This document shows, piece by piece, positions 1 to 64,000 of a stretch of DNA of 64,000 bases (the first letter of the stretch is position 1; every line of letters begins with the position of its first letter). Under the pieces are notes generated by a model. The model saw nothing but the letters and a program-made list of their open reading frames with translations, was not told where the DNA came from and searched no databases. This DNA comes from Collinsella sp. TF06-26 (GTDB lineage Bacteria; Actinomycetota; Coriobacteriia; Coriobacteriales; Coriobacteriaceae). The stretch spans positions 62,001 through 126,000 of the forward strand of contig NZ_NKXR01000002.1 of assembly GCF_002232035.1 (NCBI RefSeq), given 5' to 3'. The position numbers were made by a program, and so were the translations under genes.

Positions 1-912
1 CTGCCGAGCTACCTGGGCGGCAACGGCTTTTTGGCCGTATACCTTGCAGGCATTGTGCTGGGCGCAAGCGACATCACCGGTAAGGTCGAGATGGCGCACT
101 TTTTTGACACCCTCACCGAGATGGCCGAGATGACCATCTTCTTTTTGCTGGGCCTGCTCGTCACGCCCGCGCGCCTGCCGCAGATGCTGCTGCCGGGCCT
201 GGCGCTCATGGCGTTTATGCTCTTTGCGAGCCGCCCCATCGCCGTCTGTCTGCTGCTGGTGCCCTTTAAGACGAACCCTCGCCAGGTTGCACTCGTAAGC
301 TGGGCGGGCTTGCGCGGCGCGGCTTCGGTCGTCTTTAGCCTCTTTGCCATGGTAGCCGGCGTTCCCGGCGGTCACGACCTGTTTGACCTGGTGTTTGTGA
401 TTGCCGTATCGAGCATTGTGGTGCAGGGTTCGCTACTGCCGGCGGTGGCGAAGAAACTCGATATGATCGATGCGGCCGGCGACGTACGCCGCACCTTTAA
501 CGACTACCGCGACGAGGACGGCATGTCGTTTGTAAAGCTCAAGGTGGGCGCTGGCCATCCGTTTGCCGGACGCTCGCTCGCGGACATTGGCAGCGCCACA
601 GACATGCTCGTGGTCTTGGTGCTGCGCGACGGGGCGCACCCGGTACTGCCCAACGGCGATACCGTCATCGAGGAAGGCGACCTTCTGGTGATGGCAGCCC
701 CAACGTTCGAAGAGCGTGCCGAGGTTACGCTGCGCGAGGTCACCGTGACGCCCCACGGTCGCCTGGCCGGTCAGCGCCTGCGCGACGTGCCGCAAGGCAA
801 GCACCCCTTTATCGTGGTGATGCTCAAACGCGACGGCCAAACGATCATCCCCGACGGCAACACCCTCATATACGCCGGCGACGAAGCCGTCATCGCCACG
901 CTGGCGTCGTAG
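1..912 (+). CDS. K+/H+ antiporter, C-terminal part (CvrA/NhaP2-like)
   Basis: The frame is open from base 1, so the gene begins outside the window. The first visible residues, GNGFLAVYLAGIVLG, match a conserved membrane segment of CPA1-type cation/proton antiporters. Further membrane helices follow to about visible residue 165. The rest is soluble and holds two RCK/TrkA-C-like modules, each with the pattern of a hydrophobic strand, an acidic turn and DGDLLVM or AGDEAVIA. In this family the cytoplasmic TrkA-C part gates the exchanger by ligand binding. The role inferred is potassium or sodium efflux coupled to proton entry at the membrane. No terminator is obvious downstream. Confidence 0.85.
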   Translation: MPSYLGGNGFLAVYLAGIVLGASDITGKVEMAHFFDTLTEMAEMTIFFLLGLLVTPARLPQMLLPGLALMAFMLFASRPIAVCLLLVPFKTNPRQVALVSWAGLRGAASVVFSLFAMVAGVPGGHDLFDLVFVIAVSSIVVQGSLLPAVAKKLDMIDAAGDVRRTFNDYRDEDGMSFVKLKVGAGHPFAGRSLADIGSATDMLVVLVLRDGAHPVLPNGDTVIEEGDLLVMAAPTFEERAEVTLREVTVTPHGRLAGQRLRDVPQGKHPFIVVMLKRDGQTIIPDGNTLIYAGDEAVIATLAS

Positions 913-1138
913 TGACCAGGGGTTAGCTAATTTGCGACGAAGAAATCAAGCGCCTAGAGAACCTCATGCCTTCGCTCGCAGATTTGGATTTGCCCGAGGA
1001 GTAAAGCACCCCTCCCCCATGTAACCATCCTGTAAATCATAGCGGCGCACTCGGGTTTTGCTGTGATTCGGTCGCGCCTGACGCTCCACTGTGCTAAAGT
1101 ATCCCGAACGTTCAAACGACTACGAGGGGAACTAGAAG
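913..1138. promoter_or_regulatory. Spacer and leader of the serC-serA unit
   Basis: No convincing gene is seen. A short open stretch near 925-1002 ends with PSLADLDLPEE but lacks a plausible start, so it may be a gene remnant. The serC ribosome site GAGGGGAAC lies at about 1124-1132. A weak promoter-like CTGACG is visible near 1078, without a clear -10 at the right distance. Confidence 0.35.
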
Positions 1139-2263
1139 ATGGCACGTGTGCACAACTTCTCAGCTGGCCCGGCCGCGCTGCCTACAAGCGTGCTCGCCGA
1201 GATCGCCGACGAGATGATGGACTACCGCGGTTGCGGCATGTCCGTACTCGAGATGAGCCATCGATCTAGCATGTACCAGCAGATTATCAACGACGCCGAG
1301 GCAACCCTGCGCCGTCTGCTGAGCATCCCCGACAACTACCGCGTCCTGTTTTTGCAGGGCGGCGCCACGCTGCAGTTTGCGGGCATCCCCATGAACCTCA
1401 TGCGCCGCGGCCGCGCCGGCTACGTCGTGACCGGCAACTTTGCCAACAAGGCGTACAAGGAGGCCGCCAAGTACGGCGAGGCCGTGCTGCTCGCGAGCTC
1501 CGAAGACACCAACTTCGACCGCATCCCCGACATGGCCGACATCAACGCGCGTATTGCCGCCGAGGCCACGGGCGACGGGCTCGACTACGTCTACATCTGC
1601 CAGAACAACACCATCTTCGGCACCATGTACCACGAGCTGCCCAACTGTGGCGATGTGCCGCTGGTCGCCGATGTCTCGAGCTGCTTTCTGTCGCAGCCGC
1701 TCGACGTTGAGCGCTACGGGCTCATTTACGCCGGTGCGCAGAAAAACGCCGGCGCCGCGGGCGTGACCGTGGTCATCGTGCGCGACAACCTGATCGCCGA
1801 CGACTCGGCCTTTGCGCAGACGCCGCAGTACCTGAACCTTAAGACCCAAGCCGCCAAGGGCTCCATGCTCAACACGCCCAACACCTTTGGCATCTACGTG
1901 TGCGGCAAGGTGTTCCATTGGGTTGAACAGACCGGCGGACTTGCCGCCATGGCCGAGCGCAACTGGGCCAAGGCCAACCTGCTCTACGACCTGCTCGAGA
2001 ACAGCAAACTATTCCACGGCACCGCACAGACAGACAGTCGCTCCATCGCCAACGTCACGTTCCGTACCGGCGATGCCGACCTCGACGCCGCCTTTGTCGC
2101 AGGCGCGGCCGAGCACCAGATTCAAAACGTCAAGGGCCATCGCCTGGTGGGCGGCATGCGCGCCAGCGTCTACAACGCCGTAACCATGGAAGACGTGCGG
2201 GCACTGGCCTCGTACATGAAGGACTTCGAAGCGCAGCATAGTTTGAGCCCGCGATCTAACTAG
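1139..2263 (+). CDS. serC: Phosphoserine aminotransferase
   Basis: This PLP enzyme converts 3-phosphohydroxypyruvate and glutamate to phosphoserine in serine synthesis. The N-terminus VHNFSAGPAALP and the MSVLEMSHRS segment are typical of SerC. The lysine that should bind PLP is K202 in YAGAQKNAGAAG. At 374 residues it has the usual family length. The start has GAGGGG seven bases upstream. The next gene is serA, 72 bases downstream on the same strand, so the two enzymes of consecutive pathway steps probably form one operon. No serB is visible here. Confidence 0.96.
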   Translation: MARVHNFSAGPAALPTSVLAEIADEMMDYRGCGMSVLEMSHRSSMYQQIINDAEATLRRLLSIPDNYRVLFLQGGATLQFAGIPMNLMRRGRAGYVVTGNFANKAYKEAAKYGEAVLLASSEDTNFDRIPDMADINARIAAEATGDGLDYVYICQNNTIFGTMYHELPNCGDVPLVADVSSCFLSQPLDVERYGLIYAGAQKNAGAAGVTVVIVRDNLIADDSAFAQTPQYLNLKTQAAKGSMLNTPNTFGIYVCGKVFHWVEQTGGLAAMAERNWAKANLLYDLLENSKLFHGTAQTDSRSIANVTFRTGDADLDAAFVAGAAEHQIQNVKGHRLVGGMRASVYNAVTMEDVRALASYMKDFEAQHSLSPRSN

Positions 2264-2335
2264 CCCGCAACCCGCGGGCCGACCAGCCACTTCAAACCAC
2301 CCTGCTTAGATCAAAACCTGCTAAGGAGTTTTTCC

Positions 2336-3499
2336 ATGCGTAAGATTAAGACCATCGACGACATCACTAAAGACGGCAAAGTCGAGTTTGGCGAGGGCTA
2401 CGAGTTTGTGGGCACCGCCGAGGAGGCCGACGCTATCCTGATGCGCTCCACCGACCTGCACGGCTACGAGCTGCCCGAGGGCATCCGCGCCATCGCCCGC
2501 TGCGGCGCCGGCGTCAACAACATCCCCGTCGAGGAGTACGCCAGAAAGGGCGTCGTCGTCTTTAACTCTCCCGGTGCCAACAGCAACGCCGTCAAGGAGC
2601 TCGTCCTGGGTATGCTGGTGCTTTCGAGCCGCGGCGTCGTGCAGTCGATGAACTGGGTGCGCAACAACGCCGACAACCCCGAGATCCAGGTCGATGCCGA
2701 GAAGGCCAAGAAGGCCTTTGTGGGCCGCGAGCTCAAGGGCAAGCGCATCGGCGTCATCGGCCTGGGCAACGTAGGCTCCAAGGTCGCCAACGCCTGTGTC
2801 GACCTGGGCATGGACGTTTACGGCTACGATCCGTTCATTTCCGTCGAGCACGCGTGGGTGCTGAGCCGCGAGGTGCAGCGCGTGGGCACGCTCGAGGATC
2901 TGTGCCGCGGCTGCGACTACCTCACCGTGCACGTGCCCAGCAAGGCCGATACCATCGGCATGATCAGCACCGAGCAGATCGACCTGCTGGCCCCGGACGC
3001 CGTGCTCATCAACTACGCGCGCGAGACCATCATTGACGAGGACGCCGTCGACGCCGCCCTGCGCGCGGGCAAGCTCAGCTGGTTTAGCTGCGACTTTGCC
3101 ACGCCCAAGACCGTCAAGATGCCCAACACGTTTATCACCACGCATTCGGGCGCCGGCACCGGCGAGGCCGAGGCCAACTGCGCCGACATGGCCATCAGCG
3201 AGCTCAAGGATTACCTGGAAAACGGCAACATCGCGCACAGCGTCAACTCCCCCGCCTGCAGCATGGGCAGGGCGCGCGCCGCAAGCCGCATTGCCTGCCT
3301 GCATGCCAACGTGCCCAACATGATCGGCCAGATCACGGCCATTCTCGCCAAGGACAACGCCAACGTGCAGCGCATGACCAACGAGTCCGCTGGCGAGAAC
3401 GCCTACACCATGTTCGACACCGATGAGCACCTGGACGGCAGCACGATCGAGGCACTTAAGCAAATTCCGTCGATGTATCGTGTGCGCGTGATTAAATAG
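2336..3499 (+). CDS. serA: D-3-phosphoglycerate dehydrogenase with ACT domain
   Basis: It oxidises 3-phosphoglycerate with NAD+ to 3-phosphohydroxypyruvate, the substrate of the upstream SerC. The NAD-binding motif GVIGLGNVGSKV is at residues 139-150. Catalytic Arg and His are in the NYARETI and TTHSGAGT segments. A C-terminal ACT-like domain covers roughly residues 315-387 and probably gives serine feedback control. The protein is short (387 residues) because it lacks the middle intervening domain found in long SerA types. The ribosome site AAGGAG precedes the start. A strong terminator follows, closing the unit. Confidence 0.95.
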   Translation: MRKIKTIDDITKDGKVEFGEGYEFVGTAEEADAILMRSTDLHGYELPEGIRAIARCGAGVNNIPVEEYARKGVVVFNSPGANSNAVKELVLGMLVLSSRGVVQSMNWVRNNADNPEIQVDAEKAKKAFVGRELKGKRIGVIGLGNVGSKVANACVDLGMDVYGYDPFISVEHAWVLSREVQRVGTLEDLCRGCDYLTVHVPSKADTIGMISTEQIDLLAPDAVLINYARETIIDEDAVDAALRAGKLSWFSCDFATPKTVKMPNTFITTHSGAGTGEAEANCADMAISELKDYLENGNIAHSVNSPACSMGRARAASRIACLHANVPNMIGQITAILAKDNANVQRMTNESAGENAYTMFDTDEHLDGSTIEALKQIPSMYRVRVIK

Positions 3500-3540
3500 C
3501 GCCGGCGCCAATCCTGCCAGACAGACCACGAAGCCCATTC

Positions 3541-3576
3541 GGCCCCCGTTTTCACGAAACGGGGGCCGATTTTGTT
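3541..3576 (+). terminator. Rho-independent terminator after serA
   Basis: A GGCCCCCGTTTT stem pairs with AAACGGGGGCC around a CACG loop and is followed by GATTTTGTT. Confidence 0.85.
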
Positions 3577-3846
3577 GCTCCGGACGACTTTAAAATGATA
3601 CCCAGAACAAGTTTTTTCAGATAATCGATAGTGAGGCTCAAGTCGCTAAGCACACCCGCTTTGATAAACAGCTTTATCAGGGACTTTAGTAGGTAAAAAT
3701 CGATCTCTATGTGCCGAATGTAAGTTGACTGTCCATTTTCCGAAACAACTTATTCTAGATAGCATTTTTAAGGCCCCTCCAAGGCGAAATATAAGTCTTT
3801 TTGTGACCAAAACTCTAGTCCGCGCGACCGTTTTCCACCCGCGCGG
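3577..3846. other. AT-richer spacer without recognised gene
   Basis: This stretch has visibly lower GC than its surroundings and lies downstream of the convergent nuclease-like gene. It holds only a short hairpin (TTGATAAA/TTTATCAG near 3660-3678). I see no coding signal, promoter pair or RNA gene. The composition suggests imported or decaying DNA linked to the accessory gene beside it. Confidence 0.4.
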
Positions 3847-4896
3847 CTACATTCCTGCCCAATCGATAAAAATCTCCTCACGAAGCCGCCGTTCGAGCTC
3901 CTGCTGTCGCGGCGTCTTGTCTTTCAGCGGCACATCGAGATAGGACATGATGAGCTCCATCACCACGCGGAAGGCATCGGAGTCGGCCAGCTGACCATAG
4001 GTCATCAGAATGACGGGATATCCCATCGCTTGCAGCGCCGTCGTTCGATCGGAGTCCGAAATCTTGGATTCAATGGATCCGTGAATGGCTTTACCTTGGC
4101 ATTCAACCAGACACTCTCGGCTGCCGTCCTTATTTGCCAGCAGGATATCGGCATAGCGCCTATCAAGCCCCGAAATCAGGCGGGCGCTGCGCGTCATACG
4201 AATCTCAACGTTATTGGTAAGGCGCAGCCCTTCGCCGCCGCGCAACCTCGTAAGGCCAAACAGCATCGAAGCCTGGACCTCGAGCGGCGATGCTGCCACC
4301 CCCGTAATGCATTTCGCGGCTCGTATGAACGATTTAGCGCCGCGGAGCCCCCGGACCTTATCGACGAACTCTGTAAGCTCAGAGAGCTCAATCAAGGGAG
4401 GTCGTTTCCACAAGTCCGTTGGATTCCCCGAGACATCCTTTACGTTTTCCCAGCCCGACCGTGCGTCACCCCACCGGTCCCCATATGCCTGCACAAGTGC
4501 CGACTTTACCTGAGGCGCAATCTTGCACACGGCAAAGGTGCCGCACATCTCATACATGCACATGATTAAACGCTCGTTTGAGACCGAGGAAGCCAGGGTC
4601 AGCAGGGTAAAGAGCGGGGACGCGACATCGAGGCCAAACTCTGTCTGTCGCATGGAATCAAACGGCCTCTCCCCGTTCCAAACATGCCTGACAATGCGAT
4701 CGCCCTTACGTCCGCAGCTGCCCTGCGCCAACACGTGTAACGGGGTGCCCAGGAAATGCGTGACGAGCGGATGCTCACATAGGTGCTCCCTGCGCGGATC
4801 GTCTACAGAATCAGGCAGGTCCGGCATTATTGCCAAGACCTGTGGGGGTATCCGGTGATACCGAAAGGCAGATATGTCGCACAGCATGTCGTCCAT
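3847..4896 (-). CDS. Nuclease-like accessory protein, paralog 1 (PD-(D/E)XK/Vsr-like C-terminus)
   Basis: I know no characterised function. The protein (about 349 residues) shares an order of motifs with the gene at 13343: an N-terminal ISAFRYHRIPP, YEMCGTFA, RPPLIELSELTEF, GAKSFIRAAK, SPLEVQASMLFGL, then YADILL, VECQGK and MGYPVILMTYGQL. The final D, E-x-x-G-K and TTALQAMGY pattern resembles the core of Vsr or DUF559-type PD-(D/E)XK nucleases, so DNA cleavage is a possibility only. The frame stays open to 5256, but that extension overlaps the peptidase gene. The start at 4896 (MDDMLCD) or 4887 matches the paralog's N-terminus. Base composition is less GC-rich than neighbours, suggesting transfer. 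Confidence 0.65.
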   Translation of the reverse strand: MDDMLCDISAFRYHRIPPQVLAIMPDLPDSVDDPRREHLCEHPLVTHFLGTPLHVLAQGSCGRKGDRIVRHVWNGERPFDSMRQTEFGLDVASPLFTLLTLASSVSNERLIMCMYEMCGTFAVCKIAPQVKSALVQAYGDRWGDARSGWENVKDVSGNPTDLWKRPPLIELSELTEFVDKVRGLRGAKSFIRAAKCITGVAASPLEVQASMLFGLTRLRGGEGLRLTNNVEIRMTRSARLISGLDRRYADILLANKDGSRECLVECQGKAIHGSIESKISDSDRTTALQAMGYPVILMTYGQLADSDAFRVVMELIMSYLDVPLKDKTPRQQELERRLREEIFIDWAGM

Positions 4897-5050
4897 GAAG
4901 GGTACGTACCCGCTGCGTCGCTTGTGAACCCGCTCGGACGGCAAACGCACTGGCTCGGCCTGCGAACGGTAAATACTGCCACGCCCACGTCGCGGATCTC
5001 TCAGGAGGCTTACAATCGGTTTGGAAAGCAAACTGATTGTGAGGTTGCAT

Positions 5051-6271
5051 ATGGTTGATGAGGACTTTGCCTGGCGGCTTGCGCAGGAGCTTGTGCGGAT
5101 CGAAAGCTCAGACCCGGGCGCGTATGAGGACGAGATCGAGCGCTTCATTAAGAGGCTCATTGAGCAGCAGCTGGCACAACTTGATAGTTCTGCGCTCGAT
5201 GCCGTGCAGATTGAGGAGCTCGAAGTGCTGCCCGGGCGCCGCAACCTTAAAGTCACCGTGCCGGGCCAAAGCGACGAGCCGCGGCTGATCTATATCTGCC
5301 ACATGGATACCGTCACCTTGGGCGATGGCTGGGACGCAGACATCGCACCGCTTGGGGCGGTTGTGCGCGACGATAAACTCTATGGCCGCGGTGCCTGCGA
5401 TATGAAGGGTGGCCTGGCCTGCGCCATTGCCGCACTGGTCCATACGCTCGAACGCGTGGCGGCGGATGGCGCGCTGCCACGCCGCGGCTTTTCGCTCATC
5501 TGCTCGGTCGACGAGGAAGACTTCATGCGCGGCTCAGAGGCCGCGATCGATGCTGGCTGGGTCGGCTCGCGCGAATGGGTGCTGGACACCGAACCCACCG
5601 ACGGACAGATCCAGGTGGCGCACAAGGGTCGCACGTGGTTCGAGATTGAAATGGCTGGCGTGACGGCGCATGCGAGCCAGCCTTGGAAGGGCGCGGATGC
5701 CGTCGCCGCCATGGCCGAGGTCGTGTGTTCGCTCCGTCGCGTGTTTGTGGCGCTGCCCGCGCACGATGAGCTGGGGTCTTCGACCATCACGTTTGGCCAA
5801 ATCGAGGGCGGATATCGCCCCTATGTCGTGCCCGACCGCGCCAAAGTCTGGGTCGACATGCGTCTGACCCCGCCGACCGATACGGCCGCCGCGACGCGCA
5901 TGGTAGAGCAGGCCATCGCCGTCGCCGAAGCCGCCGTTCCCGGTTGCCATGGCAGCTACACCGTGACGGGCGACCGCCCCGCCATCGAGCGCGACCCGAA
6001 CTCTCCCCTTCTAGCAGCGCTCAAGCGTGCCGCCGATGACGTGACGGACGCGGACACGACCGTCGGCTTCTTTACCGGCTACACCGACACCGCCGTCATT
6101 GCCGGCAAGACAGGCAACCGCAATTGCATGAGCTACGGTCCCGGGTCGCTCGCGCTCGCACACAAGCCCAACGAATATGTGCCCCATGCCGATATCGTTC
6201 GTTGTCAGCAGGTGCTAATCGCGCTCGCCGATAACGTGCTCTGGGACGCGAGCGGCCAAGTTGGGGCATAA
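5051..6271 (+). CDS. M20 family metallopeptidase (ArgE/DapE/acetylornithine deacetylase-like)
   Basis: A cytoplasmic zinc-dependent amidohydrolase. Metal-binding motifs appear in order: ICHMDTV, GRGACDMKGGLA and CSVDEEDFMRGSE, with a dimerisation lid domain in the middle and a C-terminal histidine in LAHKPNEYVPHAD. The 406-residue length fits the family. The start at 5051 is preferred over 5021 because GTGAGG lies just upstream. The substrate cannot be read from sequence: deacylation of an N-acyl amino acid, or peptide hydrolysis, are both plausible. It is followed 39 bases later by a DUF1015-like gene on the same strand. Confidence 0.85.
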   Translation: MVDEDFAWRLAQELVRIESSDPGAYEDEIERFIKRLIEQQLAQLDSSALDAVQIEELEVLPGRRNLKVTVPGQSDEPRLIYICHMDTVTLGDGWDADIAPLGAVVRDDKLYGRGACDMKGGLACAIAALVHTLERVAADGALPRRGFSLICSVDEEDFMRGSEAAIDAGWVGSREWVLDTEPTDGQIQVAHKGRTWFEIEMAGVTAHASQPWKGADAVAAMAEVVCSLRRVFVALPAHDELGSSTITFGQIEGGYRPYVVPDRAKVWVDMRLTPPTDTAAATRMVEQAIAVAEAAVPGCHGSYTVTGDRPAIERDPNSPLLAALKRAADDVTDADTTVGFFTGYTDTAVIAGKTGNRNCMSYGPGSLALAHKPNEYVPHADIVRCQQVLIALADNVLWDASGQVGA

Positions 6272-6310
6272 TAAGCCGCGAACAAACCGACTCGTGCGTT
6301 AGGACCGCCC

Positions 6311-6994
6311 ATGAAAGCACTTCCGTTTCCCTGCATCCGCCCGGCTCAGGACCGCGTACTCGAGGCGCTGCCTGCAATGGGCAGCATCCTGAGCGGCAAC
6401 GATGCTCTGCGCGGAGCCCTTGCCGATGGCCTGATGCTCAAGGACCCGGGTGCGGCGTATTACGTGTACGAATGCTCGGGCGAGCCGGGACGCGTGACGG
6501 GTGTCGTGGCGATCTGCCCGACGAGTGTACTTGCGGACGGCAAGGGCGATGCCAGCGCCGACGTGGCCGCCGCCGCGCGCGCGATCGCCGAGCTCAAGGT
6601 GCAGCCGCGCCCCGTGTCGCTCGCCTACGAGGCCTCGCCCGTCATGGATATCATCCTGGGCGCCGCCAAAGAGGGCGCGTCGCTCTACGCCGTCACCGAC
6701 CCCGCGGGCATTACGCACCGCGCGTGGGAGGTCAAGCGCGAGGACGCCGTCGGGGCCATCCGCGCTATGCTCGACCAAGCACCGGAGCCGGCACTGACCG
6801 ACGACCCCGCCTACGCCGCCGCTCTGACCGGGGCGTCGCAGCTGCTGGCCGATGAGGCCCGTGCCGCCGGAACGTACACCGGCAAGGAGCCGTTCAACTT
6901 TACCGTTGCCGTGCTCTTCCCCGCCGCGCAGGTCAGCGGCGCCGCGCCGCAAGTTCCGACAGGTCTGCTCACGCACCAGGTCGCGCGGTTCTAG
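6311..6994 (+). CDS. Compact DUF1015-like protein
   Basis: The start MKALPFPCIRPAQDRV, the middle ITHRAWEV and the end FNFTVAVLFPAAQV resemble scattered blocks of the DUF1015 family, whose function is poorly defined. At 227 residues it is roughly half the usual length. The normally conserved GHHR block seems replaced by the segment AYAAALTGASQLLADEARAA. It may therefore be a shortened derivative without the ancestral activity. It probably shares a transcript with the M20 peptidase upstream, and a strong terminator follows. Confidence 0.55.
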   Translation: MKALPFPCIRPAQDRVLEALPAMGSILSGNDALRGALADGLMLKDPGAAYYVYECSGEPGRVTGVVAICPTSVLADGKGDASADVAAAARAIAELKVQPRPVSLAYEASPVMDIILGAAKEGASLYAVTDPAGITHRAWEVKREDAVGAIRAMLDQAPEPALTDDPAYAAALTGASQLLADEARAAGTYTGKEPFNFTVAVLFPAAQVSGAAPQVPTGLLTHQVARF

Positions 6995-7038
6995 CAAGAC
7001 CAGACCGCCCAGCACAAAAATCGGCAGCTCAACAAACA

Positions 7039-7080
7039 GGGGGCGGAGATGCAGCAGGTACATGCATCTCCGCCCCTTTT
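7039..7080 (+). terminator. Rho-independent terminator
   Basis: A perfect stem GGGGCGGAGATGCA/TGCATCTCCGCCCC is followed by TTTT. It ends the M20/DUF1015-like unit and separates it from the convergent phosphatase gene. Confidence 0.85.
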
Positions 7081-7122
7081 GCGTCGAGAAGTAAGTCGGC
7101 GACCCGCACCGCCACGCCCAAA

Positions 7123-7758
7123 CTACCCGCGCTGCGGACCCGCGGCAGCCACGAGCGGCTCAAGCCCCAGCTCGCGCGCGTAGTCTTCCTGCGTAAAGAT
7201 CTCAACCAGTTCAAACGTATCGGTCGTATCGTCAAACACGAAATGCAGCACCGAGCAGTTGCCCGGCACGCGCTCGCGCTCGTCGGCCTCCGTGCCCTTC
7301 ACGTGATCCAAAAACTCCTTGATGGCCGACCCGTGGCTCACCGCGAGCACGCACGAATGGTCCGGGCGTCGCATGAGCTCGGTCAGCGTCGTCACCATGC
7401 GCTCACGCACCTGCATCTGACCCTCGCCGCCAAACTGGCGATAGAAATCGCGCCACGGGCGCTCGGGCATGAGCATCACGCGCTCGGCCTCAAAGTCGCC
7501 AAAGAACCACTCACGCAGGCCGTCCAGGCGCTCGTACGCCAAGCCCGGCCACAAGTTGGCGATAGTCTGCTCGGTGCGATGAAGCGTGGAGGTGTAGGCA
7601 TGATCGGGCTCAATGCCGCGCGCACGTAAAAACATGCCGGCGCGCGCCGCCTGGTCGCAACCCAACTGCGTAAGCGGCGAGTCACTCCAGCCCTGAATAA
7701 TGCGCTTAAGGTTGAATATCGTCTGTCCATGACGGACCAGATACAGATCTTTATTCAT
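7123..7758 (-). CDS. Histidine phosphatase family protein (phosphoglycerate mutase-like), copy A
   Basis: The phosphohistidine motif is LYLVRHGQTIFN at the N-terminus, followed by the second catalytic region LAVSHGSAIKEFLDH. The length of 211 residues suits small phosphatases of this superfamily, and the substrate is unknown. The start at 7758 is chosen because AAAGGA precedes it and the catalytic motif lies close to this methionine. A related copy lies immediately upstream (7776-8318), so the pair looks like a tandem duplication read as one unit. Confidence 0.88.
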   Translation of the reverse strand: MNKDLYLVRHGQTIFNLKRIIQGWSDSPLTQLGCDQAARAGMFLRARGIEPDHAYTSTLHRTEQTIANLWPGLAYERLDGLREWFFGDFEAERVMLMPERPWRDFYRQFGGEGQMQVRERMVTTLTELMRRPDHSCVLAVSHGSAIKEFLDHVKGTEADERERVPGNCSVLHFVFDDTTDTFELVEIFTQEDYARELGLEPLVAAAGPQRG

Positions 7759-7775
7759 AGGGGTCCTTTCGTTCG

Positions 7776-8318
7776 TTACCAACCCAAGAGCGAAAACGCC
7801 CCGTCGCAATAGCCAAAATGAAGCACGGCACCGTTGTCGGGTAGCTCTCCCCCGCCAGTCACATACTCAAGAAACTCCTGGCAGGCTGAGCCGTGGGAAA
7901 CCGCCAGCACGCAGTCGTGCTGCGGCCTGGCCATGATGCGGGACAGCGCCGCGACCATGCGCGACTGAAGCTGCACTTCCGACTCACCGCCAAAGGCCAC
8001 CGGATAATCGCCCCAGGGCTGCGGCGGCATCTCGCGATTTGATGTGCCCTCCAGCGAGCCAAAATGCCACTCACGCAGGTCATCGACCAGCTCAATGGAA
8101 CGGCCCTCGCCAACGATAAGCTCGGCCGTATGCCGCGCCCGGCCCAACGGCGAGGAATACACATGATCAAAGGCCACGCCACGCGCCGCAAACGCCGTAC
8201 GCGCCGTCAGCGCCTGCTCGCGCCCGCGCGCCGTAAGCGGCGAATCGTGCCAGCCCTGCAAAATGCTCTGCACATTGAGCTCAGTCTGCCCATGCCGCAC
8301 CAAATACAGATCTGCCAC
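7776..8318 (-). CDS. Histidine phosphatase family protein, copy B
   Basis: The 180-residue protein starts at a GTG with GGGGAGGG upstream and reads ADLYLVRHGQTELNVQSI, then LAVSHGSACQEFLEY. Both active-site histidine regions are present. It aligns along its whole length with copy A just downstream (shared DSPLT, LREW-FG and FGGE blocks), so the two arose by duplication. The gap between them is only 17 bases. A role in removing phosphate from a small metabolite is inferred from the family. Confidence 0.88.
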   Translation of the reverse strand: MADLYLVRHGQTELNVQSILQGWHDSPLTARGREQALTARTAFAARGVAFDHVYSSPLGRARHTAELIVGEGRSIELVDDLREWHFGSLEGTSNREMPPQPWGDYPVAFGGESEVQLQSRMVAALSRIMARPQHDCVLAVSHGSACQEFLEYVTGGGELPDNGAVLHFGYCDGAFSLLGW

Positions 8319-8335
8319 ACACCCTCCCCTCGTAC

Positions 8336-8366
8336 CACCACAAAGGGGACAGGAGCCTTTGTGGTG
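8336..8366. other. Hairpin between nitroreductase and phosphatase genes
   Basis: Arms CACCACAAAGG and CCTTTGTGGTG are perfect complements around a nine-base loop. On the minus strand it stands just before the ribosome site of phosphatase copy B and has no T-run, so it may be a weak terminator or leader structure. Confidence 0.45.
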
Positions 8367-8401
8367 ATTTTGCCGCCGGATTGCACCGCAACGACGCACA
8401 A

Positions 8402-9073
8402 TTACAGCAGCACGTCGGCAAGCGGACGCTTGGGTACGTGGTGCACCTGCGCCTCGTCGCGCCAATAATTGATGGAGCCGTCGGGGTTGGAATCGATCGC
8501 ATCGATCACCTGTGTCTCGGCCGGAACGCCAAAGGCCATGATCAGCTTGAGCTCATACTTGTCGTTATTGAGCCCCATGGCATCGATCGCGTGGGGCGTA
8601 AAGGCCTTGAACATGCAGGCTGCCACCTCGGGCGTGGCGCTGCGGGCGGCGAGCATCATCGTCTGCGCGGTAATGCCCGTGTCGACATCGGTAATGGGAG
8701 CGGCGGGCTTGCCCGGAACGGCGCGCTCAGCAAGAATCGCGATGTAGCCGGTCGGGCGCTCGCCCTCATCGGGACCCGGCCAATCCTTGAGCGCACCGGC
8801 CCATGCAAGCTCGTCAAATACACGCGCGCAGTCCTCTGCACCGCTCACCACGTGAAAGCGCAGACGCTGAGCATTGGCGCCGCAGGGAGCCAGGTGCGCC
8901 AGTTCCGCCAGCTCGAGCAAAAACTCGCGCGGCACGCGCATAGACTCGTCAAAGCGGCGGCACGTACGGGCACGACGGACCAGCGCATCAAACGCTTCCA
9001 GACCGAGCTTTTCGCAACCTTGCTTTGCCATCGATTCGACACTCGACGGTGCCTCGGGAACTGCTTCGTTCAT
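8402..9073 (-). CDS. Nitroreductase family protein
   Basis: A predicted FMN-dependent NAD(P)H oxidoreductase of 223 residues. The FMN-binding start RRARTCRRFDESMRVP, the APCGANAQRLRFHVV block and the tail HHVPKRPLADVLL follow the nitroreductase plan. Typical members reduce nitro-aromatics, quinones or flavin-linked substrates in the cytoplasm, and the substrate is not predictable here. The chosen start at 9073 gives a normal length and lies behind a G-rich site. The open frame to 9241 lacks family similarity. Confidence 0.8.
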   Translation of the reverse strand: MNEAVPEAPSSVESMAKQGCEKLGLEAFDALVRRARTCRRFDESMRVPREFLLELAELAHLAPCGANAQRLRFHVVSGAEDCARVFDELAWAGALKDWPGPDEGERPTGYIAILAERAVPGKPAAPITDVDTGITAQTMMLAARSATPEVAACMFKAFTPHAIDAMGLNNDKYELKLIMAFGVPAETQVIDAIDSNPDGSINYWRDEAQVHHVPKRPLADVLL

Positions 9074-9308
9074 AGGGACCCCCAATACAAGCCAATTGTC
9101 CTTAGGAAAATCTAACCTAAAACGTAGGCAATAACGAACAGGGCTGCAATGTTCTACACCTGTTGAATAGAAAACCGCGACGTGGGGAACAACGGAAACA
9201 ATTCGGGACCTTTGGGTTACGTTTCGCCCTCCCCGACCCATACGCCAGCGCCTTTAAGCGATACTGGTTGTAACGATCAAGGCTTACGCCGCACGGAAAG
9301 GAGACGTT

Positions 9309-9911
9309 ATGGGTATCTTTAGGAACGATGACCAAAAATCGAGCCAGTTTGGATTTGACGAGAAAAGTATGGCGGGCAAAGCCGTCAAGGCCGTGCGCTG
9401 GATCTACGCCATCACGGGCGTCGTGGCGCTCATTGCTGGCATCGCGCTGCTTTTTGCACCCGCCAAGTCCCTCGTCTTTTTGACGACCGTCCTTGGTTTT
9501 TACTTTGTAATCACCGCTGCCATCAGGCTGTTCACTGCCATTTTTGAGCCGCTGCTGCCCACTGGCTGGCGCGTGACGAGCATCATCTCCAACCTACTCA
9601 TTATCCTGGGCGGCGTCATAATCCTGCGCAACCAGGCCTTCTCGACCGCGACACTCACCACGATGGTGGTTGTCGTGGCCGGCTTTGGCTGGATTGTCGA
9701 AGGTGTCATGTCCATTCTGGAGTCCGAGCTTTCGTCCAACCGCGCCCTTGCCATCCTGAGCGGTGCACTCTCCATCATCGCCGGCATGTTCGTGTTTATC
9801 TATCCGCTGTGGTCGGCCAAGATGCTTGTCATCTTTAGTGGCGCCGCGCTGCTGGTGTTTGGCGTAACGCTCATTGTTCGCGCCATTCAATTTGGCAAAC
9901 TGGTGCACTAG
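9309..9911 (+). CDS. HdeD/DUF308-like membrane protein
   Basis: A 200-residue protein with about six hydrophobic helices, arranged as three hairpin pairs, after a polar N-terminus of some 28 residues. Repeated glycine-rich helices such as LIAGIALLF, IILGGVIIL and IIAGMFVFI are typical of the HdeD family. In enterobacteria HdeD relates to acid resistance; here the role is unknown. AAAGGAG lies just before the start. The next gene begins at the base after its stop codon, so translation is probably coupled. Confidence 0.75.
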   Translation: MGIFRNDDQKSSQFGFDEKSMAGKAVKAVRWIYAITGVVALIAGIALLFAPAKSLVFLTTVLGFYFVITAAIRLFTAIFEPLLPTGWRVTSIISNLLIILGGVIILRNQAFSTATLTTMVVVVAGFGWIVEGVMSILESELSSNRALAILSGALSIIAGMFVFIYPLWSAKMLVIFSGAALLVFGVTLIVRAIQFGKLVH

Positions 9912-10394
9912 ATGCCGCGAACGCTCTTTATTGATGCCGACGCCTGCCCGGTCACGCGCGAGTCGATTGACTGCGCGCGGCGGGCGGGCGTCGCCGTTGT
10001 TATCGCCGGCAACAGCACGCAAAACCTGGAACGACACATTCGCCGCGACGACCCACGCGATGCCGAGCACGCGCGACGCGGCTTTTGGGTCACGACGCTC
10101 GACGTGAGCGTGGGCGCCGACAGCGCCGACTTTGCCATTGTCGAACGCCTGCAGGCGGGCGACGTGGTCGTGACGCAGGACATTGGCTTGGCGAGCATGG
10201 TGCTCGGGCGCGATGCCGCCGCCATCGGTGTGCGCGGGCGCGTCTACGACAAAGCGACCATCGACATGCAGCTGTTTATTCGCCACGAGGAAAAGAAGGT
10301 GCGCCGCGCCGGCGGACGCACTCGCGGACCGGCGGCATTTACTAGCGAAGACCGCGACCGCTTTAAACGCAACCTCACCGAGCTGTTGCGCTAA
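9912..10394 (+). CDS. YaiI/YqxD family protein (DUF188)
   Basis: The 160-residue protein begins LFIDADACPV and continues with GDVVVTQDIGLAS and DMQLFIRHEEKKVRRAGGRT, the conserved blocks of the YaiI/YqxD family. The acidic residues of DADACP and QDIGLA fit a PIN-like fold, but no activity has been firmly established for the family. The ATG directly abuts the stop codon of the preceding HdeD-like gene. A terminator follows three bases after its stop. Confidence 0.85.
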   Translation: MPRTLFIDADACPVTRESIDCARRAGVAVVIAGNSTQNLERHIRRDDPRDAEHARRGFWVTTLDVSVGADSADFAIVERLQAGDVVVTQDIGLASMVLGRDAAAIGVRGRVYDKATIDMQLFIRHEEKKVRRAGGRTRGPAAFTSEDRDRFKRNLTELLR

Positions 10395-10396
10395 CC

Positions 10397-10437
10397 AAGG
10401 TAGATTTTTGGGACATGCCTAAAATCTACCTTTTTGT
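10397..10437 (+). terminator. Rho-independent terminator after YaiI gene
   Basis: AAGGTAGATTTT pairs with AAAATCTACCTT and is followed by TTTGTCTT. Confidence 0.8.
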
Positions 10438-10473
10438 CTTGAGCGGTGTGAGCGCTCGGAATCCATGGCTCAA

Positions 10474-10544
10474 CAAAAAAACGGGCTTCAAAATGCCATG
10501 CGTCGCCGCATTGCGCAGGCGCTGAGCATGGCTATTTGAAGCCC
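10474..10544 (-). terminator. Long hairpin terminator of the heavy-metal permease
   Basis: Arms of about 18 bases (GGGCTTCAAAATGCCATG and CATGGCTATTTGAAGCCC) enclose a GC-rich inner stem. On the minus strand the hairpin ends in a run of seven Ts. Confidence 0.75.
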
Positions 10545-10559
10545 ATTTTTTAGGCCTAC

Positions 10560-11648
10560 TTAGAGGCCAACGGCGGAGAGGATGAGGCCCCAGCCAGTGC
10601 CGATGACGTACATCATGATCAGGAACACGGCATTTTCGCGGGCGCTGCGGTTGGTGCGGAACAGCACCAGATAACCCACGCCGGCGGAAATGAGCGTGCC
10701 GGCGAGCATCGGCGCCAGTTGCAGCGCGCCTTCCAGATACAGCTGTGTAATGACCACGCTCGCCGAGCAATTGGGAATCAGCCCGACAAGCGCCGAACCC
10801 AGGACAGCGAGTGTCTCGTTGCCGCGCAGGAACTGCTCGATCGCGGACTCGCCGAACGTCTCGAGCACGGCGACCAGAATCAGCGTCACCAGAAAAATGA
10901 ATACCGAGACCTGCACGGTGTGCGAGATCGCACTGCGGATGATCGACAGGACAGGCGTCCCTTCGTGGGAGTGAGAGTGACCGTGACCATCATGGTGTTC
11001 ATGTTCGCCCTCATGACCGTGATCGTGGCCATGTCCGTGTTCGTGCTCGTCCTCGTCTTCATCACAACCGCAATGGTCGCGCTCGCACAGCTCGTGGATG
11101 TGGTCGGCGCTCACGCCTGCCTCGGCCACCTCGTCGATGATGTCACCGCCGCTGTGGTCGTCGTGCGCGCAGTTCACGTGGGCCGGGTTGGCCGCGGTTC
11201 CCAGCACGGTACGGCGAATCGCCGCGTGCGCGCGGGCGTTACGGCGCAGGCCGCGAATGGCAGCGTCCACGATAAAACCCGTGACCAGTGCGATCAGCGC
11301 TTTCGAAGCCAAAAGCATCGCCATAGTCTGCACGGGAACCTGCTCGGCAAGCAACAGCGGCAGCATCTCATCGGAGGTCGAAAGGAACACCGCCACCAAC
11401 GTGCCCAAGGTCACGACACGGCCGGCGTACAGCGTTGCTGCCATGGCCGAAAATCCGCACTGCGGCACCATGCCCAGCAGCGAGCCAACCACGGGACCCG
11501 CAGCGCCGGCGCGCTTGATAGCGCCGTTGACGCGGTCGCCCGCAACGTGCTCAAGTGTCTCGAGAGCAAGATACGTCACCAACAAAAACGGCACCAGCGA
11601 CAGCGTGTCCTTGCCGGCGTCGAGCAGAATATCAATCAGTAAATCCAT
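10560..11648 (-). CDS. Putative heavy-metal/manganese permease (ArsP_2-like) with His-rich loop
   Basis: A 362-residue membrane protein with two blocks of hydrophobic helices. Each block holds a similar GLxPxC segment (LLGMVPQCGFSAM and LVGLIPNCSASVV), suggesting an internal duplication. Between them lies a hydrophilic loop at about residues 150-230 with dozens of His, Asp and Glu residues, including CERDHCGCDEDED and HGHGHDHGHEG, a likely metal-binding buffer. This matches the ArsP_2 group, often annotated as putative manganese transporter. An imperfect dyad (TAGTT...AACTA, 11739-11758) in the divergent promoter region could be a metal-regulator site. The ion and direction of transport are inferred. 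Confidence 0.7.
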   Translation of the reverse strand: MDLLIDILLDAGKDTLSLVPFLLVTYLALETLEHVAGDRVNGAIKRAGAAGPVVGSLLGMVPQCGFSAMAATLYAGRVVTLGTLVAVFLSTSDEMLPLLLAEQVPVQTMAMLLASKALIALVTGFIVDAAIRGLRRNARAHAAIRRTVLGTAANPAHVNCAHDDHSGGDIIDEVAEAGVSADHIHELCERDHCGCDEDEDEHEHGHGHDHGHEGEHEHHDGHGHSHSHEGTPVLSIIRSAISHTVQVSVFIFLVTLILVAVLETFGESAIEQFLRGNETLAVLGSALVGLIPNCSASVVITQLYLEGALQLAPMLAGTLISAGVGYLVLFRTNRSARENAVFLIMMYVIGTGWGLILSAVGL

Positions 11649-11738
11649 GACGGATGGAACCTTTCGTGTCTTTCGGCAGCATTGTAAAAGTCCTAGCGGT
11701 CAACTAGGGTATTGTAGTTGTCCCGGGCGCGGTGCCAA

Positions 11739-11758
11739 TAGTTGCCTATGGTAAACTA
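11739..11758. promoter_or_regulatory. Candidate metal-regulator operator (dyad)
   Basis: An imperfect palindrome, TAGTTGCC/GGTAAACTA, lies between divergent permease and exonuclease genes. A similar GTTAGCCTTTGG occurs upstream of the DtxR-type gene at 18242, which is the only basis for the suggestion. Confidence 0.3.
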
Positions 11759-11819
11759 TCATCTCGCCATAACTCAGTAACCTCGAGCCGCACAACGCGG
11801 CCCGTCCAAGGAGTAGCAT

Positions 11820-12788
11820 ATGAACGTATCGCAAGCACTCGAATACGAGCGCCAGCCGTTTATCCCCATGTTTATCTACGGCGACCACGGCGCCATGGAG
11901 TCCGAGCGCCAGAAGGGCGAGGAGGCCCTCAAGGTGCTCGAGACCGAGTACTTTACCGCCGAGGGCGACCCCGGCTTCGACTTTGCCACCGTGCGCGACC
12001 TGGCCGACCGCAACCGCGACCTGTGCGACCAGATTGGCGAGGCGCGTCTGCGCAACGTGACGCCCGCGACGCTCTCGCGCGGCCTGTCCGATGCCGACAC
12101 CTGCGCCGCCATCGGCAAGATGCAAAAGCGCACCGCCGCGTCCGTTATGCGCGAAATCCGCGGCGACCGCGACGCGCTCGGCGTGGCCTACGCCCGCAAG
12201 CCCATCCAGGGCACCGTGCTCGGTATCGACATCGAGACCACCGGCCGTGCACCCGAGCGCGGCTATATCATCAACGTGGGCTGGGAGATCATGGAGCTCA
12301 CCAGCGACGCCGTCCCGCATGACGCCGAGGCACACTACTGCGGCCTGCCCGACATCTACCGCGGCGAGGATGTGCCGTTGTCGAATATCCACCACATCAC
12401 CTGGGACGACATCGACGGCAAAAAGCCGTTCCGCGAGAACAAAGAGCTGCAAAAGCAGCTGCTCAAGCTTATGAAGAAGTACCCGTACATGGCACACAAC
12501 GCCGCCTTTGAGGACAGCTGGTTCAAGATCCACCTGGACGGCTACGCCGAGGCACGCCGCGCCGGCAAGATCATCGTCATCGACTCGCGCCAGATCTGCC
12601 GCAGCCTGGACGCCGACGTGCGCTCGCTCCCCCGCGAGTCCGCCCCAGCCGCGCTCGAGAACTGGGCGCGCCGCCGTGGAACCCTCGCCGCCGACGCCAA
12701 CGAGCAGCACCTGGGCTTGGACGACACCGACCTCATGCTCCGCACCGTCCAAGCCGAGTTCAACCTCAAGAACCTATTCGCGAAATAA
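11820..12788 (+). CDS. DnaQ-like 3'-5' exonuclease domain protein
   Basis: A 322-residue cytoplasmic protein. Exonuclease motif I is GIDIETTG, near residue 139. Motif II is MAHNAAFEDSWF and motif III is HLGLDDTDLM, consistent with a DEDD-type nuclease. The N-terminal 130 residues resemble nothing I recognise and are charged and helical. The start follows AAGGAG. It stands alone, divergent from the permease, with its own terminator. A role in DNA or RNA trimming or repair is inferred from the fold. Confidence 0.8.
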   Translation: MNVSQALEYERQPFIPMFIYGDHGAMESERQKGEEALKVLETEYFTAEGDPGFDFATVRDLADRNRDLCDQIGEARLRNVTPATLSRGLSDADTCAAIGKMQKRTAASVMREIRGDRDALGVAYARKPIQGTVLGIDIETTGRAPERGYIINVGWEIMELTSDAVPHDAEAHYCGLPDIYRGEDVPLSNIHHITWDDIDGKKPFRENKELQKQLLKLMKKYPYMAHNAAFEDSWFKIHLDGYAEARRAGKIIVIDSRQICRSLDADVRSLPRESAPAALENWARRRGTLAADANEQHLGLDDTDLMLRTVQAEFNLKNLFAK

Positions 12789-12853
12789 CCGATCCATCTG
12801 CGGGAGCGCCTGCCAGGCACAGCGCAATCCGTCTGGGCACACCGGCACGCAGT

Positions 12854-12892
12854 AAACTAGGGCGCAGCCTTATGGCTGCACCCTAGTTTTCA
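12854..12892 (+). terminator. Rho-independent terminator after exonuclease
   Basis: AAACTAGGGCGCAGCC pairs with GGCTGCACCCTAGTTTT around TTAT. Confidence 0.85.
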
Positions 12893-12935
12893 TCAAAACG
12901 AGCAAATACGCGTGCTTCACATAGTCGGCAGGTTG

Positions 12936-13129
12936 GCCCACCTACATTTTTCGAGTTGTTCGGCCAGCTGAACCACTAGTCAAGGCCCCTTGAACCGCAA
13001 TCGAGCGCTATAGTCGCCCCAATTTCGCAACCAAGCCCTATAAATCTACCTGAATCAATTCGAATAGGACGTTGCGATCGCACCATTCGTATAGGATAAG
13101 GCCGAATAACTCAAATTATGTTGGTGAGG
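12936..13129. repeat. Inverted-repeat pair upstream of nuclease-like paralog 2
   Basis: A 30-base motif runs on the minus strand at 12936-12966 and as a variant on the plus strand at 13100-13129. The core is GGCCGAA-AACTCGAAA-ATG followed by TTGGTG. The two copies enclose about 134 bases of AT-rich DNA. The same motif pair recurs downstream of the gene at 14569-14792. Confidence 0.7.
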
Positions 13130-13342
13130 CATCTGAGCGGTCGGCAAAAACGCTTAGAAGCTACGAATCCGCAACTAAAGTTCACCAAAATGGGGCAGCC
13201 GACAGAAACCTCCCCAGCCGAAGCTGCCCCCCCCTCAATACGACAGCTCAAAAACCCACCGTTCGCAGAAGATAAGCCGCGCCCCAATACCGTTGCCCGA
13301 AGTTTCGAGCGTATATGGCGTCCGCTATGCCATCATGCGCGT
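12967..13342. other. Low-GC leader of paralog 2
   Basis: The stretch is visibly AT-richer than the rest of the window. It carries motif copy 13100-13129 and a GGGGCAGC/GCTGCCCC hairpin near 13193-13230. An open frame in it continues into the gene at 13343 but has no family similarity, so I treat it as leader. Confidence 0.4.
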
Positions 13343-14551
13343 ATGGGAATCGTTCTGTCACATACCACGGCACGCGCTGTATACCAAACAGTCAACTCGC
13401 TCGCAAGCCACGCGACCGATCCCATATCTATGGAAAAGATCAAGGTGTCTGCGCCGACCACGTCCAACCTGGAAGCGGCGCGAGCATGGCTCAACAGAAA
13501 GAATGTCGATTCTGAAAGCATCCATGTGCTGACGTTTTCCAATAATGCCAAAAGGCACCGCAAGGGCTGCATCTGCCACTGCACGCGCTATACGTTTGAT
13601 GCAGAAAGCTACCTAGAACTCGAGCCGAACGTCTACATCGTCGATATCAAGCTGTGCGCGTTAGAAGCAGCAGCCGACCTCAACCTTTCGGAGCTCGTTG
13701 AGTATTACTTTGAAATCTGCGGCTCCTACGCGCTTGGAACGTCCGACGAAACTCAATATCGCGAGCGCCCAGCCCTAACCAGCGTTGAAGAGCTCAGAGC
13801 CTTCTTTTCAGAGGCATCGGGGTATCGTGGATCTAATAAAGCACTTAAGGCACTTTCTTATGTACGCGAAGGCTGTCGCTCCCCACTCGAAACGGCGTTT
13901 GTCATGATGCTGACAATGCCCAAGTCAATGGGTGGCTTAGCCATACGCGCTATCAAAACGGACTATCCGATCCCAGTCCCCAAAAGATACGCCGCCCTAA
14001 CGCGACGGACGGTTTTCTACCTCGACGCGCTGCTCGAAAATTCGATGACCGATATCGAATACAACGGCTTTTACCACGACGAGCCCGAACAGCAATCAAT
14101 TGACGAGGAACGCCGAAACACGCTGCGAAACATGGGATATGCCGTTATCACAGTTAGTCGTCATTCGTTTTTCAAGCAGTCCGCTTTTAGGCGGGTCATG
14201 GAAGCGATTCGCATTCGCGAGAAGATATGGCCCGGTCGACTCCCGGATAACTTCGCCATCCTGCAAGAAACTCTTCGTCAATTTGTCTTGCGGCGCTACT
14301 TCGAATACGGTCGCCGCGTCCTGGAGACACTCAAAGAAGAAGAGGCCGCCAAGCGCGAAATTGCAAGCCAATATCCGCAAGCTGATGACCCGAGCATCAA
14401 CGATGTGCCAGAACCCGACGACATGCAACACGTCGGGGCCCTTGCTGAGGAAATCAATGGGCCTTGGGAATGCGACATGTTCGCAAAAATCGATGAAAAC
14501 CGCACGGAAGACGACACGATTATTGATCTAATTGAGAATTCGCTCTTCTAA
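13343..14551 (+). CDS. Nuclease-like accessory protein, paralog 2
   Basis: A 402-residue paralog of the protein at 3847-4896. Shared blocks in order are an N-terminal MGIVLSHTTARAVYQ, FEICGSYAL, RPALTSVEELRAFF, NKALKALSYV, SPLETAFVMML, then FYLDALL, DIEYNGFYHD, RRNTLRNMGYAVITV and SAFRRVMEAI. The D...E-Y core followed by an R-x-x-L-x-x-G-Y helix recalls Vsr or DUF559 nucleases, but the usual lysine after the acidic strand is replaced (EYNGF), so activity is doubtful. An upstream-open frame to 13118 starts inside a repeat, so 13343 is preferred. Lower GC content and flanking repeats mark it as accessory DNA. Its C-terminal 100 residues are charged and unmatched. Confidence 0.65.
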   Translation: MGIVLSHTTARAVYQTVNSLASHATDPISMEKIKVSAPTTSNLEAARAWLNRKNVDSESIHVLTFSNNAKRHRKGCICHCTRYTFDAESYLELEPNVYIVDIKLCALEAAADLNLSELVEYYFEICGSYALGTSDETQYRERPALTSVEELRAFFSEASGYRGSNKALKALSYVREGCRSPLETAFVMMLTMPKSMGGLAIRAIKTDYPIPVPKRYAALTRRTVFYLDALLENSMTDIEYNGFYHDEPEQQSIDEERRNTLRNMGYAVITVSRHSFFKQSAFRRVMEAIRIREKIWPGRLPDNFAILQETLRQFVLRRYFEYGRRVLETLKEEEAAKREIASQYPQADDPSINDVPEPDDMQHVGALAEEINGPWECDMFAKIDENRTEDDTIIDLIENSLF

Positions 14552-14568
14552 AGGCGATCTCTGCGGAT

Positions 14569-14792
14569 GTCCACCTACATTTTTCGACTTATTCGGCCAC
14601 CGATGTGCCAGATTGGCTGCAGCAATGCTCAATATAACTTTAGATAAAACTGATTCTGCAGGAACTCCCGTAGAGGAAGAACTGATTCTCGCGGTATTTA
14701 ACACGATAAAGTACAAATATGAACAGTTCTAATGCTTCTCAAGGTGGCTTTCTTAGCATGCTGGCCGAACATCTCGAAATATGTTGGCGAGC
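14569..14792. repeat. Inverted-repeat pair downstream of nuclease-like paralog 2
   Basis: The 30-base motif seen upstream recurs on the minus strand at 14569-14599 and on the plus strand at 14763-14792, spaced by 163 bases. The interior is AT-rich and unlike that of the first pair. No gene is convincing inside; a 35-codon frame at about 14625-14732 lacks a ribosome site. Confidence 0.7.
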
Positions 14793-14866
14793 ATTGCGTC
14801 GATGTCTCCCAACCCGCAGAAAATCGCAGAGGCGGCAAACAGTCATCGAAATTAACGTAAATTGTA

Positions 14867-14894
14867 TTGACATATGAACATGCGCTCATATAAT
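14867..14894 (+). promoter_or_regulatory. Sigma-70-type promoter of the metal-efflux repressor gene
   Basis: TTGACA (14867-14872) and TATAAT (14889-14894) are separated by 16 bases, a consensus promoter. It lies within operator 1 (14871-14892), so repressor binding would block it. Confidence 0.8.
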
Positions 14895-14927
14895 CGGAAG
14901 TAAGTTATATGAGCGCATGTTCATATG
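14871..14927. promoter_or_regulatory. Double ArsR-type operator upstream of the repressor
   Basis: Site 1 (14871-14892) and site 2 (14906-14927) are exact inverted copies of a 22-base sequence. Each is itself an imperfect dyad with ATATGA and TTCATA-type half-sites. Together they form a large palindrome over the promoter and the 5' leader. This is the classic arrangement for SmtB/ArsR autoregulation. Confidence 0.8.
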
Positions 14928-14940
14928 AAAGGATGTTGCA

Positions 14941-15306
14941 ATGAGCAGCCACGCTGATGAAACAAAGACTGGCATCGAGGCCACCGAGCCGATCGTCCCC
15001 ACCACCTGCTCGCCCGAGGACCTTCCCGACGAGGAGCTGTTGTACGACCTGGCCGACCTGTTCAAGGTCTTCAGCGACACCACACGCATCAAGATCCTCT
15101 ATGCCCTCATGGGCCGCGAGCTCTGCGTGGCTGACATCGCCGAAGCGACCGCAACCTCGCAGTCGGCAGTATCGCACCAGCTGCGCACGCTTAAGCAGTC
15201 GCACCTGGTCAAGTTCCGCCGCGACGGCCGCAACATTCTCTACTCGCTCGCCGACGATCACGTCTACACCATGCTTAACCAGGGCATGAGCCATATCTGC
15301 GAATAG
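14941..15306 (+). CDS. ArsR/SmtB-family metal-responsive repressor
   Basis: A 121-residue winged-helix repressor. The helix-turn-helix core reads SQSAVSHQLRTLKQSHLV and the beta-wing FRRDGRNILYSLAD. The cysteine in RELCVADIAEA, together with the C-terminal HVYTMLNQGMSHIC, offers candidate metal ligands, so sensing of Cd, Zn, Pb or a similar ion is likely. Target sites of matching sequence occur twice at its own promoter and once before the P-type ATPase, so the gene should control itself and the efflux pump. AAAGGA precedes the start. Confidence 0.88.
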   Translation: MSSHADETKTGIEATEPIVPTTCSPEDLPDEELLYDLADLFKVFSDTTRIKILYALMGRELCVADIAEATATSQSAVSHQLRTLKQSHLVKFRRDGRNILYSLADDHVYTMLNQGMSHICE

Positions 15307-15369
15307 CAATCAACCACGGTATCAGCGCGGCCGGCACCCAGACCGCTAACACAGGGAAAGGAACCCACC

Positions 15370-15588
15370 ATGAAAAAGCAGTTCAAGCTCGACGAGATCG
15401 ATTGCGCCAACTGCGCGCGCGAGCTTCAGGACGAACTTGCCAAGCTCGAGGGCGTCAAGTCCGTTTCGGTCAACTTTATGACCCAGAAGCTGACGCTCGA
15501 GGCCGACGACGCCAAGTTCGACGAGGTCCTGGACCGCGTCGTTGAGTTCACCGCCGACGCCGAGCCGGACTGCGAGATCATTCTCTAA
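15370..15588 (+). CDS. Free-standing HMA (heavy-metal-associated) protein
   Basis: A 72-residue ferredoxin-like metal-binding domain with the CxxC pair C12 and C15 in EIDCANCAREL. Such domains bind soft metal ions and pass them to efflux pumps. The neighbouring P-type ATPase lacks the usual N-terminal HMA domain, so this small protein probably supplies it in trans. AAAGGAA lies before the start. A GGCCGCG/CGCGGCC hairpin at 15610-15633 follows. Confidence 0.85.
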   Translation: MKKQFKLDEIDCANCARELQDELAKLEGVKSVSVNFMTQKLTLEADDAKFDEVLDRVVEFTADAEPDCEIIL

Positions 15589-15609
15589 CCCGCGCATACG
15601 TTGACCTGC

Positions 15610-15633
15610 GAGGCCGCGCTTGCCGCGGCCTTT
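15610..15633 (+). terminator. Hairpin after the HMA gene
   Basis: GGCCGCG and CGCGGCC pair around CTTGC and are followed by TTT. It may end part of the repressor-HMA transcript before the separately regulated pump gene. Confidence 0.5.
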
Positions 15634-15644
15634 GCTCGCGAAAT

Positions 15645-15664
15645 TATATGAGCGAGTGTTCATA
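15645..15664. promoter_or_regulatory. Third ArsR-type operator, upstream of the P-type ATPase
   Basis: TATATGAGCGAGTGTTCATA differs from operator 2 by one internal base and lies 23 bases before the pump's ATG. It indicates separate repressor control of the pump. Confidence 0.75.
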
Positions 15665-15687
15665 AACTCAAATGAGAGGTTTGAATC

Positions 15688-17640
15688 ATGACAGCCGCCG
15701 ATCCCAAAAAGAAAAAGAAGAAGCGCAAGAAGAAAGAGTCCCTTGAGCATAAGCGCAACCGCATCCTGGTAGCACTGGGCATTTTTGCCGTTGTTTATGC
15801 CCTCGACGAGCTCGGCGCCCTCACTATCGCATTTGGGGAGCCCGGCAACATCTACGCCAGCTTTGTGCTGTTCCTCGTGCCGTTTTTGATTGCCGGCTAC
15901 GACGTACTGCAAAAGGCATTCAATAACATCCGCCGCGGCAAGGCCTTCGACGAGAGCTTCCTCATGGCCGTCGCGACCATCGGCGCGTTTGCCATGGTGC
16001 TCTTCCCCGACACCGACCCGCACATGGCCGAAGGCGCCGCTGTCATGCTGTTCTACCAGGTCGGCGAGTTGTTCCAGGCATACGCCGTGGGCAAGAGCCG
16101 CAAGTCGATCAGTGCCATGATGGACATCGCGCCCGACTACGCTAACGTCGAGCAAGCCGACGGCGCACTCGAACAGGTCTTTCCCGATGACATCGCCGTC
16201 GGCACCGTGATCGTGGTCAAGCCCGGCGAGCGCGTGCCTATCGACGGCGTCATCGTCGAGGGCGAAACCCAGCTCGACACCGCCGCACTCACGGGCGAGT
16301 CGGTCCCCCGCCCGGCCAAGACCGGCGACGATATCATCAGCGGTTGCATCAACATGACGGGCCTCATCCACGTGCGCACCACCAAGCCCTTTGGCGAGTC
16401 AACCGTCGCGCGTGTTCTGGAGCTCGTGGAGAATGCCAGCGAAAAGAAGGCGCGCACCGAGAACTTCATCACGCGCTTTGCCCGCGTCTACACCCCCGCC
16501 GTCACTGGCGCTGCCGCGGTGCTCGCGCTTGGCGGCGGCCTGGTGACTGGCGCTTGGTCCGATTGGATCCTGCGCGGCCTGACCTTCCTGGTCGTCAGCT
16601 GCCCGTGCGCCCTCGTGATCAGCGTACCGTTGAGTTTCTTTGGCGGCATCGGCGGCGCGTCCAAGCTGGGCGTTCTCATCAAGGGCTCCAACTACCTCGA
16701 GACGCTCGCCGACGTGGACACCATCGTCTTCGACAAAACGGGCACCCTCACCAACGGCACGTTCTCAGTCGTCGCGGTGCACCCCGAGGCTGGCTATACC
16801 GAGCAGTCGCTGCTCGAAGTCGCAGCCCTTGCTGAGTCGTTCTCCGATCACCCCATCGCGCAGTCCGTGCGCGACGCCTACCAGGGCGAGGTCGACCCCA
16901 AGCGCGTGAGCGACTCCGCCAACGACGCGGGCCACGGCGTGACGGCAACCATCGACGGCAAGCACGTCGTCGTTGGCAACGCCAAAATGCTCGCCGCGGC
17001 CGGCGTTGAAGCACCGGACTGTGAGGTTGTCGGCACGATCCTCCACGTGCTCGTTGACGGCGTGTACGCCGGCCACATCGTGATTGCAGACACCGTTAAG
17101 GCCGATGCGGAGCAAACGATTCGCGACCTGCATGCCGCCGGTATCAACCGCACCGTCATGCTCACGGGCGACCGCGAGGAGGTTGCAGCGTCTGTGGCCA
17201 AGCAACTCGGTCTCGACGAGTTCCACGCGCAGCTCCTGCCGGGCGACAAGGTCGAGCGCGTTGAGGCGCTACTCGCGGCCGAAAGTGGCAAGGGCAAGCT
17301 CGCCTTTGTCGGCGACGGTATCAACGACGCTCCTGTGCTTACGCGCGCCGATGTGGGCATTGCCATGGGCGCCATGGGCTCCGACGCCGCGATCGAGGCC
17401 GCCGACGTGGTGCTGATGGACGACAAGCCGTCCAACATTTCCCGCGCGATCCGCGTGGCGCGCAAGACCATGTCGATTGTTTGGCAGAACATAATCTTTG
17501 CGCTGGGCATTAAGCTGCTGATCCTTGTGCTGGCAGCGCTGGGTATCGCCAATATGTGGCTTGCCGTCTTTGGCGACGTAGGCGTGGCGATCATCGCTAT
17601 CCTGAACGCCATGCGCGCGATGGGTGTCAAGAACCTGTAG
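15688..17640 (+). CDS. Heavy-metal-translocating P-type ATPase (CadA/ZntA-like)
   Basis: A 650-residue membrane ATPase exporting soft divalent metals such as Cd, Zn or Pb. Landmarks in order are a lysine-rich N-terminus (KKKKKKRKKK near residue 7), LTGESVPRP in the actuator domain, the transport-site VVSCPCALV near residue 305, the phosphorylation site DKTGT at 349-353, FSDHPIAQS and GDGINDAPVL. The N-terminal HMA domain is absent and appears as a separate gene just upstream. Placement behind the ArsR operators supports metal-induced expression. An unusual large palindrome closes the unit. Confidence 0.93.
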   Translation: MTAADPKKKKKKRKKKESLEHKRNRILVALGIFAVVYALDELGALTIAFGEPGNIYASFVLFLVPFLIAGYDVLQKAFNNIRRGKAFDESFLMAVATIGAFAMVLFPDTDPHMAEGAAVMLFYQVGELFQAYAVGKSRKSISAMMDIAPDYANVEQADGALEQVFPDDIAVGTVIVVKPGERVPIDGVIVEGETQLDTAALTGESVPRPAKTGDDIISGCINMTGLIHVRTTKPFGESTVARVLELVENASEKKARTENFITRFARVYTPAVTGAAAVLALGGGLVTGAWSDWILRGLTFLVVSCPCALVISVPLSFFGGIGGASKLGVLIKGSNYLETLADVDTIVFDKTGTLTNGTFSVVAVHPEAGYTEQSLLEVAALAESFSDHPIAQSVRDAYQGEVDPKRVSDSANDAGHGVTATIDGKHVVVGNAKMLAAAGVEAPDCEVVGTILHVLVDGVYAGHIVIADTVKADAEQTIRDLHAAGINRTVMLTGDREEVAASVAKQLGLDEFHAQLLPGDKVERVEALLAAESGKGKLAFVGDGINDAPVLTRADVGIAMGAMGSDAAIEAADVVLMDDKPSNISRAIRVARKTMSIVWQNIIFALGIKLLILVLAALGIANMWLAVFGDVGVAIIAILNAMRAMGVKNL

Positions 17641-17654
17641 CGCCTGTGGTCCCT

Positions 17655-17786
17655 CCGGCCGGGACCGGGCTTGGTTTTGAAAACGTCCTCGACCAATGAA
17701 GCGCCCCCGTTCTGCTCCTTCGGAGCTACGAACGGGGGCGCTTCTGGTCTGCGGAGTGTTTTCAAAAACCAAGCCCGGTCCCGGCC
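17655..17786. terminator. Nested palindrome, likely bidirectional terminator
   Basis: Outer arms of about 29 bases (17655-17684 and 17758-17786, ending in GGTTTTGAAAAC and its complement) enclose an inner hairpin at 17698-17744 (GAAGCGCCCCCGTT/AACGGGGGCGCTTC). It lies between convergent genes, so it may stop transcription from both sides. The outer arms are far longer than a terminator needs. Confidence 0.6.
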
Positions 17787-17864
17787 TGCGGTAACGTTGC
17801 TGGCGGTTCTTGGGCATCGCTTGCTGGCGGGGTTCCTTGTCTGAGTTGGACTTGGTTGGCGGGG

Positions 17865-18242
17865 CTACTGGTCCCGGTCGCTGTCCCGTCCCAGCATCGC
17901 CCTCAGCTTCTCAAAGCTTTCCTCGCTCAGGCAGTGCTCCATGTGGCAGCCCTCTTGCGACGCGACCTCAGCCGAAACACCCGCATCCTCCAGCAGCCCC
18001 ACGAAAAAGCAGTGGCGCTCCCACATTTGACGGGCAACCTCAAGACCGCGTTCCGTCAGATGCACGTCGCGTTTGCCCATCTCCACGTAGCCGGTGCTCT
18101 CCAAGGCCGCCATGGCTTTAGAGACGCTTGCTTTGGTTACGCCCAAGTATTCGGCAACGTCGATCGAGCGCACGATGCCCTGACGTTCCGATAGAACGTA
18201 GATCGATTCGAGATAGTCTTCTCCGGATTCACGCAGGGCCAT
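17865..18242 (-). CDS. DtxR/MntR-family metal-dependent regulator
   Basis: A 125-residue transcription factor beginning with the family's ESGEDYLESIYVLSE. The helix-turn-helix is IDVAEYLGVTKASVSKAM. The metal-site region includes EVARQMWERHCFF and GCHMEHCLSEES, giving the Cys, Glu and His ligands expected of DtxR or MntR. It lacks the C-terminal SH3-like domain, as in MntR. The sensed ion is probably manganese or iron. Its upstream region contains GTTAGCC repeats that may be its own operator. Confidence 0.85.
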   Translation of the reverse strand: MALRESGEDYLESIYVLSERQGIVRSIDVAEYLGVTKASVSKAMAALESTGYVEMGKRDVHLTERGLEVARQMWERHCFFVGLLEDAGVSAEVASQEGCHMEHCLSEESFEKLRAMLGRDSDRDQ

Positions 18243-18381
18243 GGGCCGCCTTTCGCGATGGCTTCTAGTTAGCCTTTGGATACTTTTGCTTGATTTACTT
18301 TACCGCAAAAGTTGCCCATGTCTTACTACTTTGCCTAAAAGTTAGCCGTGTTTCACAAAACGTGCGGGACGAAAACAAAAT

Positions 18382-18407
18382 GGGGACGCCCCGCAAGGAG
18401 TGTCCCC
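18382..18407 (-). terminator. Terminator of the ABC-F/HAD unit
   Basis: GGGGAC and GTCCCC arms close a GC-rich loop. On the minus strand ATTTTGTTTTC follows. Confidence 0.65.
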
Positions 18408-18430
18408 AGGCGCCGGGTGCCGGCCCGCAG

Positions 18431-19201
18431 TTACATCAGCCCAAAGTGCTTGGCGGCGTTGTAGATGCCGTCGTCATCCACGGCGGTCGTCACATAGGTC
18501 GCTGCAGCTTTCACGGTCTCCTGCGCGTTGCCCATGGCCACACTTGTGCCCACGGCCGAGAACATCGACAGGTCGTTCTCGCCGTCGCCAAAGGCAATCG
18601 CCTCGCTCGCGTCGACACCCAGGCGTTCCAGCGTCGCCGCGACACCCAGGTCCTTACCGCCGTTGGCAGGGATAATGTCGCAGAACAAATCACACCAGCG
18701 CGTAGTGAGAGAATGCGACACCGCGTCGGTCACGATATGTTCGTCGGCAGGGTCCACAAAGGCGCAGAACTGGTAGACCGGCGCATCGAAGGCATGCTCA
18801 AACGGTTCCTCGTGGTAGACAATCCCCGCGTTGCTGCCGGCCGTCACCACGCGCTCGGACAGGCGGTTCACAAACGAGTTCTCGCCCTGCATACACAGCG
18901 AGTCATAGCGCCCCTGCGCCACCTGGTCCACAATCGCCGCGACGTCGTCCGAATCGATCGGGCAGCTGCGGTAAACGCCCTTGGCATCAAAACAGTGCTG
19001 ACCCGAAAGCGTGATGTACGCATCCCAACCAAGATCGAACAGCCAATCGGGCATCTGATAGGTCGGGCGACCCGTGGCGATCACGCACGCAATCCCCTGC
19101 TCATGAAAGCTGTCGAGCACCTGCTGCGCCGACGCCGGAATCCGATGGGTCTTAAAGCTCAGCAACGTGCCGTCGATATCGAAAAACGCGGCCTTGATCA
19201 T
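18431..19201 (-). CDS. Cof-type HAD phosphatase
   Basis: A 256-residue haloacid dehalogenase-type hydrolase. The nucleophile motif is FFDIDGTLLS, the second motif is VIATGRP and the last is FGDGENDLSMF, with a large cap between them as in the Cof/YidA group. Substrates of such enzymes are sugar phosphates or cofactor precursors; this one is unknown. The ribosome site overlaps the end of the ABC-F gene upstream (gap of six bases), so both are probably co-translated. Confidence 0.88.
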   Translation of the reverse strand: MIKAAFFDIDGTLLSFKTHRIPASAQQVLDSFHEQGIACVIATGRPTYQMPDWLFDLGWDAYITLSGQHCFDAKGVYRSCPIDSDDVAAIVDQVAQGRYDSLCMQGENSFVNRLSERVVTAGSNAGIVYHEEPFEHAFDAPVYQFCAFVDPADEHIVTDAVSHSLTTRWCDLFCDIIPANGGKDLGVAATLERLGVDASEAIAFGDGENDLSMFSAVGTSVAMGNAQETVKAAATYVTTAVDDDGIYNAAKHFGLM

Positions 19202-19207
19202 CCTCGC

Positions 19208-21067
19208 CTACTCCTCGCCCTCGAGCTTTTCGCTCGCCTCGAGCCACGCCATCTCCAGCTCGTCCATGGCGGCATGGGCCTCGTCGATCTTTGCCTGCTG
19301 TTCGCCCAGCGCCGTGTAGTTGGTGGGATCGACCTGGGCCATGGCGGCCTCGGCCTCCTCCACGCGGGCGCGCTGCGTCTCCATCTTGCGCTCGAGCGAG
19401 CTCACCTCGCGGCGGAGCTTCTGGCGCTCGGCATTGGAAAGTCCGTTGGGCTGGCCGCTCGACTTGGGCTTTTCGGCTGCAACCGCTGCGGCGCCGGTGT
19501 CGAACGTGCCGGTCTTGGCGCTCGGCGCGCCCACGGGCTCGCCCTCGGCAGTAGCGTTGCACAGGCGCAGGTACTGGTCGACGCCGCCGGGCATATGCGT
19601 CAGATGACCGTCAAGCAGCGCCCACTGCTGGTCGGTCACGCGCTCCATCAAGAAGCGGTCGTGCGTCACCAGGATCAGCGTGCCCGGCCAGCCGTCGAGC
19701 AGGTCCTCGACAATCGCCAGCATGTCGGTATCCAAGTCGTTGCCGGGCTCGTCCAGGATAAGCACGTTGGGCTCGTCCAGGATCGTCAGCAGCAGCGACA
19801 GGCGACGGCGCTGGCCGCCCGAAAGATCGCCGATGCGGCTCCAGAGCTGCTGCGTCGTAAAGCCCAGGCGCTCGCAGAGCTTCTCGGGCGAGGTCTCCTT
19901 GCCGTCGATGACATAATACTTCTTATAGTTGCTCAGAACCTCGCGGATCGTGTCACCCATGTAGGGCTCGAGCTCCTCGAGCTGCTGCGACAGCACGCCA
20001 AAGCGCACCGTCTGGCCGATCTTCACGCGGCCGCGCAGGGGCGCGATCTTGCCCTGAATCACGTCGAGCAAGGTCGACTTGCCGGCGCCGTTCTCACCCA
20101 GCAGACCATAGCGGTCGCCCGCGCCGATAAGCCAGGTCACATCGGAGAGCACCTGCTTGGGCGCGCCGTCGGTATCGGCATAGCCGGCGTCCACGTCGAT
20201 CACGTCGATGACCTGTTTGCCCAGGCGACTCACGGCGAGGCGCTTGAGCTCCAGCTCGTCGCGCACGGGCGGCACGTCGGCGATCAGCTCGCGGGCGGCT
20301 TCCACGCGAAACTTGGGCTTAGTGGAACGGGCCTGGGCGCCACGGCTCAGCCATGCAAGCTCCTTGCGCGCCATGTTGCGACGGCGCTCCTCGGTAACCG
20401 CGGCCATGCGGTCGCGCTCCACGCGCTGAAGGATATATGCGGAGTAACCGCCCTCGAAGGGGTCGACCTGGCCGTCGTGGACCTCCCACATGCTAGTGCA
20501 GACCTCGTCCAAGAACCAGCGATCGTGCGTGACCACGAGCATGGCGCCCTGGCCGCGCTGCCAGCGAGCCTTAAGATGGCGTGCAAGCCAGTTGATGGTA
20601 CGCATGTCCAGGTGGTTGGTGGGCTCGTCGAGCATGAGCACGTCGTAGTCACCGATCAGCAGGCGCGCGAGGTCCACACGACGGCGCTGGCCGCCCGAAA
20701 GCTCGCCCACCATGCCCTCCCAGGGCACATCGCTAATAAGGCCAGCGAGGATCTGACGTGTACGCGGGCTCGAGGCCCACTCGTACTCAGGCGTGTCACC
20801 GACGACAGCATGATGCACGGTGTCGGTATCGACCAGGTTGTCCTTTTGGCCGAGCAGGCCGATCGTGGTGCCGCGGCGATGCGTCACGCGGCCGTCGTCG
20901 GGCTCCAGCGTGCCGGCGAGTACACTCAGCAGCGTCGACTTGCCGTCGCCGTTTTTGCCGACAATACCAATACGGTCGCCCTCGCCCACGCCGAGCGTTA
21001 CGCTATTAAAAATATGCTTGGTGGGAAACTCTAGGCTGACGGAATCGCATCCCAAAAGAATCGCCAT
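19208..21067 (-). CDS. ABC-F family ATPase (Uup-like)
   Basis: A 619-residue protein with two ATP-binding cassettes and no membrane helices. The Walker A motifs are GKNGDGKSTLL and GENGAGKSTLL; signatures are LSGGQRRRVDLARLL and LSGGQRRRLSLLLTI; the Walker B regions are VLMLDEPTNHLD and VLILDEPGNDLD. The final 90 residues form a charged coiled coil (ERQKLRREVSSLERKMETQ), the hallmark of the Uup branch that binds ribosomes or DNA. ABC-F proteins act on translating ribosomes or give antibiotic protection. AAGGAG precedes the start. Confidence 0.9.
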   Translation of the reverse strand: MAILLGCDSVSLEFPTKHIFNSVTLGVGEGDRIGIVGKNGDGKSTLLSVLAGTLEPDDGRVTHRRGTTIGLLGQKDNLVDTDTVHHAVVGDTPEYEWASSPRTRQILAGLISDVPWEGMVGELSGGQRRRVDLARLLIGDYDVLMLDEPTNHLDMRTINWLARHLKARWQRGQGAMLVVTHDRWFLDEVCTSMWEVHDGQVDPFEGGYSAYILQRVERDRMAAVTEERRRNMARKELAWLSRGAQARSTKPKFRVEAARELIADVPPVRDELELKRLAVSRLGKQVIDVIDVDAGYADTDGAPKQVLSDVTWLIGAGDRYGLLGENGAGKSTLLDVIQGKIAPLRGRVKIGQTVRFGVLSQQLEELEPYMGDTIREVLSNYKKYYVIDGKETSPEKLCERLGFTTQQLWSRIGDLSGGQRRRLSLLLTILDEPNVLILDEPGNDLDTDMLAIVEDLLDGWPGTLILVTHDRFLMERVTDQQWALLDGHLTHMPGGVDQYLRLCNATAEGEPVGAPSAKTGTFDTGAAAVAAEKPKSSGQPNGLSNAERQKLRREVSSLERKMETQRARVEEAEAAMAQVDPTNYTALGEQQAKIDEAHAAMDELEMAWLEASEKLEGEE

Positions 21068-21128
21068 ATGCCCTGCTCCTTCGTAGAAATTCAACGTTGT
21101 CCATGATAGCAGCGAGCCCCACCCCAAA

Positions 21129-21251
21129 ACCTACCAAAAAGGGACAGGTTTATTTTGGCAGGTTTTATCTGGGCAAACGTCAGGGCGCTCCGAGCACGCT
21201 CCATGGTAAAACGTTAACCTGCCAAAATAAACCTGTCCCTTTTTGGCAGGT
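21129..21251. repeat. 36-base inverted repeat with GGGACAGGTTTATTTTGG core
   Basis: Arms at 21129-21164 and 21216-21251 are complementary with one mismatch, spaced by 51 bases. The spacer holds no gene. The arms are too long for a simple terminator and suggest a REP- or MITE-like element. Confidence 0.75.
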
Positions 21252-21270
21252 CGAAGGACGTGAACAACGC

Positions 21271-21309
21271 AAAAAGGCGGGCCATCTCGTAAAAGAGATG
21301 ACCCGCCTC
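21271..21309 (-). terminator. Terminator of the pst operon
   Basis: On the minus strand a GGCGGG...CATCTC stem closes on GAGATGG-CCCGCC and is followed by TTTTTGCG. Confidence 0.8.
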
Positions 21310-21363
21310 TCCAATCAGTCCCGCGGCAACCGTGGCCGCCGCGGGCCTCAAGCATGTCCCGGA

Positions 21364-22236
21364 CTAGGAGAACATGCCGGTGAGGTAATCATTCAGCCGC
21401 TTATCCTTGGGCCGTTGGAAAATCTCGTCGGTCTCGTCGTACTCGACCATATCGCCCATGTAGAAAAACGCCGTGCGGTTGGACACGCGCGACGCCTGCT
21501 CCATGTTGTGCGTCACGATGACGATGGCGCGGTCGGCCACGATCGACGACATGAGGTCCTCGATCGCCAGCGTCGAGATGGGGTCGAGCGCCGAGCAGGG
21601 CTCGTCAAACAGGATTACGTCGGGGTTGAGCGCCAGCGTGCGCGCAATGCACAGACGCTGCTGCTGACCGCCCGAAAGCGCGTAGGCGCTCTTGTCGAGC
21701 TTGTCTTTGACCTCGTCCCACAGCGCGGCACCGCGCAGACTTTCCTCGACCATGCGGTCGAGCTCGTCACGGTCGGTGATGCCGTGGCGCTTGGGCGCAA
21801 AGGTGATGTTGTCGCGAATGGACTTGCGGAAGGGGTTTGGCTGCTGGAACACCATGCCGATGGAGCGACGCAGCTCGTACGTGTTCTCGGTCTTGGTGTT
21901 CACGTTGCGCCCGCGGTAGTTGATCTCGCCCTCCACGCGACAGCGGCGAATCTCGCGATTCATCAGGTTGAGGCTACGCAAGAAGGTCGACTTGCCGCAG
22001 CCCGAAGGCCCGATGAGCGCCGTGATCTCACCCTTGTGGAAGTCGAGCGACGTATTGTGCAGCGCATGGTGGTCGCCATAGTACACGTTGACGTCCTTGG
22101 CGGAGAGCACGACCTCGTCGCTCACGGCCTTGCCGCTCACGCGCACGCGCCTCTCGCTCTCCCCCACGCTCGACAGAAAGTCCTGGGTCTCGGACGTGGC
22201 CGCATCGGTTGCGGGCGTCGCATTCATCTCGCTCAT
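21364..22236 (-). CDS. pstB: Phosphate ABC transporter ATP-binding protein
   Basis: The 290-residue ATPase drives phosphate import through PstCA. Walker A is GPSGCGKST, the signature LSGGQQQRLCIARTLA and Walker B VILFDEPCSALDP. The SIGMVFQQPNPF Q-loop segment is typical of PstB. About 40 extra residues at the N-terminus are polar. Its ATG overlaps the pstA stop codon (ATGA), so translation is coupled. A terminator ends the operon after it, with no phoU here. Confidence 0.96.
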   Translation of the reverse strand: MSEMNATPATDAATSETQDFLSSVGESERRVRVSGKAVSDEVVLSAKDVNVYYGDHHALHNTSLDFHKGEITALIGPSGCGKSTFLRSLNLMNREIRRCRVEGEINYRGRNVNTKTENTYELRRSIGMVFQQPNPFRKSIRDNITFAPKRHGITDRDELDRMVEESLRGAALWDEVKDKLDKSAYALSGGQQQRLCIARTLALNPDVILFDEPCSALDPISTLAIEDLMSSIVADRAIVIVTHNMEQASRVSNRTAFFYMGDMVEYDETDEIFQRPKDKRLNDYLTGMFS

Positions 22237-23159
22237 TCGGCCGTCATCCTCCTTGCCAGTTGCTTGCCCACGATACGGGCGACTACGTTAAACAGCAGCA
22301 CGCAAATCATCAGCAGTGCCGCGGTGCCCCAGACGATCTGCTGGGCCTCGGGGCTGCCCTCGCCATAGATCTTGTAGATGTGCACGGCCAGCGACTCGCC
22401 GGGACGGAACACGTTCCAGGCGCAGGTGGGGCTCGACAGGTTAAAGCTCAAGAAGTTGAGGCGGACCGGCGAGCTCATGCCCGAGGTAAAGAGCAGCGCC
22501 GCGGCCTCGCCAAACACGCGGCCGGCCGAAAGCACGATGCCGGTCACGATGGCGGGCATGGCCTCGGGAATCAGGATGTGCAGTGTGGCCTCCCAGCGAG
22601 TGAGGCCCATGGCCAGGCACGCATCGCGCTGGGCCTGCGGCACGTCCTCGAGCGCCTGCTGAATCACGCGCACCAGGATGGGGATGTTGAACATGGTGAG
22701 CGCGACGGCGCCGGAGATGATGGAGTACTTCCAGCCCAGCTGCACCGAGAACACCAGAAAGCCGAACATGCCGACGACGATGGAGGGCAGCGAAGACAAC
22801 GTCTCGATGGCGGTCGAGGCGATGTCGCGAATGGGACCGTCGGGCGCGTATTCAACTAGGAAGACCGCGCCGCCCAGGCTGATGGGCACCGAGATGATCA
22901 GGGTAATCAGCAGCAGATAGAACGAGTCGAACAGCTGGTAGAGCACGCCGCCCTGCGTTCCGTTGGCGCGTGCGGGCTGCGCGAGAAAGCCCGGCTGGAA
23001 CAGCGTCGAGATACCCTCGAACAGGATGTAGGCCACCATGGAGACGACGATAAGCATGACGATGGCGACAATCGCCGTCAGCACGCCCGTGGCGATACGG
23101 TCTTGCCTTTGGACACGCCCGAGTCTCGCCTCGTCGATATGGATGCGCGTGCTAGCCAC
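22233..23159 (-). CDS. pstA: Phosphate ABC transporter permease PstA
   Basis: An inner-membrane permease with six predicted helices and the EAA-loop QAQRDACLAMGLTRWEATLHILIP that contacts PstB. The start is taken as the GTG at 23159, which overlaps the end of pstC and has AAGGGGG upstream. A TTG at 23183 is an alternative. Its 3' end overlaps pstB by four bases. The length (about 308 residues) is normal. Confidence 0.94.
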   Translation of the reverse strand: MASTRIHIDEARLGRVQRQDRIATGVLTAIVAIVMLIVVSMVAYILFEGISTLFQPGFLAQPARANGTQGGVLYQLFDSFYLLLITLIISVPISLGGAVFLVEYAPDGPIRDIASTAIETLSSLPSIVVGMFGFLVFSVQLGWKYSIISGAVALTMFNIPILVRVIQQALEDVPQAQRDACLAMGLTRWEATLHILIPEAMPAIVTGIVLSAGRVFGEAAALLFTSGMSSPVRLNFLSFNLSSPTCAWNVFRPGESLAVHIYKIYGEGSPEAQQIVWGTAALLMICVLLFNVVARIVGKQLARRMTAE

Positions 23160-24060
23160 GAGCCTTCGCCCCCTTGCGGCCAATGAGATGGATGATCAGG
23201 ATAAAGATGAGGCTCATGCCCATCAGCAGCAGGCCGAGCGCCCACAGGATGTCGTCCTGGGCCGAGCCCTCGGCATAGACCGCCATGGACGTGGTGAGCG
23301 TGGTGGTGATGGTAGACGCCGGCGACAGCAGCGACGTCGGCATGGCCTCGATGCCGCCAATGACCATGCGCACGGCGAGCGTCTCGCCAAAGGCGCGGGT
23401 CATGCCAAGGATGACTGCGGTCATGAGCGACGGCATGGCGGACTTGAGCACCACGTGCCAGATGGTCTGCCAGCGGGTGTAGCCCAGCGCGAGCGAGCCC
23501 TGACGGTAGCTGTCGGGCACAGCGCGCAGGCCATCGACCGAAAGCGTGGTCATCGTCGGCAGAATCATGACCGCCAGTACGATGGCGCCGGGCAAGATGC
23601 CCAGACCCGTGCTTACGTGGAAAACGCTCTTCATAAGACCGACGACCACGTGAAAGCCAATCAGGCCAAAGACGACCGAGGGAATGCCGGTCAAAAGCTC
23701 AATAAGCGGCTGAAAGACCTTGGAGCCAAACTTAGGCTGGATCTCGACCGCAAAGATGGCAGAGCCGATGGCGATGGGCAGCGCGATGAGCGTGGAGAGC
23801 ACCATGACCGCAAACGAGGTGACGATCAGGGGCAGGGCGCCGGTGTAGGGCAGGCCGTTTTCGGCTGTGTTGGCCAGATCCCACTTGGTGCCGGCGAAGA
23901 ACTCTACGACCGAGACGCCGTCCTTGAGAAAAGCCGAGAGGCCCTTTTGGGCGACCATAAAGATGAGCGCGGCAACGACAAGCGTCACGAGCGCTACGCA
24001 CGCGCCCGTGACGCCCAGGCCCACGTTCTCAAGGTCGCGCTTTGGCAGCTGTTTTGCCAT
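23152..24060 (-). CDS. pstC: Phosphate ABC transporter permease PstC
   Basis: A 302-residue membrane permease that pairs with PstA. It shows about six hydrophobic helices, the start GVTGACVALVTLVV, the family segment GIPSVVFGLIGF and the EAA-like loop DSYRQGSLALGYTRWQT. It lies 24 bases downstream of pstS with its own AAAGG site and overlaps pstA, the standard pstSCA order. Confidence 0.95.
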   Translation of the reverse strand: MAKQLPKRDLENVGLGVTGACVALVTLVVAALIFMVAQKGLSAFLKDGVSVVEFFAGTKWDLANTAENGLPYTGALPLIVTSFAVMVLSTLIALPIAIGSAIFAVEIQPKFGSKVFQPLIELLTGIPSVVFGLIGFHVVVGLMKSVFHVSTGLGILPGAIVLAVMILPTMTTLSVDGLRAVPDSYRQGSLALGYTRWQTIWHVVLKSAMPSLMTAVILGMTRAFGETLAVRMVIGGIEAMPTSLLSPASTITTTLTTSMAVYAEGSAQDDILWALGLLLMGMSLIFILIIHLIGRKGAKARG

Positions 24061-24084
24061 TGCAAACCTTTCCGGGGCGATTAC

Positions 24085-25023
24085 TTATTTAGCGGATACC
24101 TTGCCGCTGGCGTCCTTGACGACCTTCATGGCAGAGACTGGGATAAAGCCCTGCTCCTCGACGAGCTTGCCCTGGACGTCGTCGGAAAGCATGAACTCCA
24201 GGAAGGCCGTGGTGGCCTCGTCGGCGTCCTTGGAGCAGTACATGTGCTCGGTCGCCCAGATCTTAAAGGAGTCGTCGGTAACGTTTGCGCTCTTGGGCTC
24301 GACGCCCTCGACCTTGATGGCGTTGAACTTGGAGTCGTCGAAGTGCGAGAAGTCGAGGTAGGAGATGGCATTGTCGGTGCTGCCCATCTGAGTCTGGACG
24401 TCGCCGGACTTGTCGAGCTCGGCGTCGCCCTTAAAGTCGACGGCCTCGTCGCCAAAGACGGCGGCCTCGAAGGTGGCGCGGGTGCCGGAGCCTGCCTTGC
24501 GGTTGAGGACGACGATCTTGGCGTCGTCACCGCCGACCTCCTTCCAGTTGGTGATCTGGCCGGAGAAGATGCCCTTGAGCTGCTCGAGGGACAGATCATC
24601 GACCTTGACGTTCTTGGAGACGACAGGGCCCATGCCCACGACGGCGACCTCGTGATCGACGAGGCTCTTGACCTGATCGGCCTCGAGCTTGGTCTCGGCG
24701 AAGACGTCGGAGTTACCGATAGTAACGGTGCCGGCGGCAACAGCGGTCAGGCCCTTGCCCGAACCGTTGCCCGAACCGGAGACGGAGACGTCGGGATTGG
24801 CATCCATAAACTTCTCGGCAGCAGCCTCGACGAGAGCCTGGAACGAGGAGGCGCCGTCGTAGGTCACCTCGCCGGAGACGGACTCGGCAGCAGCGGCGCT
24901 GCCCTCAGCAGCGGTGTTGGCGGCGTTGGAGCCGCCGCAACCAACGAGACCGAGACCGACGATACTGGCAAGACCACCAGCGAGGCCGAGGAACTGACGA
25001 CGAGAATAAGCCTGATCGAGCAT
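24085..25023 (-). CDS. pstS: Phosphate-binding lipoprotein PstS
   Basis: A 312-residue extracellular substrate-binding protein. The N-terminus holds SRRQFLG, a twin-arginine-like motif, then a hydrophobic stretch and the lipobox GLVGC, so the mature protein should be lipid-anchored at Cys. The binding core shows YDGASSFQALVEAA, GSGNGSGKGLTAV and RKAGSGTRATFE, typical phosphate loops. It leads the pst operon. The starting ATG at 25023 has GAAAGGA upstream; the longer frame to 25056 is not needed. Regulation by phosphate starvation is expected, but I could not identify a Pho box with confidence. Confidence 0.95.
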   Translation of the reverse strand: MLDQAYSRRQFLGLAGGLASIVGLGLVGCGGSNAANTAAEGSAAAAESVSGEVTYDGASSFQALVEAAAEKFMDANPDVSVSGSGNGSGKGLTAVAAGTVTIGNSDVFAETKLEADQVKSLVDHEVAVVGMGPVVSKNVKVDDLSLEQLKGIFSGQITNWKEVGGDDAKIVVLNRKAGSGTRATFEAAVFGDEAVDFKGDAELDKSGDVQTQMGSTDNAISYLDFSHFDDSKFNAIKVEGVEPKSANVTDDSFKIWATEHMYCSKDADEATTAFLEFMLSDDVQGKLVEEQGFIPVSAMKVVKDASGKVSAK

Positions 25024-25225
25024 GATCTTCCTTTCATACAAGCGACTCGCGGGCACCCTGCCCGCTTTGCTGTTTGGAAAGATACGGTCTCGATCGGGCA
25101 GCGCCCGCGTCAGCTGCGCTTTATTACGGGCATCTGATAGACCCTTACCGCAAGCGCGGCTCGGCTTTACAAACGAATAACAAACCCGCCACCAAGCATG
25201 ACCCGCCTTTTACACCAATAAAAAC

Positions 25226-25295
25226 AAAGTTGCGGTGAAATAGTTCCTGCTTGGCCATCAAATGGCCCATTCTAGGAACTATTCCACCGCAACTT
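25226..25295. repeat. Hairpin repeat, TTGCGGTGGAATAG family, copy 1
   Basis: AAGTTGCGGTGAAATAGTTCC pairs with GGAACTATTCCACCGCAACTT with one mismatch, around a second small hairpin (TGGCCAT/ATGGCC). A close relative lies at 28527-28594. It sits between the dipeptidase end and the pstS promoter and may also act as terminator. Confidence 0.75.
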
Positions 25296-25342
25296 AAAAA
25301 GCCCGGACGAAAGGCGTGCTAAGTTGTTAAAACGCCGCAGCC

Positions 25343-26779
25343 TTAAAGCTCAAGCTCGTTCAAACGTAAGATCGCCACGATATAAATCTTGAGCGCCTGC
25401 TTGAGCTGTTCCTCGTTGGCGCACTCGTTGGGACCGTGCATCTGGCCGCCCCACTCGGGCAGCTCCAGACCGGTCTCCTCGGGGCCAAACGAGACGGCGC
25501 GGGCAAAGTTGCGCGCGTACGTGCCGCCGCCCATGGCAAAGGGCTCAGCATGCTTGCCCGTAAACTCGTTATAGGTATCAATAAGCGCCTTCACGGCCGG
25601 ATCGTCGGCAGAGACCGAGAACGGCACCTTCGCACGACCCACACGGCACGTCACGCCAAAACGGCCCACGAGCGGATCGAGCTGCTCGCGGATGGTATCG
25701 GCACTCGTGCTGTCGGGGAAGCGCACGTCGATGACCTGCTCAATATGGCCATCCGCCACGCGGATGACGCCAGCGTTGCAGGTAAGCGGGCCAAACGCCG
25801 GACTCGTCGCATCGATACCCAGGCCGCGACCATAGGCGTCCGCATGCACAAAGGCCAGGAACTTGACGAACTCGTGCTCGGCAGGCGTCAGCAGGCGCTC
25901 GTCGCGTGCACCAAACGCGTCCTCGGCCTCGCGCAGATACGCCACGATCAGCCCGACGGCGTTGATCGTTCCCTCTGGCATCGAGGCATGACCGCCAATG
26001 CCGTGGGCGAAAATCTGCGCATGCCCGTTATCGAGCGCCGTGATCTCCAGGCGGTCGCCGTTCTCGACCGGCGCCGGCAGCTCATCGGCGGCAATCGCAA
26101 GCTCGCAGATAGACTGCGACGGAATGGCGTTGCTCGCCTCGGCACCGCTCCAGGACACAATGCGCCCGCCGTCGATCTTGGAGCTCACAAATGTCGCCCC
26201 AAACTGGCCCTTCTCGGCATTACAGACCGGGAACTCGGCATCGGGCGTAAACAGAAAGTCGGGGTTCGCGTGGTTCTCCAGATAATGGTGAACGTCGGAC
26301 ATGCCCACTTCCTCATCGCAGCCCAGCAGTGCGCGGAAGGTGTAGCGCGGAACAATGCCGTGCTTGAGCAGATAGGCGCCGGCGTAGAGCGACAGCACCG
26401 CCGGACCCTTGTCGTCGATAACGCCGCGGCCGAGCAGCCAGCCCTCGCGACGCTCCATCGCAAACGGGTCGGTGTTCCAGCCCGGGCCGGCGGGCACCAC
26501 GTCCACGTGGCAGATGGTCGCGAGCTGCTTGTCGCCGCGGCCAGGAATATCGGCAATGCCCACATAGCCCTCGTCGTCGCTCGTCTGATAGCCGAGCTTC
26601 TGCGCGATGCCGAGCGCACAGTCGAGCGCGTCACGGACCGGGCGGCCAAACGGCGCGCCGGGCTCTGCATCGGCAGAAACTGCCACGGACGGATAGCTCA
26701 CCAGCTGCTCGATATCGGCGACGACATCTTCCCAGACCTCGTCGACATACTCAGCGACGCTCTGCTCCACCTGATTCAT
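25343..26779 (-). CDS. M20 family dipeptidase (PepV/Sapep-like)
   Basis: A 478-residue zinc peptidase. Metal-binding segments are ATICHVDVVPAGPGWNTDPF, GRGVIDDKGPAVL and LGCDEEVGMSDVHHY, and FDMGGGTYARNF-like AMGGGTYARNFARA near the end matches PepV and Sapep enzymes. These cleave dipeptides in the cytoplasm, often with broad specificity. A TAAGGAGG ribosome site fixes the start at 26779. The hairpin repeat at 25226-25295 lies downstream. Confidence 0.88.
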   Translation of the reverse strand: MNQVEQSVAEYVDEVWEDVVADIEQLVSYPSVAVSADAEPGAPFGRPVRDALDCALGIAQKLGYQTSDDEGYVGIADIPGRGDKQLATICHVDVVPAGPGWNTDPFAMERREGWLLGRGVIDDKGPAVLSLYAGAYLLKHGIVPRYTFRALLGCDEEVGMSDVHHYLENHANPDFLFTPDAEFPVCNAEKGQFGATFVSSKIDGGRIVSWSGAEASNAIPSQSICELAIAADELPAPVENGDRLEITALDNGHAQIFAHGIGGHASMPEGTINAVGLIVAYLREAEDAFGARDERLLTPAEHEFVKFLAFVHADAYGRGLGIDATSPAFGPLTCNAGVIRVADGHIEQVIDVRFPDSTSADTIREQLDPLVGRFGVTCRVGRAKVPFSVSADDPAVKALIDTYNEFTGKHAEPFAMGGGTYARNFARAVSFGPEETGLELPEWGGQMHGPNECANEEQLKQALKIYIVAILRLNELEL

Positions 26780-26833
26780 AGACTGCCTCCTTACCAATGA
26801 GCGGCAAGCGTACCCGCCCCTCACATTTAGTTC

Positions 26834-27496
26834 CTAGATAGAGAAAAGTTTAGCAAGCTCGGCCACCGAGTGCACCACTGCATCGGCACCCGCCGCCTCA
26901 TGCTCACCCGGCGCCGCCGCGCCCGAATAGATGCCGATGCACGGCACGCCCATCGCGTGCGCACCCTCGACGTCGTTAAAGCGATCGCCGATCATCACGG
27001 CATCGTCCGCCGTCGCGCCGAGCGCCGCCAGGGCATCGCGAACCGAATCGGCCTTGGTCTCGCGCCCCTGCGGCGGATTCATGCCAACCACGGCTTCGAA
27101 CTGAGAAAGACCAAGCTCATGCACCATGTCGATGCATTTGGCCTCCATGCGTGACGTCGCCACGGCCATACGCTTGCCCCGGGCGGCCAACTCATCCAGC
27201 AGCTCGGGAATCCCATCGAACACGGGGTACTCCTCCGGTCCCAGCTCATCAAAAAAGGCGCGGTACTCGTCGGCCACCACAAGCGACTCCTCGCGGGAAA
27301 AGCCGTAAAAGTCGTGAAAGCTCTTCCACAGGGGCGGCCCGATCATGCGGCGCAGATCACCCATCTGCGTCTCCGAAAACCCGCGCGCAGCCAGCGTCTT
27401 GCGCGTCGAGGTCATCACTGCCCGACCCGTATCGGCCACCGTGCCGTCAAAATCGAACAGCACAACCGGCCGCTCGCAAAGTTGCAATGCCGCCAT
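26834..27496 (-). CDS. HAD family phosphatase (phosphoglycolate phosphatase-like)
   Basis: A 220-residue hydrolase with the nucleophile motif LFDFDGTVADT, the middle motif VATSRMEAKC and the last motif MIGDRFNDVEGA. The small helical cap after motif I places it with Gph or PpaX-like enzymes. Its substrate could be phosphoglycolate or another small phosphate ester. The start at 27496 follows GAAGAAGGG. It shares direction with the dipeptidase downstream (54-base gap). Confidence 0.85.
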   Translation of the reverse strand: MAALQLCERPVVLFDFDGTVADTGRAVMTSTRKTLAARGFSETQMGDLRRMIGPPLWKSFHDFYGFSREESLVVADEYRAFFDELGPEEYPVFDGIPELLDELAARGKRMAVATSRMEAKCIDMVHELGLSQFEAVVGMNPPQGRETKADSVRDALAALGATADDAVMIGDRFNDVEGAHAMGVPCIGIYSGAAAPGEHEAAGADAVVHSVAELAKLFSI

Positions 27497-27652
27497 CGGC
27501 ACCCTTCTTCCCCAGTTGATGATTTCCACACCACCGCTTCAAACTGTTGACTATTCAACAATTGAACCTAGCAATGTAGAGCAACTCCACTATACTTGTC
27601 GCACCTTGCTTTCAGAAGGCGGCGCTGCCGCGCCCCAACGAAAGGTGCAATT

Positions 27653-28513
27653 ATGTCTTTTGCCATCATAACCGACTCCACGTCGGACATCTCCCCCGCC
27701 CGCGCCCAAGAGCTCGGCATTTACGTGATTCCGCTGCATGTGATTATCGAGGGCGAGGACCTGCTCGACCAGGTGCAGATTACCGCCGAGGAGTACGTCG
27801 CCCGCATGGCCGGCTCCGAGCAGCTGCCGCACACCTCGCAGCCGAGCGCCGGCGAGTTCAAGGCACTCTTCGACCGCGTACGCGCCGACGGCCACGATAG
27901 CGCGATCTTTATCTCGCTATGCAGCGAGTGGTCCGCCTGCTATGCCAACGCATGCCTGACGGCCGAAACCCACGAGCTCGACGTGCGCTGCATCGATTCG
28001 CGCACCGGCTCGGGCGCCGAGGGCCTGCTGGTGGAGTACGCGCTGGCCATGCGCGAGGACGGCCGCAGCCTGGACGAGACCGAGGCACAGATCCGCGCGA
28101 CCCTGCCCGCCGCCCACCTGTTGCTGATTCCGCGCACGCTCGAGAACCTCGTTAAGAACGGCCGCGCGCCCAAGCTCGCCGGCCAGTTGACGCAGATGCT
28201 CAACATTCGCCTGGCCGTTTCGCCGGAGTGGAAATCGGGCGAGATCAAGGCCGTCAAAAAGGGCCGCGGCGCCAAGCGCATCGTTGCCAACACCATGACC
28301 GATTGCCTCGCATTTTTGGCCGAGCATCCGGGCTCCAGCGTGCGCGTACTCACGACCGGCGCCGCTGAGGAGCAAAAGCTCGTCAGCCAAGCGCTCGCAG
28401 GCCGGGACTACGTGGACGCCGGCACCGGCCCCATCGGCTGCACCATCGCCACCCATGTAGGCGTCGACGCCATCGCCATCAGCTACTGCCCTCGTTACCA
28501 GCCCATCCACTAG
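27653..28513 (+). CDS. DegV family fatty-acid-binding protein, copy A
   Basis: The 286-residue protein starts FAIITDSTSDISPA and contains YVIPLHVII, LPHTSQPSAGEF, CIDSRTGSGAEGLLV and CTIATHVGVDAI. These are hallmarks of DegV/FakB proteins, which hold a fatty acid and hand it to the kinase FakA for entry into phospholipids. No FakA-like gene is seen here. A second DegV protein is at 42470. An ACGAAAGG site precedes the start. Confidence 0.9.
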   Translation: MSFAIITDSTSDISPARAQELGIYVIPLHVIIEGEDLLDQVQITAEEYVARMAGSEQLPHTSQPSAGEFKALFDRVRADGHDSAIFISLCSEWSACYANACLTAETHELDVRCIDSRTGSGAEGLLVEYALAMREDGRSLDETEAQIRATLPAAHLLLIPRTLENLVKNGRAPKLAGQLTQMLNIRLAVSPEWKSGEIKAVKKGRGAKRIVANTMTDCLAFLAEHPGSSVRVLTTGAAEEQKLVSQALAGRDYVDAGTGPIGCTIATHVGVDAIAISYCPRYQPIH

Positions 28514-28526
28514 GGGCACCTTTACC

Positions 28527-28594
28527 ACTTGCGGTGGAATAGGAACTGTTTTTGGCTTATCAGCCGCAAATCAATCCCTATTCCACCGCAACTT
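28527..28594. repeat. Hairpin repeat, TTGCGGTGGAATAG family, copy 2
   Basis: CTTGCGGTGGAATAGG pairs with CCCTATTCCACCGCAA, and the arms match those of copy 1 at 25226-25295. The loop differs. It lies between two convergent genes and may serve as a terminator too. Confidence 0.75.
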
Positions 28595-28606
28595 AGAAAT
28601 CGGCGA

Positions 28607-28915
28607 TCAGCCCAGCGGACCCTGAAACAGTTCCTGATGAGTGCCCATTCTCACCAGCCTAATCACTGGGTTAGTCTTATGGGGAAGATAAAGAACGACC
28701 ACATCGACCAAGCCATCGGATAGGTGGAAATCGATGTGGCCGTTGTAGTTTCCGCCCGGGTTTGAGAGCTCGTGGGCGCCATACTCCGCCGGAAGTGACC
28801 CATGAGCCACAAGCTCTGCAACCGCCGCTTTAAACTCACTTTTTAGCTGCGGATGCATGCGCATCGTTCGTTTGTAGTCCACCTTAAATTGAGCCTCGAC
28901 TTTAATCTCGAACAT
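28607..28915 (-). CDS. YafQ/RelE-type mRNA interferase toxin
   Basis: The 102-residue protein starts MFEIKVEAQFKVDYKRT and ends VRMGTHQELFQ; the terminal His-x3-Phe pattern matches the catalytic end of YafQ toxins (family TIGR00053). Such toxins cut mRNA on the ribosome. The antitoxin gene lies two bases upstream. Internal residues such as LPAEYGAHELSNPGGNYNGH also follow the family. Toxicity is inferred, not shown. Confidence 0.87.
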   Translation of the reverse strand: MFEIKVEAQFKVDYKRTMRMHPQLKSEFKAAVAELVAHGSLPAEYGAHELSNPGGNYNGHIDFHLSDGLVDVVVLYLPHKTNPVIRLVRMGTHQELFQGPLG

Positions 28916-28917
28916 CG

Positions 28918-29217
28918 CTATTCCTCATCGAGGAATGACATAAGCTCATCAGCGTTATTGAATGACAGGCTATCGTCCGGCAAAATCCCCAGCTCATGAG
29001 CCTCGGCGATCACCATGGCGCGCCTCGTCACCTCGTTGGGCACCTCCGCCCTTCCTACAATCTCAAAAGGAATCTTTCGCTGATTTACCAGCTGCCGAAC
29101 AGCAAGATTGAGATAGGAATTGAGGCTGAGGCCGACCGAATCCAAGAACTCAGTCGCCTGCTCCTTGAGCCCCTCTTCGATTCGAACCGTCGTAGGCTTA
29201 ACTGTTGCTGTAGACAT
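28918..29217 (-). CDS. RelB/DinJ-family antitoxin
   Basis: A 99-residue ribbon-helix-helix protein: TTVRIEEGLKEQATEFLDSVGLS is the DNA-binding part, and the acidic C-terminal half would wrap around the toxin. Together with the toxin it should bind a palindrome upstream (29258-29307) and repress its own promoter. A GAGGAGGT ribosome site precedes the start. Confidence 0.87.
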   Translation of the reverse strand: MSTATVKPTTVRIEEGLKEQATEFLDSVGLSLNSYLNLAVRQLVNQRKIPFEIVGRAEVPNEVTRRAMVIAEAHELGILPDDSLSFNNADELMSFLDEE

Positions 29218-29257
29218 TTGCGACCTCCTCGCCCTCGTCTTTTACACCAGTATACCC

Positions 29258-29307
29258 AATACGCATGGCAATCTGATGTTAGATAACATCAGATTGCCAT
29301 GCGTATT
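29258..29307. promoter_or_regulatory. Perfect 23-base inverted repeat at the toxin-antitoxin promoter
   Basis: Arms AATACGCATGGCAATCTGAT plus GTT (29258-29280) and their exact complement (29285-29307) flank four bases. A minus-strand -10-like TATACT is at 29249-29254. The repeat would cover the -35 area of the antitoxin gene, as expected for an operator. A hairpin or terminator role for the gene at 29331 is less likely. Confidence 0.65.
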
Positions 29308-29330
29308 CATGTCGCGTGGGCACGATTGAT

Positions 29331-30089
29331 CTACATCAGCCCGCTGAGCGCAATGTCAACGGCCTCGTTGAGGTCGTCGGTAATGTGTACCAGATCCGGA
29401 TCGAGCGGGCTAATCATACCGGTGCTCATCACCGGGCCGTTGAGCCAGTCGAACAGGCCCTGCCAGTACTCGCTGCCCACCAACACGAGCGGCATGCGCT
29501 TGACCTTGTGCGTTTGCACCAGCGTGAGAACCTCGAACATCTCGTCGAGCGTGCCAAAGCCGCCGGGAAATACGATGGCGCCCGAGCTGTACTTAACGAA
29601 CATGGTTTTGCGCACAAAGAAGTAGCGGAAGTCCATGCCGAGGTTCACGTATTTGTTGAGCCCGTGCTCGTGCGGCAATTCAATGCCTAGGCCAACTGAC
29701 TTGCCGTTGACACTCGCCGCTCCCCTGTTGGCCGCTTCCATGATGCCAGGGCCGCCACCGGTGATGACCGCCACGCCACGTTGCGCGATCTTGCGCCCGA
29801 CGGTGCGCGCCGCCTTGTAGAGCGGATCGGTCTTGGGCGTGCGGGCGCTACCGAAGATAGTCACCGCAGGTCCAAGCTCGGCAAGTGCGCCAAAGCCATC
29901 GACAAACTCTGCCTGAATTCGCAGCACGCGCCAGGGGTCGGCGTGCAGCCAGTCAGTCGACTCCTCGGGCGCCAGCAGGTTGGCGTAGGTGTTGTCCTTA
30001 GGAATCATGGGGCCGCGCATGACCACGGGGCCGCGGCGGTACGTCTCGTCGTAGGCAGGCTCGCCCTCGACGTTCTCATTCTTAATCAT
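29331..30089 (-). CDS. LOG family (TIGR00730-like) nucleotide-processing protein
   Basis: A 252-residue Rossmann-fold protein with GGGPGIMEAANRGA and PGGFGTLDEMFE, the signature of LOG phosphoribohydrolases, which release a base from nucleoside monophosphates (cytokinin activation in plants). In bacteria the role is usually unknown. An N-terminal extension of about 70 residues precedes the core. The start at 30089 follows TAGGAG. A hairpin with a T-run upstream (30105-30158) separates it from tgt. Confidence 0.85.
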   Translation of the reverse strand: MIKNENVEGEPAYDETYRRGPVVMRGPMIPKDNTYANLLAPEESTDWLHADPWRVLRIQAEFVDGFGALAELGPAVTIFGSARTPKTDPLYKAARTVGRKIAQRGVAVITGGGPGIMEAANRGAASVNGKSVGLGIELPHEHGLNKYVNLGMDFRYFFVRKTMFVKYSSGAIVFPGGFGTLDEMFEVLTLVQTHKVKRMPLVLVGSEYWQGLFDWLNGPVMSTGMISPLDPDLVHITDDLNEAVDIALSGLM

Positions 30090-30104
30090 GGGTACTCCTA
30101 TCGA

Positions 30105-30158
30105 GAAAAAGAAAAACGGGCGAGGTCGACGCCATGCGTCAAACACCCGCCCGAACAT
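30105..30158 (-). terminator. Terminator between tgt and the LOG gene
   Basis: On the minus strand CGGGCGGGTG...GACGC pairs with GCGTC...CGCCCG and is followed by TTTTTCTTTTTC. Confidence 0.65.
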
Positions 30159-30302
30159 CAACTATTCGGTATGGTACCCACGATGCATCAAGCACTTACA
30201 AGCTATCGGCCAGCGGTCGCGCAGCCGGTGTCAGCGAATGTGACGACCGGCTGGCGCTCGACCATTGCCGTTGCCCACGCTCTGCAAGCGTGTCTGTCGC
30301 CC

Positions 30303-31442
<1,140 letters not shown>

Positions 31443-31564
31443 AAACTGGAACTCCTTGGTTGCGGTTCATACGCAGACCATTATACGAGCAACCATCGAA
31501 CCGCACCGACTCGACAGAAACTGGTGCATTAAATGACTACCCATGAGAGGCCTTCTACCAACAA

Positions 31565-31803
31565 CACAAATGCCGATGTTATGGCACCGACAGCGAAAAC
31601 CCGCCAGGGCGAGCAAGGTACCTTCAAGCAAAATGGCGCCGCAGGTTGAGCATAAGTCAGCGAGCGAGCCGCATTTGAGACAAGGTGACGTGAAACGAAA
31701 GGGCGCTGACCTTTCGGTCGCGCCCTTGAAGTTGAACGTCAGATTGTCCAAATGCGGCCCGCGCAGCGTCGGCCCGTTACGGCGTTTGGCAAAACGCCGT
31801 AAC
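31565..31803. ncRNA. Conserved three-stem intergenic element, copy 1
   Basis: In plus orientation the outer stem CCGCATTTG (31669-31677) pairs with CAAATGCGG (31749-31757), the middle stem TGACGT (31686-31691) with ACGTCA (31736-31741), and the inner hairpin GGGCGCTGACC with GGTCGCGCCC (31701-31725). A GTTACGGCGTTT hairpin (31776-31803) ends it, three bases from the SDR stop codon. The second copy at 34838-34999 keeps the fold with a different outer stem. The part at 31565-31650 looks like a partial extra copy. RNA or DNA function, and strand, are unknown. Confidence 0.55.
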
Positions 31804-31805
31804 CC

Positions 31806-32606
31806 CTACGGCCGCTGGCCCATGCCGCCCTCGAGGGTGACAGTCTCGCCGTTCATATACTTAAAGTCGGGGCCGCAAAGCTGAACGACCACGCGGCCGA
31901 TCTCCTTCTCGACGTCGCCGTAGTGGCCCGCCGGCGGCATGTGGACGTTGGCCTTGAACGCCTCGGGATAGGCATCCTGGAAGTTCTCGAGCGCAGCAGT
32001 CCAGGCAAGCGGGCAAACGATGTTGACGTTGATGCCGTCCTTGCCCCACTCGTTGGCGGCGACGCGAGTCAGGCCGCGGATGCCCTCCTTGGCGGCAGCA
32101 TAGCTGCACTGGCCATAGTTGCCAAACAGGCCGGCGCCCGAAGCAAAGTTGACCACGGAACCCTTGGTCTCCTTCAGGTGCGGATAGGCCTTCTGCATGT
32201 ACAGGTAGGTGGCATACAAGCCGGAGTAAATGGCCAGGTTGAACTGGTCCATAGTGTGGTCGGCAATGGTCACGCCCGAGGCGCTGGCCTGAGCGTTGTT
32301 AACGACGGCGTCGATGCGACCGAACTCCTCAATCGCCTTGTCGATAACGTTCTGCACGACGGCCTCGTTGTCCTGGCCGGCGGAGACATCGGCCTGAACA
32401 GGAAGAACCTTGACGCCGTACTCAGCCTCGAGAGACTCCTTGGCGGCCTCGAGCTTGGCGACGTTGCGGCCGGTGATGACGAGGTTCGCGCCCTCCTTGG
32501 CAAAGGCGATATCGATGCCGTAGCCGATGGAGCCAGCGGAGCCGTCCTTGAGCGTGGCCTTGCCGCCGCCGGTGACGATCACGGTCTTACCAGTGAAAAG
32601 TCCCAT
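31806..32606 (-). CDS. Short-chain dehydrogenase/reductase with expanded glycine loop
   Basis: A 266-residue NAD(P)-dependent oxidoreductase. The usual TGxxxGxG nucleotide loop is enlarged: TVIVTGGG is followed by KATLKDGSAG and then SIGYG. Catalytic Ser and the YAAAK motif are present (NFASGAGLF, CSYAAAKEGI), and VNNAQA replaces the common NNAG. Similarity is to FabG-like and hydroxysteroid-type enzymes, so a ketone or alcohol substrate is likely but unspecified. The start at 32606 follows AAAGGA. Confidence 0.82.
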   Translation of the reverse strand: MGLFTGKTVIVTGGGKATLKDGSAGSIGYGIDIAFAKEGANLVITGRNVAKLEAAKESLEAEYGVKVLPVQADVSAGQDNEAVVQNVIDKAIEEFGRIDAVVNNAQASASGVTIADHTMDQFNLAIYSGLYATYLYMQKAYPHLKETKGSVVNFASGAGLFGNYGQCSYAAAKEGIRGLTRVAANEWGKDGINVNIVCPLAWTAALENFQDAYPEAFKANVHMPPAGHYGDVEKEIGRVVVQLCGPDFKYMNGETVTLEGGMGQRP

Positions 32607-32894
32607 ACAAAGTCCTTTCAAATCGCGACGGGCCCGCCCGTCGACTGCGCGCATCCAACTTCACGCGCCAAAAGCTGAAATGCAACTTTAGCGGGTTCAA
32701 GTGAATAGAAAAGGCCTCGGTAGGCGAACGGCATAACGTCTTTCGGCGAAGGGATTGTCAAGTACAAACTGGATAAAGTGGCCGAATTTTTGCTATCGAC
32801 ACGAGTCATCGAACACGTTTTGAAACTTTGCTGCGGGGCGCGGGATGTCGGCGCGAGACTTTATCATAGGGTGACAAACAACGATGAGGAGCAC

Positions 32895-34664
32895 ATGCCT
32901 ATGACAGACGAGCTGGACCCCCAGACTCAACAGCATATTGATGATTCCGCAGACGTCACTGCAGATGCCGACGCTGTGACCTGCGATGATATTGACCTCG
33001 ACGGCCCATTCTTGGACGAAAGCGCTACGGCGGAAACCCCTGGCGCCGAAGATGCAGACGAGCAAAACGACGATGCGCCCGCTCAGGACGACCGCCCCGT
33101 ACAGGATGCTGCTCCGCAAGCTGCGGGCCCTATCGAGGTTTCTTCGGAAGAAGAGCTCGACGCCGTCATGGACTCCATGATGGATGCCGTCAAAGCGATG
33201 AAAGACGCCGTGGCCGACGCTGACGTTGACGCCGAGGAAGAGGAGGCCGCCGAGGCAGCCTCGACCTTCGTACCCGGCGAGACTCCGGTTGCCGACCAGG
33301 GCAGCACCATGCCCTCGTTTCTGCAGCTCGAGCATCCCACGATTGGCACCGATGCGGTCGACCCGCACGCAGCAGGCTTTTCTGTGATCGAAGGCGGTAC
33401 CGGCAATATCGCCGTGCCGCAGACTGCCGATGCGGACGCTGCCGACACCGCTCGCCCGACCGCCCCGCACTCCTCCGCCGCGAGCCGCGATCTGGGGACC
33501 GCTGTCTCGAACACTGCGAACGCCGTGGGCACCTTTATCGCCCAGGGTGCCTCGGCCATGCGCGAGATGAACGCCGCGAAAAAGGCACTTGCCGATGCCC
33601 GCGCCCACCTGGCCGAACTTGAGCAGCGCATTGCCGATCAGGCCGAGGAACTCGAGACGCGCCAGGATATCGCAGGCCGCTACGATCAGATCGTCGCCGA
33701 CCAGCGCCAGGCGATTGCCACGGCCCAAAAGACTGCAGCGGCCGCCGAGATTGATCGTGATGCCCACGCCTCCAAAGCGACAGAGCTCAAGGGTCAGCTC
33801 GAACAAATGAAGACAGAGGATGACGCGACTGAGCTCCGTCTGAAGGCCGCGCTCGACGCCGTGGAGGCCCGCGAGGCGAGCTCACGCGAGACCGGCAACC
33901 GCCTCGTTCGACGTCTTGAGGATTCCAAGCGCATCCGCGACAAGGTGAAGGCAGAGCGAGACGCCGGCATTGCCGCCGCACAACAAACCGTCGACGCCAC
34001 GCGCGCCCAGCTCGAGACGCTGCGTCATGAGTATGCCGAGCTGCAACGCAATCCCTCGGCAAATCCCGCCAACTATACGGTGCGCACCAGCGAGCTCTCG
34101 ATGCAGATTTCCGACACGGCAGATGCCCTGCGTAAAGCCGAAGAAGATGTCCCGCGCATCACCGCCGACCTTGAGCACTCGCTTGCCGCAGCCGAGCAGG
34201 CCGTCGAGCAGGCTCAAGCCCCTATCGCCGACGCAAAACGCGCGCACCAAGCCGTGACGACCGAAGCCGATGCCGCGCGCGACGAGCTGCAGACGGCGAA
34301 GACCGCCGCCGCGACTCGTCAGCGCGAACTGCGCGAGAAGATCGCCGCGGAGGACAAGGCACGCCGCGAGCAGGAGCAGACCATCGCCAACGCCCAAGCA
34401 GATGCCGCACATGCACAGTCGATCATCGAACAGGCGACCGAGGTGCACGACCACCCAGAAATCACTGAGTCGCTTGCAGGATCCTTGGCCCGAGACAAAG
34501 CCGAACACGCCGAGACCGAGCAAGAAGTCGACCAGCTCGAGGCCGCCGAAGACGACGTACGAGAGCGCACCCGCGACTCACGCATCAAATTCACCGGCGC
34601 CATCGTCTGCATCGTCGCCGCAATCCTGGTGATCATCCTAGTCTGGCTGTTCGCAAGCAAGTAG
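32895..34664 (+). CDS. Tail-anchored coiled-coil protein of unknown function
   Basis: The 589-residue protein is unfamiliar. It begins with an acidic, disordered region (residues 1-200) rich in Asp, Glu and Ala, then forms a long charged coiled coil (about 225-555; heptads such as ELEQRIADQAEELETRQ). It ends with one hydrophobic helix, TGAIVCIVAAILVIILVWLF, and the tail ASK. That shape suggests a membrane-tethered scaffold with its bulk in the cytoplasm, since no signal peptide is present. The start at 32895 has GATGAGGAG upstream; the frame extends to 32778 without support. It stands alone and is divergent from the SDR gene. Confidence 0.75.
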   Translation: MPMTDELDPQTQQHIDDSADVTADADAVTCDDIDLDGPFLDESATAETPGAEDADEQNDDAPAQDDRPVQDAAPQAAGPIEVSSEEELDAVMDSMMDAVKAMKDAVADADVDAEEEEAAEAASTFVPGETPVADQGSTMPSFLQLEHPTIGTDAVDPHAAGFSVIEGGTGNIAVPQTADADAADTARPTAPHSSAASRDLGTAVSNTANAVGTFIAQGASAMREMNAAKKALADARAHLAELEQRIADQAEELETRQDIAGRYDQIVADQRQAIATAQKTAAAAEIDRDAHASKATELKGQLEQMKTEDDATELRLKAALDAVEAREASSRETGNRLVRRLEDSKRIRDKVKAERDAGIAAAQQTVDATRAQLETLRHEYAELQRNPSANPANYTVRTSELSMQISDTADALRKAEEDVPRITADLEHSLAAAEQAVEQAQAPIADAKRAHQAVTTEADAARDELQTAKTAAATRQRELREKIAAEDKARREQEQTIANAQADAAHAQSIIEQATEVHDHPEITESLAGSLARDKAEHAETEQEVDQLEAAEDDVRERTRDSRIKFTGAIVCIVAAILVIILVWLFASK

Positions 34665-34667
34665 TCA

Positions 34668-34830
34668 TTGGGGACGTTCTTAAACGACTAGTCAAACAAG
34701 AACGTCCCCAACGACTAGCCCAATGACGAGAGTGGATAATCTCCCACTTTGAGCCCCCAAGCAGGCCAAAAACGGGAGATTATCCACTCTCATTCTGCAG
34801 GCACTCATTTAAGTACGTCCCCAATGAGTA
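34668..34830. repeat. Cluster of three inverted repeats
   Basis: IR1 has 14-base arms TTGGGGACGTTCTT (34668-34681) and the complement (34698-34711). IR2 has perfect 18-base arms GAGAGTGGATAATCTCCC (34728-34745) and the complement (34774-34791). IR3 has CACTCATT and AATGAGT around a second ACGTCCCC (34802-34830). No gene is present. The GGGGACGT word repeats within the cluster, as in REP-like elements. Confidence 0.75.
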
Positions 34831-34837
34831 CCTGCCG

Positions 34838-34999
34838 ATGCTTTGGCAAAGTCAGCGAAAACGCCCCTAAGCGAGCAAGGTGACGTGAAAGAGGGGGGGG
34901 GCATTGACCTTCTGGTCATGCCCGACGATTGAACGTCAGATTGCCGCTTAGGGGGTTTGCAGCGTCGGCCGGTTACGGCGTTTGTAAAACGCCGTAACC
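34838..34999. ncRNA. Conserved three-stem intergenic element, copy 2
   Basis: Outer stem CCCCTAAGCG (34864-34873) pairs with CGCTTAGGGG (34945-34954), middle stem TGACGT (34881-34886) with ACGTCA (34933-34938), and the inner hairpin GGGCATTGACC with GGTCATGCCC (34899-34923), with one bulged base at the same place as in copy 1. Conserved unpaired blocks are GAGCAAGG, GTGAAA and TTGAACG. A 13-base perfect hairpin (34971-34999) reaches the queA stop codon. Both copies therefore sit directly 3' of a minus-strand gene. Confidence 0.55.
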
Positions 35000-36216
35000 T
35001 ACAAAATGAGCATCGCGTCGCCAAAGCTGAAGAAGCGGTAGCGCTCTTCGATAGCAGCGGCGTAGGCATCCATGATCTGGTCGCGGGTGGCAAGCGCGCT
35101 TACGAGCATCATAAGCGTGGAGCGCGGCACGTGGAAGTTCGTGATCAGCGCGTCGACCACGTGATAGGTCGAGCCGGGCATGAGGTAGAGCTGCGTCGTA
35201 GCGTTCTCGCGCGCCACGATGTCGCCGCGGCCGAGCGTATCGGCCCCATCCTCGCGGCCCTCAAAATAGCGCGCCGTCACGGCCGGATCGGACACCGGTG
35301 CCTCAGCGTCAAAGGCGCTCTCGAGCGAGCGTACTGCGGTGGTGCCGACGGCGATCACGCGGTGCCCCTCGGCCTTCGCCTTATGCACGGCGTCGACAAC
35401 CTCCTGTGACACGTGGTAGCGCTCGGTGTGCATGACGTGCTGCGTGGGGTCGTCCTCCTCCACCAGACGGAAGGTATCAATACCCACCTCGAGCTCGACG
35501 GCGGCAAACTTCGCGCCCTTGGCCTCGATAGCGGCCATGAGCTCGGGGGTAAAGTGCAGACCCGCCGTAGGAGCGGCAGCCGAGTGCTCCTCCTTCATGG
35601 CGTAGACGGTCTGGTACTTCTCGGGATCGCCCTCGTAATCGGTAATGTAGGGCGGCAGCGGCACGTGACCGGCAGCATGAATGGCCTCGTCGAGCGTGCG
35701 CGGCTCGCCGGCGGCATTGCAGCCGGCCGGCTCAAAGCGCACCAGACGGCCTCCGCGGCTATCGGTGACAAAGTCGATGACCTCGGCCGTCAGCACCACG
35801 GGAGCCCCCTCGGGCGCATGGGCGCCACCGGCGCGATACTCAATCTGAGCACCGGGCTTCAGGCGCTTGCCCGGCTTGACCAGGCACTCCCAAACGTGGC
35901 CCAGCGGGTCAACATCCTCACGGCGCTTGAGCAGCAGCGTCTCGACCACGCCACCCGAGCCAGCCTTGCGACCGATAAGACGGGCCGGCATCACGCGCGT
36001 CTGGTTGATGACGAGCACATCGCCCGGCTCGATATAGTCGATGATGTCGCGGAAGATGCAGTGCTCAACGGTACCGCCATGCTCTAGCGGCGTTCCTGTC
36101 TCGGAGCCTTTGCGATCAACCACCAGCAGGCGGCAGGAGTCGCGCGGCTCGGCAGGAGCCTGGGCAATCAGTTCCTCAGGAAGGTTGTAGTCAAAATCAT
36201 CGGTACGCATAGACAC
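34999..36216 (-). CDS. queA: S-adenosylmethionine:tRNA ribosyltransferase-isomerase
   Basis: The 405-residue enzyme transfers and rearranges the ribose of AdoMet onto preQ1-tRNA, giving epoxyqueuosine. Conserved blocks are FDYNLPEELIAQAP, VLVINQTRVMPARL, HSAAAPTAGLHFTPELM and YHVVDALITNFHVPRSTL. It is somewhat longer than common QueA. The GTG start at 36216 has AAGGAG eight bases upstream. queH lies 64 bases upstream on the same strand, so the two last steps of queuosine synthesis are probably co-transcribed. Confidence 0.95.
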   Translation of the reverse strand: MSMRTDDFDYNLPEELIAQAPAEPRDSCRLLVVDRKGSETGTPLEHGGTVEHCIFRDIIDYIEPGDVLVINQTRVMPARLIGRKAGSGGVVETLLLKRREDVDPLGHVWECLVKPGKRLKPGAQIEYRAGGAHAPEGAPVVLTAEVIDFVTDSRGGRLVRFEPAGCNAAGEPRTLDEAIHAAGHVPLPPYITDYEGDPEKYQTVYAMKEEHSAAAPTAGLHFTPELMAAIEAKGAKFAAVELEVGIDTFRLVEEDDPTQHVMHTERYHVSQEVVDAVHKAKAEGHRVIAVGTTAVRSLESAFDAEAPVSDPAVTARYFEGREDGADTLGRGDIVARENATTQLYLMPGSTYHVVDALITNFHVPRSTLMMLVSALATRDQIMDAYAAAIEERYRFFSFGDAMLIL

Positions 36217-36280
36217 GTCGGATACTCCTTATATAGCTAAAGTCCGCTCTACATCCTAGCAGGCTGACGTCCCAAACGAA

Positions 36281-36856
36281 CTACTTTTTGGCGGCTTTGC
36301 GCTCGTCGCGGATGCGGGCGCGATCCATGGCCGCCTCGACCGCCGAGAAACGGCAGCCGCAGTAATTCTGCCGATACATGCCCAGCTCACGCGAACGGCG
36401 CGTAGCCTCGGGATAATACGGGCGAAAATCGCGAATCACCGGGGTGAGACCGCGGGCGGCAGCCAGACGCTCCAAAACATCATTGCAGGTATCGAACAGC
36501 TGATACGGCGAGACGGCGAGCGTCGTGCCCACAAACTCAAACCCGCGCTCCTGGGCCACGCGGCACGCCTCGGCCAAGCGCAGGGCATAGCACGAGCGAC
36601 AGCGACGGGGCCGATCGGCACCCAGCGGAGCCACGCCGGCCTCCCAGCGCTCGCGGTCCTCCCCCGCCTCGATGAGCTCGATGTCGCCATCGGCACACCA
36701 CCGGCGCAGCTCGTCCAGACGCCGCCGCCATTCATCGCGCGGTTGAATATTGGGATTGGTCCAGCAAATCGTGGGCTCAAACCCCTCCTCGCGCAGCAGG
36801 CGAACCGGCTCAAGCGAGCATGGTGCACAGCACGCATGCAGCAACAACGACTTCAT
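36281..36856 (-). CDS. queH: Epoxyqueuosine reductase QueH
   Basis: A 191-residue QueH (formerly DUF208) protein, the non-cobalamin alternative to QueG that reduces epoxyqueuosine in tRNA to queuosine. Cysteine motifs visible are HACCAPC, RRCRSCYALRL and NYCGCRFS, which bind iron-sulfur and other metal. The start at 36856 (MKSLLLHACC) has GGAGGAG at a proper distance. The upstream in-frame ATG overlaps that site. It is directly followed by queA. Confidence 0.92.
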   Translation of the reverse strand: MKSLLLHACCAPCSLEPVRLLREEGFEPTICWTNPNIQPRDEWRRRLDELRRWCADGDIELIEAGEDRERWEAGVAPLGADRPRRCRSCYALRLAEACRVAQERGFEFVGTTLAVSPYQLFDTCNDVLERLAAARGLTPVIRDFRPYYPEATRRSRELGMYRQNYCGCRFSAVEAAMDRARIRDERKAAKK

Positions 36857-36918
36857 CGACATCTCCTCCCCCGCAATGATTTTTTAATCCCCGTCCCAGA
36901 AAAATCATCCCAAAAAGA

Positions 36919-37488
36919 CTACCTTGCGAAAAAGCGCACGCCAAAGGACGTGTCCTCGCAGGCGGCAATGCGGCGGTCGCGCAGGATCGTCCGCACGTAA
37001 TACCAGTCGCCCGTGCATCCCGAAAGGTGCAAACCAGCCGCCAGGTAGCACAGCAGCGGATACCCAGAAAACGCAAATCCCAGGGCAAACGCCGCCGTCA
37101 CAACAACCGTCGGCGCCAGGCAAACCGCCATATACCGCCGGCGCGAATACACAATCCCCTCGGCGCAGGCATAGATCATGCACGTCTCACGGTTCGCTCC
37201 AAAAGTCACGTGCGCACTCGCGGGCGCCAGCAGCTTAAAAAACACACCGTGCACCAGCTCGTGCACGGCAAACGACGCCATTGAGACCGCAGCCAAGCCG
37301 ACTATCCAGCCCAAGACCGCCGTCCAGCCGCCCGCTTCAGCCGCATCCAAGTCCGCAGGCCCGCCCAGCAGCATAAACACCGGCACCAGGCACACGGCAA
37401 ATACGCCAAGCACGGCCATCCCCCACACGAAGCAGGCGTGCAGAAAATCCTCGTCCTCAAACGCATGTATGTTGGAAATCTCATTCAT
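36919..37488 (-). CDS. DUF3267-like membrane zincin
   Basis: A 189-residue membrane protein with about four hydrophobic helices. The segment SFAVHELVHGVFFKLL carries HExxH, the zinc-peptidase motif, inside a membrane-proximal helix, as in DUF3267 putative zincins. The third ligand is not obvious. Intramembrane or membrane-associated proteolysis is possible, but no substrate is known. It precedes queH by 62 bases on the same strand. An AT-rich inverted repeat, ATGATTTTT/AAAAATCAT, lies in that gap. Confidence 0.68.
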   Translation of the reverse strand: MNEISNIHAFEDEDFLHACFVWGMAVLGVFAVCLVPVFMLLGGPADLDAAEAGGWTAVLGWIVGLAAVSMASFAVHELVHGVFFKLLAPASAHVTFGANRETCMIYACAEGIVYSRRRYMAVCLAPTVVVTAAFALGFAFSGYPLLCYLAAGLHLSGCTGDWYYVRTILRDRRIAACEDTSFGVRFFAR

Positions 37489-37620
37489 AGCATCTTAGGA
37501 TAGCGCCCCTGCCACGCACCCGCCCGCATGTGCGATAATGTCGAACGATATGCACGAATTGACCACCGCGTCGCCAGGCCTTGCGCCCGGCCGCGCTCCC
37601 ACCATATGCGAAGGAGTCCC

Positions 37621-39771
37621 ATGGCATCCAAATACTCCATGAACGACCGTCCCAGCTGGCCGCGCCGCGCCATCGTTACCGCCGGCGAGCCTTACGGCAA
37701 CAAAGGCCTGCACTTTGGCCACGTCGGCGGCGTCTTTGTCCCGGCCGACTTCTTTGCCCGCTTCCTTCGCGACCGCCTGGGCCGCGAGAACGTCATCTTC
37801 ACCTCGGGCACCGACTGCTACGGCTCGCCCATCATGGAGAGCTACCGCAAGCTCAAGGAGAATGAAGGCTACGATAAGTCCATCGGCGAGTATGTCGAGT
37901 CCAATCACTCCCGCCAGGCCGCGACCCTCAACAACTACAACATCAGCTGTGACATCTACGGCGGCTCGGGCCTTGAGCCGGCTGCGCAGATTCACAACGA
38001 GGTGACCGCGGAGATTATCGAGCGTCTGCACGAGCAGGGCACCATCTCCAAGCGCTCCACGCTGCAGTTCTACGATGCCAAGGCCGGCACGTTCCTCAAC
38101 GGCCGCCAGGTCATCGGCCGCTGCCCCATCCAGGGCTGCAAGTCCGAGAAGGCTTATGCCGACGAGTGCGATCTGGGCCACCAGTTTGAGCCCGAGGAGC
38201 TCATCGCGCCCAAGAGCCAGCTCACCGGCGAGGTGCCCGAGCTGCGCCCGGTCGACAATCTCTACTTTGATCTGCCGGCCTACCTCGACTTTATGAAGAC
38301 CTATACCGCCAAGCTCGCCCAGAACCCGCAGGTTCGCTCCGTGGTCTCCAAGACCATGGAGGAGTGGCTGCTGCCGGCTCAGCTCTACATCCAGAACAAG
38401 TTCCGCGAGGCCTTCGATGCCGTCGAGGACCAGCTCCCCGAGCACACCGTGCTGGAGCCCGAGGGCAACAAGAGCAGCTTTACCGTCACCTTCCCCAGCT
38501 GGAAGGAGCGCGACGACGCCCACGCGGTGCTCGCCAACGGCGGCGTGCGCTTCCGCAGCGGCAAGGCGCTCGTGCCCTTCCGCATCACCGGCAACATCGA
38601 CTGGGGCGTTCCGGTGCCCGAGGTCGACGGCGTGACCGACGTCACCTGCTGGTGCTGGCCCGAGAGCCTGTGGGCGCCCATCAGCTACACTCGCACCGTG
38701 CTCGCACGCGATGCCAAGGCCGCCGGCGTGACCGAGGGCGTCGCCGCCCAGGATGCCGCCCTCATGGGCGAGCCCGCCGCCGATTCCACGCAGGTCCCCG
38801 CGCCCACCTACCAGCACAGCTCGCTCGACTGGCGCGACTGGTGGTGCTCTGACGACGCGCAGATCTACCAGTTCATCGGTCAGGACAACATCTATTTCTA
38901 CTGCATCGCGCAAACCGCCATGTGGGAGGCCCTGGGTTGGGACCTTACGCAGAGCACCGTCAGCGCCTGCTACCACCTGCTCTACATGGGCAAAAAGGCC
39001 AGCTCGTCCTCGCAGACGCCTCCCCCGCCGGCAGACGACCTGCTCAACCACTACACCTGCGAGCAGATGCGCGCTCACTGGCTGTCGCTCGGCCTGTCCG
39101 AGAAGCCAGTGAGCTTTAGCCCCAAGGCATACGACACGCGTGTAACTGGCAAGGACAAGGACGGCAACGAGGTGCGCGCCTGCGACGACAAGCGCGTCAT
39201 CGATCCGGCCCTTAAGGAGAGCGCCCTTTTGACCGGCGTGTTCAACCGTCTGGCCCGCAGCTGCTTCTACGGCGTCGCCGTCAAGGAGGGCGACGAGAGC
39301 CCCTACCGCAACGGCTGCATCCCCGCCGGTGCCGCTTCTGACACCGTGGTCGAAGCCGCCGAGCAGGCAGCTCTCGCCTTTGAGCAAGCCATGTACAAGT
39401 TCGAGACGCACCGCGCGCTCGCCGTGTGCGACGACTACCTGCGTGCCGCCAACAAGCGCTGGAGCGACGCCTCTAAGGCCGCCAACAAGCTCGAGGGCGA
39501 GCCGGCAAACGCCGCAATGACGCAGGCCCTCGTCGACGCCTTTACCGAGCTGCGCGTGGCGACCGTGCTCATGCACGGCATCGTCCCTGCCGGCTGCGAG
39601 CTCATCTGCGAGTACTTCGACGTTGACCCGGTCGCCTTCTTTAGCTGGGATAACATCTTCGCCTCCACGGATGAGTTTGTGGAGAGCCTGGGCGAGAAGC
39701 CCGGCGAGCACCGCGTGAAGCCGCTACCCCCGCGCTTCGACTTCTTCAGCAAGCACGAGAGCCAGTACTAA
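37621..39771 (+). CDS. metG: Methionyl-tRNA synthetase-like class I enzyme
   Basis: A 716-residue class I synthetase. The HIGH region is LHFGHVGG in GEPYGNKGLHFGH, followed by FTSGTDCYGSP. A zinc-knuckle-like CPIQGCKSEKAYADECDLGH and the NIDWGVPVP and IGQDNIYFY blocks fit MetRS. The KMSKS loop is unusual: YMGKKASSSSQ keeps the first Lys but not the usual sequence. No C-terminal EMAP-type tRNA-binding domain is present. It could be the cell's MetRS with a divergent loop or a second paralog. AAGGAG marks the start at 37621. Confidence 0.8.
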   Translation: MASKYSMNDRPSWPRRAIVTAGEPYGNKGLHFGHVGGVFVPADFFARFLRDRLGRENVIFTSGTDCYGSPIMESYRKLKENEGYDKSIGEYVESNHSRQAATLNNYNISCDIYGGSGLEPAAQIHNEVTAEIIERLHEQGTISKRSTLQFYDAKAGTFLNGRQVIGRCPIQGCKSEKAYADECDLGHQFEPEELIAPKSQLTGEVPELRPVDNLYFDLPAYLDFMKTYTAKLAQNPQVRSVVSKTMEEWLLPAQLYIQNKFREAFDAVEDQLPEHTVLEPEGNKSSFTVTFPSWKERDDAHAVLANGGVRFRSGKALVPFRITGNIDWGVPVPEVDGVTDVTCWCWPESLWAPISYTRTVLARDAKAAGVTEGVAAQDAALMGEPAADSTQVPAPTYQHSSLDWRDWWCSDDAQIYQFIGQDNIYFYCIAQTAMWEALGWDLTQSTVSACYHLLYMGKKASSSSQTPPPPADDLLNHYTCEQMRAHWLSLGLSEKPVSFSPKAYDTRVTGKDKDGNEVRACDDKRVIDPALKESALLTGVFNRLARSCFYGVAVKEGDESPYRNGCIPAGAASDTVVEAAEQAALAFEQAMYKFETHRALAVCDDYLRAANKRWSDASKAANKLEGEPANAAMTQALVDAFTELRVATVLMHGIVPAGCELICEYFDVDPVAFFSWDNIFASTDEFVESLGEKPGEHRVKPLPPRFDFFSKHESQY

Positions 39772-39808
39772 AACACTCGACATGTAATGGAATGGGAAGG
39801 AAAGACGG

Positions 39809-40912
39809 ATGTCCAAGCCGCGTCGTCGTAAGCAGAAAAAGCAGGTCAAGGCCGAGCTCAAGCTCAGGCAGTTTGCCGCCACCGAGCTTTCCGACCAGCT
39901 TGCCGCCCAACACTCCGCCGCCGATCTGCCGCGCTTTATGGTCGACACGGTCGCCGGCGCCTATGCGCCCGCCGATGCCGAGCTCATGATCAAGGGCTTC
40001 GGCGCCGCGGTCACACGCCCGGTCACGCTGCGCGCCAACACGCTCAAGGCGACCGCCGAGGACATCGCCGCCGCGCTCGACGCAGCCGGCATCGCCCACC
40101 AAACCGTCGCCTGGTACCCGGACGCTTTCATCCTGCCCGAGGCCCAGGTTTCCGACCTGTGGGACCTCGACATCTACCGCGACGGCAAGATCTACTTGCA
40201 AAGTCTGTCGTCCATGATGCCGCCGTTGGTCTTGGGCGCCCAGGCCGGCGAGGACATCCTGGACATGTGCGCGGCCCCCGGCGGCAAGACGACGCAGATC
40301 GCCGCCCTCACGCAGGGGCAGGCGCACCTTACCGCCTGCGAGATGAGCATTCCCCGCGCCGAGAAGCTCGAAGCCAACCTCCACCGCCAAGGCGCAAAAA
40401 ACGTGCCCGTCATGCGCATCGACGCACGCGAGCTCGACGAGTTCTTCCGCTTTGACCGTATCCTGCTCGACGCTCCCTGCACCGGCACGGGCACCGTCGT
40501 CAGCGGCAACGAGAAGAGCCTGCGCGGCCTCACCGAGCAGTTGCTGAGCAAGTGCGCCCGCTCGCAGCGAGCACTTCTGGACCGCGCCATGGGAGCCCTC
40601 AAACCGGGCGGCACGCTCGTCTATTCGACTTGTTCGATCTTGCCGCAGGAAAACGAGGACGCCCTGCAAGAGGCCCTCGACAAGCATATGGACTGCGAGC
40701 TCATCCCCCTCGACGGCACGCCAAGCGAAAGTGAGGCACGCCGCGCCCAGGAAGCTGGCGAGAAGCCGCGCATCGAGTCCAACGCCCTGACCGAGGCCAT
40801 TGCCGCGGGTCAGGTATCGGCCATCGCCAACGGCCTGCCCGGCACGCTCACCATTCCGCCCAGCCGCGAATTTGAGGGCTTCTACATTGCCCTGATCCGA
40901 AAACGCAGCTAG
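39809..40912 (+). CDS. RNA cytosine-C5 methyltransferase (RsmB/RsmF/NOP2-Sun family)
   Basis: A 367-residue AdoMet-dependent methyltransferase. The AdoMet site is MCAAPGGKTTQIA. The two catalytic cysteines are in DAPCTGTGTV and YSTCSILPQENE, typical of m5C enzymes. The N-terminus is lysine-rich (KPRRRKQKKQVK). The C-terminal segment REFEGFYIALIRK closes the core. A 16S rRNA target like that of RsmF is likely. It follows the MetRS-like gene by 37 bases with GGAAGGAA upstream, so both translation-related genes may share a transcript. Confidence 0.87.
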   Translation: MSKPRRRKQKKQVKAELKLRQFAATELSDQLAAQHSAADLPRFMVDTVAGAYAPADAELMIKGFGAAVTRPVTLRANTLKATAEDIAAALDAAGIAHQTVAWYPDAFILPEAQVSDLWDLDIYRDGKIYLQSLSSMMPPLVLGAQAGEDILDMCAAPGGKTTQIAALTQGQAHLTACEMSIPRAEKLEANLHRQGAKNVPVMRIDARELDEFFRFDRILLDAPCTGTGTVVSGNEKSLRGLTEQLLSKCARSQRALLDRAMGALKPGGTLVYSTCSILPQENEDALQEALDKHMDCELIPLDGTPSESEARRAQEAGEKPRIESNALTEAIAAGQVSAIANGLPGTLTIPPSREFEGFYIALIRKRS

Positions 40913-40936
40913 CGTACGGATCCAAAACTCAACAAG

Positions 40937-41107
40937 CTATCTCCGTGCGCGTTTGTCCTGCTGGTCGCGATGCTGTTTAAGCATCGCGCGCTCCTTGCGT
41001 TCGGCCCTTTTGCCCTTAATGGCCGTGACCACAAAGTAGATGACCGCGGCGGCAACGATTGCGCCCACGCATAGGCCAATCGAGCCCAACATTGCCGAAA
41101 ATTCCAT
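40937..41107 (-). CDS. Small membrane protein (56 aa)
   Basis: An open frame too short for ordinary thresholds: MEFSAMLGSIGLCVG, then a hydrophobic helix (GAIVAAAVIYFVVTAI, about residues 15-30), and a strongly basic tail (KGKRAERKERAMLKQHRDQQ to the end). An AGAGAGGTGA ribosome site lies seven bases before the ATG. The layout predicts a single-pass protein with a positively charged cytoplasmic C-terminus. Function is unknown. The spacer around it (40913-41297) holds nothing else recognisable. Confidence 0.6.
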   Translation of the reverse strand: MEFSAMLGSIGLCVGAIVAAAVIYFVVTAIKGKRAERKERAMLKQHRDQQDKRARR

Positions 41108-41297
41108 ACCGCGTCACCTCTCTTTTAAACGGGACTTTCAAGATAGCACCTCGATCCCCGCCACCACAGCTCCTTCACGTTCGCCGCCCTTCGGTCTAAC
41201 GGAGGACGCGGCGGGGAAAAATCAACTCGTCAAACGATTTAGCAAGCACAACGCTGCCGGCACCCTGCCGGCCGTCATCACATAGAATCGAGCCTCC

Positions 41298-42389
41298 ATG
41301 GATACCCTCAACGATCTAAATGAGCGCGTCGACGCCTTCGTCGGCACCAGCTCCTTCGACACGCCTGCCGCGGCAAACGACCAAGCCCCCATCGATGTGC
41401 CCGCCGAGGTTCACGAGGACATTGTCGCCTCGGTCGATTTCTCCGAGGTCGAGCTCGCAGACGAGTTCACCGAACCCCAGGTAGCCGTGACCCCCAACGG
41501 ACTGCTTCCCATGGAGCCGCTGCCCATCGACGGGCGCCTGCGCAAGGCGGCCCTTCGCATGCCTGACGAGATTGAGGAGGCCAGCGGCTTCACGCTCTTT
41601 GGCCGTCGTATCAAATCGCTCATCTACACCACCGACGTCGCGGTCATCCGCAACTCCAACGCCGATGCCGTCTTTGCCGTTTACCCCTTCACGCCGCAGC
41701 CGGCCATTACGCAGGCGCTGCTGACCGTCGCCGAGTGCCCGGTCTTCGTAGGCGTGGGCGGTGGCACCACCACCGGTAAGCGCTCCGTGCAGATGGCAGC
41801 CGTCTCCGAGATGCAGGGCGCGGCGGGATGCGTGGTCAACTCCCCCGCCACCGCCGAGATGGTCGAGCACATCACCAACATCGCCGACATCCCCGTCATC
41901 GCCACGGTCGTTCGTTGCGACGACGATGCTCACGCCAAAGTGCGCGCCGGCGCCAAGATCCTCAACATCGCCGCCGGCAAGAACACGCCGCAGGTCCTGC
42001 GTGAACTGCGCGAGCACTATCCCAACCTGCCGCTCATCGCGCCGGGCGGCAAGACGCCCGAGAGCATCCGTGAAACCATCGCCGCCGGAGCCAACGCCAT
42101 CATCTGGACGCCGCCTTCGGCACAGCAGCTACAGACCGACATGATGCAGCGTTATCGCAAGATGAAGGAAGACGCCACACCTGTCATCTCGCGCGACGAT
42201 GTACCCATTATCGACCAGGTCGCCGCCGCCGAGGTCAGCCAGGTCGAGAACATGAATCCCGATGTGCCGATTCCCGACGAAGTCATCGAGCGCGTCGCTT
42301 CGATCCACGAGCGCGTCGAGGAGCATCGCGCCAACCGCGGCCTCAAGCCGTCACTGCACGGCTTCTTCTTCCGCGGAAAGAAACGCTAG
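41298..42389 (+). CDS. Predicted TIM-barrel-type protein of unknown function
   Basis: A 363-residue protein. The first 80 residues are acidic and probably disordered. From about residue 85 the pattern of strands and helices (AVFAVYPFTPQPAITQALL, PVFVGVGGGTTTGKRSVQMA, GAAGCVVNSPATAEMVEHI, IPVIATVV, GAKILNIAAGKNTPQVL, NLPLIAPGGKTPESIRETI, NAIIWTPPSA) looks like a beta/alpha barrel with a phosphate-binding glycine loop. I cannot assign a substrate. The last 60 residues are helical and basic at the end. A terminator follows. Confidence 0.6.
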   Translation: MDTLNDLNERVDAFVGTSSFDTPAAANDQAPIDVPAEVHEDIVASVDFSEVELADEFTEPQVAVTPNGLLPMEPLPIDGRLRKAALRMPDEIEEASGFTLFGRRIKSLIYTTDVAVIRNSNADAVFAVYPFTPQPAITQALLTVAECPVFVGVGGGTTTGKRSVQMAAVSEMQGAAGCVVNSPATAEMVEHITNIADIPVIATVVRCDDDAHAKVRAGAKILNIAAGKNTPQVLRELREHYPNLPLIAPGGKTPESIRETIAAGANAIIWTPPSAQQLQTDMMQRYRKMKEDATPVISRDDVPIIDQVAAAEVSQVENMNPDVPIPDEVIERVASIHERVEEHRANRGLKPSLHGFFFRGKKR

Positions 42390-42400
42390 CAAAACATCTT

Positions 42401-42437
42401 GGCCCGCCCCACAAACGTGAGGCGGGCCGTTTTCGTT
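42401..42437 (+). terminator. Rho-independent terminator
   Basis: GGCCCGCC and GGCGGGCC pair around CCACAAACGTGA and are followed by GTTTTCGTTT. Confidence 0.8.
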
Positions 42438-42469
42438 TGAGCAATCATGCAGCGACGTGATGGGGCAAA

Positions 42470-43360
42470 TTAATCCACGCGCTTGTCGCCCATAAAGAAG
42501 AGCGCCACCGTACCAGGTCCGGTATGCGAGCCAATCAGAGTACCGATGTTATTGATCTCAATCTTGCCTTTAAGCTGCGGAACCTGTTCCTCAATCAGCG
42601 CCGCAACTGCCTCGGCATCCTCGCGGCACGCCGAGTGCGACATGATGCACTTACCCGAATAATCCGCACCGTCCTGCACGTGTGCCATCATGGTCTTAGC
42701 CATCTCGGAAATCGCGCGCTTCTTAGTGCGAATCTTCTCACGTGGCGACAGCCCACCTTCGCAATCGACCGTCATAAGCGGGCAAATCTTAAGCGCCGTG
42801 CCGATGATCGCGCTCGCAGCCGAAATGCGACCGCCGCGCAGGTAGCTCGACAGATCGGTCGAAAAGAACCAGTGGTGCAGGTTGAGTTTGTGCTCCTCGA
42901 TCCAGGCGGCCGTCTCGTCGAGCGAAGCGCCGCTATCGCGCACGTCGGCGGCGCATTCCGCCAGCAGGCCAAAGCCCGAAGACGCTGCCAGCGAATCGAT
43001 GACGCGCACCTTGCCGCCCTGGGGATAGCGATCCGCGAGCATCTGCGCCGCAACGCAGGCCGATCCATACGTGCCCGAAATACCCGACGACAACGTCAGG
43101 TGCAGCACGTCTTTACCCTCGGCAACAAACGGCTCCCAAAACTCCTCGTACTCGCCCACGCTCACCTGAGACGTCTTGGGCATGGCGCCCGCGGCAATCT
43201 GGGCAAAAAACTCGTCCGGCGTAATCGACTGATACAGATCGTCCGTATAGACAACATCGTCGATCTCGTAATGAAAACACACGACAGGGATATTGCGCGA
43301 TTCAAAGAACTCACGGGTTCGATCGGCGGCGGATTCACAGGTCAGGACAAATTCACTCAT
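42470..43360 (-). CDS. DegV family fatty-acid-binding protein, copy B
   Basis: A 296-residue DegV/FakB-type protein: FVLTCESAADRT at the N-terminus, IPVVCFHYEI, KTSQVSVGEYEEF, HLTLSSGISGTYGSA, RVIDSLAASSGFGLL and GSHTGPGTVALFF. These features bind a fatty acid for the FakA kinase. The first motif (CESAADR) departs from the usual TDS-type pattern seen in copy A at 27653, which suggests different lipid preference. AAGGAG precedes the start at 43360; the longer frame to 43531 lacks similarity. Confidence 0.88.
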   Translation of the reverse strand: MSEFVLTCESAADRTREFFESRNIPVVCFHYEIDDVVYTDDLYQSITPDEFFAQIAAGAMPKTSQVSVGEYEEFWEPFVAEGKDVLHLTLSSGISGTYGSACVAAQMLADRYPQGGKVRVIDSLAASSGFGLLAECAADVRDSGASLDETAAWIEEHKLNLHHWFFSTDLSSYLRGGRISAASAIIGTALKICPLMTVDCEGGLSPREKIRTKKRAISEMAKTMMAHVQDGADYSGKCIMSHSACREDAEAVAALIEEQVPQLKGKIEINNIGTLIGSHTGPGTVALFFMGDKRVD

Positions 43361-43678
43361 ATGAGGCTCCTTACTCATTGCTGCGCAAATTATCGCACAG
43401 CAAGCGTGAATACGGTACAAATGTCCACTATTTACCAAATAGAGCCAAAGGTGGTGAACATCTTTACCGTCATCATCTCTATCGATCCCGGAGGCATACG
43501 TCTGTAAAAACGACCCTACGTCTCCACCCAACCGCCATATCTACCTCAACTAAATCGATTTACCAAACCGTTCGGCCAACAATTCGACCTCCCACCCCCA
43601 ATCGAAACAAAAGCGGCGCATACTGATAAACGTTTGACGCTGTTTATCAGTTTTACCAACCCCATCGGAAGGTGTTTC
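43361..43678. promoter_or_regulatory. Divergent spacer between degV copy B and fbp
   Basis: The only structure recognised is an inverted repeat CTGATAAAC/GTTTATCAG at 43623-43650, about 30 bases before the fbp start, with TTGACG inside its loop. It could be an operator or a leader hairpin. The remainder shows no convincing gene. Confidence 0.45.
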
Positions 43679-45595
43679 ATGGTCGCATTCGATCGCAATC
43701 CGCAAGACTTCAAGTATCTGCGTCTGCTGTCGAAACAATTTCCCACCGAGCAATCCGCGTTTACCGAGATCATCAATCTCTCGGCCATCCTCAACCTGCC
43801 CAAAGGCACCGAGCATTTTATGAGCGACGTGCATGGCGAGTACGAAGCCTTTATGCACATCCTCAACAACTGCTCGGGCGTCGTGCGCGAGCATGTCGAC
43901 GAGATTTTTGGCGGCACGCTTTCCTTTGACGAAAAGGGCGAGCTGTGCACGCTCATCTACTACCCGCACGAGAAGATCGAGCTGGTCCGCAGCCAGCGCG
44001 AGGACTCGCCCACCTGGTACAAGACGATGCTTGACCAACTCATTGTGGTTGCCCGCTCGCTTTCGAGCCGTTATACGCGCTCCAAGGTGCGTAAGGCCAT
44101 CCCACGCGATTACGCCTATATCATCGACGAGCTGCTGCACACGCACCCGGACGAGAACAACTATCGCGTGCGCTATCACGAGCGCATCGTGGAGTCCATC
44201 CTGGAGACCGCAAGCGCCGACGACTTTATCGAGTCGCTTGCCTCGCTCATCAAGCGCCTGGCCGTCGACCACCTGCACCTGGTGGGCGACATCTTCGACC
44301 GCGGTGGCGGCGCGGCCAAGATTATGGACCGCCTGCTCACCTACCATTCACTCGACATCCAGTGGGGCAACCACGACCTGCTGTGGATGGGCGCTGCGGC
44401 CGGTGAGCCCGCCTGCATCGCCACGGTGCTGCGCAACAACCTACGCTACGACAACTACGAGATCCTGGAGAACGACTACGGCATCTCGCTGCGTGAGCTT
44501 GTCGCCTTTGCCGATGCCACCTACACCGCCGGTGAGTCCATCACCCCGCTGATCAAGGCCATCAACGTGCTGCTCTTTAAGCTCGAGGGTCAGATTATCC
44601 AGCGCCATCCCGAGTTCGACATGACCGACCGCCTGTTACTCGACAAGATCGACCACGACACCGGCACGGTCACGCTCGCCGACGGCAGCGTGTGGCCGCT
44701 CACGACCAACGACTTCCCCACCGTCGACCCGACGGACCCCTATACGCTCACGTCTCAGGAGCAGCACATCATCGACAAGCTCGTGTCCGAGTTTGTCACC
44801 GCCGATCACCTGCATCGCCATATCGATTTCCTCTATTCCCACGGCTCGATGTACAAGGTCGCCAACGGCAACCTGCTGTTCCATGGCTGCGTGCCGCTCA
44901 ACGAAGACGGCACCTTTAGCAGCATGAACTGCCTGGGCACCTGGCACGCTGGCCGCGATTATCTCGATTTTTGCGACCACATCGCCCGCCGCGCCTGGCG
45001 CGTGGGCGACCGCGACGCTCTCGACTGGATGTGGTACCTGTGGATTGGCTTTAACTCACCCGCCAGCGGACGCCTGGTGCGCACCTTTGAGCGCGCCTAT
45101 ATCGCCGATAAGAGCACCTGGGTCGAGCCGATGGACCCGTACTTTACGCTTACCAAGTCGCCCTCGGTCTGCGATGACATCATGCGCGAGTTTGGCGTCG
45201 CGCCCATGGCATGCTCACCGACCGGTCACATCATCAACGGCCACACGCCCGTTAAAACCACCAAGGGCGAGCAGCCCATCCGCGCCGAGGGCAAGCTGCT
45301 GGTCATCGATGGCGGCTTCTGCCGCGCTTACCATCCCAAGACGGGTATCGCCGGCTATACGCTCATCTCGAGCTCGCGCGGCTGCCGCCTCAAGTCGCAC
45401 CGGGCCTTTACGACGGTTGCCGAGGCACTCACCCGCAACGTCGATATCGAAAGCGAGACCAACCGCTTTGACGAGGCCGACCGTCGCCGCATGGTGAGCG
45501 ACACCGATTCCGGTGCCAAGATCCGCAGCCAGATCCAGGACCTGCGCCAGCTGCTCGATGCATATAGAAACGGTGCTATCGAGGAGCGCGCCTAG
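43679..45595 (+). CDS. fbp: Class 3 fructose-1,6-bisphosphatase
   Basis: The 638-residue gluconeogenic enzyme removes the 1-phosphate from fructose 1,6-bisphosphate. It belongs to the large Firmicutes-type class 3, with a metallophosphoesterase core: FMSDVHGEYEAF, HLVGDIFDRGGGA, QWGNHDLLWMG, and later GHIINGHTPVK. The start at 43679 follows GGAAGG; the in-frame codons from 43634 are unlikely. A GtrA gene lies 78 bases downstream. Confidence 0.94.
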   Translation: MVAFDRNPQDFKYLRLLSKQFPTEQSAFTEIINLSAILNLPKGTEHFMSDVHGEYEAFMHILNNCSGVVREHVDEIFGGTLSFDEKGELCTLIYYPHEKIELVRSQREDSPTWYKTMLDQLIVVARSLSSRYTRSKVRKAIPRDYAYIIDELLHTHPDENNYRVRYHERIVESILETASADDFIESLASLIKRLAVDHLHLVGDIFDRGGGAAKIMDRLLTYHSLDIQWGNHDLLWMGAAAGEPACIATVLRNNLRYDNYEILENDYGISLRELVAFADATYTAGESITPLIKAINVLLFKLEGQIIQRHPEFDMTDRLLLDKIDHDTGTVTLADGSVWPLTTNDFPTVDPTDPYTLTSQEQHIIDKLVSEFVTADHLHRHIDFLYSHGSMYKVANGNLLFHGCVPLNEDGTFSSMNCLGTWHAGRDYLDFCDHIARRAWRVGDRDALDWMWYLWIGFNSPASGRLVRTFERAYIADKSTWVEPMDPYFTLTKSPSVCDDIMREFGVAPMACSPTGHIINGHTPVKTTKGEQPIRAEGKLLVIDGGFCRAYHPKTGIAGYTLISSSRGCRLKSHRAFTTVAEALTRNVDIESETNRFDEADRRRMVSDTDSGAKIRSQIQDLRQLLDAYRNGAIEERA

Positions 45596-45673
45596 CACCA
45601 CCCGTGGGGATTGGCTAAACTTGCTGAGTTTGTCATCCCCGCGGCGCCCCGGCGCCACCATAAGGCAGGTACC

Positions 45674-46069
45674 ATGCAAAAGCTCCTTGCGCAGATCATG
45701 AAGTTTGGCGTCGTCGGCGTCATTGCCACGGTCATCGACTTTGGCATTATGAATCTGCTCCACTACGGTCTGGACCTCAACATCCTAATCGCCAACACCA
45801 GCGGCTTTATCATCTCACTCATCTTTAACTACCTCGCCAGCATGAAGTACGTGTTTGCGCACAAGGAGGGCATGAGCCGCCGCCGCGAGTTCATTATCTT
45901 TGTCGTGCTGTCTGTGATCGGTTTGGGACTCAACGACGGCATCGTGCTGGCGCTCAACGCCGGCCTGGGGCTCGAGGCCAATATCGCCAAGATTTGCGCC
46001 ACCGCGCTGGTCATGGTCTACAACTTTGTGACCCGAAAGATCTTCCTGGAGGGCGAGGAGACCAAGTAG
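45674..46069 (+). CDS. GtrA family membrane protein, copy A
   Basis: A 131-residue protein with four hydrophobic helices: FGVVGVIATVIDFGIMN, then ILIANTSGFIISLIFNYLAS, FVVLSVIGLGLNDGIVL and the last with NFVTRKIF. This is the GtrA/DPMS-like fold, thought to flip or support lipid-linked sugars. It shares strong local identity with the next gene (NY-SMKYVF-H-EGMSR-REF and LSVIGLGLND), so the two are duplicates. GCAGGT lies upstream of the chosen start. Confidence 0.85.
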   Translation: MQKLLAQIMKFGVVGVIATVIDFGIMNLLHYGLDLNILIANTSGFIISLIFNYLASMKYVFAHKEGMSRRREFIIFVVLSVIGLGLNDGIVLALNAGLGLEANIAKICATALVMVYNFVTRKIFLEGEETK

Positions 46070-46090
46070 CTCGGCCTCCTCGTTGCACTA

Positions 46091-46138
46091 CGGGGCCCAC
46101 GGACGACGTGCGTCGAGCGCTGCGTTGTTCGTGGGCCT
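46091..46138 (+). terminator. Hairpin between the GtrA genes
   Basis: GGCCCACG (46094-46101) pairs with CGTGGGCC (46130-46137) and is followed by TTGTTC. The T-run is short, so it may be a partial terminator. Confidence 0.4.
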
Positions 46139-46289
46139 TGTTCGCTTACGGAAGGATTTGCAACGTTTGCGGATTGTCTCTTGCAAATTTGACGAGTTCG
46201 TATAGTTCTTGCCAAAGACCTTACGTTTCCCATGCAAAAGCTCTAAAGTAACTTTTTGCTCGATTCATCAACGCATTGGATGTGATTAC

Positions 46290-46697
46290 GTGCGCAAGGC
46301 ACTGGCACAACCTCATACCAAGCAGTTCCTCAAGTTCGCTGTCGTGGGTCTTATCTCCTTTGGCATCGACTGGGGCATGCTCATTGCGCTCGTCGAGCTG
46401 TTCCACCTCGACTTTTTGATGAGTACCACGCTCTCGTTTATCACGTCCGTCGTGGTCAACTACTGGCTCAGCATGAAGTACGTGTTCGACCACCGCGAGG
46501 GCATGAGCCGCAAGCGCGAGTTCACGATCTTCACCATCCTGTCGGTGATCGGCTTGGGCCTCAACGACCTGTACATGTTTGTGGGCGTCACATTTTTGAG
46601 CATCGGATACCAGGCCATGAAGGCAATCGCAACGTTCCTGGTCACCTGGTACAACTACTTTAGCCGTCGCTTCTTCCTCGAAGGCGCTCGCTCGTAG
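46290..46697 (+). CDS. GtrA family membrane protein, copy B
   Basis: A 135-residue GtrA-like protein with four predicted helices; it shares NYWLSMKYVFDHREGMSRKREF and the following LSVIGLGLND with copy A. The frame is open from 46209, but the GTG at 46290 gives the same N-terminus as copy A and a similar length. GGATGTG upstream is a moderate ribosome site. Having two different GtrA copies suggests a heteromeric complex or two lipid-sugar pathways. A terminator follows at 46725. Confidence 0.8.
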   Translation: MRKALAQPHTKQFLKFAVVGLISFGIDWGMLIALVELFHLDFLMSTTLSFITSVVVNYWLSMKYVFDHREGMSRKREFTIFTILSVIGLGLNDLYMFVGVTFLSIGYQAMKAIATFLVTWYNYFSRRFFLEGARS

Positions 46698-46724
46698 TCG
46701 ATTCAACATTTGCTTGAATGTATA

Positions 46725-46758
46725 GCCGGTTGGAATTCTCGTTCCAGCCGGTTTTTTT
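46725..46758 (+). terminator. Rho-independent terminator
   Basis: CCGGTTGGAA pairs with TTCCAGCCGG, followed by TTTTTTT. Confidence 0.85.
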
Positions 46759-46797
46759 GTTTGCAGAGGTCCCCGGCGACCAAGTCCTCTACGCATG

Positions 46798-46838
46798 AAA
46801 AGCGGGCGGCCCGGATGTTTGTCCGAACCGCCCGCTTG
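46798..46838 (-). terminator. Terminator of the DUF4430 operon
   Basis: On the minus strand AAGCGGGCGG...CCGCCCGCTT is followed by TTC. It lies 20 bases downstream of the small DUF4430 gene. Confidence 0.7.
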
Positions 46839-46857
46839 GTGCGATATGTCGAGGTCT

Positions 46858-47766
46858 CTAGCCCGTTACGTAATACCAGACCACGTTGTCGCCGTTGGAG
46901 AGAACGTAGTTGCTGCACGCCGTCATGGGCGTTGTGCCGTTGACGGAGTACATCCAGCCGCTCGTGCCGCCGTACTGTTTCTCGGCCAAACCACCAATCG
47001 CGGAGACATACGTGCCGTACGACGAGCCATGTGCGTTGACAGAAAGGCCCAGCGCGCACAGGGCATCGTAGACGGTAGCGCCTTCGTTAAAGGTAAAGGT
47101 GCCACCGGAGGACACAGGATTGCCCACAGCACTCGATGTGACCGAAACCGTCACTGTTACGTAGCCGGACTCCTGCGAGCCGCTCTGGCCGCCCGAGGAG
47201 GCGTTTCCACCATTAGAGCTGGAGGCTCCATCAGACGACTGGCCGCCGCCCGAAGAAGCACCGCCAGACACATTGGAAGTATCGCCGGCTCCCGTATTCT
47301 GGGCAGCGGATTTATCTCCAGACTTCTTGCCGTCCTGACCATCGGACTTCTTGCTATCCGAGTTCTTGTCCGATTCCTTGTTTGAAGACTCGGAATCGTC
47401 CTTGGACTTGGACTCATCAGAATGCTTGGACTCGTCTTTTGCGTCATTCGATGACTTGGAATCCTTGGAACTGGCCTCGCCCGAAGTCGTAGTCGAGCCA
47501 GACGCCTTGGTGTCCTTGGTGACGACGCTCTCCCCCGTCACGGTCTGAATGATCCAGTCGATGGACCAGGCGCCGCTCTCGGAAGGATGGACGAAGCCCA
47601 GCGAGACGACAATCAGAATGGTGCACGCGGCAGTCAGAACGCCAAGGAGCGCTTTACGCCGTGGGGCGGACGCCGCCGAAGCGGCGCCCTGTTGCTTTGC
47701 ATCGTCGAACTGAATGAACGAGGAATCTGGTTGCTTGGGGTCAGCGTCCTTGGATTTATTGGACAC
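46858..47766 (-). CDS. Membrane-anchored DUF4430 protein
   Basis: About 302 residues. A short cytoplasmic head is followed by one hydrophobic helix (ALLGVLTAACTILIVVSLGF, about residues 39-58). A long low-complexity linker rich in Ser, Asp, Lys and Gly (residues 85-195) would cross the cell wall. The C-terminal 100 residues form one DUF4430 domain (VTVTVSVTSS...GTFTFNEGATVYDALCALG...NGDNVVWYYVTG). DUF4430 resembles the beta domain of vertebrate intrinsic factor and transcobalamin, so corrinoid binding is the leading idea. The GTG at 47766 follows AGGTGAGG; the stop of the large upstream gene is nine bases away, so the pair is coupled and under the riboswitch. Confidence 0.8.
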   Translation of the reverse strand: MSNKSKDADPKQPDSSFIQFDDAKQQGAASAASAPRRKALLGVLTAACTILIVVSLGFVHPSESGAWSIDWIIQTVTGESVVTKDTKASGSTTTSGEASSKDSKSSNDAKDESKHSDESKSKDDSESSNKESDKNSDSKKSDGQDGKKSGDKSAAQNTGAGDTSNVSGGASSGGGQSSDGASSSNGGNASSGGQSGSQESGYVTVTVSVTSSAVGNPVSSGGTFTFNEGATVYDALCALGLSVNAHGSSYGTYVSAIGGLAEKQYGGTSGWMYSVNGTTPMTACSNYVLSNGDNVVWYYVTG

Positions 47767-47775
47767 AGCCCTCAC

Positions 47776-50700
47776 CTACCGACGTTTGGTGAACACGAAC
47801 ACGCCGACGATGGCGAGACCGATGACGCCGGCGGCAACGCCAACAATGGCGAGCGGGTTGGTGCCAGTCTCCTGTTCGGAAGCACTAGAGGACTTCTTAG
47901 CAGTGGTCGTGGAAGCAGCACCCGTATCGGACTTGGAATCGGACTTCTTGTCGGACTTGCTGTCCTTCTTGTCAGACTTCTTGTCAGACTTCTTCTCGTC
48001 CTTCTTATCGGACTTATCGGTGTCCTTCTTGTCGGACTTGTTGTCCTTGGTCTCGGTCTTGGTCGACACCGTCGTCTTGGTCGTCGGCTTATGACCCGGG
48101 GCGATAGCGCCGCCGGCCTGCTGGCCCTTCGTGCCGGAGCCGGAACCCGTGCCCGTGCCAGCACCGGAACCGTTGCCAGCGCCACCGTTGCCACCATTAG
48201 TGCCAGAACCGCCATTGCCGCCAGGGTTGGTGGCATTCTTGGTCCACTTGGCATACAGCGTCAGATCGGCCGTCACCGGCATACTGAAGTCATACGCCTG
48301 CGCGCAAGTCTCATCGGTGAACCAACCGCCGAAAGTGTAGCCATCGCGCGTCGGATCGGCCGGCTTGACCAGCTTGCCATCGGCCGTAGTCTGGAAGTCG
48401 ACCTTAGAACCCTCGCCAGTCTCAAACGAGACCTTAACGCCACCACTCAGCTTGAAAAGCGTGCCGGAATCGTTGATGTAGTAGAGGTTACCCTTGGCAT
48501 CGCAGGCAATCGGCGAGTCACAGTAATTGTTGTGTCCCGCCGCGCTAAACGCACCGGTCGCCTGTGCGTCACCCATCTTGTAGCGATACACCCCACCGCC
48601 CGAGGTGTAGTTCACATAGTCGGAAGTCGCACCATAGTTGACAGTGAAATAAACGTACGTGCCATCCGCCTGGACACTCACGAGCGGTGCGCCCTTAATG
48701 CCACCGGCTGGAAGCACGGAGCCATCGGCAGACGAAACCAACGTCGTAGCAAAGTCATTATCAAGGTCGACAATCGCCAGCGCCGAACCGCCAGAAACCT
48801 CGCCACCGACAATCAGCTTATTGCCGTACAGCGTGGGCATGCAGGCACAACCCGTAAGACCAAGATCGATGACGCGTTCTTCGGAAATGCGCGAAGAGGC
48901 CCTTGCGTTTGCGTCCGACAGTGCCAGCACGTGGAGCTTGCCGTCACGCGAGATCACATAGGCATGCTTGCCGTCTTTGGACAGTACACAGCTGGAGTTG
49001 ACGATGGCACCAACCGAAACGCTGCCGAGCACATCACCCGTCGACTTGCTCAGCATCTCAACGGTACCTGCACTCGTCGGAACCAGAATATAGCCGTCGC
49101 CCACTGTAGCGCTCGTCCAGTAGTAGCCCTCATCAGCATTAACATGCTGCCAAGAAACAGCGCCGGTCAGTATATTAATACGCGTCAGATGACCGTTATT
49201 GTACGTACTCGTTCCATAGTCGACATCAACGGTGCCAACGTAGAGATAGTTGCCATCGACCGTCAACTGGGAATTTGACTGGGCAGATTTGCTCACAGAG
49301 TCAGTGACCCAAACCGTCGTCAGCGTATCGGCCGTCAGAGCCTGGACCGCACCGCCGTCGAGCGGGACGATGACCAAGCCTTTCGTATAAATCGGACGCG
49401 TGGTGTAGCCAATCGCAGTCTGAAGGTTCGACTCGGCAAGCACCTTGCCCGACTCGGCGTCGATCTTAAGCAAACGCTTGTTCACGGCAAGGTAAACGTT
49501 GCCGTTCACGACAATAGGCTCGCTCGCATTGGGATACGTGGCACCCGAGTAGGCCCTCCAATCGAACGTCCAAGGGCTTGCCAGCGTGCCCGTAGGCGTG
49601 GACACGTTCTTGACCACCGCATTGGAATTGCCACTCCAGTCGGCTTTCCAATCGGTCGGGCGCGAAGCGCTCGGATCGGCTACGACTTCATCGGGATTAG
49701 GAACGGTGTCGCCAGGGGCGTAAGCCCAGACGATTTTGTCGCCCGACTTGAGCACGTAATCGCTATCGAGCTGAGGCCCGGGAACGCCATTAACAAAGAA
49801 CGACCATGCACCCGACAGCTCGGTGCCATCAAGCGGGGAGACAAGACTATGAACACCCCAATAACCAAATTGGTCGTACATCTTGGACTCAATGCCAATG
49901 GCATCGAAGTAGGCAGCGGAAGCGTCCTTGATCGTCGTGCCCTCGACAAACACCTGCGTCGAAGGATCGGTCCAGCGCTGCGCCTTCTCATCCTTCTTAC
50001 CGATGATCTCCATTGAAACGGAAACCTGGCCGGGCATGGTTCCATCAAAGCCATAGACCCAGGTAACCTTGTCCCCGGCCTTGAGTGTGTAATTGCCCGC
50101 GCCGACATTGGCCGCCTGACCGTTAACGAAGAACTGCCAGAATTTCCAAGTGTTTTCGTTAACTTTCTCGCTCGAAAGCGTCACGGTCTTGTTGAACGGT
50201 GAAGTCAGCGACTCGAGATACCAGCCGTACGTGCCTTTCCCCGTTTTGGCGCCAATGCCGGCCTTTTTAAAGGCCTGCTCGGAAAGATCAGCAGCGGTCG
50301 TGCCCTCTTCCACCAAAGCTGTCGTGGGCTGCGCCCATGTCTGCTGAGCGCCCGAGGCGTCCTGGCCGACAACGGTGCAGCTAACGGAAATCTGATTGGC
50401 GGGCGCGGGGTCACCGTACTTCGAGTAGCACCAGACGACGGAGTCGCCGTCCTTGAGCGTGTAGCCGCCGGCGCCGACCGCGGAGGCGCTGCCGTTGACG
50501 AACAGCTGCCAGTGCGCGCCGGTCGCCGGGTCGTAGGCGAGCGTGCGGCCCGCGTCGAAGGGCGACGTGATCGAGTTGAGTGCCCAGCCCCAGGAGCCGT
50601 TGGGGTCGTAGTCGGCCTTGAGGCCGGCCTGCCTGAAGAGCTGCTCGGAGAGGTCGGCCGCGGTCGAGCCCTCCTTCAGAGCGATCTGCTGCGCGGCGGC

Positions 50701-51279
50701 CCAGGTCTGCTGGGCGCCCTTGGCGTCGGTGCCGACGACGGAGCACGTGGCCGCGACCTCTTGGCTTGCGGCTTCGGTAGGCTGAGATTCAGCCTCATCG
50801 GAAGCGGCTACAACACTTTTGACGTTCTGTTCGGATGAATCCGGCGAAGCAGTAGAAGCCTCGACTGCGGCAGAATCGTCCGACGCTACGCCGTTGCTAT
50901 CTGCGGCATTCGCCGAAGCGCCATCGTTAACCGACGCATCGCTCGCGTTAGAGCCGGTTTCAGAAACGACACCGTCGGCAGCACCGTCCGCGGCACCCGT
51001 GCCCTCGCCCGGCGTCGCAGCCTGAGCCACAGCCTCGGCAATGCCCTCGGCGCCCTCGGCCCACAGCTGAGCCGGCGTGGTGCCAAAGGCCATCGCGAAG
51101 GCCAGGAATGCCACCAGGCCGCGCTTGGCTACGCCGCATGCAATCGCGCCACGGCGATGCAACGAGGCGCGCTCGCGCTCGTCCTCAAACATATCCATTT
51201 GTCCCCCATTGTCTGTACTTGGAGCGTTGCCTTGAGGCTGCCCCACGTCATCGCGCGTGTTGCGCTCGAGTTCCCCCAT
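47776..51279 (-). CDS. Giant surface protein: three DUF4430 domains, beta-propeller, InlB-type repeat, C-terminal anchor
   Basis: About 1167 residues. A signal-like hydrophobic segment (GLVAFLAFAMAFGTTPAQLWA, near residues 55-75) is followed by an acidic linker. Three DUF4430 domains lie at roughly 177-289, 297-410 and 415-525, each ending in a GDxVVW-like strand. A beta-propeller of PQQ-like blades (about 565-930; GNVYLAVNKRLLKIDAESGK, GNYLYVGTV, GYILVPTSAGTVEML) comes next. Then follow a Listeria-Bacteroides repeat (GYTFGGWFTDE...LTLYAKW), a Lys/Asp stalk, a last helix, NPLAIVGVAAGVIGLAIVGV, and the tail FTKRR. A predicted cobalamin riboswitch precedes it, so corrinoid capture is inferred. 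The start at 51279 is chosen after GGAGGGAAGGGGG; GC content jumps inside domain 1. Confidence 0.85.
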   Translation of the reverse strand: MGELERNTRDDVGQPQGNAPSTDNGGQMDMFEDERERASLHRRGAIACGVAKRGLVAFLAFAMAFGTTPAQLWAEGAEGIAEAVAQAATPGEGTGAADGAADGVVSETGSNASDASVNDGASANAADSNGVASDDSAAVEASTASPDSSEQNVKSVVAASDEAESQPTEAASQEVAATCSVVGTDAKGAQQTWAAAQQIALKEGSTAADLSEQLFRQAGLKADYDPNGSWGWALNSITSPFDAGRTLAYDPATGAHWQLFVNGSASAVGAGGYTLKDGDSVVWCYSKYGDPAPANQISVSCTVVGQDASGAQQTWAQPTTALVEEGTTAADLSEQAFKKAGIGAKTGKGTYGWYLESLTSPFNKTVTLSSEKVNENTWKFWQFFVNGQAANVGAGNYTLKAGDKVTWVYGFDGTMPGQVSVSMEIIGKKDEKAQRWTDPSTQVFVEGTTIKDASAAYFDAIGIESKMYDQFGYWGVHSLVSPLDGTELSGAWSFFVNGVPGPQLDSDYVLKSGDKIVWAYAPGDTVPNPDEVVADPSASRPTDWKADWSGNSNAVVKNVSTPTGTLASPWTFDWRAYSGATYPNASEPIVVNGNVYLAVNKRLLKIDAESGKVLAESNLQTAIGYTTRPIYTKGLVIVPLDGGAVQALTADTLTTVWVTDSVSKSAQSNSQLTVDGNYLYVGTVDVDYGTSTYNNGHLTRINILTGAVSWQHVNADEGYYWTSATVGDGYILVPTSAGTVEMLSKSTGDVLGSVSVGAIVNSSCVLSKDGKHAYVISRDGKLHVLALSDANARASSRISEERVIDLGLTGCACMPTLYGNKLIVGGEVSGGSALAIVDLDNDFATTLVSSADGSVLPAGGIKGAPLVSVQADGTYVYFTVNYGATSDYVNYTSGGGVYRYKMGDAQATGAFSAAGHNNYCDSPIACDAKGNLYYINDSGTLFKLSGGVKVSFETGEGSKVDFQTTADGKLVKPADPTRDGYTFGGWFTDETCAQAYDFSMPVTADLTLYAKWTKNATNPGGNGGSGTNGGNGGAGNGSGAGTGTGSGSGTKGQQAGGAIAPGHKPTTKTTVSTKTETKDNKSDKKDTDKSDKKDEKKSDKKSDKKDSKSDKKSDSKSDTGAASTTTAKKSSSASEQETGTNPLAIVGVAAGVIGLAIVGVFVFTKRR

Positions 51280-51334
51280 CGGGGTCCCCCTTCCCTCCAG
51301 AGCCCTATGCACACCGGCGGCATACGCCGCAGCC

Positions 51335-51545
51335 GCACGCAAGATGGGAGGCGATCCGACTTAACCTTAACGACTCGGGCGCGCCGTCCGATCTGCGACG
51401 CGAACATCCCGAGCCAAGAGGAATTACGGTTACTGGTACAGCCGGGGACTTGCACCCCGATTCTCCCAAACGCGCAGGAAAACCGCGCATTCGTGCGTCT
51501 CCGCACCACCATCTAGGCCATCGATTATTACCGTCAAAATGGTAT
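51335..51545 (-). promoter_or_regulatory. Cobalamin (B12) riboswitch
   Basis: On the minus strand the leader reads GGGAGAATC, then GGGGTGCAAGTCCCC (at 51442-51456), GGCTGTACCAGTAACCG, and about 100 bases later AAGTCGGATCGCC near 51350-51365. This order matches the conserved core of adenosylcobalamin aptamers: the GGTGCRAAUCC-type stem, GCTG, the AC-GUAA region and the final AGUC-GA-GCC box. The aptamer ends about 60 bases before the start codon of the giant DUF4430 gene, so it can mask that gene's ribosome site when B12 is plentiful. The exact 5' boundary is uncertain. Confidence 0.82.
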
Positions 51546-51629
51546 CACGCAAAAGGGCCTCGCACGCAGGCGAAGCCCAAGGTAAAAGCTATTGTTTGCG
51601 ATAGGAAAATGCGGTGACGGCCGCAGCCT

Positions 51630-53393
51630 CTAGTGCTTGCCGCCGTGGCTGTTGAGCCAGATATTGCGGCCCAGCATAAGCGCCAGCACCAGCGCGCTCA
51701 CGTAGCCAAAGAAGCCGATGACCGGAATGCCGAGGACAACCGGCTCGATGCGTGCGTAGTACACCACCGACGAACCGATAAACAGACCGGCGATCACGAT
51801 AGCCATCGACATGCGGTCGATAATTCCGCCCAGCTGTCGCAGCGCCTTATCGCTGCTCATGATCTGCGTGTTCACCTTAAGCTGGCCGCGCGTGAGCATA
51901 CGCGAAGCCAAGCCCAAATACTCGGCCGCCTCGAGCGAGCCTTTTGCCGCGCGATAGCTGCTCGCGGCCAGATCGCGTCCCATATCACGCACGCGCGCAT
52001 AGGTGCTCTTCTCGTTTTTGATGTGCGTCTGGATGATCTGGATCATGTTGACGTTGGGCATATACTCGGTCAGCAAACCCTCGAGCGTCACCATGCCGCG
52101 GGCGAACATCGTCACCACGCTCGGCAGCTCAACGTCATTTTTGCGCGCCAGATTGAGCAGCGAGGTCAAAAACTCGCCGATATCTAGGTCCTTAAGGTCA
52201 AGGCCCGCAAAGTCAGCCACGATAAAGTCAAGATCGGACAAAAAGGCCGAATGATCGAGCTCAGCCGAGTCGCCACGCGTCACGGCGAAGCGCATGAGCG
52301 AATCCTTGAGCTTGGGCACGTCACCCTCGGCCACGGCGAAAATCATGTCCTTTACGATACCGCGATCGTGGCTCGACATGCGTCCGACCATGCCCAAGTC
52401 GATAAAGTAGACAATGCCGTCCTTGAGGATGATGTTTCCCGCATGCGGGTCGGCATGGAAAAAGCCGTCGTCGAGCACCTGCGTCGAGTAGTCCTCGACA
52501 ATCGCGGCACCGATCTTTTCCAAGTCATAGCCCTCGGCCACCAAGCGTTCAGGATCGGCGATCGAAATGCCGTCGACGTAATCCATGACCACCACGTGCT
52601 CGGTGCACAGGTCCAGATAGGATTTAGGGCACGTCACGCCATGAACGCTCTTATGGAACTCGTAGAAGTCGTTGAGGTTTTTGGCCTCGGCCAAAAAGTT
52701 GGTCTCCTCGCGAAACGAGGTCCACAACTCCTCGACTACGCCGTGCAGGTCAACGAATTGATCGGTGTTGACGAACTTGGAAACGATACGCACCACCGAG
52801 CGGATGATATCGATGTCCTGCGCCATAACCTGCTGCGCACCGGGGCGCTGCACCTTGACGGCCACGTCCTCGCCCGTCACCAGACGAGCGCGGTGCACCT
52901 GCGCGAGCGATGCGCTACCAAGCGGATTGGGGTCGATCGCATCGAACATCTCCCCCAGGCGCAGGCCGTATTCTTCTTCCAGACAACTGAGTACGACCTC
53001 GTACGGTACAGGCTCCACGTCGGAGCGCAGACGACGCAGCTCGTCGCAAAAGCGTTGCGGCAGAATCTCGGACCGGTTGGCCAGAATCTGCCCCATCTTG
53101 ACGAACATGGGGCCGAGTTCCTCAAGCAGGCGGCGCAAACGAACCGGCGTGAGGTTATCCCACGCGCGGTACTTTTTGACCAGGCGAACAATCTGTCCGA
53201 TGCGCTCGCGGCGACCCGCCGGCGTGAGCTGGTATTCCTCGTCCGGCGCCATCGCGTCGGGCTCCTCGGGGACCATATCGACAGCGCGCGGCTTCTTGCG
53301 AGCGCCCGAGACGACGGCATCGACCTCATCGACAACCGCCGCCTCGTCACCCAAGGGATCTAGATTGTTGTAATCGGTGGTGGAATCTGCCAT
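51630..53393 (-). CDS. AarF/UbiB-family atypical kinase
   Basis: A 587-residue ABC1/UbiB protein. Motifs are PMFVKMGQILANR (KxGQ), LGSASLAQVHRARL (nucleotide loop), EDVAVKVQRPG (catalytic Lys), FFHADPHAGNI and VYFIDLGMVG (metal-binding Asp). Two hydrophobic helices at the C-terminus anchor it to the membrane. UbiB-type ATPases support isoprenoid-quinone or lipid handling. An acidic extension of about 60 residues precedes the core. It follows the phasin-like gene by eight bases, so the two form an operon. Confidence 0.9.
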   Translation of the reverse strand: MADSTTDYNNLDPLGDEAAVVDEVDAVVSGARKKPRAVDMVPEEPDAMAPDEEYQLTPAGRRERIGQIVRLVKKYRAWDNLTPVRLRRLLEELGPMFVKMGQILANRSEILPQRFCDELRRLRSDVEPVPYEVVLSCLEEEYGLRLGEMFDAIDPNPLGSASLAQVHRARLVTGEDVAVKVQRPGAQQVMAQDIDIIRSVVRIVSKFVNTDQFVDLHGVVEELWTSFREETNFLAEAKNLNDFYEFHKSVHGVTCPKSYLDLCTEHVVVMDYVDGISIADPERLVAEGYDLEKIGAAIVEDYSTQVLDDGFFHADPHAGNIILKDGIVYFIDLGMVGRMSSHDRGIVKDMIFAVAEGDVPKLKDSLMRFAVTRGDSAELDHSAFLSDLDFIVADFAGLDLKDLDIGEFLTSLLNLARKNDVELPSVVTMFARGMVTLEGLLTEYMPNVNMIQIIQTHIKNEKSTYARVRDMGRDLAASSYRAAKGSLEAAEYLGLASRMLTRGQLKVNTQIMSSDKALRQLGGIIDRMSMAIVIAGLFIGSSVVYYARIEPVVLGIPVIGFFGYVSALVLALMLGRNIWLNSHGGKH

Positions 53394-53401
53394 CTGCGCT
53401 G

Positions 53402-53818
53402 CTACTCGGCCTCTTCGGTACCCTTCGCATCGTCGGGCTCAACGGACTCGACGGGCACCGAGGTCACGTTGTCCTCGACCGAATCGACGATGTCGCGCAC
53501 ATGGGCCAGGAAGGCCGTGCGCTCGGGGGCGGTCATAACGCGGACGCGGGCAAGGATGAGCTCGTCGAGCACGCGCTGGGCCGCGGTCTCGCCCTGCATG
53601 CCCAAGCGCTCGGCCAGATCGGAGATGGTACCGCCGGCCTGCTCGAACATGTCGGACACGCTGCGGGCGATATCGGGGGTGGCGGTGTCCTTGCGCACCT
53701 GCTCGCCCTTGGTATTAAGGTCGTCGAGAACCTTCTTGCCGCCTTCGACAGCAACGGCGGCAGCGCCAAAGCCCACGTTAATGGCGCCGTTAACAAGCTG
53801 ATCGAGTTTCATAACCAT
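53402..53818 (-). CDS. Phasin-like small coiled-coil protein
   Basis: A 138-residue protein: KLDQLVNGAINVGFGAAAVAVEGGKKVLDDLNTKGEQ followed by helices and an acidic tail. The pattern (an amphipathic N-terminal helix, then a charged coil) is typical of phasin or PhaF-like helper proteins, often found beside UbiB-type genes. Its job may be to regulate or position the downstream kinase. The ATG at 53818 follows GGAGAC. Confidence 0.6.
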   Translation of the reverse strand: MVMKLDQLVNGAINVGFGAAAVAVEGGKKVLDDLNTKGEQVRKDTATPDIARSVSDMFEQAGGTISDLAERLGMQGETAAQRVLDELILARVRVMTAPERTAFLAHVRDIVDSVEDNVTSVPVESVEPDDAKGTEEAE

Positions 53819-53917
53819 GGTTGTCTCCAATCACAAACAACTGCATTGGCGTTCTTGTACCCAAGATTGAGCGAAAGCGACAAAGCGTTTTAGCGCTATT
53901 CAATCGACGGGAAATCC

Positions 53918-55441
53918 CTACCTCACGTTGTCGTTCATCGCGAAAGAGTTCTTCATGGCGCAGCTCGTGGTGTAGAGCACCTTGCCCAGTAGAGCATCGG
54001 TCTCCACGCGCACGAGCTCGGCAAATGCCTCGTTGGCGCGGGCGAGCTCGGCAGGTACCTCGGCCTCGGACAGGGCGGCAACGGCAGCGTCAACGTCGTG
54101 AATCTGCTTGTGGCCCATGCCACCGACCTTCTCCTGATACTCCTCGACCGCACGACCGCACTCATGGAAACGGACATCGGCCAGGGCACCGATCAGGCGA
54201 TTTGCCCAATAGAAATTCTCGGACGTCACGCGAGCCTGCGTGTCGGCATAGTACTCGGGCATGGTCTCGACATTGGCGTACAGCGGCACGAGCGCGTTAA
54301 ACGAGTTGGAGCCAAACGCCATCCACTGCACGGCGCGATATGCCGGCTGCGCATAGGGGCGCAGCTGCAGCACGGCGAGCTGGCTGTTGCGGTTGATGCC
54401 GATGGGACGATAGGCGCCGCGCGTGGCGGGCGTACCCTTGCTGCCGTAGCAGTCGTACTCCGTGCCCTGGTAGTGGCTCGAAAGCACGTACTTGATGTCC
54501 TCGATGGTCACCTTGCGCTCAGGCACGCGGCTCCAGGGGATGTCGTCGCTCTCGGGCGTGTAATCGGCGTCGGGACCGTCCCAAACATCGCTGGGGTTGA
54601 GGCAGCGCTGCATATACCAGGCGCGCGGCGTGTTGTAGACGTGGTCGCTGTCACTGTGCGAGCCAAAGGCCTCGCGCGGGTTGAAGACCGCGGCGGGACC
54701 GTCGCCGTCGGCACCCAACGTCAGGTCCAGATGCCACTCAGCCATCCAGGAGCGCAGGTCGGACGAGCACATGTGGTCGACCTGAGCGCGCTCGGCATCG
54801 TCCAGGTCAAAGCTGTCGATACCCAGCTGGTTGGGCATGGTCACATAGGCGTCGTCGGGCACGCGCTTGGCGATCCAGTGGTGGCCGCCGATGGTCTCGA
54901 GCCACCAGATCTCGTCCACGTCACTAAAGGCGATGCCGTTGTTCTCGTAGGTGCCATAGCGCTCGAGCAGGTCGCCCAGGATACGCACGCCATCGCGGGC
55001 GGACTTGGCATACGGCAGCACCAAGGTCACCATGTCTTCCTCGCCCAGACCGCCGGGCTGCGCCGGAACATAGCCGTCCTCGCCCTCGTTGCCCTTGGCG
55101 GGCACATAGTCTACGAGCGGATCGGCGCCGCGGACGCGCTCGTTGGTGGTGAGCGTCTCGGTCGCGGACATGCCAACATTGAGCTCGTTGAAGCCGGCCT
55201 CGGCCCAAATGCCATGGCCCGGGACAACGTCGGGGACGCTCGTGTAACGCATGGGATTGTCGGGCAGCTCAACGGTCAGGTGGCTCAGGACACTCGTGTA
55301 GACACGCGGCTGCTCGTCGGGATGCACCACGCGCATACGCTTGGGCTCAAACACCCCGTTGGACGAGTCCTCGTTGCGGGCGACAAGCGTCGACCCGTCG
55401 TAGCTCGCATTCTTACCAACCAGAATCGTTGTGCACGGCAT
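53918..55441 (-). CDS. C69 family dipeptidase (PepD-like)
   Basis: A 507-residue Ntn-type dipeptidase. The sequence starts MPCTTILVGKNASYDGSTLVARNED; the Cys at position 3 is the nucleophile once the first residues are removed. The C69 blocks VPGHGIWAEAGFNELNVGMSATET and WWLETIGGHHWIAKRVPD are present. It cleaves short peptides and has no membrane anchor. The start at 55441 follows AAGGAGG; using it leaves the nucleophile near the N-terminus, which the mechanism needs. The promoter side abuts an AT-rich repeat element. Confidence 0.92.
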   Translation of the reverse strand: MPCTTILVGKNASYDGSTLVARNEDSSNGVFEPKRMRVVHPDEQPRVYTSVLSHLTVELPDNPMRYTSVPDVVPGHGIWAEAGFNELNVGMSATETLTTNERVRGADPLVDYVPAKGNEGEDGYVPAQPGGLGEEDMVTLVLPYAKSARDGVRILGDLLERYGTYENNGIAFSDVDEIWWLETIGGHHWIAKRVPDDAYVTMPNQLGIDSFDLDDAERAQVDHMCSSDLRSWMAEWHLDLTLGADGDGPAAVFNPREAFGSHSDSDHVYNTPRAWYMQRCLNPSDVWDGPDADYTPESDDIPWSRVPERKVTIEDIKYVLSSHYQGTEYDCYGSKGTPATRGAYRPIGINRNSQLAVLQLRPYAQPAYRAVQWMAFGSNSFNALVPLYANVETMPEYYADTQARVTSENFYWANRLIGALADVRFHECGRAVEEYQEKVGGMGHKQIHDVDAAVAALSEAEVPAELARANEAFAELVRVETDALLGKVLYTTSCAMKNSFAMNDNVR

Positions 55442-55523
55442 GCGCATCCTCCTTGAGTGAAGAAATCAAACGATAACAGTGTATCGCTTCGGCGCAGAAA
55501 GGGCGAAACCACGGCGCTGGCAA

Positions 55524-55762
55524 CCCCTGTGGTCAAAAAATGCCAAATATGAGTACTGTCACCAATTTAGTAACAGCAATTTTGCTACGTATGGGTGTCG
55601 AAAGTCTACATTTGTTCAAAAATTAGATGATGTAATTCCTCATAGGTCCAATAAAATAGGCTCTCTATCGATAATAAATATCGTTAGAGAGCCTATTTGA
55701 CCTAAAATATATGTGACTATCTTGGCAACAGTACTCATATTTGGCATTTTTTGTCCACGGGG
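55524..55762. mobile_element. AT-rich MITE-like element with 35-base terminal inverted repeats
   Basis: The ends CCCC-GTGG-CAAAAAATGCC...GAGTACTGT are inverted copies (55524-55559 and 55728-55762) with few mismatches. A strong inner hairpin (AAATAGGCTCTCTATCGATA at 55654-55673 with 55679-55698) fills the middle. The 239-base unit has much lower GC than the surroundings. Each end also starts a short open frame: 55549-55626 (+, 25 aa) and 55640-55738 (-, 32 aa). Both begin MSTV and share VT-IL and a later glycine. No transposase or clear target duplication was found. Confidence 0.65.
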
Positions 55763-55795
55763 TATAGAGCTAACCCCTCAAACAGCCCAAAACGC

Positions 55796-56650
55796 CTATT
55801 TCGATGCGCGCTCGGCCGCCTCGATCACGTGTTTGGCGAGGATCGCCGTCGTCACAGCGCCCACGCCGCCCGGCACGGGCGTGATGGCGTTAACAACCGG
55901 CTCCGCAGCATCAAAATCGACGTCCCCGACCAGCTTGCCAGCGGCCTCGTCCCAATTAATGCCAACATCGATGATCGTCTGGCCCTCGCGAACCGCATCC
56001 ACGCCAATCGTACGCGCGCGTCCAACGGCCGCAACCACAATGTCGGTAGCACGGCACTCGGCAGCAAGGTCGCGCGTATGCGTGTGGCACGTCGTCACGG
56101 TCGCATTGCGCGCCGTAAGCATGGCGGCAACAGGACGCCCGATCACCAGCGAGCGCCCGACCACAGCAACCTTAGCTCCATCCAGCTCAACGCCGTAATG
56201 ATCCAGCAGAGCAAGCACGGCTTCGGCTGTACAGGGGGCAAAACCCTCGCCGCCCCCCGAAAGCGTGGTGAGTAGCGAAGCGGGCGTCATGGAGTCAACG
56301 TCCTTGGCGGGATCGAGCGCTGTGGCGACGGTGTTCTCGTCAAGGCCGGCGGGCAGCGGGCGGAACATCAGACAGCCATGAGCAGACGAATCGGTATTGA
56401 TGTCCTCGATGGCCGCCAACAGCTCGTCCTGCGAAACATCGGCGGGAAGCAAAACGCGGCGAGCCTCAATGCCAACCTTTTCGCAGCGCTTGAGCGCACC
56501 GCGCTCGTAGGATAGGTCGTCCTCGCGTTCACCCACGCGCACGATAGCCAACGTCGGAACAACGCCGCGCTCACGCAAAGCGGCACAGCGAACAGCAAGT
56601 TCCTCGGTCAGCGCGCGAGCAACGGGAGCACCCTTCAGCAGTTCAGCCAT
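55796..56650 (-). CDS. folD: Methylenetetrahydrofolate dehydrogenase/cyclohydrolase
   Basis: A 284-residue bifunctional enzyme converting 5,10-methylene-THF to 10-formyl-THF with NADP. Conserved blocks are VGEREDDLSYERGALKRCEKVGI (Tyr and Lys of the active site), FRPLPAGLDE, KDVDSMTP and GRSLVIGRPVAAML. The last block, VNAITPVPGGVGAVTTAIL, is intact. fchA lies two bases upstream, so both folate enzymes are co-expressed. Confidence 0.94.
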   Translation of the reverse strand: MAELLKGAPVARALTEELAVRCAALRERGVVPTLAIVRVGEREDDLSYERGALKRCEKVGIEARRVLLPADVSQDELLAAIEDINTDSSAHGCLMFRPLPAGLDENTVATALDPAKDVDSMTPASLLTTLSGGGEGFAPCTAEAVLALLDHYGVELDGAKVAVVGRSLVIGRPVAAMLTARNATVTTCHTHTRDLAAECRATDIVVAAVGRARTIGVDAVREGQTIIDVGINWDEAAGKLVGDVDFDAAEPVVNAITPVPGGVGAVTTAILAKHVIEAAERASK

Positions 56651-56652
56651 GG

Positions 56653-57285
56653 CTATCCTCTCTTCCTTGCAGCGTCGGCGGCGCGGCGCGCCAGCGCATC
56701 GGCGCGCGGCAGCCACGTATCCAGCAGCTCATCGCACGCTGCCTCGAGCTCCTCGGCGCGTGCACGATCCTTCATAGACGTGGTGTTCGCAAAGAGCGTC
56801 AAGCTCGCGCCCTGCATAGCGGCACGGCAGAACACGGCGCCGCACGCCACATCGGACAGCAGCTGACGCGAACCCTTGTCGGCCATGTCCTCGAGCAGCG
56901 CCAGTGCACGCCCGCAGGCATCCATAATGCGATACGGCGGCATAGCGGCCACATGCAGCGCATCCTGAATCGCGGACGCTCGAGCCGGATCGTCACGCGG
57001 AATACCGTACGCCGCGGACACCCGCCCATAGGCACGAACGTCCTCGGCAACCAACTCGACAAGCTCCTGGGCCAGCTCATCAGCCTGGGCAAACGCGCGC
57101 GTCAGGTCATCCGCGCGATCGGCAAGCGCGGGATTGGTCGCACCGTAGCGGGCAACCATTCCGCACAGCGAGGCGCCCAGCGCGCCCACAAAGGCGCTCG
57201 CGCTGCCACCGCCGGGAACCGGCTCGCGCGCGGCCAGCGCCTCGGCAAACCCGCGGCAGGTCTTGTCCATCATCTCTTGGCTCAT
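56653..57285 (-). CDS. fchA: Formimidoyltetrahydrofolate cyclodeaminase-like protein
   Basis: A 210-residue protein with the family's REPVPGGGSASAFVGALGASL and a helical body. Cyclodeaminase converts 5-formimino-THF to 5,10-methenyl-THF with ammonia release, feeding FolD, whose gene follows directly. A GAAGG site stands before the start. A TCGGTCGG/CCGACCGA hairpin (57312-57337) lies in its 5' leader and may affect expression. Confidence 0.88.
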   Translation of the reverse strand: MSQEMMDKTCRGFAEALAAREPVPGGGSASAFVGALGASLCGMVARYGATNPALADRADDLTRAFAQADELAQELVELVAEDVRAYGRVSAAYGIPRDDPARASAIQDALHVAAMPPYRIMDACGRALALLEDMADKGSRQLLSDVACGAVFCRAAMQGASLTLFANTTSMKDRARAEELEAACDELLDTWLPRADALARRAADAARKRG

Positions 57286-57661
57286 ACACATGCACCTTCA
57301 AGTCATATACATCGGTCGGGTGGCAACCGCCGACCGACCGCATCGATCACATAATGCTGCTAAGTCTAGCCCATAAGTACTCGAGCGTCAGCGCACCTGG
57401 CCATCGCGGATTACTATGACGAACGATAGGCGTCGGCACCGCAAACATGGGACACATGGCCCACCTTTCGAGACTTCCGGGCAGCGGCAACTGGGGCATA
57501 CATATAGGTAAGGAGCCCTATGTTGGGGCAAGCTCATCACGGCACCGGACGACGAATGGAGGAATAACCGCACAGTAAACAAAGGCATCATGTGCATGCG
57601 CAACCGCCGCCCCAGCGATCCGCGGCACACGATGTCCCTGGCAGACAAGGAGGACGCCACC
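57286..57661. promoter_or_regulatory. Divergent promoter region of fchA-folD and the lipoprotein pair
   Basis: It contains a TCGGTCGG/CCGACCGA hairpin at 57312-57337, towards fchA, and the 19-base sequence ATGGGACACATGGCCCACC at 57447-57465, which recurs before the second lipoprotein at 58411-58429. No gene was recognised. Confidence 0.45.
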
Positions 57662-58261
57662 ATGAAGAAAAAGAGCCTATCGATCCTTTCCCTTTGCATC
57701 GCCCTCTTTGCCGCGTTTGCCCTTGTCGGCTGCGGCGGGAGCGCATCGGGCGGCGGCAGCGCCCCCAAGAGCGAGAGCAGGGAAAAGGCCCCCGTCGCCA
57801 AGAAGACCGACTTTATCTGGTTTAAGGTCGAGATGCCCGAGGGCGTCGGCGTAAGCGACTCCGCCGGCAAGAATGCCGACAGGGTCCAGCTCACCTTCCC
57901 CAAAGACGAGAACGCCTCGGCCGATCGTTTTATCCCCGTTTGGAAAAAAGCGCTGACGGCCGAGGAGTCCCACGCCGACCAGGCAGAAAAGAAGGGGGAT
58001 ACGTTCCAGTGGAAGGATGGCGGGTCCGTCGAATATAACGGCAGGACGTGGCTCGTCGGAACGTACAAAGACAACAGCGGCATCTCAACCATCCTTTTTA
58101 CCGACGTTGAACCAGGAAGCGTCTACGTCCTTATCTCGAACTTCGACCAGCACAAGAAAGGAGCCGAGGCGCTCCTCAACTCCGTCGAGTTCCCCGATGA
58201 CATGGCAGAGGCAGTTTCCGAGGCACGCGAAGTCGAGATTTCGAGCATCGAGATCAAGTAA
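57662..58261 (+). CDS. Small secreted lipoprotein, copy A
   Basis: A 199-residue protein with a lipoprotein signal: KKKSLSILSLCIALFAAFALVGC, where the lipobox LVGC marks the mature N-terminus. A Gly/Ser-rich spacer follows. The folded part (residues 50-195) has conserved TDFIWFKVEMPEGV, a middle VEYNGRTWLVGTY, and PGSVYVLISNFDQHKKGAEALL. Function is unknown; the tandem copy at 58502 has the same architecture. An AAGGAGG site marks the start at 57662. Confidence 0.8.
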   Translation: MKKKSLSILSLCIALFAAFALVGCGGSASGGGSAPKSESREKAPVAKKTDFIWFKVEMPEGVGVSDSAGKNADRVQLTFPKDENASADRFIPVWKKALTAEESHADQAEKKGDTFQWKDGGSVEYNGRTWLVGTYKDNSGISTILFTDVEPGSVYVLISNFDQHKKGAEALLNSVEFPDDMAEAVSEAREVEISSIEIK

Positions 58262-58329
58262 CGGGACACCCGCACGCGCCTACGCGCACCAGCGCGCATG
58301 CGCCCATTAAAACAACGGGCGCCCAACCC

Positions 58330-58364
58330 GGGGAGGGCCGACAGCATCGGCCCTCCCCTCTTTT
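58330..58364 (+). terminator. Terminator between lipoprotein genes
   Basis: GGGGAGGGCCGA pairs with TCGGCCCTCCCC around CAGCA and is followed by TCTTTT. Confidence 0.85.
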
Positions 58365-58501
58365 GTGCCCGCGCATATTGCCACTTGTCGGCGCAAATCC
58401 GGCACCCAGAATGGGACACATGGCCCACCCGAACGAGCCGCTCGCGCGTACAGTAAAGGCAGGTAATCCATGGGCGGTTACAGATCGAGGAGGACACGAC
58501 C

Positions 58502-59095
58502 ATGAAAAAGAAGGCCTTTGCGATTCTCACCCTCTGCATCAGTCTCTTTGCCGCAGTTGCCCTGGTGGGCTGCGGTGGCAGCGGCGGCGCTACCGGAAGC
58601 GGCGGTGGCGGCGGAGCAGAAAAGCCAGCCGTGGATATGCGGACCGATTTCATTTGGTTTAAGGTCGAGGTGCCCGAGGGCGTCGAAATCACGGACGTCG
58701 CAGGCGACACGGCCGACAGAGCCCAGTTTAAGTTCACCGAAAGCGAGCACGCGAGCGACCGCTTCATTCCTGTCTTCGACCCCGACAAGAACGCCGACGA
58801 GCTGTTCGACTACGAGGCAAAGTGGAAGGCCAACTCCGGATGGACCGAAAGCGACCCCGTTAAATACAACGGCAAGACCTGGCGCAGTGCTTACTTCACG
58901 CACTCGGGCGGCGTAACGACTGAGTACTTCACCGACGTTGAGGGCGGCAGCGTCTACGTGCGCATCGACAACGTCGAGGAACACAAGGACGCCGTCGAGA
59001 CCATGATGAAGTCTCTGGAGTTTGCCGACGACATCGCCGAAGCCAAGACCGAAGCCATGGACGTCAAGCTCGATGATATCGAGATCAAGCGCTAA
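58502..59095 (+). CDS. Small secreted lipoprotein, copy B
   Basis: A 197-residue paralog of the preceding gene: a signal KKKAFAILTLCISLFAAVALVGC, a Gly-rich spacer, then RTDFIWFKVEVPEGVEITD, VKYNGKTWRSAY, GGSVYVRIDNVEEHKDAVETMMKSLEF and the end KLDDIEIKR. The pairing shows a tandem duplication with later divergence. GAGGAGGA precedes the start. It has its own terminator upstream, so it is transcribed apart from copy A. Confidence 0.8.
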   Translation: MKKKAFAILTLCISLFAAVALVGCGGSGGATGSGGGGGAEKPAVDMRTDFIWFKVEVPEGVEITDVAGDTADRAQFKFTESEHASDRFIPVFDPDKNADELFDYEAKWKANSGWTESDPVKYNGKTWRSAYFTHSGGVTTEYFTDVEGGSVYVRIDNVEEHKDAVETMMKSLEFADDIAEAKTEAMDVKLDDIEIKR

Positions 59096-59165
59096 ACGAC
59101 TGGCGAGCGCAGCGGGAAACACGGGCACAGTGCAAACAAGCGACGATACCCCAGCGCTTCGCACC

Positions 59166-59198
59166 AAGGGAGGATCGGCTCGCCGGCCCTCCCTTTCT
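59166..59198 (+). terminator. Terminator after lipoprotein copy B
   Basis: AAGGGAGG-ATCGG pairs imperfectly with CCGGCCCTCCCTTT and is followed by CTT. Confidence 0.6.
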
Positions 59199-59400
59199 TA
59201 TGCCGATAGCCGGCGAACGCGAGGGTGCCGGACGCCGGAACCGCCCCAAATGTGGCAACAGTACGAAAACGACAAACACCTCAACACGTCCGCCCACCGA
59301 TTTATTGCGCCGCGCAGACAATTAAACCAGCATCTTTAAACATCTGGGCAGTATATTGACCAAAACTATCGCATAACCGCACGCTGCGAATGGAGGAGTT

Positions 59401-61890
59401 ATGACCGAACACCATGCCATCAGCCGCCGAGCATTTACGCTGGGCTTAGGTCTTGCGGCGCTGTCGCCGCTTGCAAGCCTGCCAGAAACCGCGGCACCGG
59501 GCATTCCCCTGCGAGCGGCATTTGCAGACGACACGCCCAAACCGGCGGAGCACCTCGGTAATTTCGTCATTCGCCTTCGCCCCGCGGGCTATTTTCGCAC
59601 CGCGAGCGTCAACCAAGACGGCAACGTTCGCGGCAACGTCTGCCACCTGTTTAACGACGGCACGTCCAGCAAGCTCATCCTTGAGAACGTAACGACCAAG
59701 AATGACGATACAAACTGGTATGCTATCCGCACCTTGCTCAATTTCGAAGAGCATAAAAAGACGGGCTACAGCATTTGGTCGGTCGACGACGACTCGGACA
59801 AAGATGGAAAGGTCATCCACGTATGGGGCGGCGAGTATGACAACAAGCCCAGCCGCGCTTTTGCGTTCGAGTGCCAATCAAACGGAACCTATATCATCCG
59901 AGACCGCACGGTCGAGAAAGAAACCGAGAAAAAAGACATTAAGTACTTGGCAATAGAATCGAACGGCAAAGACCAGGACAACAATAAGATCTGCCATAAG
60001 AGTAAGAGCATTCCGTGGGAGCTCGAACTTATCGGTTACGACATGAAAAAGAACGATGCCACGGTTAGCAGCCTCGACTGGATCACGTACAGCAGCTACG
60101 TCGATGGGCCATGTTGGATGAAATACGTCGACGACAACAAGTTCCTCGACGAGCTGAGCATCCCGGGTACGCACGATTCGGGCACCTGCAGCGTGGACAA
60201 CGACACTGAGCCCCAATCCTCGCAAGTAAAATGCCAGCAGGATTACATTCCCACGCAGTTGCTCGAGGGAATCCGCTATTTTGATATCCGACTCGGAAAG
60301 GGCGACGACCCCGGTATCGACCACGGGATTTTCTACCTACTCAAAAAAGACGGGAACTATCTGCATCTCTCCGATGTCATCGGGTACTTCAAAACGTTTT
60401 TGAACGAAAACCCGTCAGAAGCGCTCATCATGCTCGCATCGCGCGGCAACGATGAGGCTACCGACGAAAGCATAACGACGGCCTTCGCCAAGGTTATGGC
60501 CGATAACCCCAACCTGTTCTACACATCGAGCCGCGTTCCCACGCTACACGAGGTGCGCGGAAAGATCGTTCTGCTGCGTCGACTTAGGCTCGCCGGCAAC
60601 AGTGTAAGCGGCCATACGTGGGGCCTCGACCTTACCGAATGGGATGACAAGATCAAGACTCACTCCGACAGCACCACTATGTGTCTCGTCCAAGACGCGC
60701 GGGGCTTTGAAGCCGCGGGGGAAACAGGCGACAAAGAGCCCTATTGCACCAAGGTATACGCCCAGGACAAGTACAAACTCACGGGAACCGACAAGCTCAG
60801 CTGGGTCGATAATGCACTGAAGGAAACGACCGGGCGCACGCGCAACAAGGTGGACGTCGTGGACGATGGCGAGGCCAAGGTGCAAGCGCAGGAGCGTTGC
60901 TGGTCTATCAACTACACCAGCTGCACGGGCTTGTCGCACGGAGGCAATCCTTTTACCTCGGCACGAGTAGTCAACGAGCATCTGTATAAGAGCCCGTACA
61001 TCAACCCCAGCGGCAACGAGGAAACAAAGTCAGATTACCTCAAGCACATTGGCATCATCGCATCCGACTTTGTTGATGCGGCACTGGCACGGAGCATCTA
61101 CCAGCGCAATTACAATTACGATACGAAGCACACGCAGTCCGCTTCGTGCTGCCTCCCGACCCGCATGCGCATGACGTACGGCGACTCGCTGAGCGATGCC
61201 TCGCTCCAGGATGGCAAGACCGTTGGCGAGGGCCATTTCCGCCTCGTCGACAGCAGCAACGTACTCAACGTGGCGGCTTCGGGCCATGCGTTTACCATCG
61301 AATATGTTGATGTCGACGCCTTGGGCAACGAGACCGTTACGGAGCTGCGGGGTCATGTGCCCATCGATATCGATCCGCGCGCGTTGACGCCCCATTTTGA
61401 GGGGCTCGAAGGCCTTAAGGCCGGCGAAGACGTGCGCGCCAAGATTGCGGCATCACTCGAGGGCAAGCTCGAAACCGATGCCTGCACGGCCCAGCTCGAG
61501 TTTGTGCACGACGCGGACGGCGCTCCGGGCACGGCAATGGTCGAGGGCGAAACATTTGCCGCAGGAACGTACTGGGTGCGCGCGAACGGTCTTTTGGGCG
61601 ACGCGGCGCAAAACTACAAGCTTGCTAATGACGGAGCCGCGAGCTTTACCGTGACGGCTTCGGGCAACGCAGGCGCTACGGACACCGGCGACGGCAACGG
61701 CACCAACGCAGGCGGCGCCGACAAGAACGACAAGGGCAACAAGCGCAAGGGCTCAGGCGAAAAGCTTGCCGGCACAGGCGACGGCTCTGGCATCGCCGCC
61801 GGGCTCGCTGCCGCCGCCGTGGCGACGACAGTCGCCGGCGCAGCAATGCTTGCCAGCGACCGCGAAAACGCTGGGGACGACAGCGAATAG
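59401..61890 (+). CDS. Cell-wall PI-PLC-like phosphodiesterase
   Basis: An 829-residue exported protein. The N-terminus has SRRAFTLGLGLAALS, a twin-arginine signal. Residues about 50-215 look like a ricin-type beta-trefoil. The PI-PLC X-like domain follows: LSIPGTHDSGT (catalytic His258), GIRYFDIRLG, then IDHGIFYLL with a second His at 308. From about 600 come a lysine-poor Ig-like part and then GNKRKGSGEK before LAGTG (789-793), a hydrophobic helix and an acidic tail. LAGTG fits the LAXTG motif used by actinobacterial class E sortases, so wall anchoring is likely. Cleavage of glycosylphosphatidylinositol-type or phosphatidylinositol lipids is inferred. Confidence 0.82.
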   Translation: MTEHHAISRRAFTLGLGLAALSPLASLPETAAPGIPLRAAFADDTPKPAEHLGNFVIRLRPAGYFRTASVNQDGNVRGNVCHLFNDGTSSKLILENVTTKNDDTNWYAIRTLLNFEEHKKTGYSIWSVDDDSDKDGKVIHVWGGEYDNKPSRAFAFECQSNGTYIIRDRTVEKETEKKDIKYLAIESNGKDQDNNKICHKSKSIPWELELIGYDMKKNDATVSSLDWITYSSYVDGPCWMKYVDDNKFLDELSIPGTHDSGTCSVDNDTEPQSSQVKCQQDYIPTQLLEGIRYFDIRLGKGDDPGIDHGIFYLLKKDGNYLHLSDVIGYFKTFLNENPSEALIMLASRGNDEATDESITTAFAKVMADNPNLFYTSSRVPTLHEVRGKIVLLRRLRLAGNSVSGHTWGLDLTEWDDKIKTHSDSTTMCLVQDARGFEAAGETGDKEPYCTKVYAQDKYKLTGTDKLSWVDNALKETTGRTRNKVDVVDDGEAKVQAQERCWSINYTSCTGLSHGGNPFTSARVVNEHLYKSPYINPSGNEETKSDYLKHIGIIASDFVDAALARSIYQRNYNYDTKHTQSASCCLPTRMRMTYGDSLSDASLQDGKTVGEGHFRLVDSSNVLNVAASGHAFTIEYVDVDALGNETVTELRGHVPIDIDPRALTPHFEGLEGLKAGEDVRAKIAASLEGKLETDACTAQLEFVHDADGAPGTAMVEGETFAAGTYWVRANGLLGDAAQNYKLANDGAASFTVTASGNAGATDTGDGNGTNAGGADKNDKGNKRKGSGEKLAGTGDGSGIAAGLAAAAVATTVAGAAMLASDRENAGDDSE

Positions 61891-61986
61891 GCAAGCCGAC
61901 CCTTTTGGACACATCGGCTCGACGAGGGGCGCAGGACACCGTTCTGTGCCCCCTGATTTTTACCTTGGCCAGAACGCCGCCATACG

Positions 61987-62256
61987 CTACATCACCATGT
62001 TCAGCGCGTTAACAAACTCCTGGGCCTTCGCACGACTGCTCAGGTTAAAGACACAAGCGGTCAACAGCCTGTTACGCAGGAAAACGTCGCGACCCTTGAT
62101 CCTGTTGACCCCCGTGATGTCCTTAAGGTAGACAATCTCGGTGTGCCTGTCGCCAAAAGTGCCCTTCTTGAGCACCTCGATACGATTGGGGTAGATCTTA
62201 ACATCTTTAAACCTACCCGAACCTTTGTCCTGGAATAGCAGCGTGTTGTTGTCCAT
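61987..62256 (-). CDS. Small PH-like domain protein
   Basis: An 89-residue protein: NTLLFQDKGSGRFKDVKIYPNRIEVLKKG, then RHTEIVYLKDITGVN, and AQEFVNALN at the end. The alternation of strands with one final helix recalls small bacterial PH-like (bPH) domains. Function is unknown. The ATG at 62256 follows GGGAG; a GTG at 62301 would extend it by 15 residues. Confidence 0.55.
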   Translation of the reverse strand: MDNNTLLFQDKGSGRFKDVKIYPNRIEVLKKGTFGDRHTEIVYLKDITGVNRIKGRDVFLRNRLLTACVFNLSSRAKAQEFVNALNMVM

Positions 62257-62424
62257 ACGCGTCACTCCCGTGGGGTTCGCTAAAACTGTCTCTATTGCCA
62301 CATTTTAGTCACCGCAAGGCTCCCATGCGAAGGTGCCAGACAGCACAGCAATTCGTGTCCGCGCGAGGCTTTAAACTAGATGCGATAAAGATGCATTCCA
62401 CAAGAGGAAAGTGGGGCGACAGTG

Positions 62425-63473
62425 ATGGGCGAACTGGTAAACCGTGGAGAATCGGCAATCGTGCCCGAAGGTTTTTACAAGCAGGTTCCTCGATTCTCAA
62501 CGCCGCTCGCGACAAGGCCTATACCGCCATTAACTTTGCGATGGTTGAGGCATATTGGGAGATCGGCAAGAGTATTGTTGATGAACAGGGCGGAGAGGAG
62601 CGCGCCAAGTATGGCGATGCACTGATCGACGAACTTGCCGTTAGATTGACTAAGGATTTTGGCAGAGGCTTCAACGCCAGAAGCTTAAGATACATGCGTC
62701 AGTTTTATCTTGCGTTCCCAATCCGGAACGCACTGCGTTCCGAATTGAATTGGACACATTACCGCAGGTTATCGCGTATAACCGACCCTAATGCTCGAAC
62801 ATGGTACATGAACGAATGCGCCGATTCTCGCTGGAGCACGCGTCAGCTCGAACGCCAGATCAACACCATGTTCCGCGAGCGCCTACTTACCAGCAAGGAC
62901 AAAGAGGCCGTCACCCAGGAAATCCAAGAGAGCGCCCCGGCTCGTCGCCCCGAGGATATCATCCGCGACCCATATGTACTGGAGTTTTTAGGTTTCTCGG
63001 ACGATGCTACGTTTCGCGAGAGCGATCTAGAGCAGGCACTCATCACGCATCTTCAGAAGTTCCTGCTGGAGCTTGGTCGTGGCTTCGCTTTCGAGGCGCG
63101 CCAAAAGCGCATCACCTTTGATGGGCGCCATTTCTATATTGACCTTGTGTTTTACAACTATCTGATGCGCTGTTTCGTGCTCATCGACCTTAAGACCGAT
63201 GACCTTACGCATCAGGACCTGGGCCAGATGCAAATGTATGTGAACTACTACACGCGTGAGCTCATGAACGAAGGCGACAATCCGCCCATAGGCATCGTGC
63301 TCTGCGCGGACAAAAGCGATTCGATCGTCGAGTACACGCTGCCCGAAGACAACGACCAAGTGTTTGCCGCCAAATACCTGCCGTATCTTCCAAGCAAGGA
63401 AGAGCTGGCACGCGAGCTGAGTGCCGAGTACCGCGCCATCAACGAAGCGACTAATGGCGAAGTGCAAGGATAG
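62425..63473 (+). pseudogene. YhcG/DUF1016-family nuclease gene with apparent frameshift
   Basis: The typical N-terminus reads GELVNRGESAIVPEGFYKQV in the frame starting at 62425. The body, SSILNAARDKAYTAINFAMV and onward, lies in the frame one base away. The switch falls at about 62487-62488 (CAGGTTCC), as if one T were lost. The body is intact to 63473 and ends with the PD-(D/E)XK core: FEARQKRITFDGRHFYIDLVFYN, VLIDLKTDDL. YhcG proteins are putative nucleases often linked to defence islands. Without the shift the product would be about 349 residues. A sequencing error must be excluded. Confidence 0.7.
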
Positions 63474-63536
63474 CAGCACGTTGCGACCGATACCCCCGAC
63501 GGCGCTCCACATCACCCGGGAAAAGAGGAGCTTTCC

Positions 63537-64000
63537 ATGACACACAGACCGAAAACAACACTGCGCGACTGCATCTATGGGCTTGCCGTCGGTGACGCGC
63601 TGGGCGTTCCCTACGAGTTCAGACCTCGTGGCACGTTCGAATGCACCGACATGATCGGCTACGGCACGCACGAGCAGACCGCCGGCACCTGGAGCGACGA
63701 CACATCTATGACGCTCGCCACCTGCGACTCCATCAGAGAGCTCGGCCGCATTGACACCGAGGACATGCGCGACAAATTCGTGAGCTGGATCGCCAACGAC
63801 GAGTACACGATTGATGGCGTCTTCGACTACGGAGGAACGACCGCCCGCGCCCTTCGCTCCGGCAAGGGTGGCTCCGGCGAGCGCGACAACGGCAACGGCT
63901 CGCTCATGCGCATCGCACCCCTGGCGTTTGCCGATGCAACAGACAAAGAGATCCGTGAGGTCTCTGCAATCACCCACGCTCATAGAACATCGACCGAGTC
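63537..64000 (+). CDS. ADP-ribosylglycohydrolase family protein, N-terminal part
   Basis: The gene continues beyond the window. The visible 154 residues hold family signatures in order: YGLAVGDALGVPYEFRP, GTWSDDTSMTLATCDSI and NGSLMRIAPLAF, with Asp and Thr residues that bind two magnesium ions in DraG-type hydrolases. Such enzymes remove ADP-ribose from proteins or nucleotides. AGAGGAG precedes the ATG at 63537. It follows the YhcG-like gene by 63 bases. Confidence 0.88.
   Translation, partial: MTHRPKTTLRDCIYGLAVGDALGVPYEFRPRGTFECTDMIGYGTHEQTAGTWSDDTSMTLATCDSIRELGRIDTEDMRDKFVSWIANDEYTIDGVFDYGGTTARALRSGKGGSGERDNGNGSLMRIAPLAFADATDKEIREVSAITHAHRTSTE

Follow-up and report, generated by a model that had tools for sequence, protein, structure and literature searches.

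A two-gene operon of Collinsella sp. TF06-26 very probably encodes a surface system that captures vitamin B12 and is made when the vitamin is scarce. The operon lies in a window of 64,000 nt (GCF_002232035.1, contig NZ_NKXR01000002.1, forward-strand positions 62,001–126,000), and coordinates below are those of the window. On the minus strand, a riboswitch leader is followed by a gene for a giant protein of 1167 aa (51279–47776), whose start codon keeps its position after the expression platform, and by a gene for a 305-aa protein (47775–46858) that directly abuts the stop of the giant gene. Each protein has a membrane helix, in line with the surface-anchored two-gene operon proposed in a first-pass annotation of the sequence. 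Statements about the TF06-26 genome as a whole come from profile searches.

A divergent cobalamin riboswitch leads the operon

At Rfam gathering thresholds, no match was found in the whole window. When 801 bases were searched with E-value reporting, RF01689 (AdoCbl-II, cobalamin clan) matched positions 51467–51377 of the minus strand with 30.3 bits (E = 6e-05), short of the curated cut-off of 36.5 bits. The next best Rfam match in the same 801 bases had E = 2.3, and the leader is the sole RF01689 match of note in the TF06-26 genome. Four related leaders (L181, L188, L197, and L237) pass the cut-off, with RF01689 matches above it in Slackia, Raoultibacter, Gordonibacter, and Aphodovivens; in Clostridia, the propeller gene is likewise preceded by an RF00174 match above that family's own cut-off.

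The homologous leaders of relatives share a common fold closed by P1 (51514–51509 paired with 51347–51342), which delimits the aptamer to 51342–51514 on the minus strand, with the AdoCbl-II-like core at 51377–51467. In the alignment, 96.3% of cells are paired in this fold, and 24 of 43 pairs display two-sided covariation, i.e., both sides changed with pairing kept, compared with 10.2 +/- 2.1 in shuffled controls and 6–9 when the structure was slid. Across the leader family, the P3–P6 core combines conserved sequence with covarying pairs. The minimum-free-energy fold of the lone leader, no more stable than those of shuffles (z = -0.87), is uninformative. The gathering-threshold blank, which by itself would have spoken against a riboswitch, was overturned by the permissive search, the relatives, and the covariation. 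Judged by sequence and alignment, the leader is a divergent cobalamin riboswitch of the AdoCbl-II-like type. It shares with RF01689 the conserved P3–P6 core with its P5/L5 loop, but its P6 arm is longer, and a 5' hairpin (GUGCG-GAGA-CGCAC), itself conserved, lies outside the Rfam match. The cobalamin aptamer core that the first-pass annotation had placed at 51335–51545 covers the aptamer; the Rfam search suggested there falls short in the window itself and succeeds in some relatives.

The proposed kissing partner of the L5 loop, ACCAG (51433–51437, minus strand), is the complementary CUGG found at the ribosome-binding site. In the expression platform, CUGGAGGGAAGGGGG (51286–51300, minus strand), the L5 partner overlaps the Shine-Dalgarno sequence. 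Both CCAG in L5 and the downstream CUGG are retained in 39 of 42 leaders, as is the pattern CYCUGGA-purine-start.

Of 37 genus members, 36 have a match to the leader model R1, among them every one of the 35 that carry a DUF4430 operon, and a riboswitch was found at 62 of 80 named loci. The operon is distributed across Coriobacteriia and into Clostridia; at most Atopobiaceae loci it is kept, with no riboswitch detected. Other giant proteins with FIVAR domains also follow cobalamin riboswitches in three genomes (G006, G021, and G029). Weak model matches at G000:C34 and G017:C11 were considered as a second B12 riboswitch ahead of an ECF operon, and the former also had a weak RF01689 match (E = 1.3). 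These candidates were dropped because Rfam identifies FMN riboswitches at both sites, so the ECF S component downstream is presumably the riboflavin one.

Both proteins carry transcobalamin-like DUF4430 domains

The giant protein begins with a signal peptide-like hydrophobic segment predicted by hydropathy (residues 48–70; 51070–51138, minus strand, as are all features below). Three DUF4430 domains follow, with boundaries set by alignment: residues 174–293 (50401–50760), residues 297–411 (50047–50391), the best PF14478 stretch, and residues 417–528 (49696–50031), found by Pfam and modeled next to the propeller that this domain adjoins. The β-propeller of the BamB/PQQ type spans residues 579–946 (48442–49545) according to Pfam, profile searches, and a fold search with the predicted model. 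It is followed by one Listeria-Bacteroides (InlB B) repeat (residues 949–1011; 48247–48435), which matches PF09479 (Flg_new) with 62.9 bits as well as internalin B structures, by a low-complexity Gly/Lys/Asp/Ser linker evident in the translation (47875–48231), and by a C-terminal membrane helix with a KRR tail (47791–47859; hydropathy 2.73). The predicted model of domain 3 with the propeller has a pLDDT of 93.6. Thus, the 1167-residue architecture first read from the translation, with three DUF4430 domains, a PQQ-like propeller, and an InlB-type repeat, agrees with Pfam and the model. The C-terminal anchor stands as a hydrophobic helix followed by KRR; a motif scan found no LPXTG before this helix, and sortase-type anchoring was rejected. 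Among relatives, the N-terminal stalks and the number of DUF4430 domains vary freely, with up to four of the latter in tandem.

The second protein (46858–47775), defined by its reading frame, Pfam, and hydropathy, consists of an N-terminal hydrophobic helix that anchors it, a low-complexity spacer, and a C-terminal DUF4430 domain (46861–47154; model pLDDT 93.8), confirming the coupled single-DUF4430 membrane protein noted at first pass. PF14478 scores are 99.5 bits for the three domains of the giant protein and 68.3 bits for the second protein, against a curated cut-off of 23.8 bits.

At E ≤ 0.001, a fold search with the DUF4430 model gave 19 PDB matches, all of them transcobalamin, haptocorrin, or intrinsic factor, with one R. 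gnavus protein in addition. The domain superimposes on the animal β domains, which serve to hold vitamin B12 in proteins of the human stomach and blood, with TM scores of 0.73–0.77 at 13–19% identity. The modeled DUF4430 domain has the transcobalamin/intrinsic-factor β-grasp fold, as the suspected likeness to these β domains had implied. In transcobalamin, an α/α toroid completes the B12 site. Pfam found no such toroid in either protein or in the four relatives scanned, and the relatives' long N-termini, considered as a hiding place for it, contain only Ig-like aBig_2 repeats. The two proteins share the β-domain fold with transcobalamin, haptocorrin, and intrinsic factor but are toroid-less and membrane anchored, with tandem β domains and a propeller. 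The isolated β domain of human transcobalamin binds cyanocobalamin and cobinamide, and isolated β domains bind more weakly than whole transcobalamin (PMC5599065).

The propeller is BamB/PQQ-like

The first-pass annotation had linked the propeller to BtuG of Bacteroides. This kinship was rejected on profile and fold ranking: among the matches listed, the closest solved relatives by both sequence profile and fold are BamB and PQQ-type propellers, and BtuG is absent from both the best 60 of 76 profile matches (E ≤ 0.1) and the top 50 of the fold search. Pfam Beta-prop_ACSF4 matches the propeller with E = 3e-08, below the family's cut-off. BtuG2 is a seven-bladed lipoprotein on an outer-membrane TonB-dependent transporter and binds corrinoids through a negatively charged face (PMC6143338, PMC10404256). 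The TF06-26 propeller, likewise surface anchored, acidic overall, and encoded in a B12-related locus, differs in that its partner is an ECF transporter and its host a Gram-positive organism, with no sequence kinship to BtuG detected. Its near-invariant aromatics (GYYW, YYxNDSG) are conserved across two phyla, and in one genome (G044) the propeller is a separate lipoprotein encoded directly before the DUF4430 and ECF genes.

In relatives, the operon is linked to a CbrT-like ECF transporter

Outside Collinsella, the operon usually continues into EcfT-EcfA-EcfS. The order propeller-DUF4430-EcfT-EcfA-EcfS recurs in several families, and of 48 loci that fall outside the Collinsella clade, 39 have EcfT downstream. 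At L163, for example, EcfT (3663–2836), EcfA (2752–1172), and EcfS (1143–448) lie side by side. L136 carries an EcfA-EcfS fusion; its 1046-aa frame does not represent one protein, since it starts inside EcfT out of frame and only the downstream part is the fusion. Within Collinsella, the ECF genes are generally unlinked to the giant-protein operon and no riboswitch was seen there; the EcfS gene of TF06-26 itself is on another contig (G000:C20:448-1137). Four Collinsella genomes that lack the giant gene have the same riboswitch followed by DUF4430-EcfT-EcfA-EcfS.

Of 46 genomes that have the system, 45 also have EcfS, compared with 4 of 14 that lack the system; these co-occurrence counts are not phylogenetically independent. 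In the one genome that has the system and lacks EcfS, the locus ends at a contig edge, and G033 is the only genus member devoid of riboswitch, DUF4430 operon, and EcfS all together. The best PDB match of the EcfS profile A6, which includes the TF06-26 copy, is chain A of 6FNP (E = 3e-16; RibU, 0.39), the structure of ECF-CbrT from Lactobacillus delbrueckii. By this profile match, the linked S component is a homolog of the B12 importer CbrT, and the complex is a predicted transporter. This link lends strong independent support to the role in corrinoid capture proposed at first pass, a function predicted from sequence. CbrT imports cobinamide as well as cobalamin, and the L. delbrueckii locus is nrdJ-cbrS-cbrT-pduO, with no surface capture proteins described (PMC5997447).

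A MetH-like protein encoded in the TF06-26 genome is a candidate client. PF02310 is present in most genus members, so co-occurrence with B12 enzymes is weak evidence. TF06-26 may draw on further sources of corrinoids, given that its genome has genes for CbiD and, nearby, for a single FecCD/BtuF-type ABC system; among genus members that lack CbiD, the majority still keep the capture system.

Discussion

We consider it likely that the operon's products, repressed by B12, capture corrinoids at the cell surface and supply them to an importer of the ECF-CbrT type, with binding, transport, and the response to B12 as predictions. Plentiful cobalamin would bind the aptamer, whose L5 (CCAG) would then pair with CUGG at the ribosome-binding site and block translation; when cobalamin is scarce, both proteins would be made. 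The giant protein would project through the wall, where its DUF4430 domains, possibly helped by the propeller, would bind corrinoids. The DUF4430 protein close to the membrane would then hand these on to EcfT-EcfA-EcfS (contig C20 in TF06-26) by way of its CbrT-like S component. The imported corrinoid would be used by cobalamin-dependent methionine synthase.

With somewhat less than an even chance, only DUF4430 touches the ligand. In this reading, the propeller resembles the Ig-like and InlB repeats in being either a stalk or a platform on which the transporter or wall docks. The propeller is BamB-like, and BamB is a protein-protein platform in Gram-negatives; the free variation of stalks and DUF4430 number points the same way, as do the Collinsella genomes with only a DUF4430 lipoprotein and the ECF genes. 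However, conservation of GYYW and YYxNDSG over two phyla goes far beyond a stalk's need, and in G044 the propeller is its own lipoprotein, encoded just ahead of DUF4430 and ECF. We also entertain, as a doubtful idea, that domain 3 and the propeller clamp one corrinoid in the manner of the β domain and toroid of intrinsic factor.

Other readings concern the ligand. It is unlikely that cobinamide or other incomplete or non-cobalamin corrinoids, taken up for remodeling, are the main ligand rather than B12: CbiD in TF06-26 and the cobinamide binding or import by the transcobalamin β domain (PMC5599065) and CbrT (PMC5997447) are compatible with this, but most genus members keep the system without CbiD, making precursor salvage alone an insufficient explanation. 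A B12-controlled adhesin seems very improbable; in that reading, polymers of the host or of microbes would be bound by DUF4430, the propeller, and the InlB repeats, and the riboswitch would do no more than couple adhesion to vitamin status. Adhesins typically have an InlB repeat, low-complexity linkers that span the wall, and variable stalks, and the FIVAR giants behind cobalamin riboswitches fit as well; an adhesin would not be expected to have the transcobalamin fold, nor to be linked in a conserved manner to, and to co-occur with, a CbrT-like ECF transporter.

B12 scavenging by DUF4430 surface proteins is not a new idea, having been predicted by Burroughs, Balaji, Iyer, and Aravind in 2007 for bacterial transcobalamin-like SLBB (DUF4430) proteins (PMC1796856). 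They described a clade mostly of low-GC Gram-positives, in which SLBB sits on proteins that are secreted or anchored, some of them fusions with propeller, Ig, or FIVAR domains, and in which operons also hold a gene for another extracellular SLBB paralog and CbiO/CbiQ-like genes; riboswitches and an S component of known specificity went unmentioned (PMC1796856). Anchored SLBB, the propeller fusion, the second paralog, and the proposed scavenging are thus common to both accounts. The 2007 idea is extended here by the riboswitch, by the link to CbrT, and by the wider range, with up to four tandem DUF4430 domains and spread through Coriobacteriia, and becomes a specific, directly testable system.

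Little is known about extracellular B12 capture by Gram-positive gut bacteria. In a survey of human gut genomes, finding out how B12 and its precursors are transported is named as an open problem for many of them, and Collinsella aerofaciens is reported to need B12 despite its synthesis genes (PMC6593275). In Collinsella, Eggerthella, Slackia, and some Clostridia, the riboswitch-controlled operon is co-inherited with a CbrT-like transporter and provides named candidate genes. Were the clamp to prove real, the same β half with a different second half would make a Gram-positive counterpart of intrinsic factor and of BtuG that could compete with both for gut B12. Through the capture system itself, Bacteroides BtuG would face a bacterial relative of intrinsic factor as a rival for this vitamin.

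Operon layout and a variant cobalamin riboswitch

The operon is encoded on the minus strand, where a leader is followed by the gene of a giant 1167-residue protein (51279–47776) and, directly abutting it, the gene of a 305-residue protein (47775–46858). Because the flanking GtrA genes downstream are convergent and an ABC1/UbiB-like gene lies upstream on the same strand, ahead of the leader, the operon in this genome comprises these two genes only. The GtrA-like membrane protein genes stand in tandem, two of them, on the plus strand (45611–46697). The genome (2.26 Mb, 99.97% complete) is Collinsella-type, and its relatives are Collinsella, including C. aerofaciens. Statements about the whole genome derive from profile searches of a single assembly, counts taken across related genomes do not amount to independent observations, and named loci were selected by a propeller motif.

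An Rfam search of the window returned nothing at the family cut-offs; with E-value reporting, the core (51467–51377) of the aptamer (51514–51342) matched AdoCbl-II (RF01689) at 30.3 bits (E=6e-05), below that family's cut-off of 36.5 bits, and no second credible family appeared. The same core precedes the orthologous gene in relatives, and the consensus structure built from 17 leaders comprises P1 (AGAUGG/CCAUCU), a GAGA hairpin, a variable hairpin, P3, P4, P5 and P6. In these leaders, 24 of 43 pairs changed on both sides yet remained paired, a result unmatched by any shuffle and lost on sliding. Beyond its training set, the leader model matched three other Collinsella genomes (G008, G016 and G036; 101–115 bits) and Slackia exigua (L205; 113 bits). 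Four related leaders pass the RF01689 cut-off itself. By covariation and profile evidence, the leader is thus a real cobalamin riboswitch, as the first-pass annotation had proposed.

In Clostridia and some others, the classical cobalamin riboswitch (RF00174, ~70–88 bits) occupies the same position before the same propeller gene; two riboswitch types on one gene system point to function rather than to common ancestry of the leader. The CCAG of loop L5 and a CUGG overlapping the Shine-Dalgarno sequence, ~20 bases ahead of the start codon, are both conserved in 39 of 42 leaders. Translational OFF switches are arranged in this way, and from this we infer the direction of control.

The propeller gene is retained in ten Olsenella/Atopobium-type loci (L190, L198, L202, L207, L209, L210, L219, L221, L248 and L251), in most cases along with the DUF4430 and ECF genes; no cobalamin riboswitch was found in them at the Rfam cut-off. 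Elsewhere in the window's genome (L150:8288–8096, contig C34), an FMN riboswitch precedes an ECF transporter S component that is probably a riboflavin transporter.

Structures of the surface proteins

In the giant protein, Pfam identifies three DUF4430 domains (PF14478) together with a propeller and an InlB-type repeat; in the 305-residue protein it identifies one DUF4430. Every DUF4430 scores well over the cut-off. Besides a signal-like segment, the giant protein has a C-terminal helix that ends in KRR; the shorter one has an N-terminal helix, and these features mark both as anchored. The build first described for the giant protein therefore stands, with the correction that a motif scan found no LPXTG at its anchor.

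The DUF4430 of the 305-residue protein was modeled with a pLDDT of 93.8. All PDB fold matches to it at E≤0.001 are beta domains of transcobalamin, haptocorrin or intrinsic factor, except one Ruminococcus gnavus protein, and a profile search agrees, bearing out the resemblance suggested earlier. Both cyanocobalamin and cobinamide bind to the isolated human transcobalamin beta domain (PMC5599065), so the toroid is not needed for the fold to hold corrinoids.

Domain 3, the last DUF4430 of the giant protein, was modeled together with the adjacent propeller (pLDDT 93.6, pTM 0.91). The proposed kinship of this propeller with BtuG did not hold: it is nearest to BamB and PQQ-type propellers, with no BtuG among the 60 profile matches listed (of 76 at E≤0.1) or the best 50 fold matches. 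It is acidic in 26/26 aligned relatives (net −3 to −28), a weak hint in that such a charge would suit a cationic ligand. The tandem DUF4430 copies (1–4) and the N-terminal stalk vary, whereas three parts are conserved and so stand out as the working core: the propeller, the DUF4430 that comes last, and the second gene. In one locus (L045 of G024, 9541–9614), the giant DUF4430 gene is broken by a single in-frame TAG.

Cobalamin riboswitches also directly precede giant FIVAR-domain surface proteins in three genomes (L139:4495–9063 of G021, L145:1941–6617 of G029, and L144 of G006). Two of these proteins share 55% identity over 1292 residues, and none contains DUF4430 or a propeller; they form another class of surface protein, predicted to be under B12 control.

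Linkage to a CbrT-like transporter

Outside Collinsella, EcfT, EcfA and EcfS genes come after the two surface genes: beyond the Collinsella clade, EcfT lies within 4.5 kb at 39 of 48 loci, versus 0 of 32 inside the clade. The gene order in G044 is riboswitch, propeller lipoprotein, DUF4430, EcfT, EcfA, EcfS; in Collinsella genomes lacking the giant gene (G008, G016, G018 and G036), the same variant riboswitch is followed by a DUF4430 lipoprotein, EcfT and an EcfA-EcfS fusion. The EcfS family profile has as its best PDB match chain A of 6FNP, the B12 transporter ECF-CbrT (E=3e-16, versus 0.39 for RibU), and by this comparison the family is homologous to CbrT. The window's genome encodes its own EcfT-EcfA-EcfS on contig C20. 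Among the 46 genomes that have the surface system, 45 carry EcfS, the exception stopping at a contig edge, versus 4 of the 14 that lack the system. In just one genus member (G033), the riboswitch, the DUF4430 operon and EcfS are all missing; it has CbiD, and for that reason may synthesize B12 itself.

Among the proteins of the window's genome is a cobalamin-dependent methionine synthase. The B12-binding domain PF02310 was not detected in G005, G015, G031, G034 and G035, though all carry the operon. At G000:C1:263210–269585, the window's genome encodes CbiD and, within ~6 kb of it, a single FecCD/BtuF-type ABC transporter, so the operon need not be the genome's sole corrinoid source; unlike at the surface operon, no cobalamin riboswitch was detected there.

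A predicted capture-and-relay system

Burroughs et al. 2007 (PMC1796856) described bacterial surface proteins with transcobalamin-like SLBB domains, including a propeller fusion from Clostridium, as well as operons containing both CbiO/CbiQ-like genes and a second SLBB paralogue, and already proposed B12 scavenging. Full-text searches of the open-access literature found no paper on the Coriobacteriia operon, riboswitch or S component. The system is thus a variant of the predicted kind, for which the riboswitch and the CbrT link are new evidence. The operon probably works by capture and relay. Sequence establishes what the riboswitch and the domains are, how the proteins are anchored and that the transporter is linked to them, whereas ligand binding, the relay and the direction of control are predicted steps. 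When cobalamin is scarce, the ribosome-binding site would be freed; the giant protein would be displayed across the wall on a flexible stalk, its DUF4430 array catching corrinoids, possibly with the propeller; and the short membrane-bound DUF4430 protein would hand them to the CbrT-like S component.
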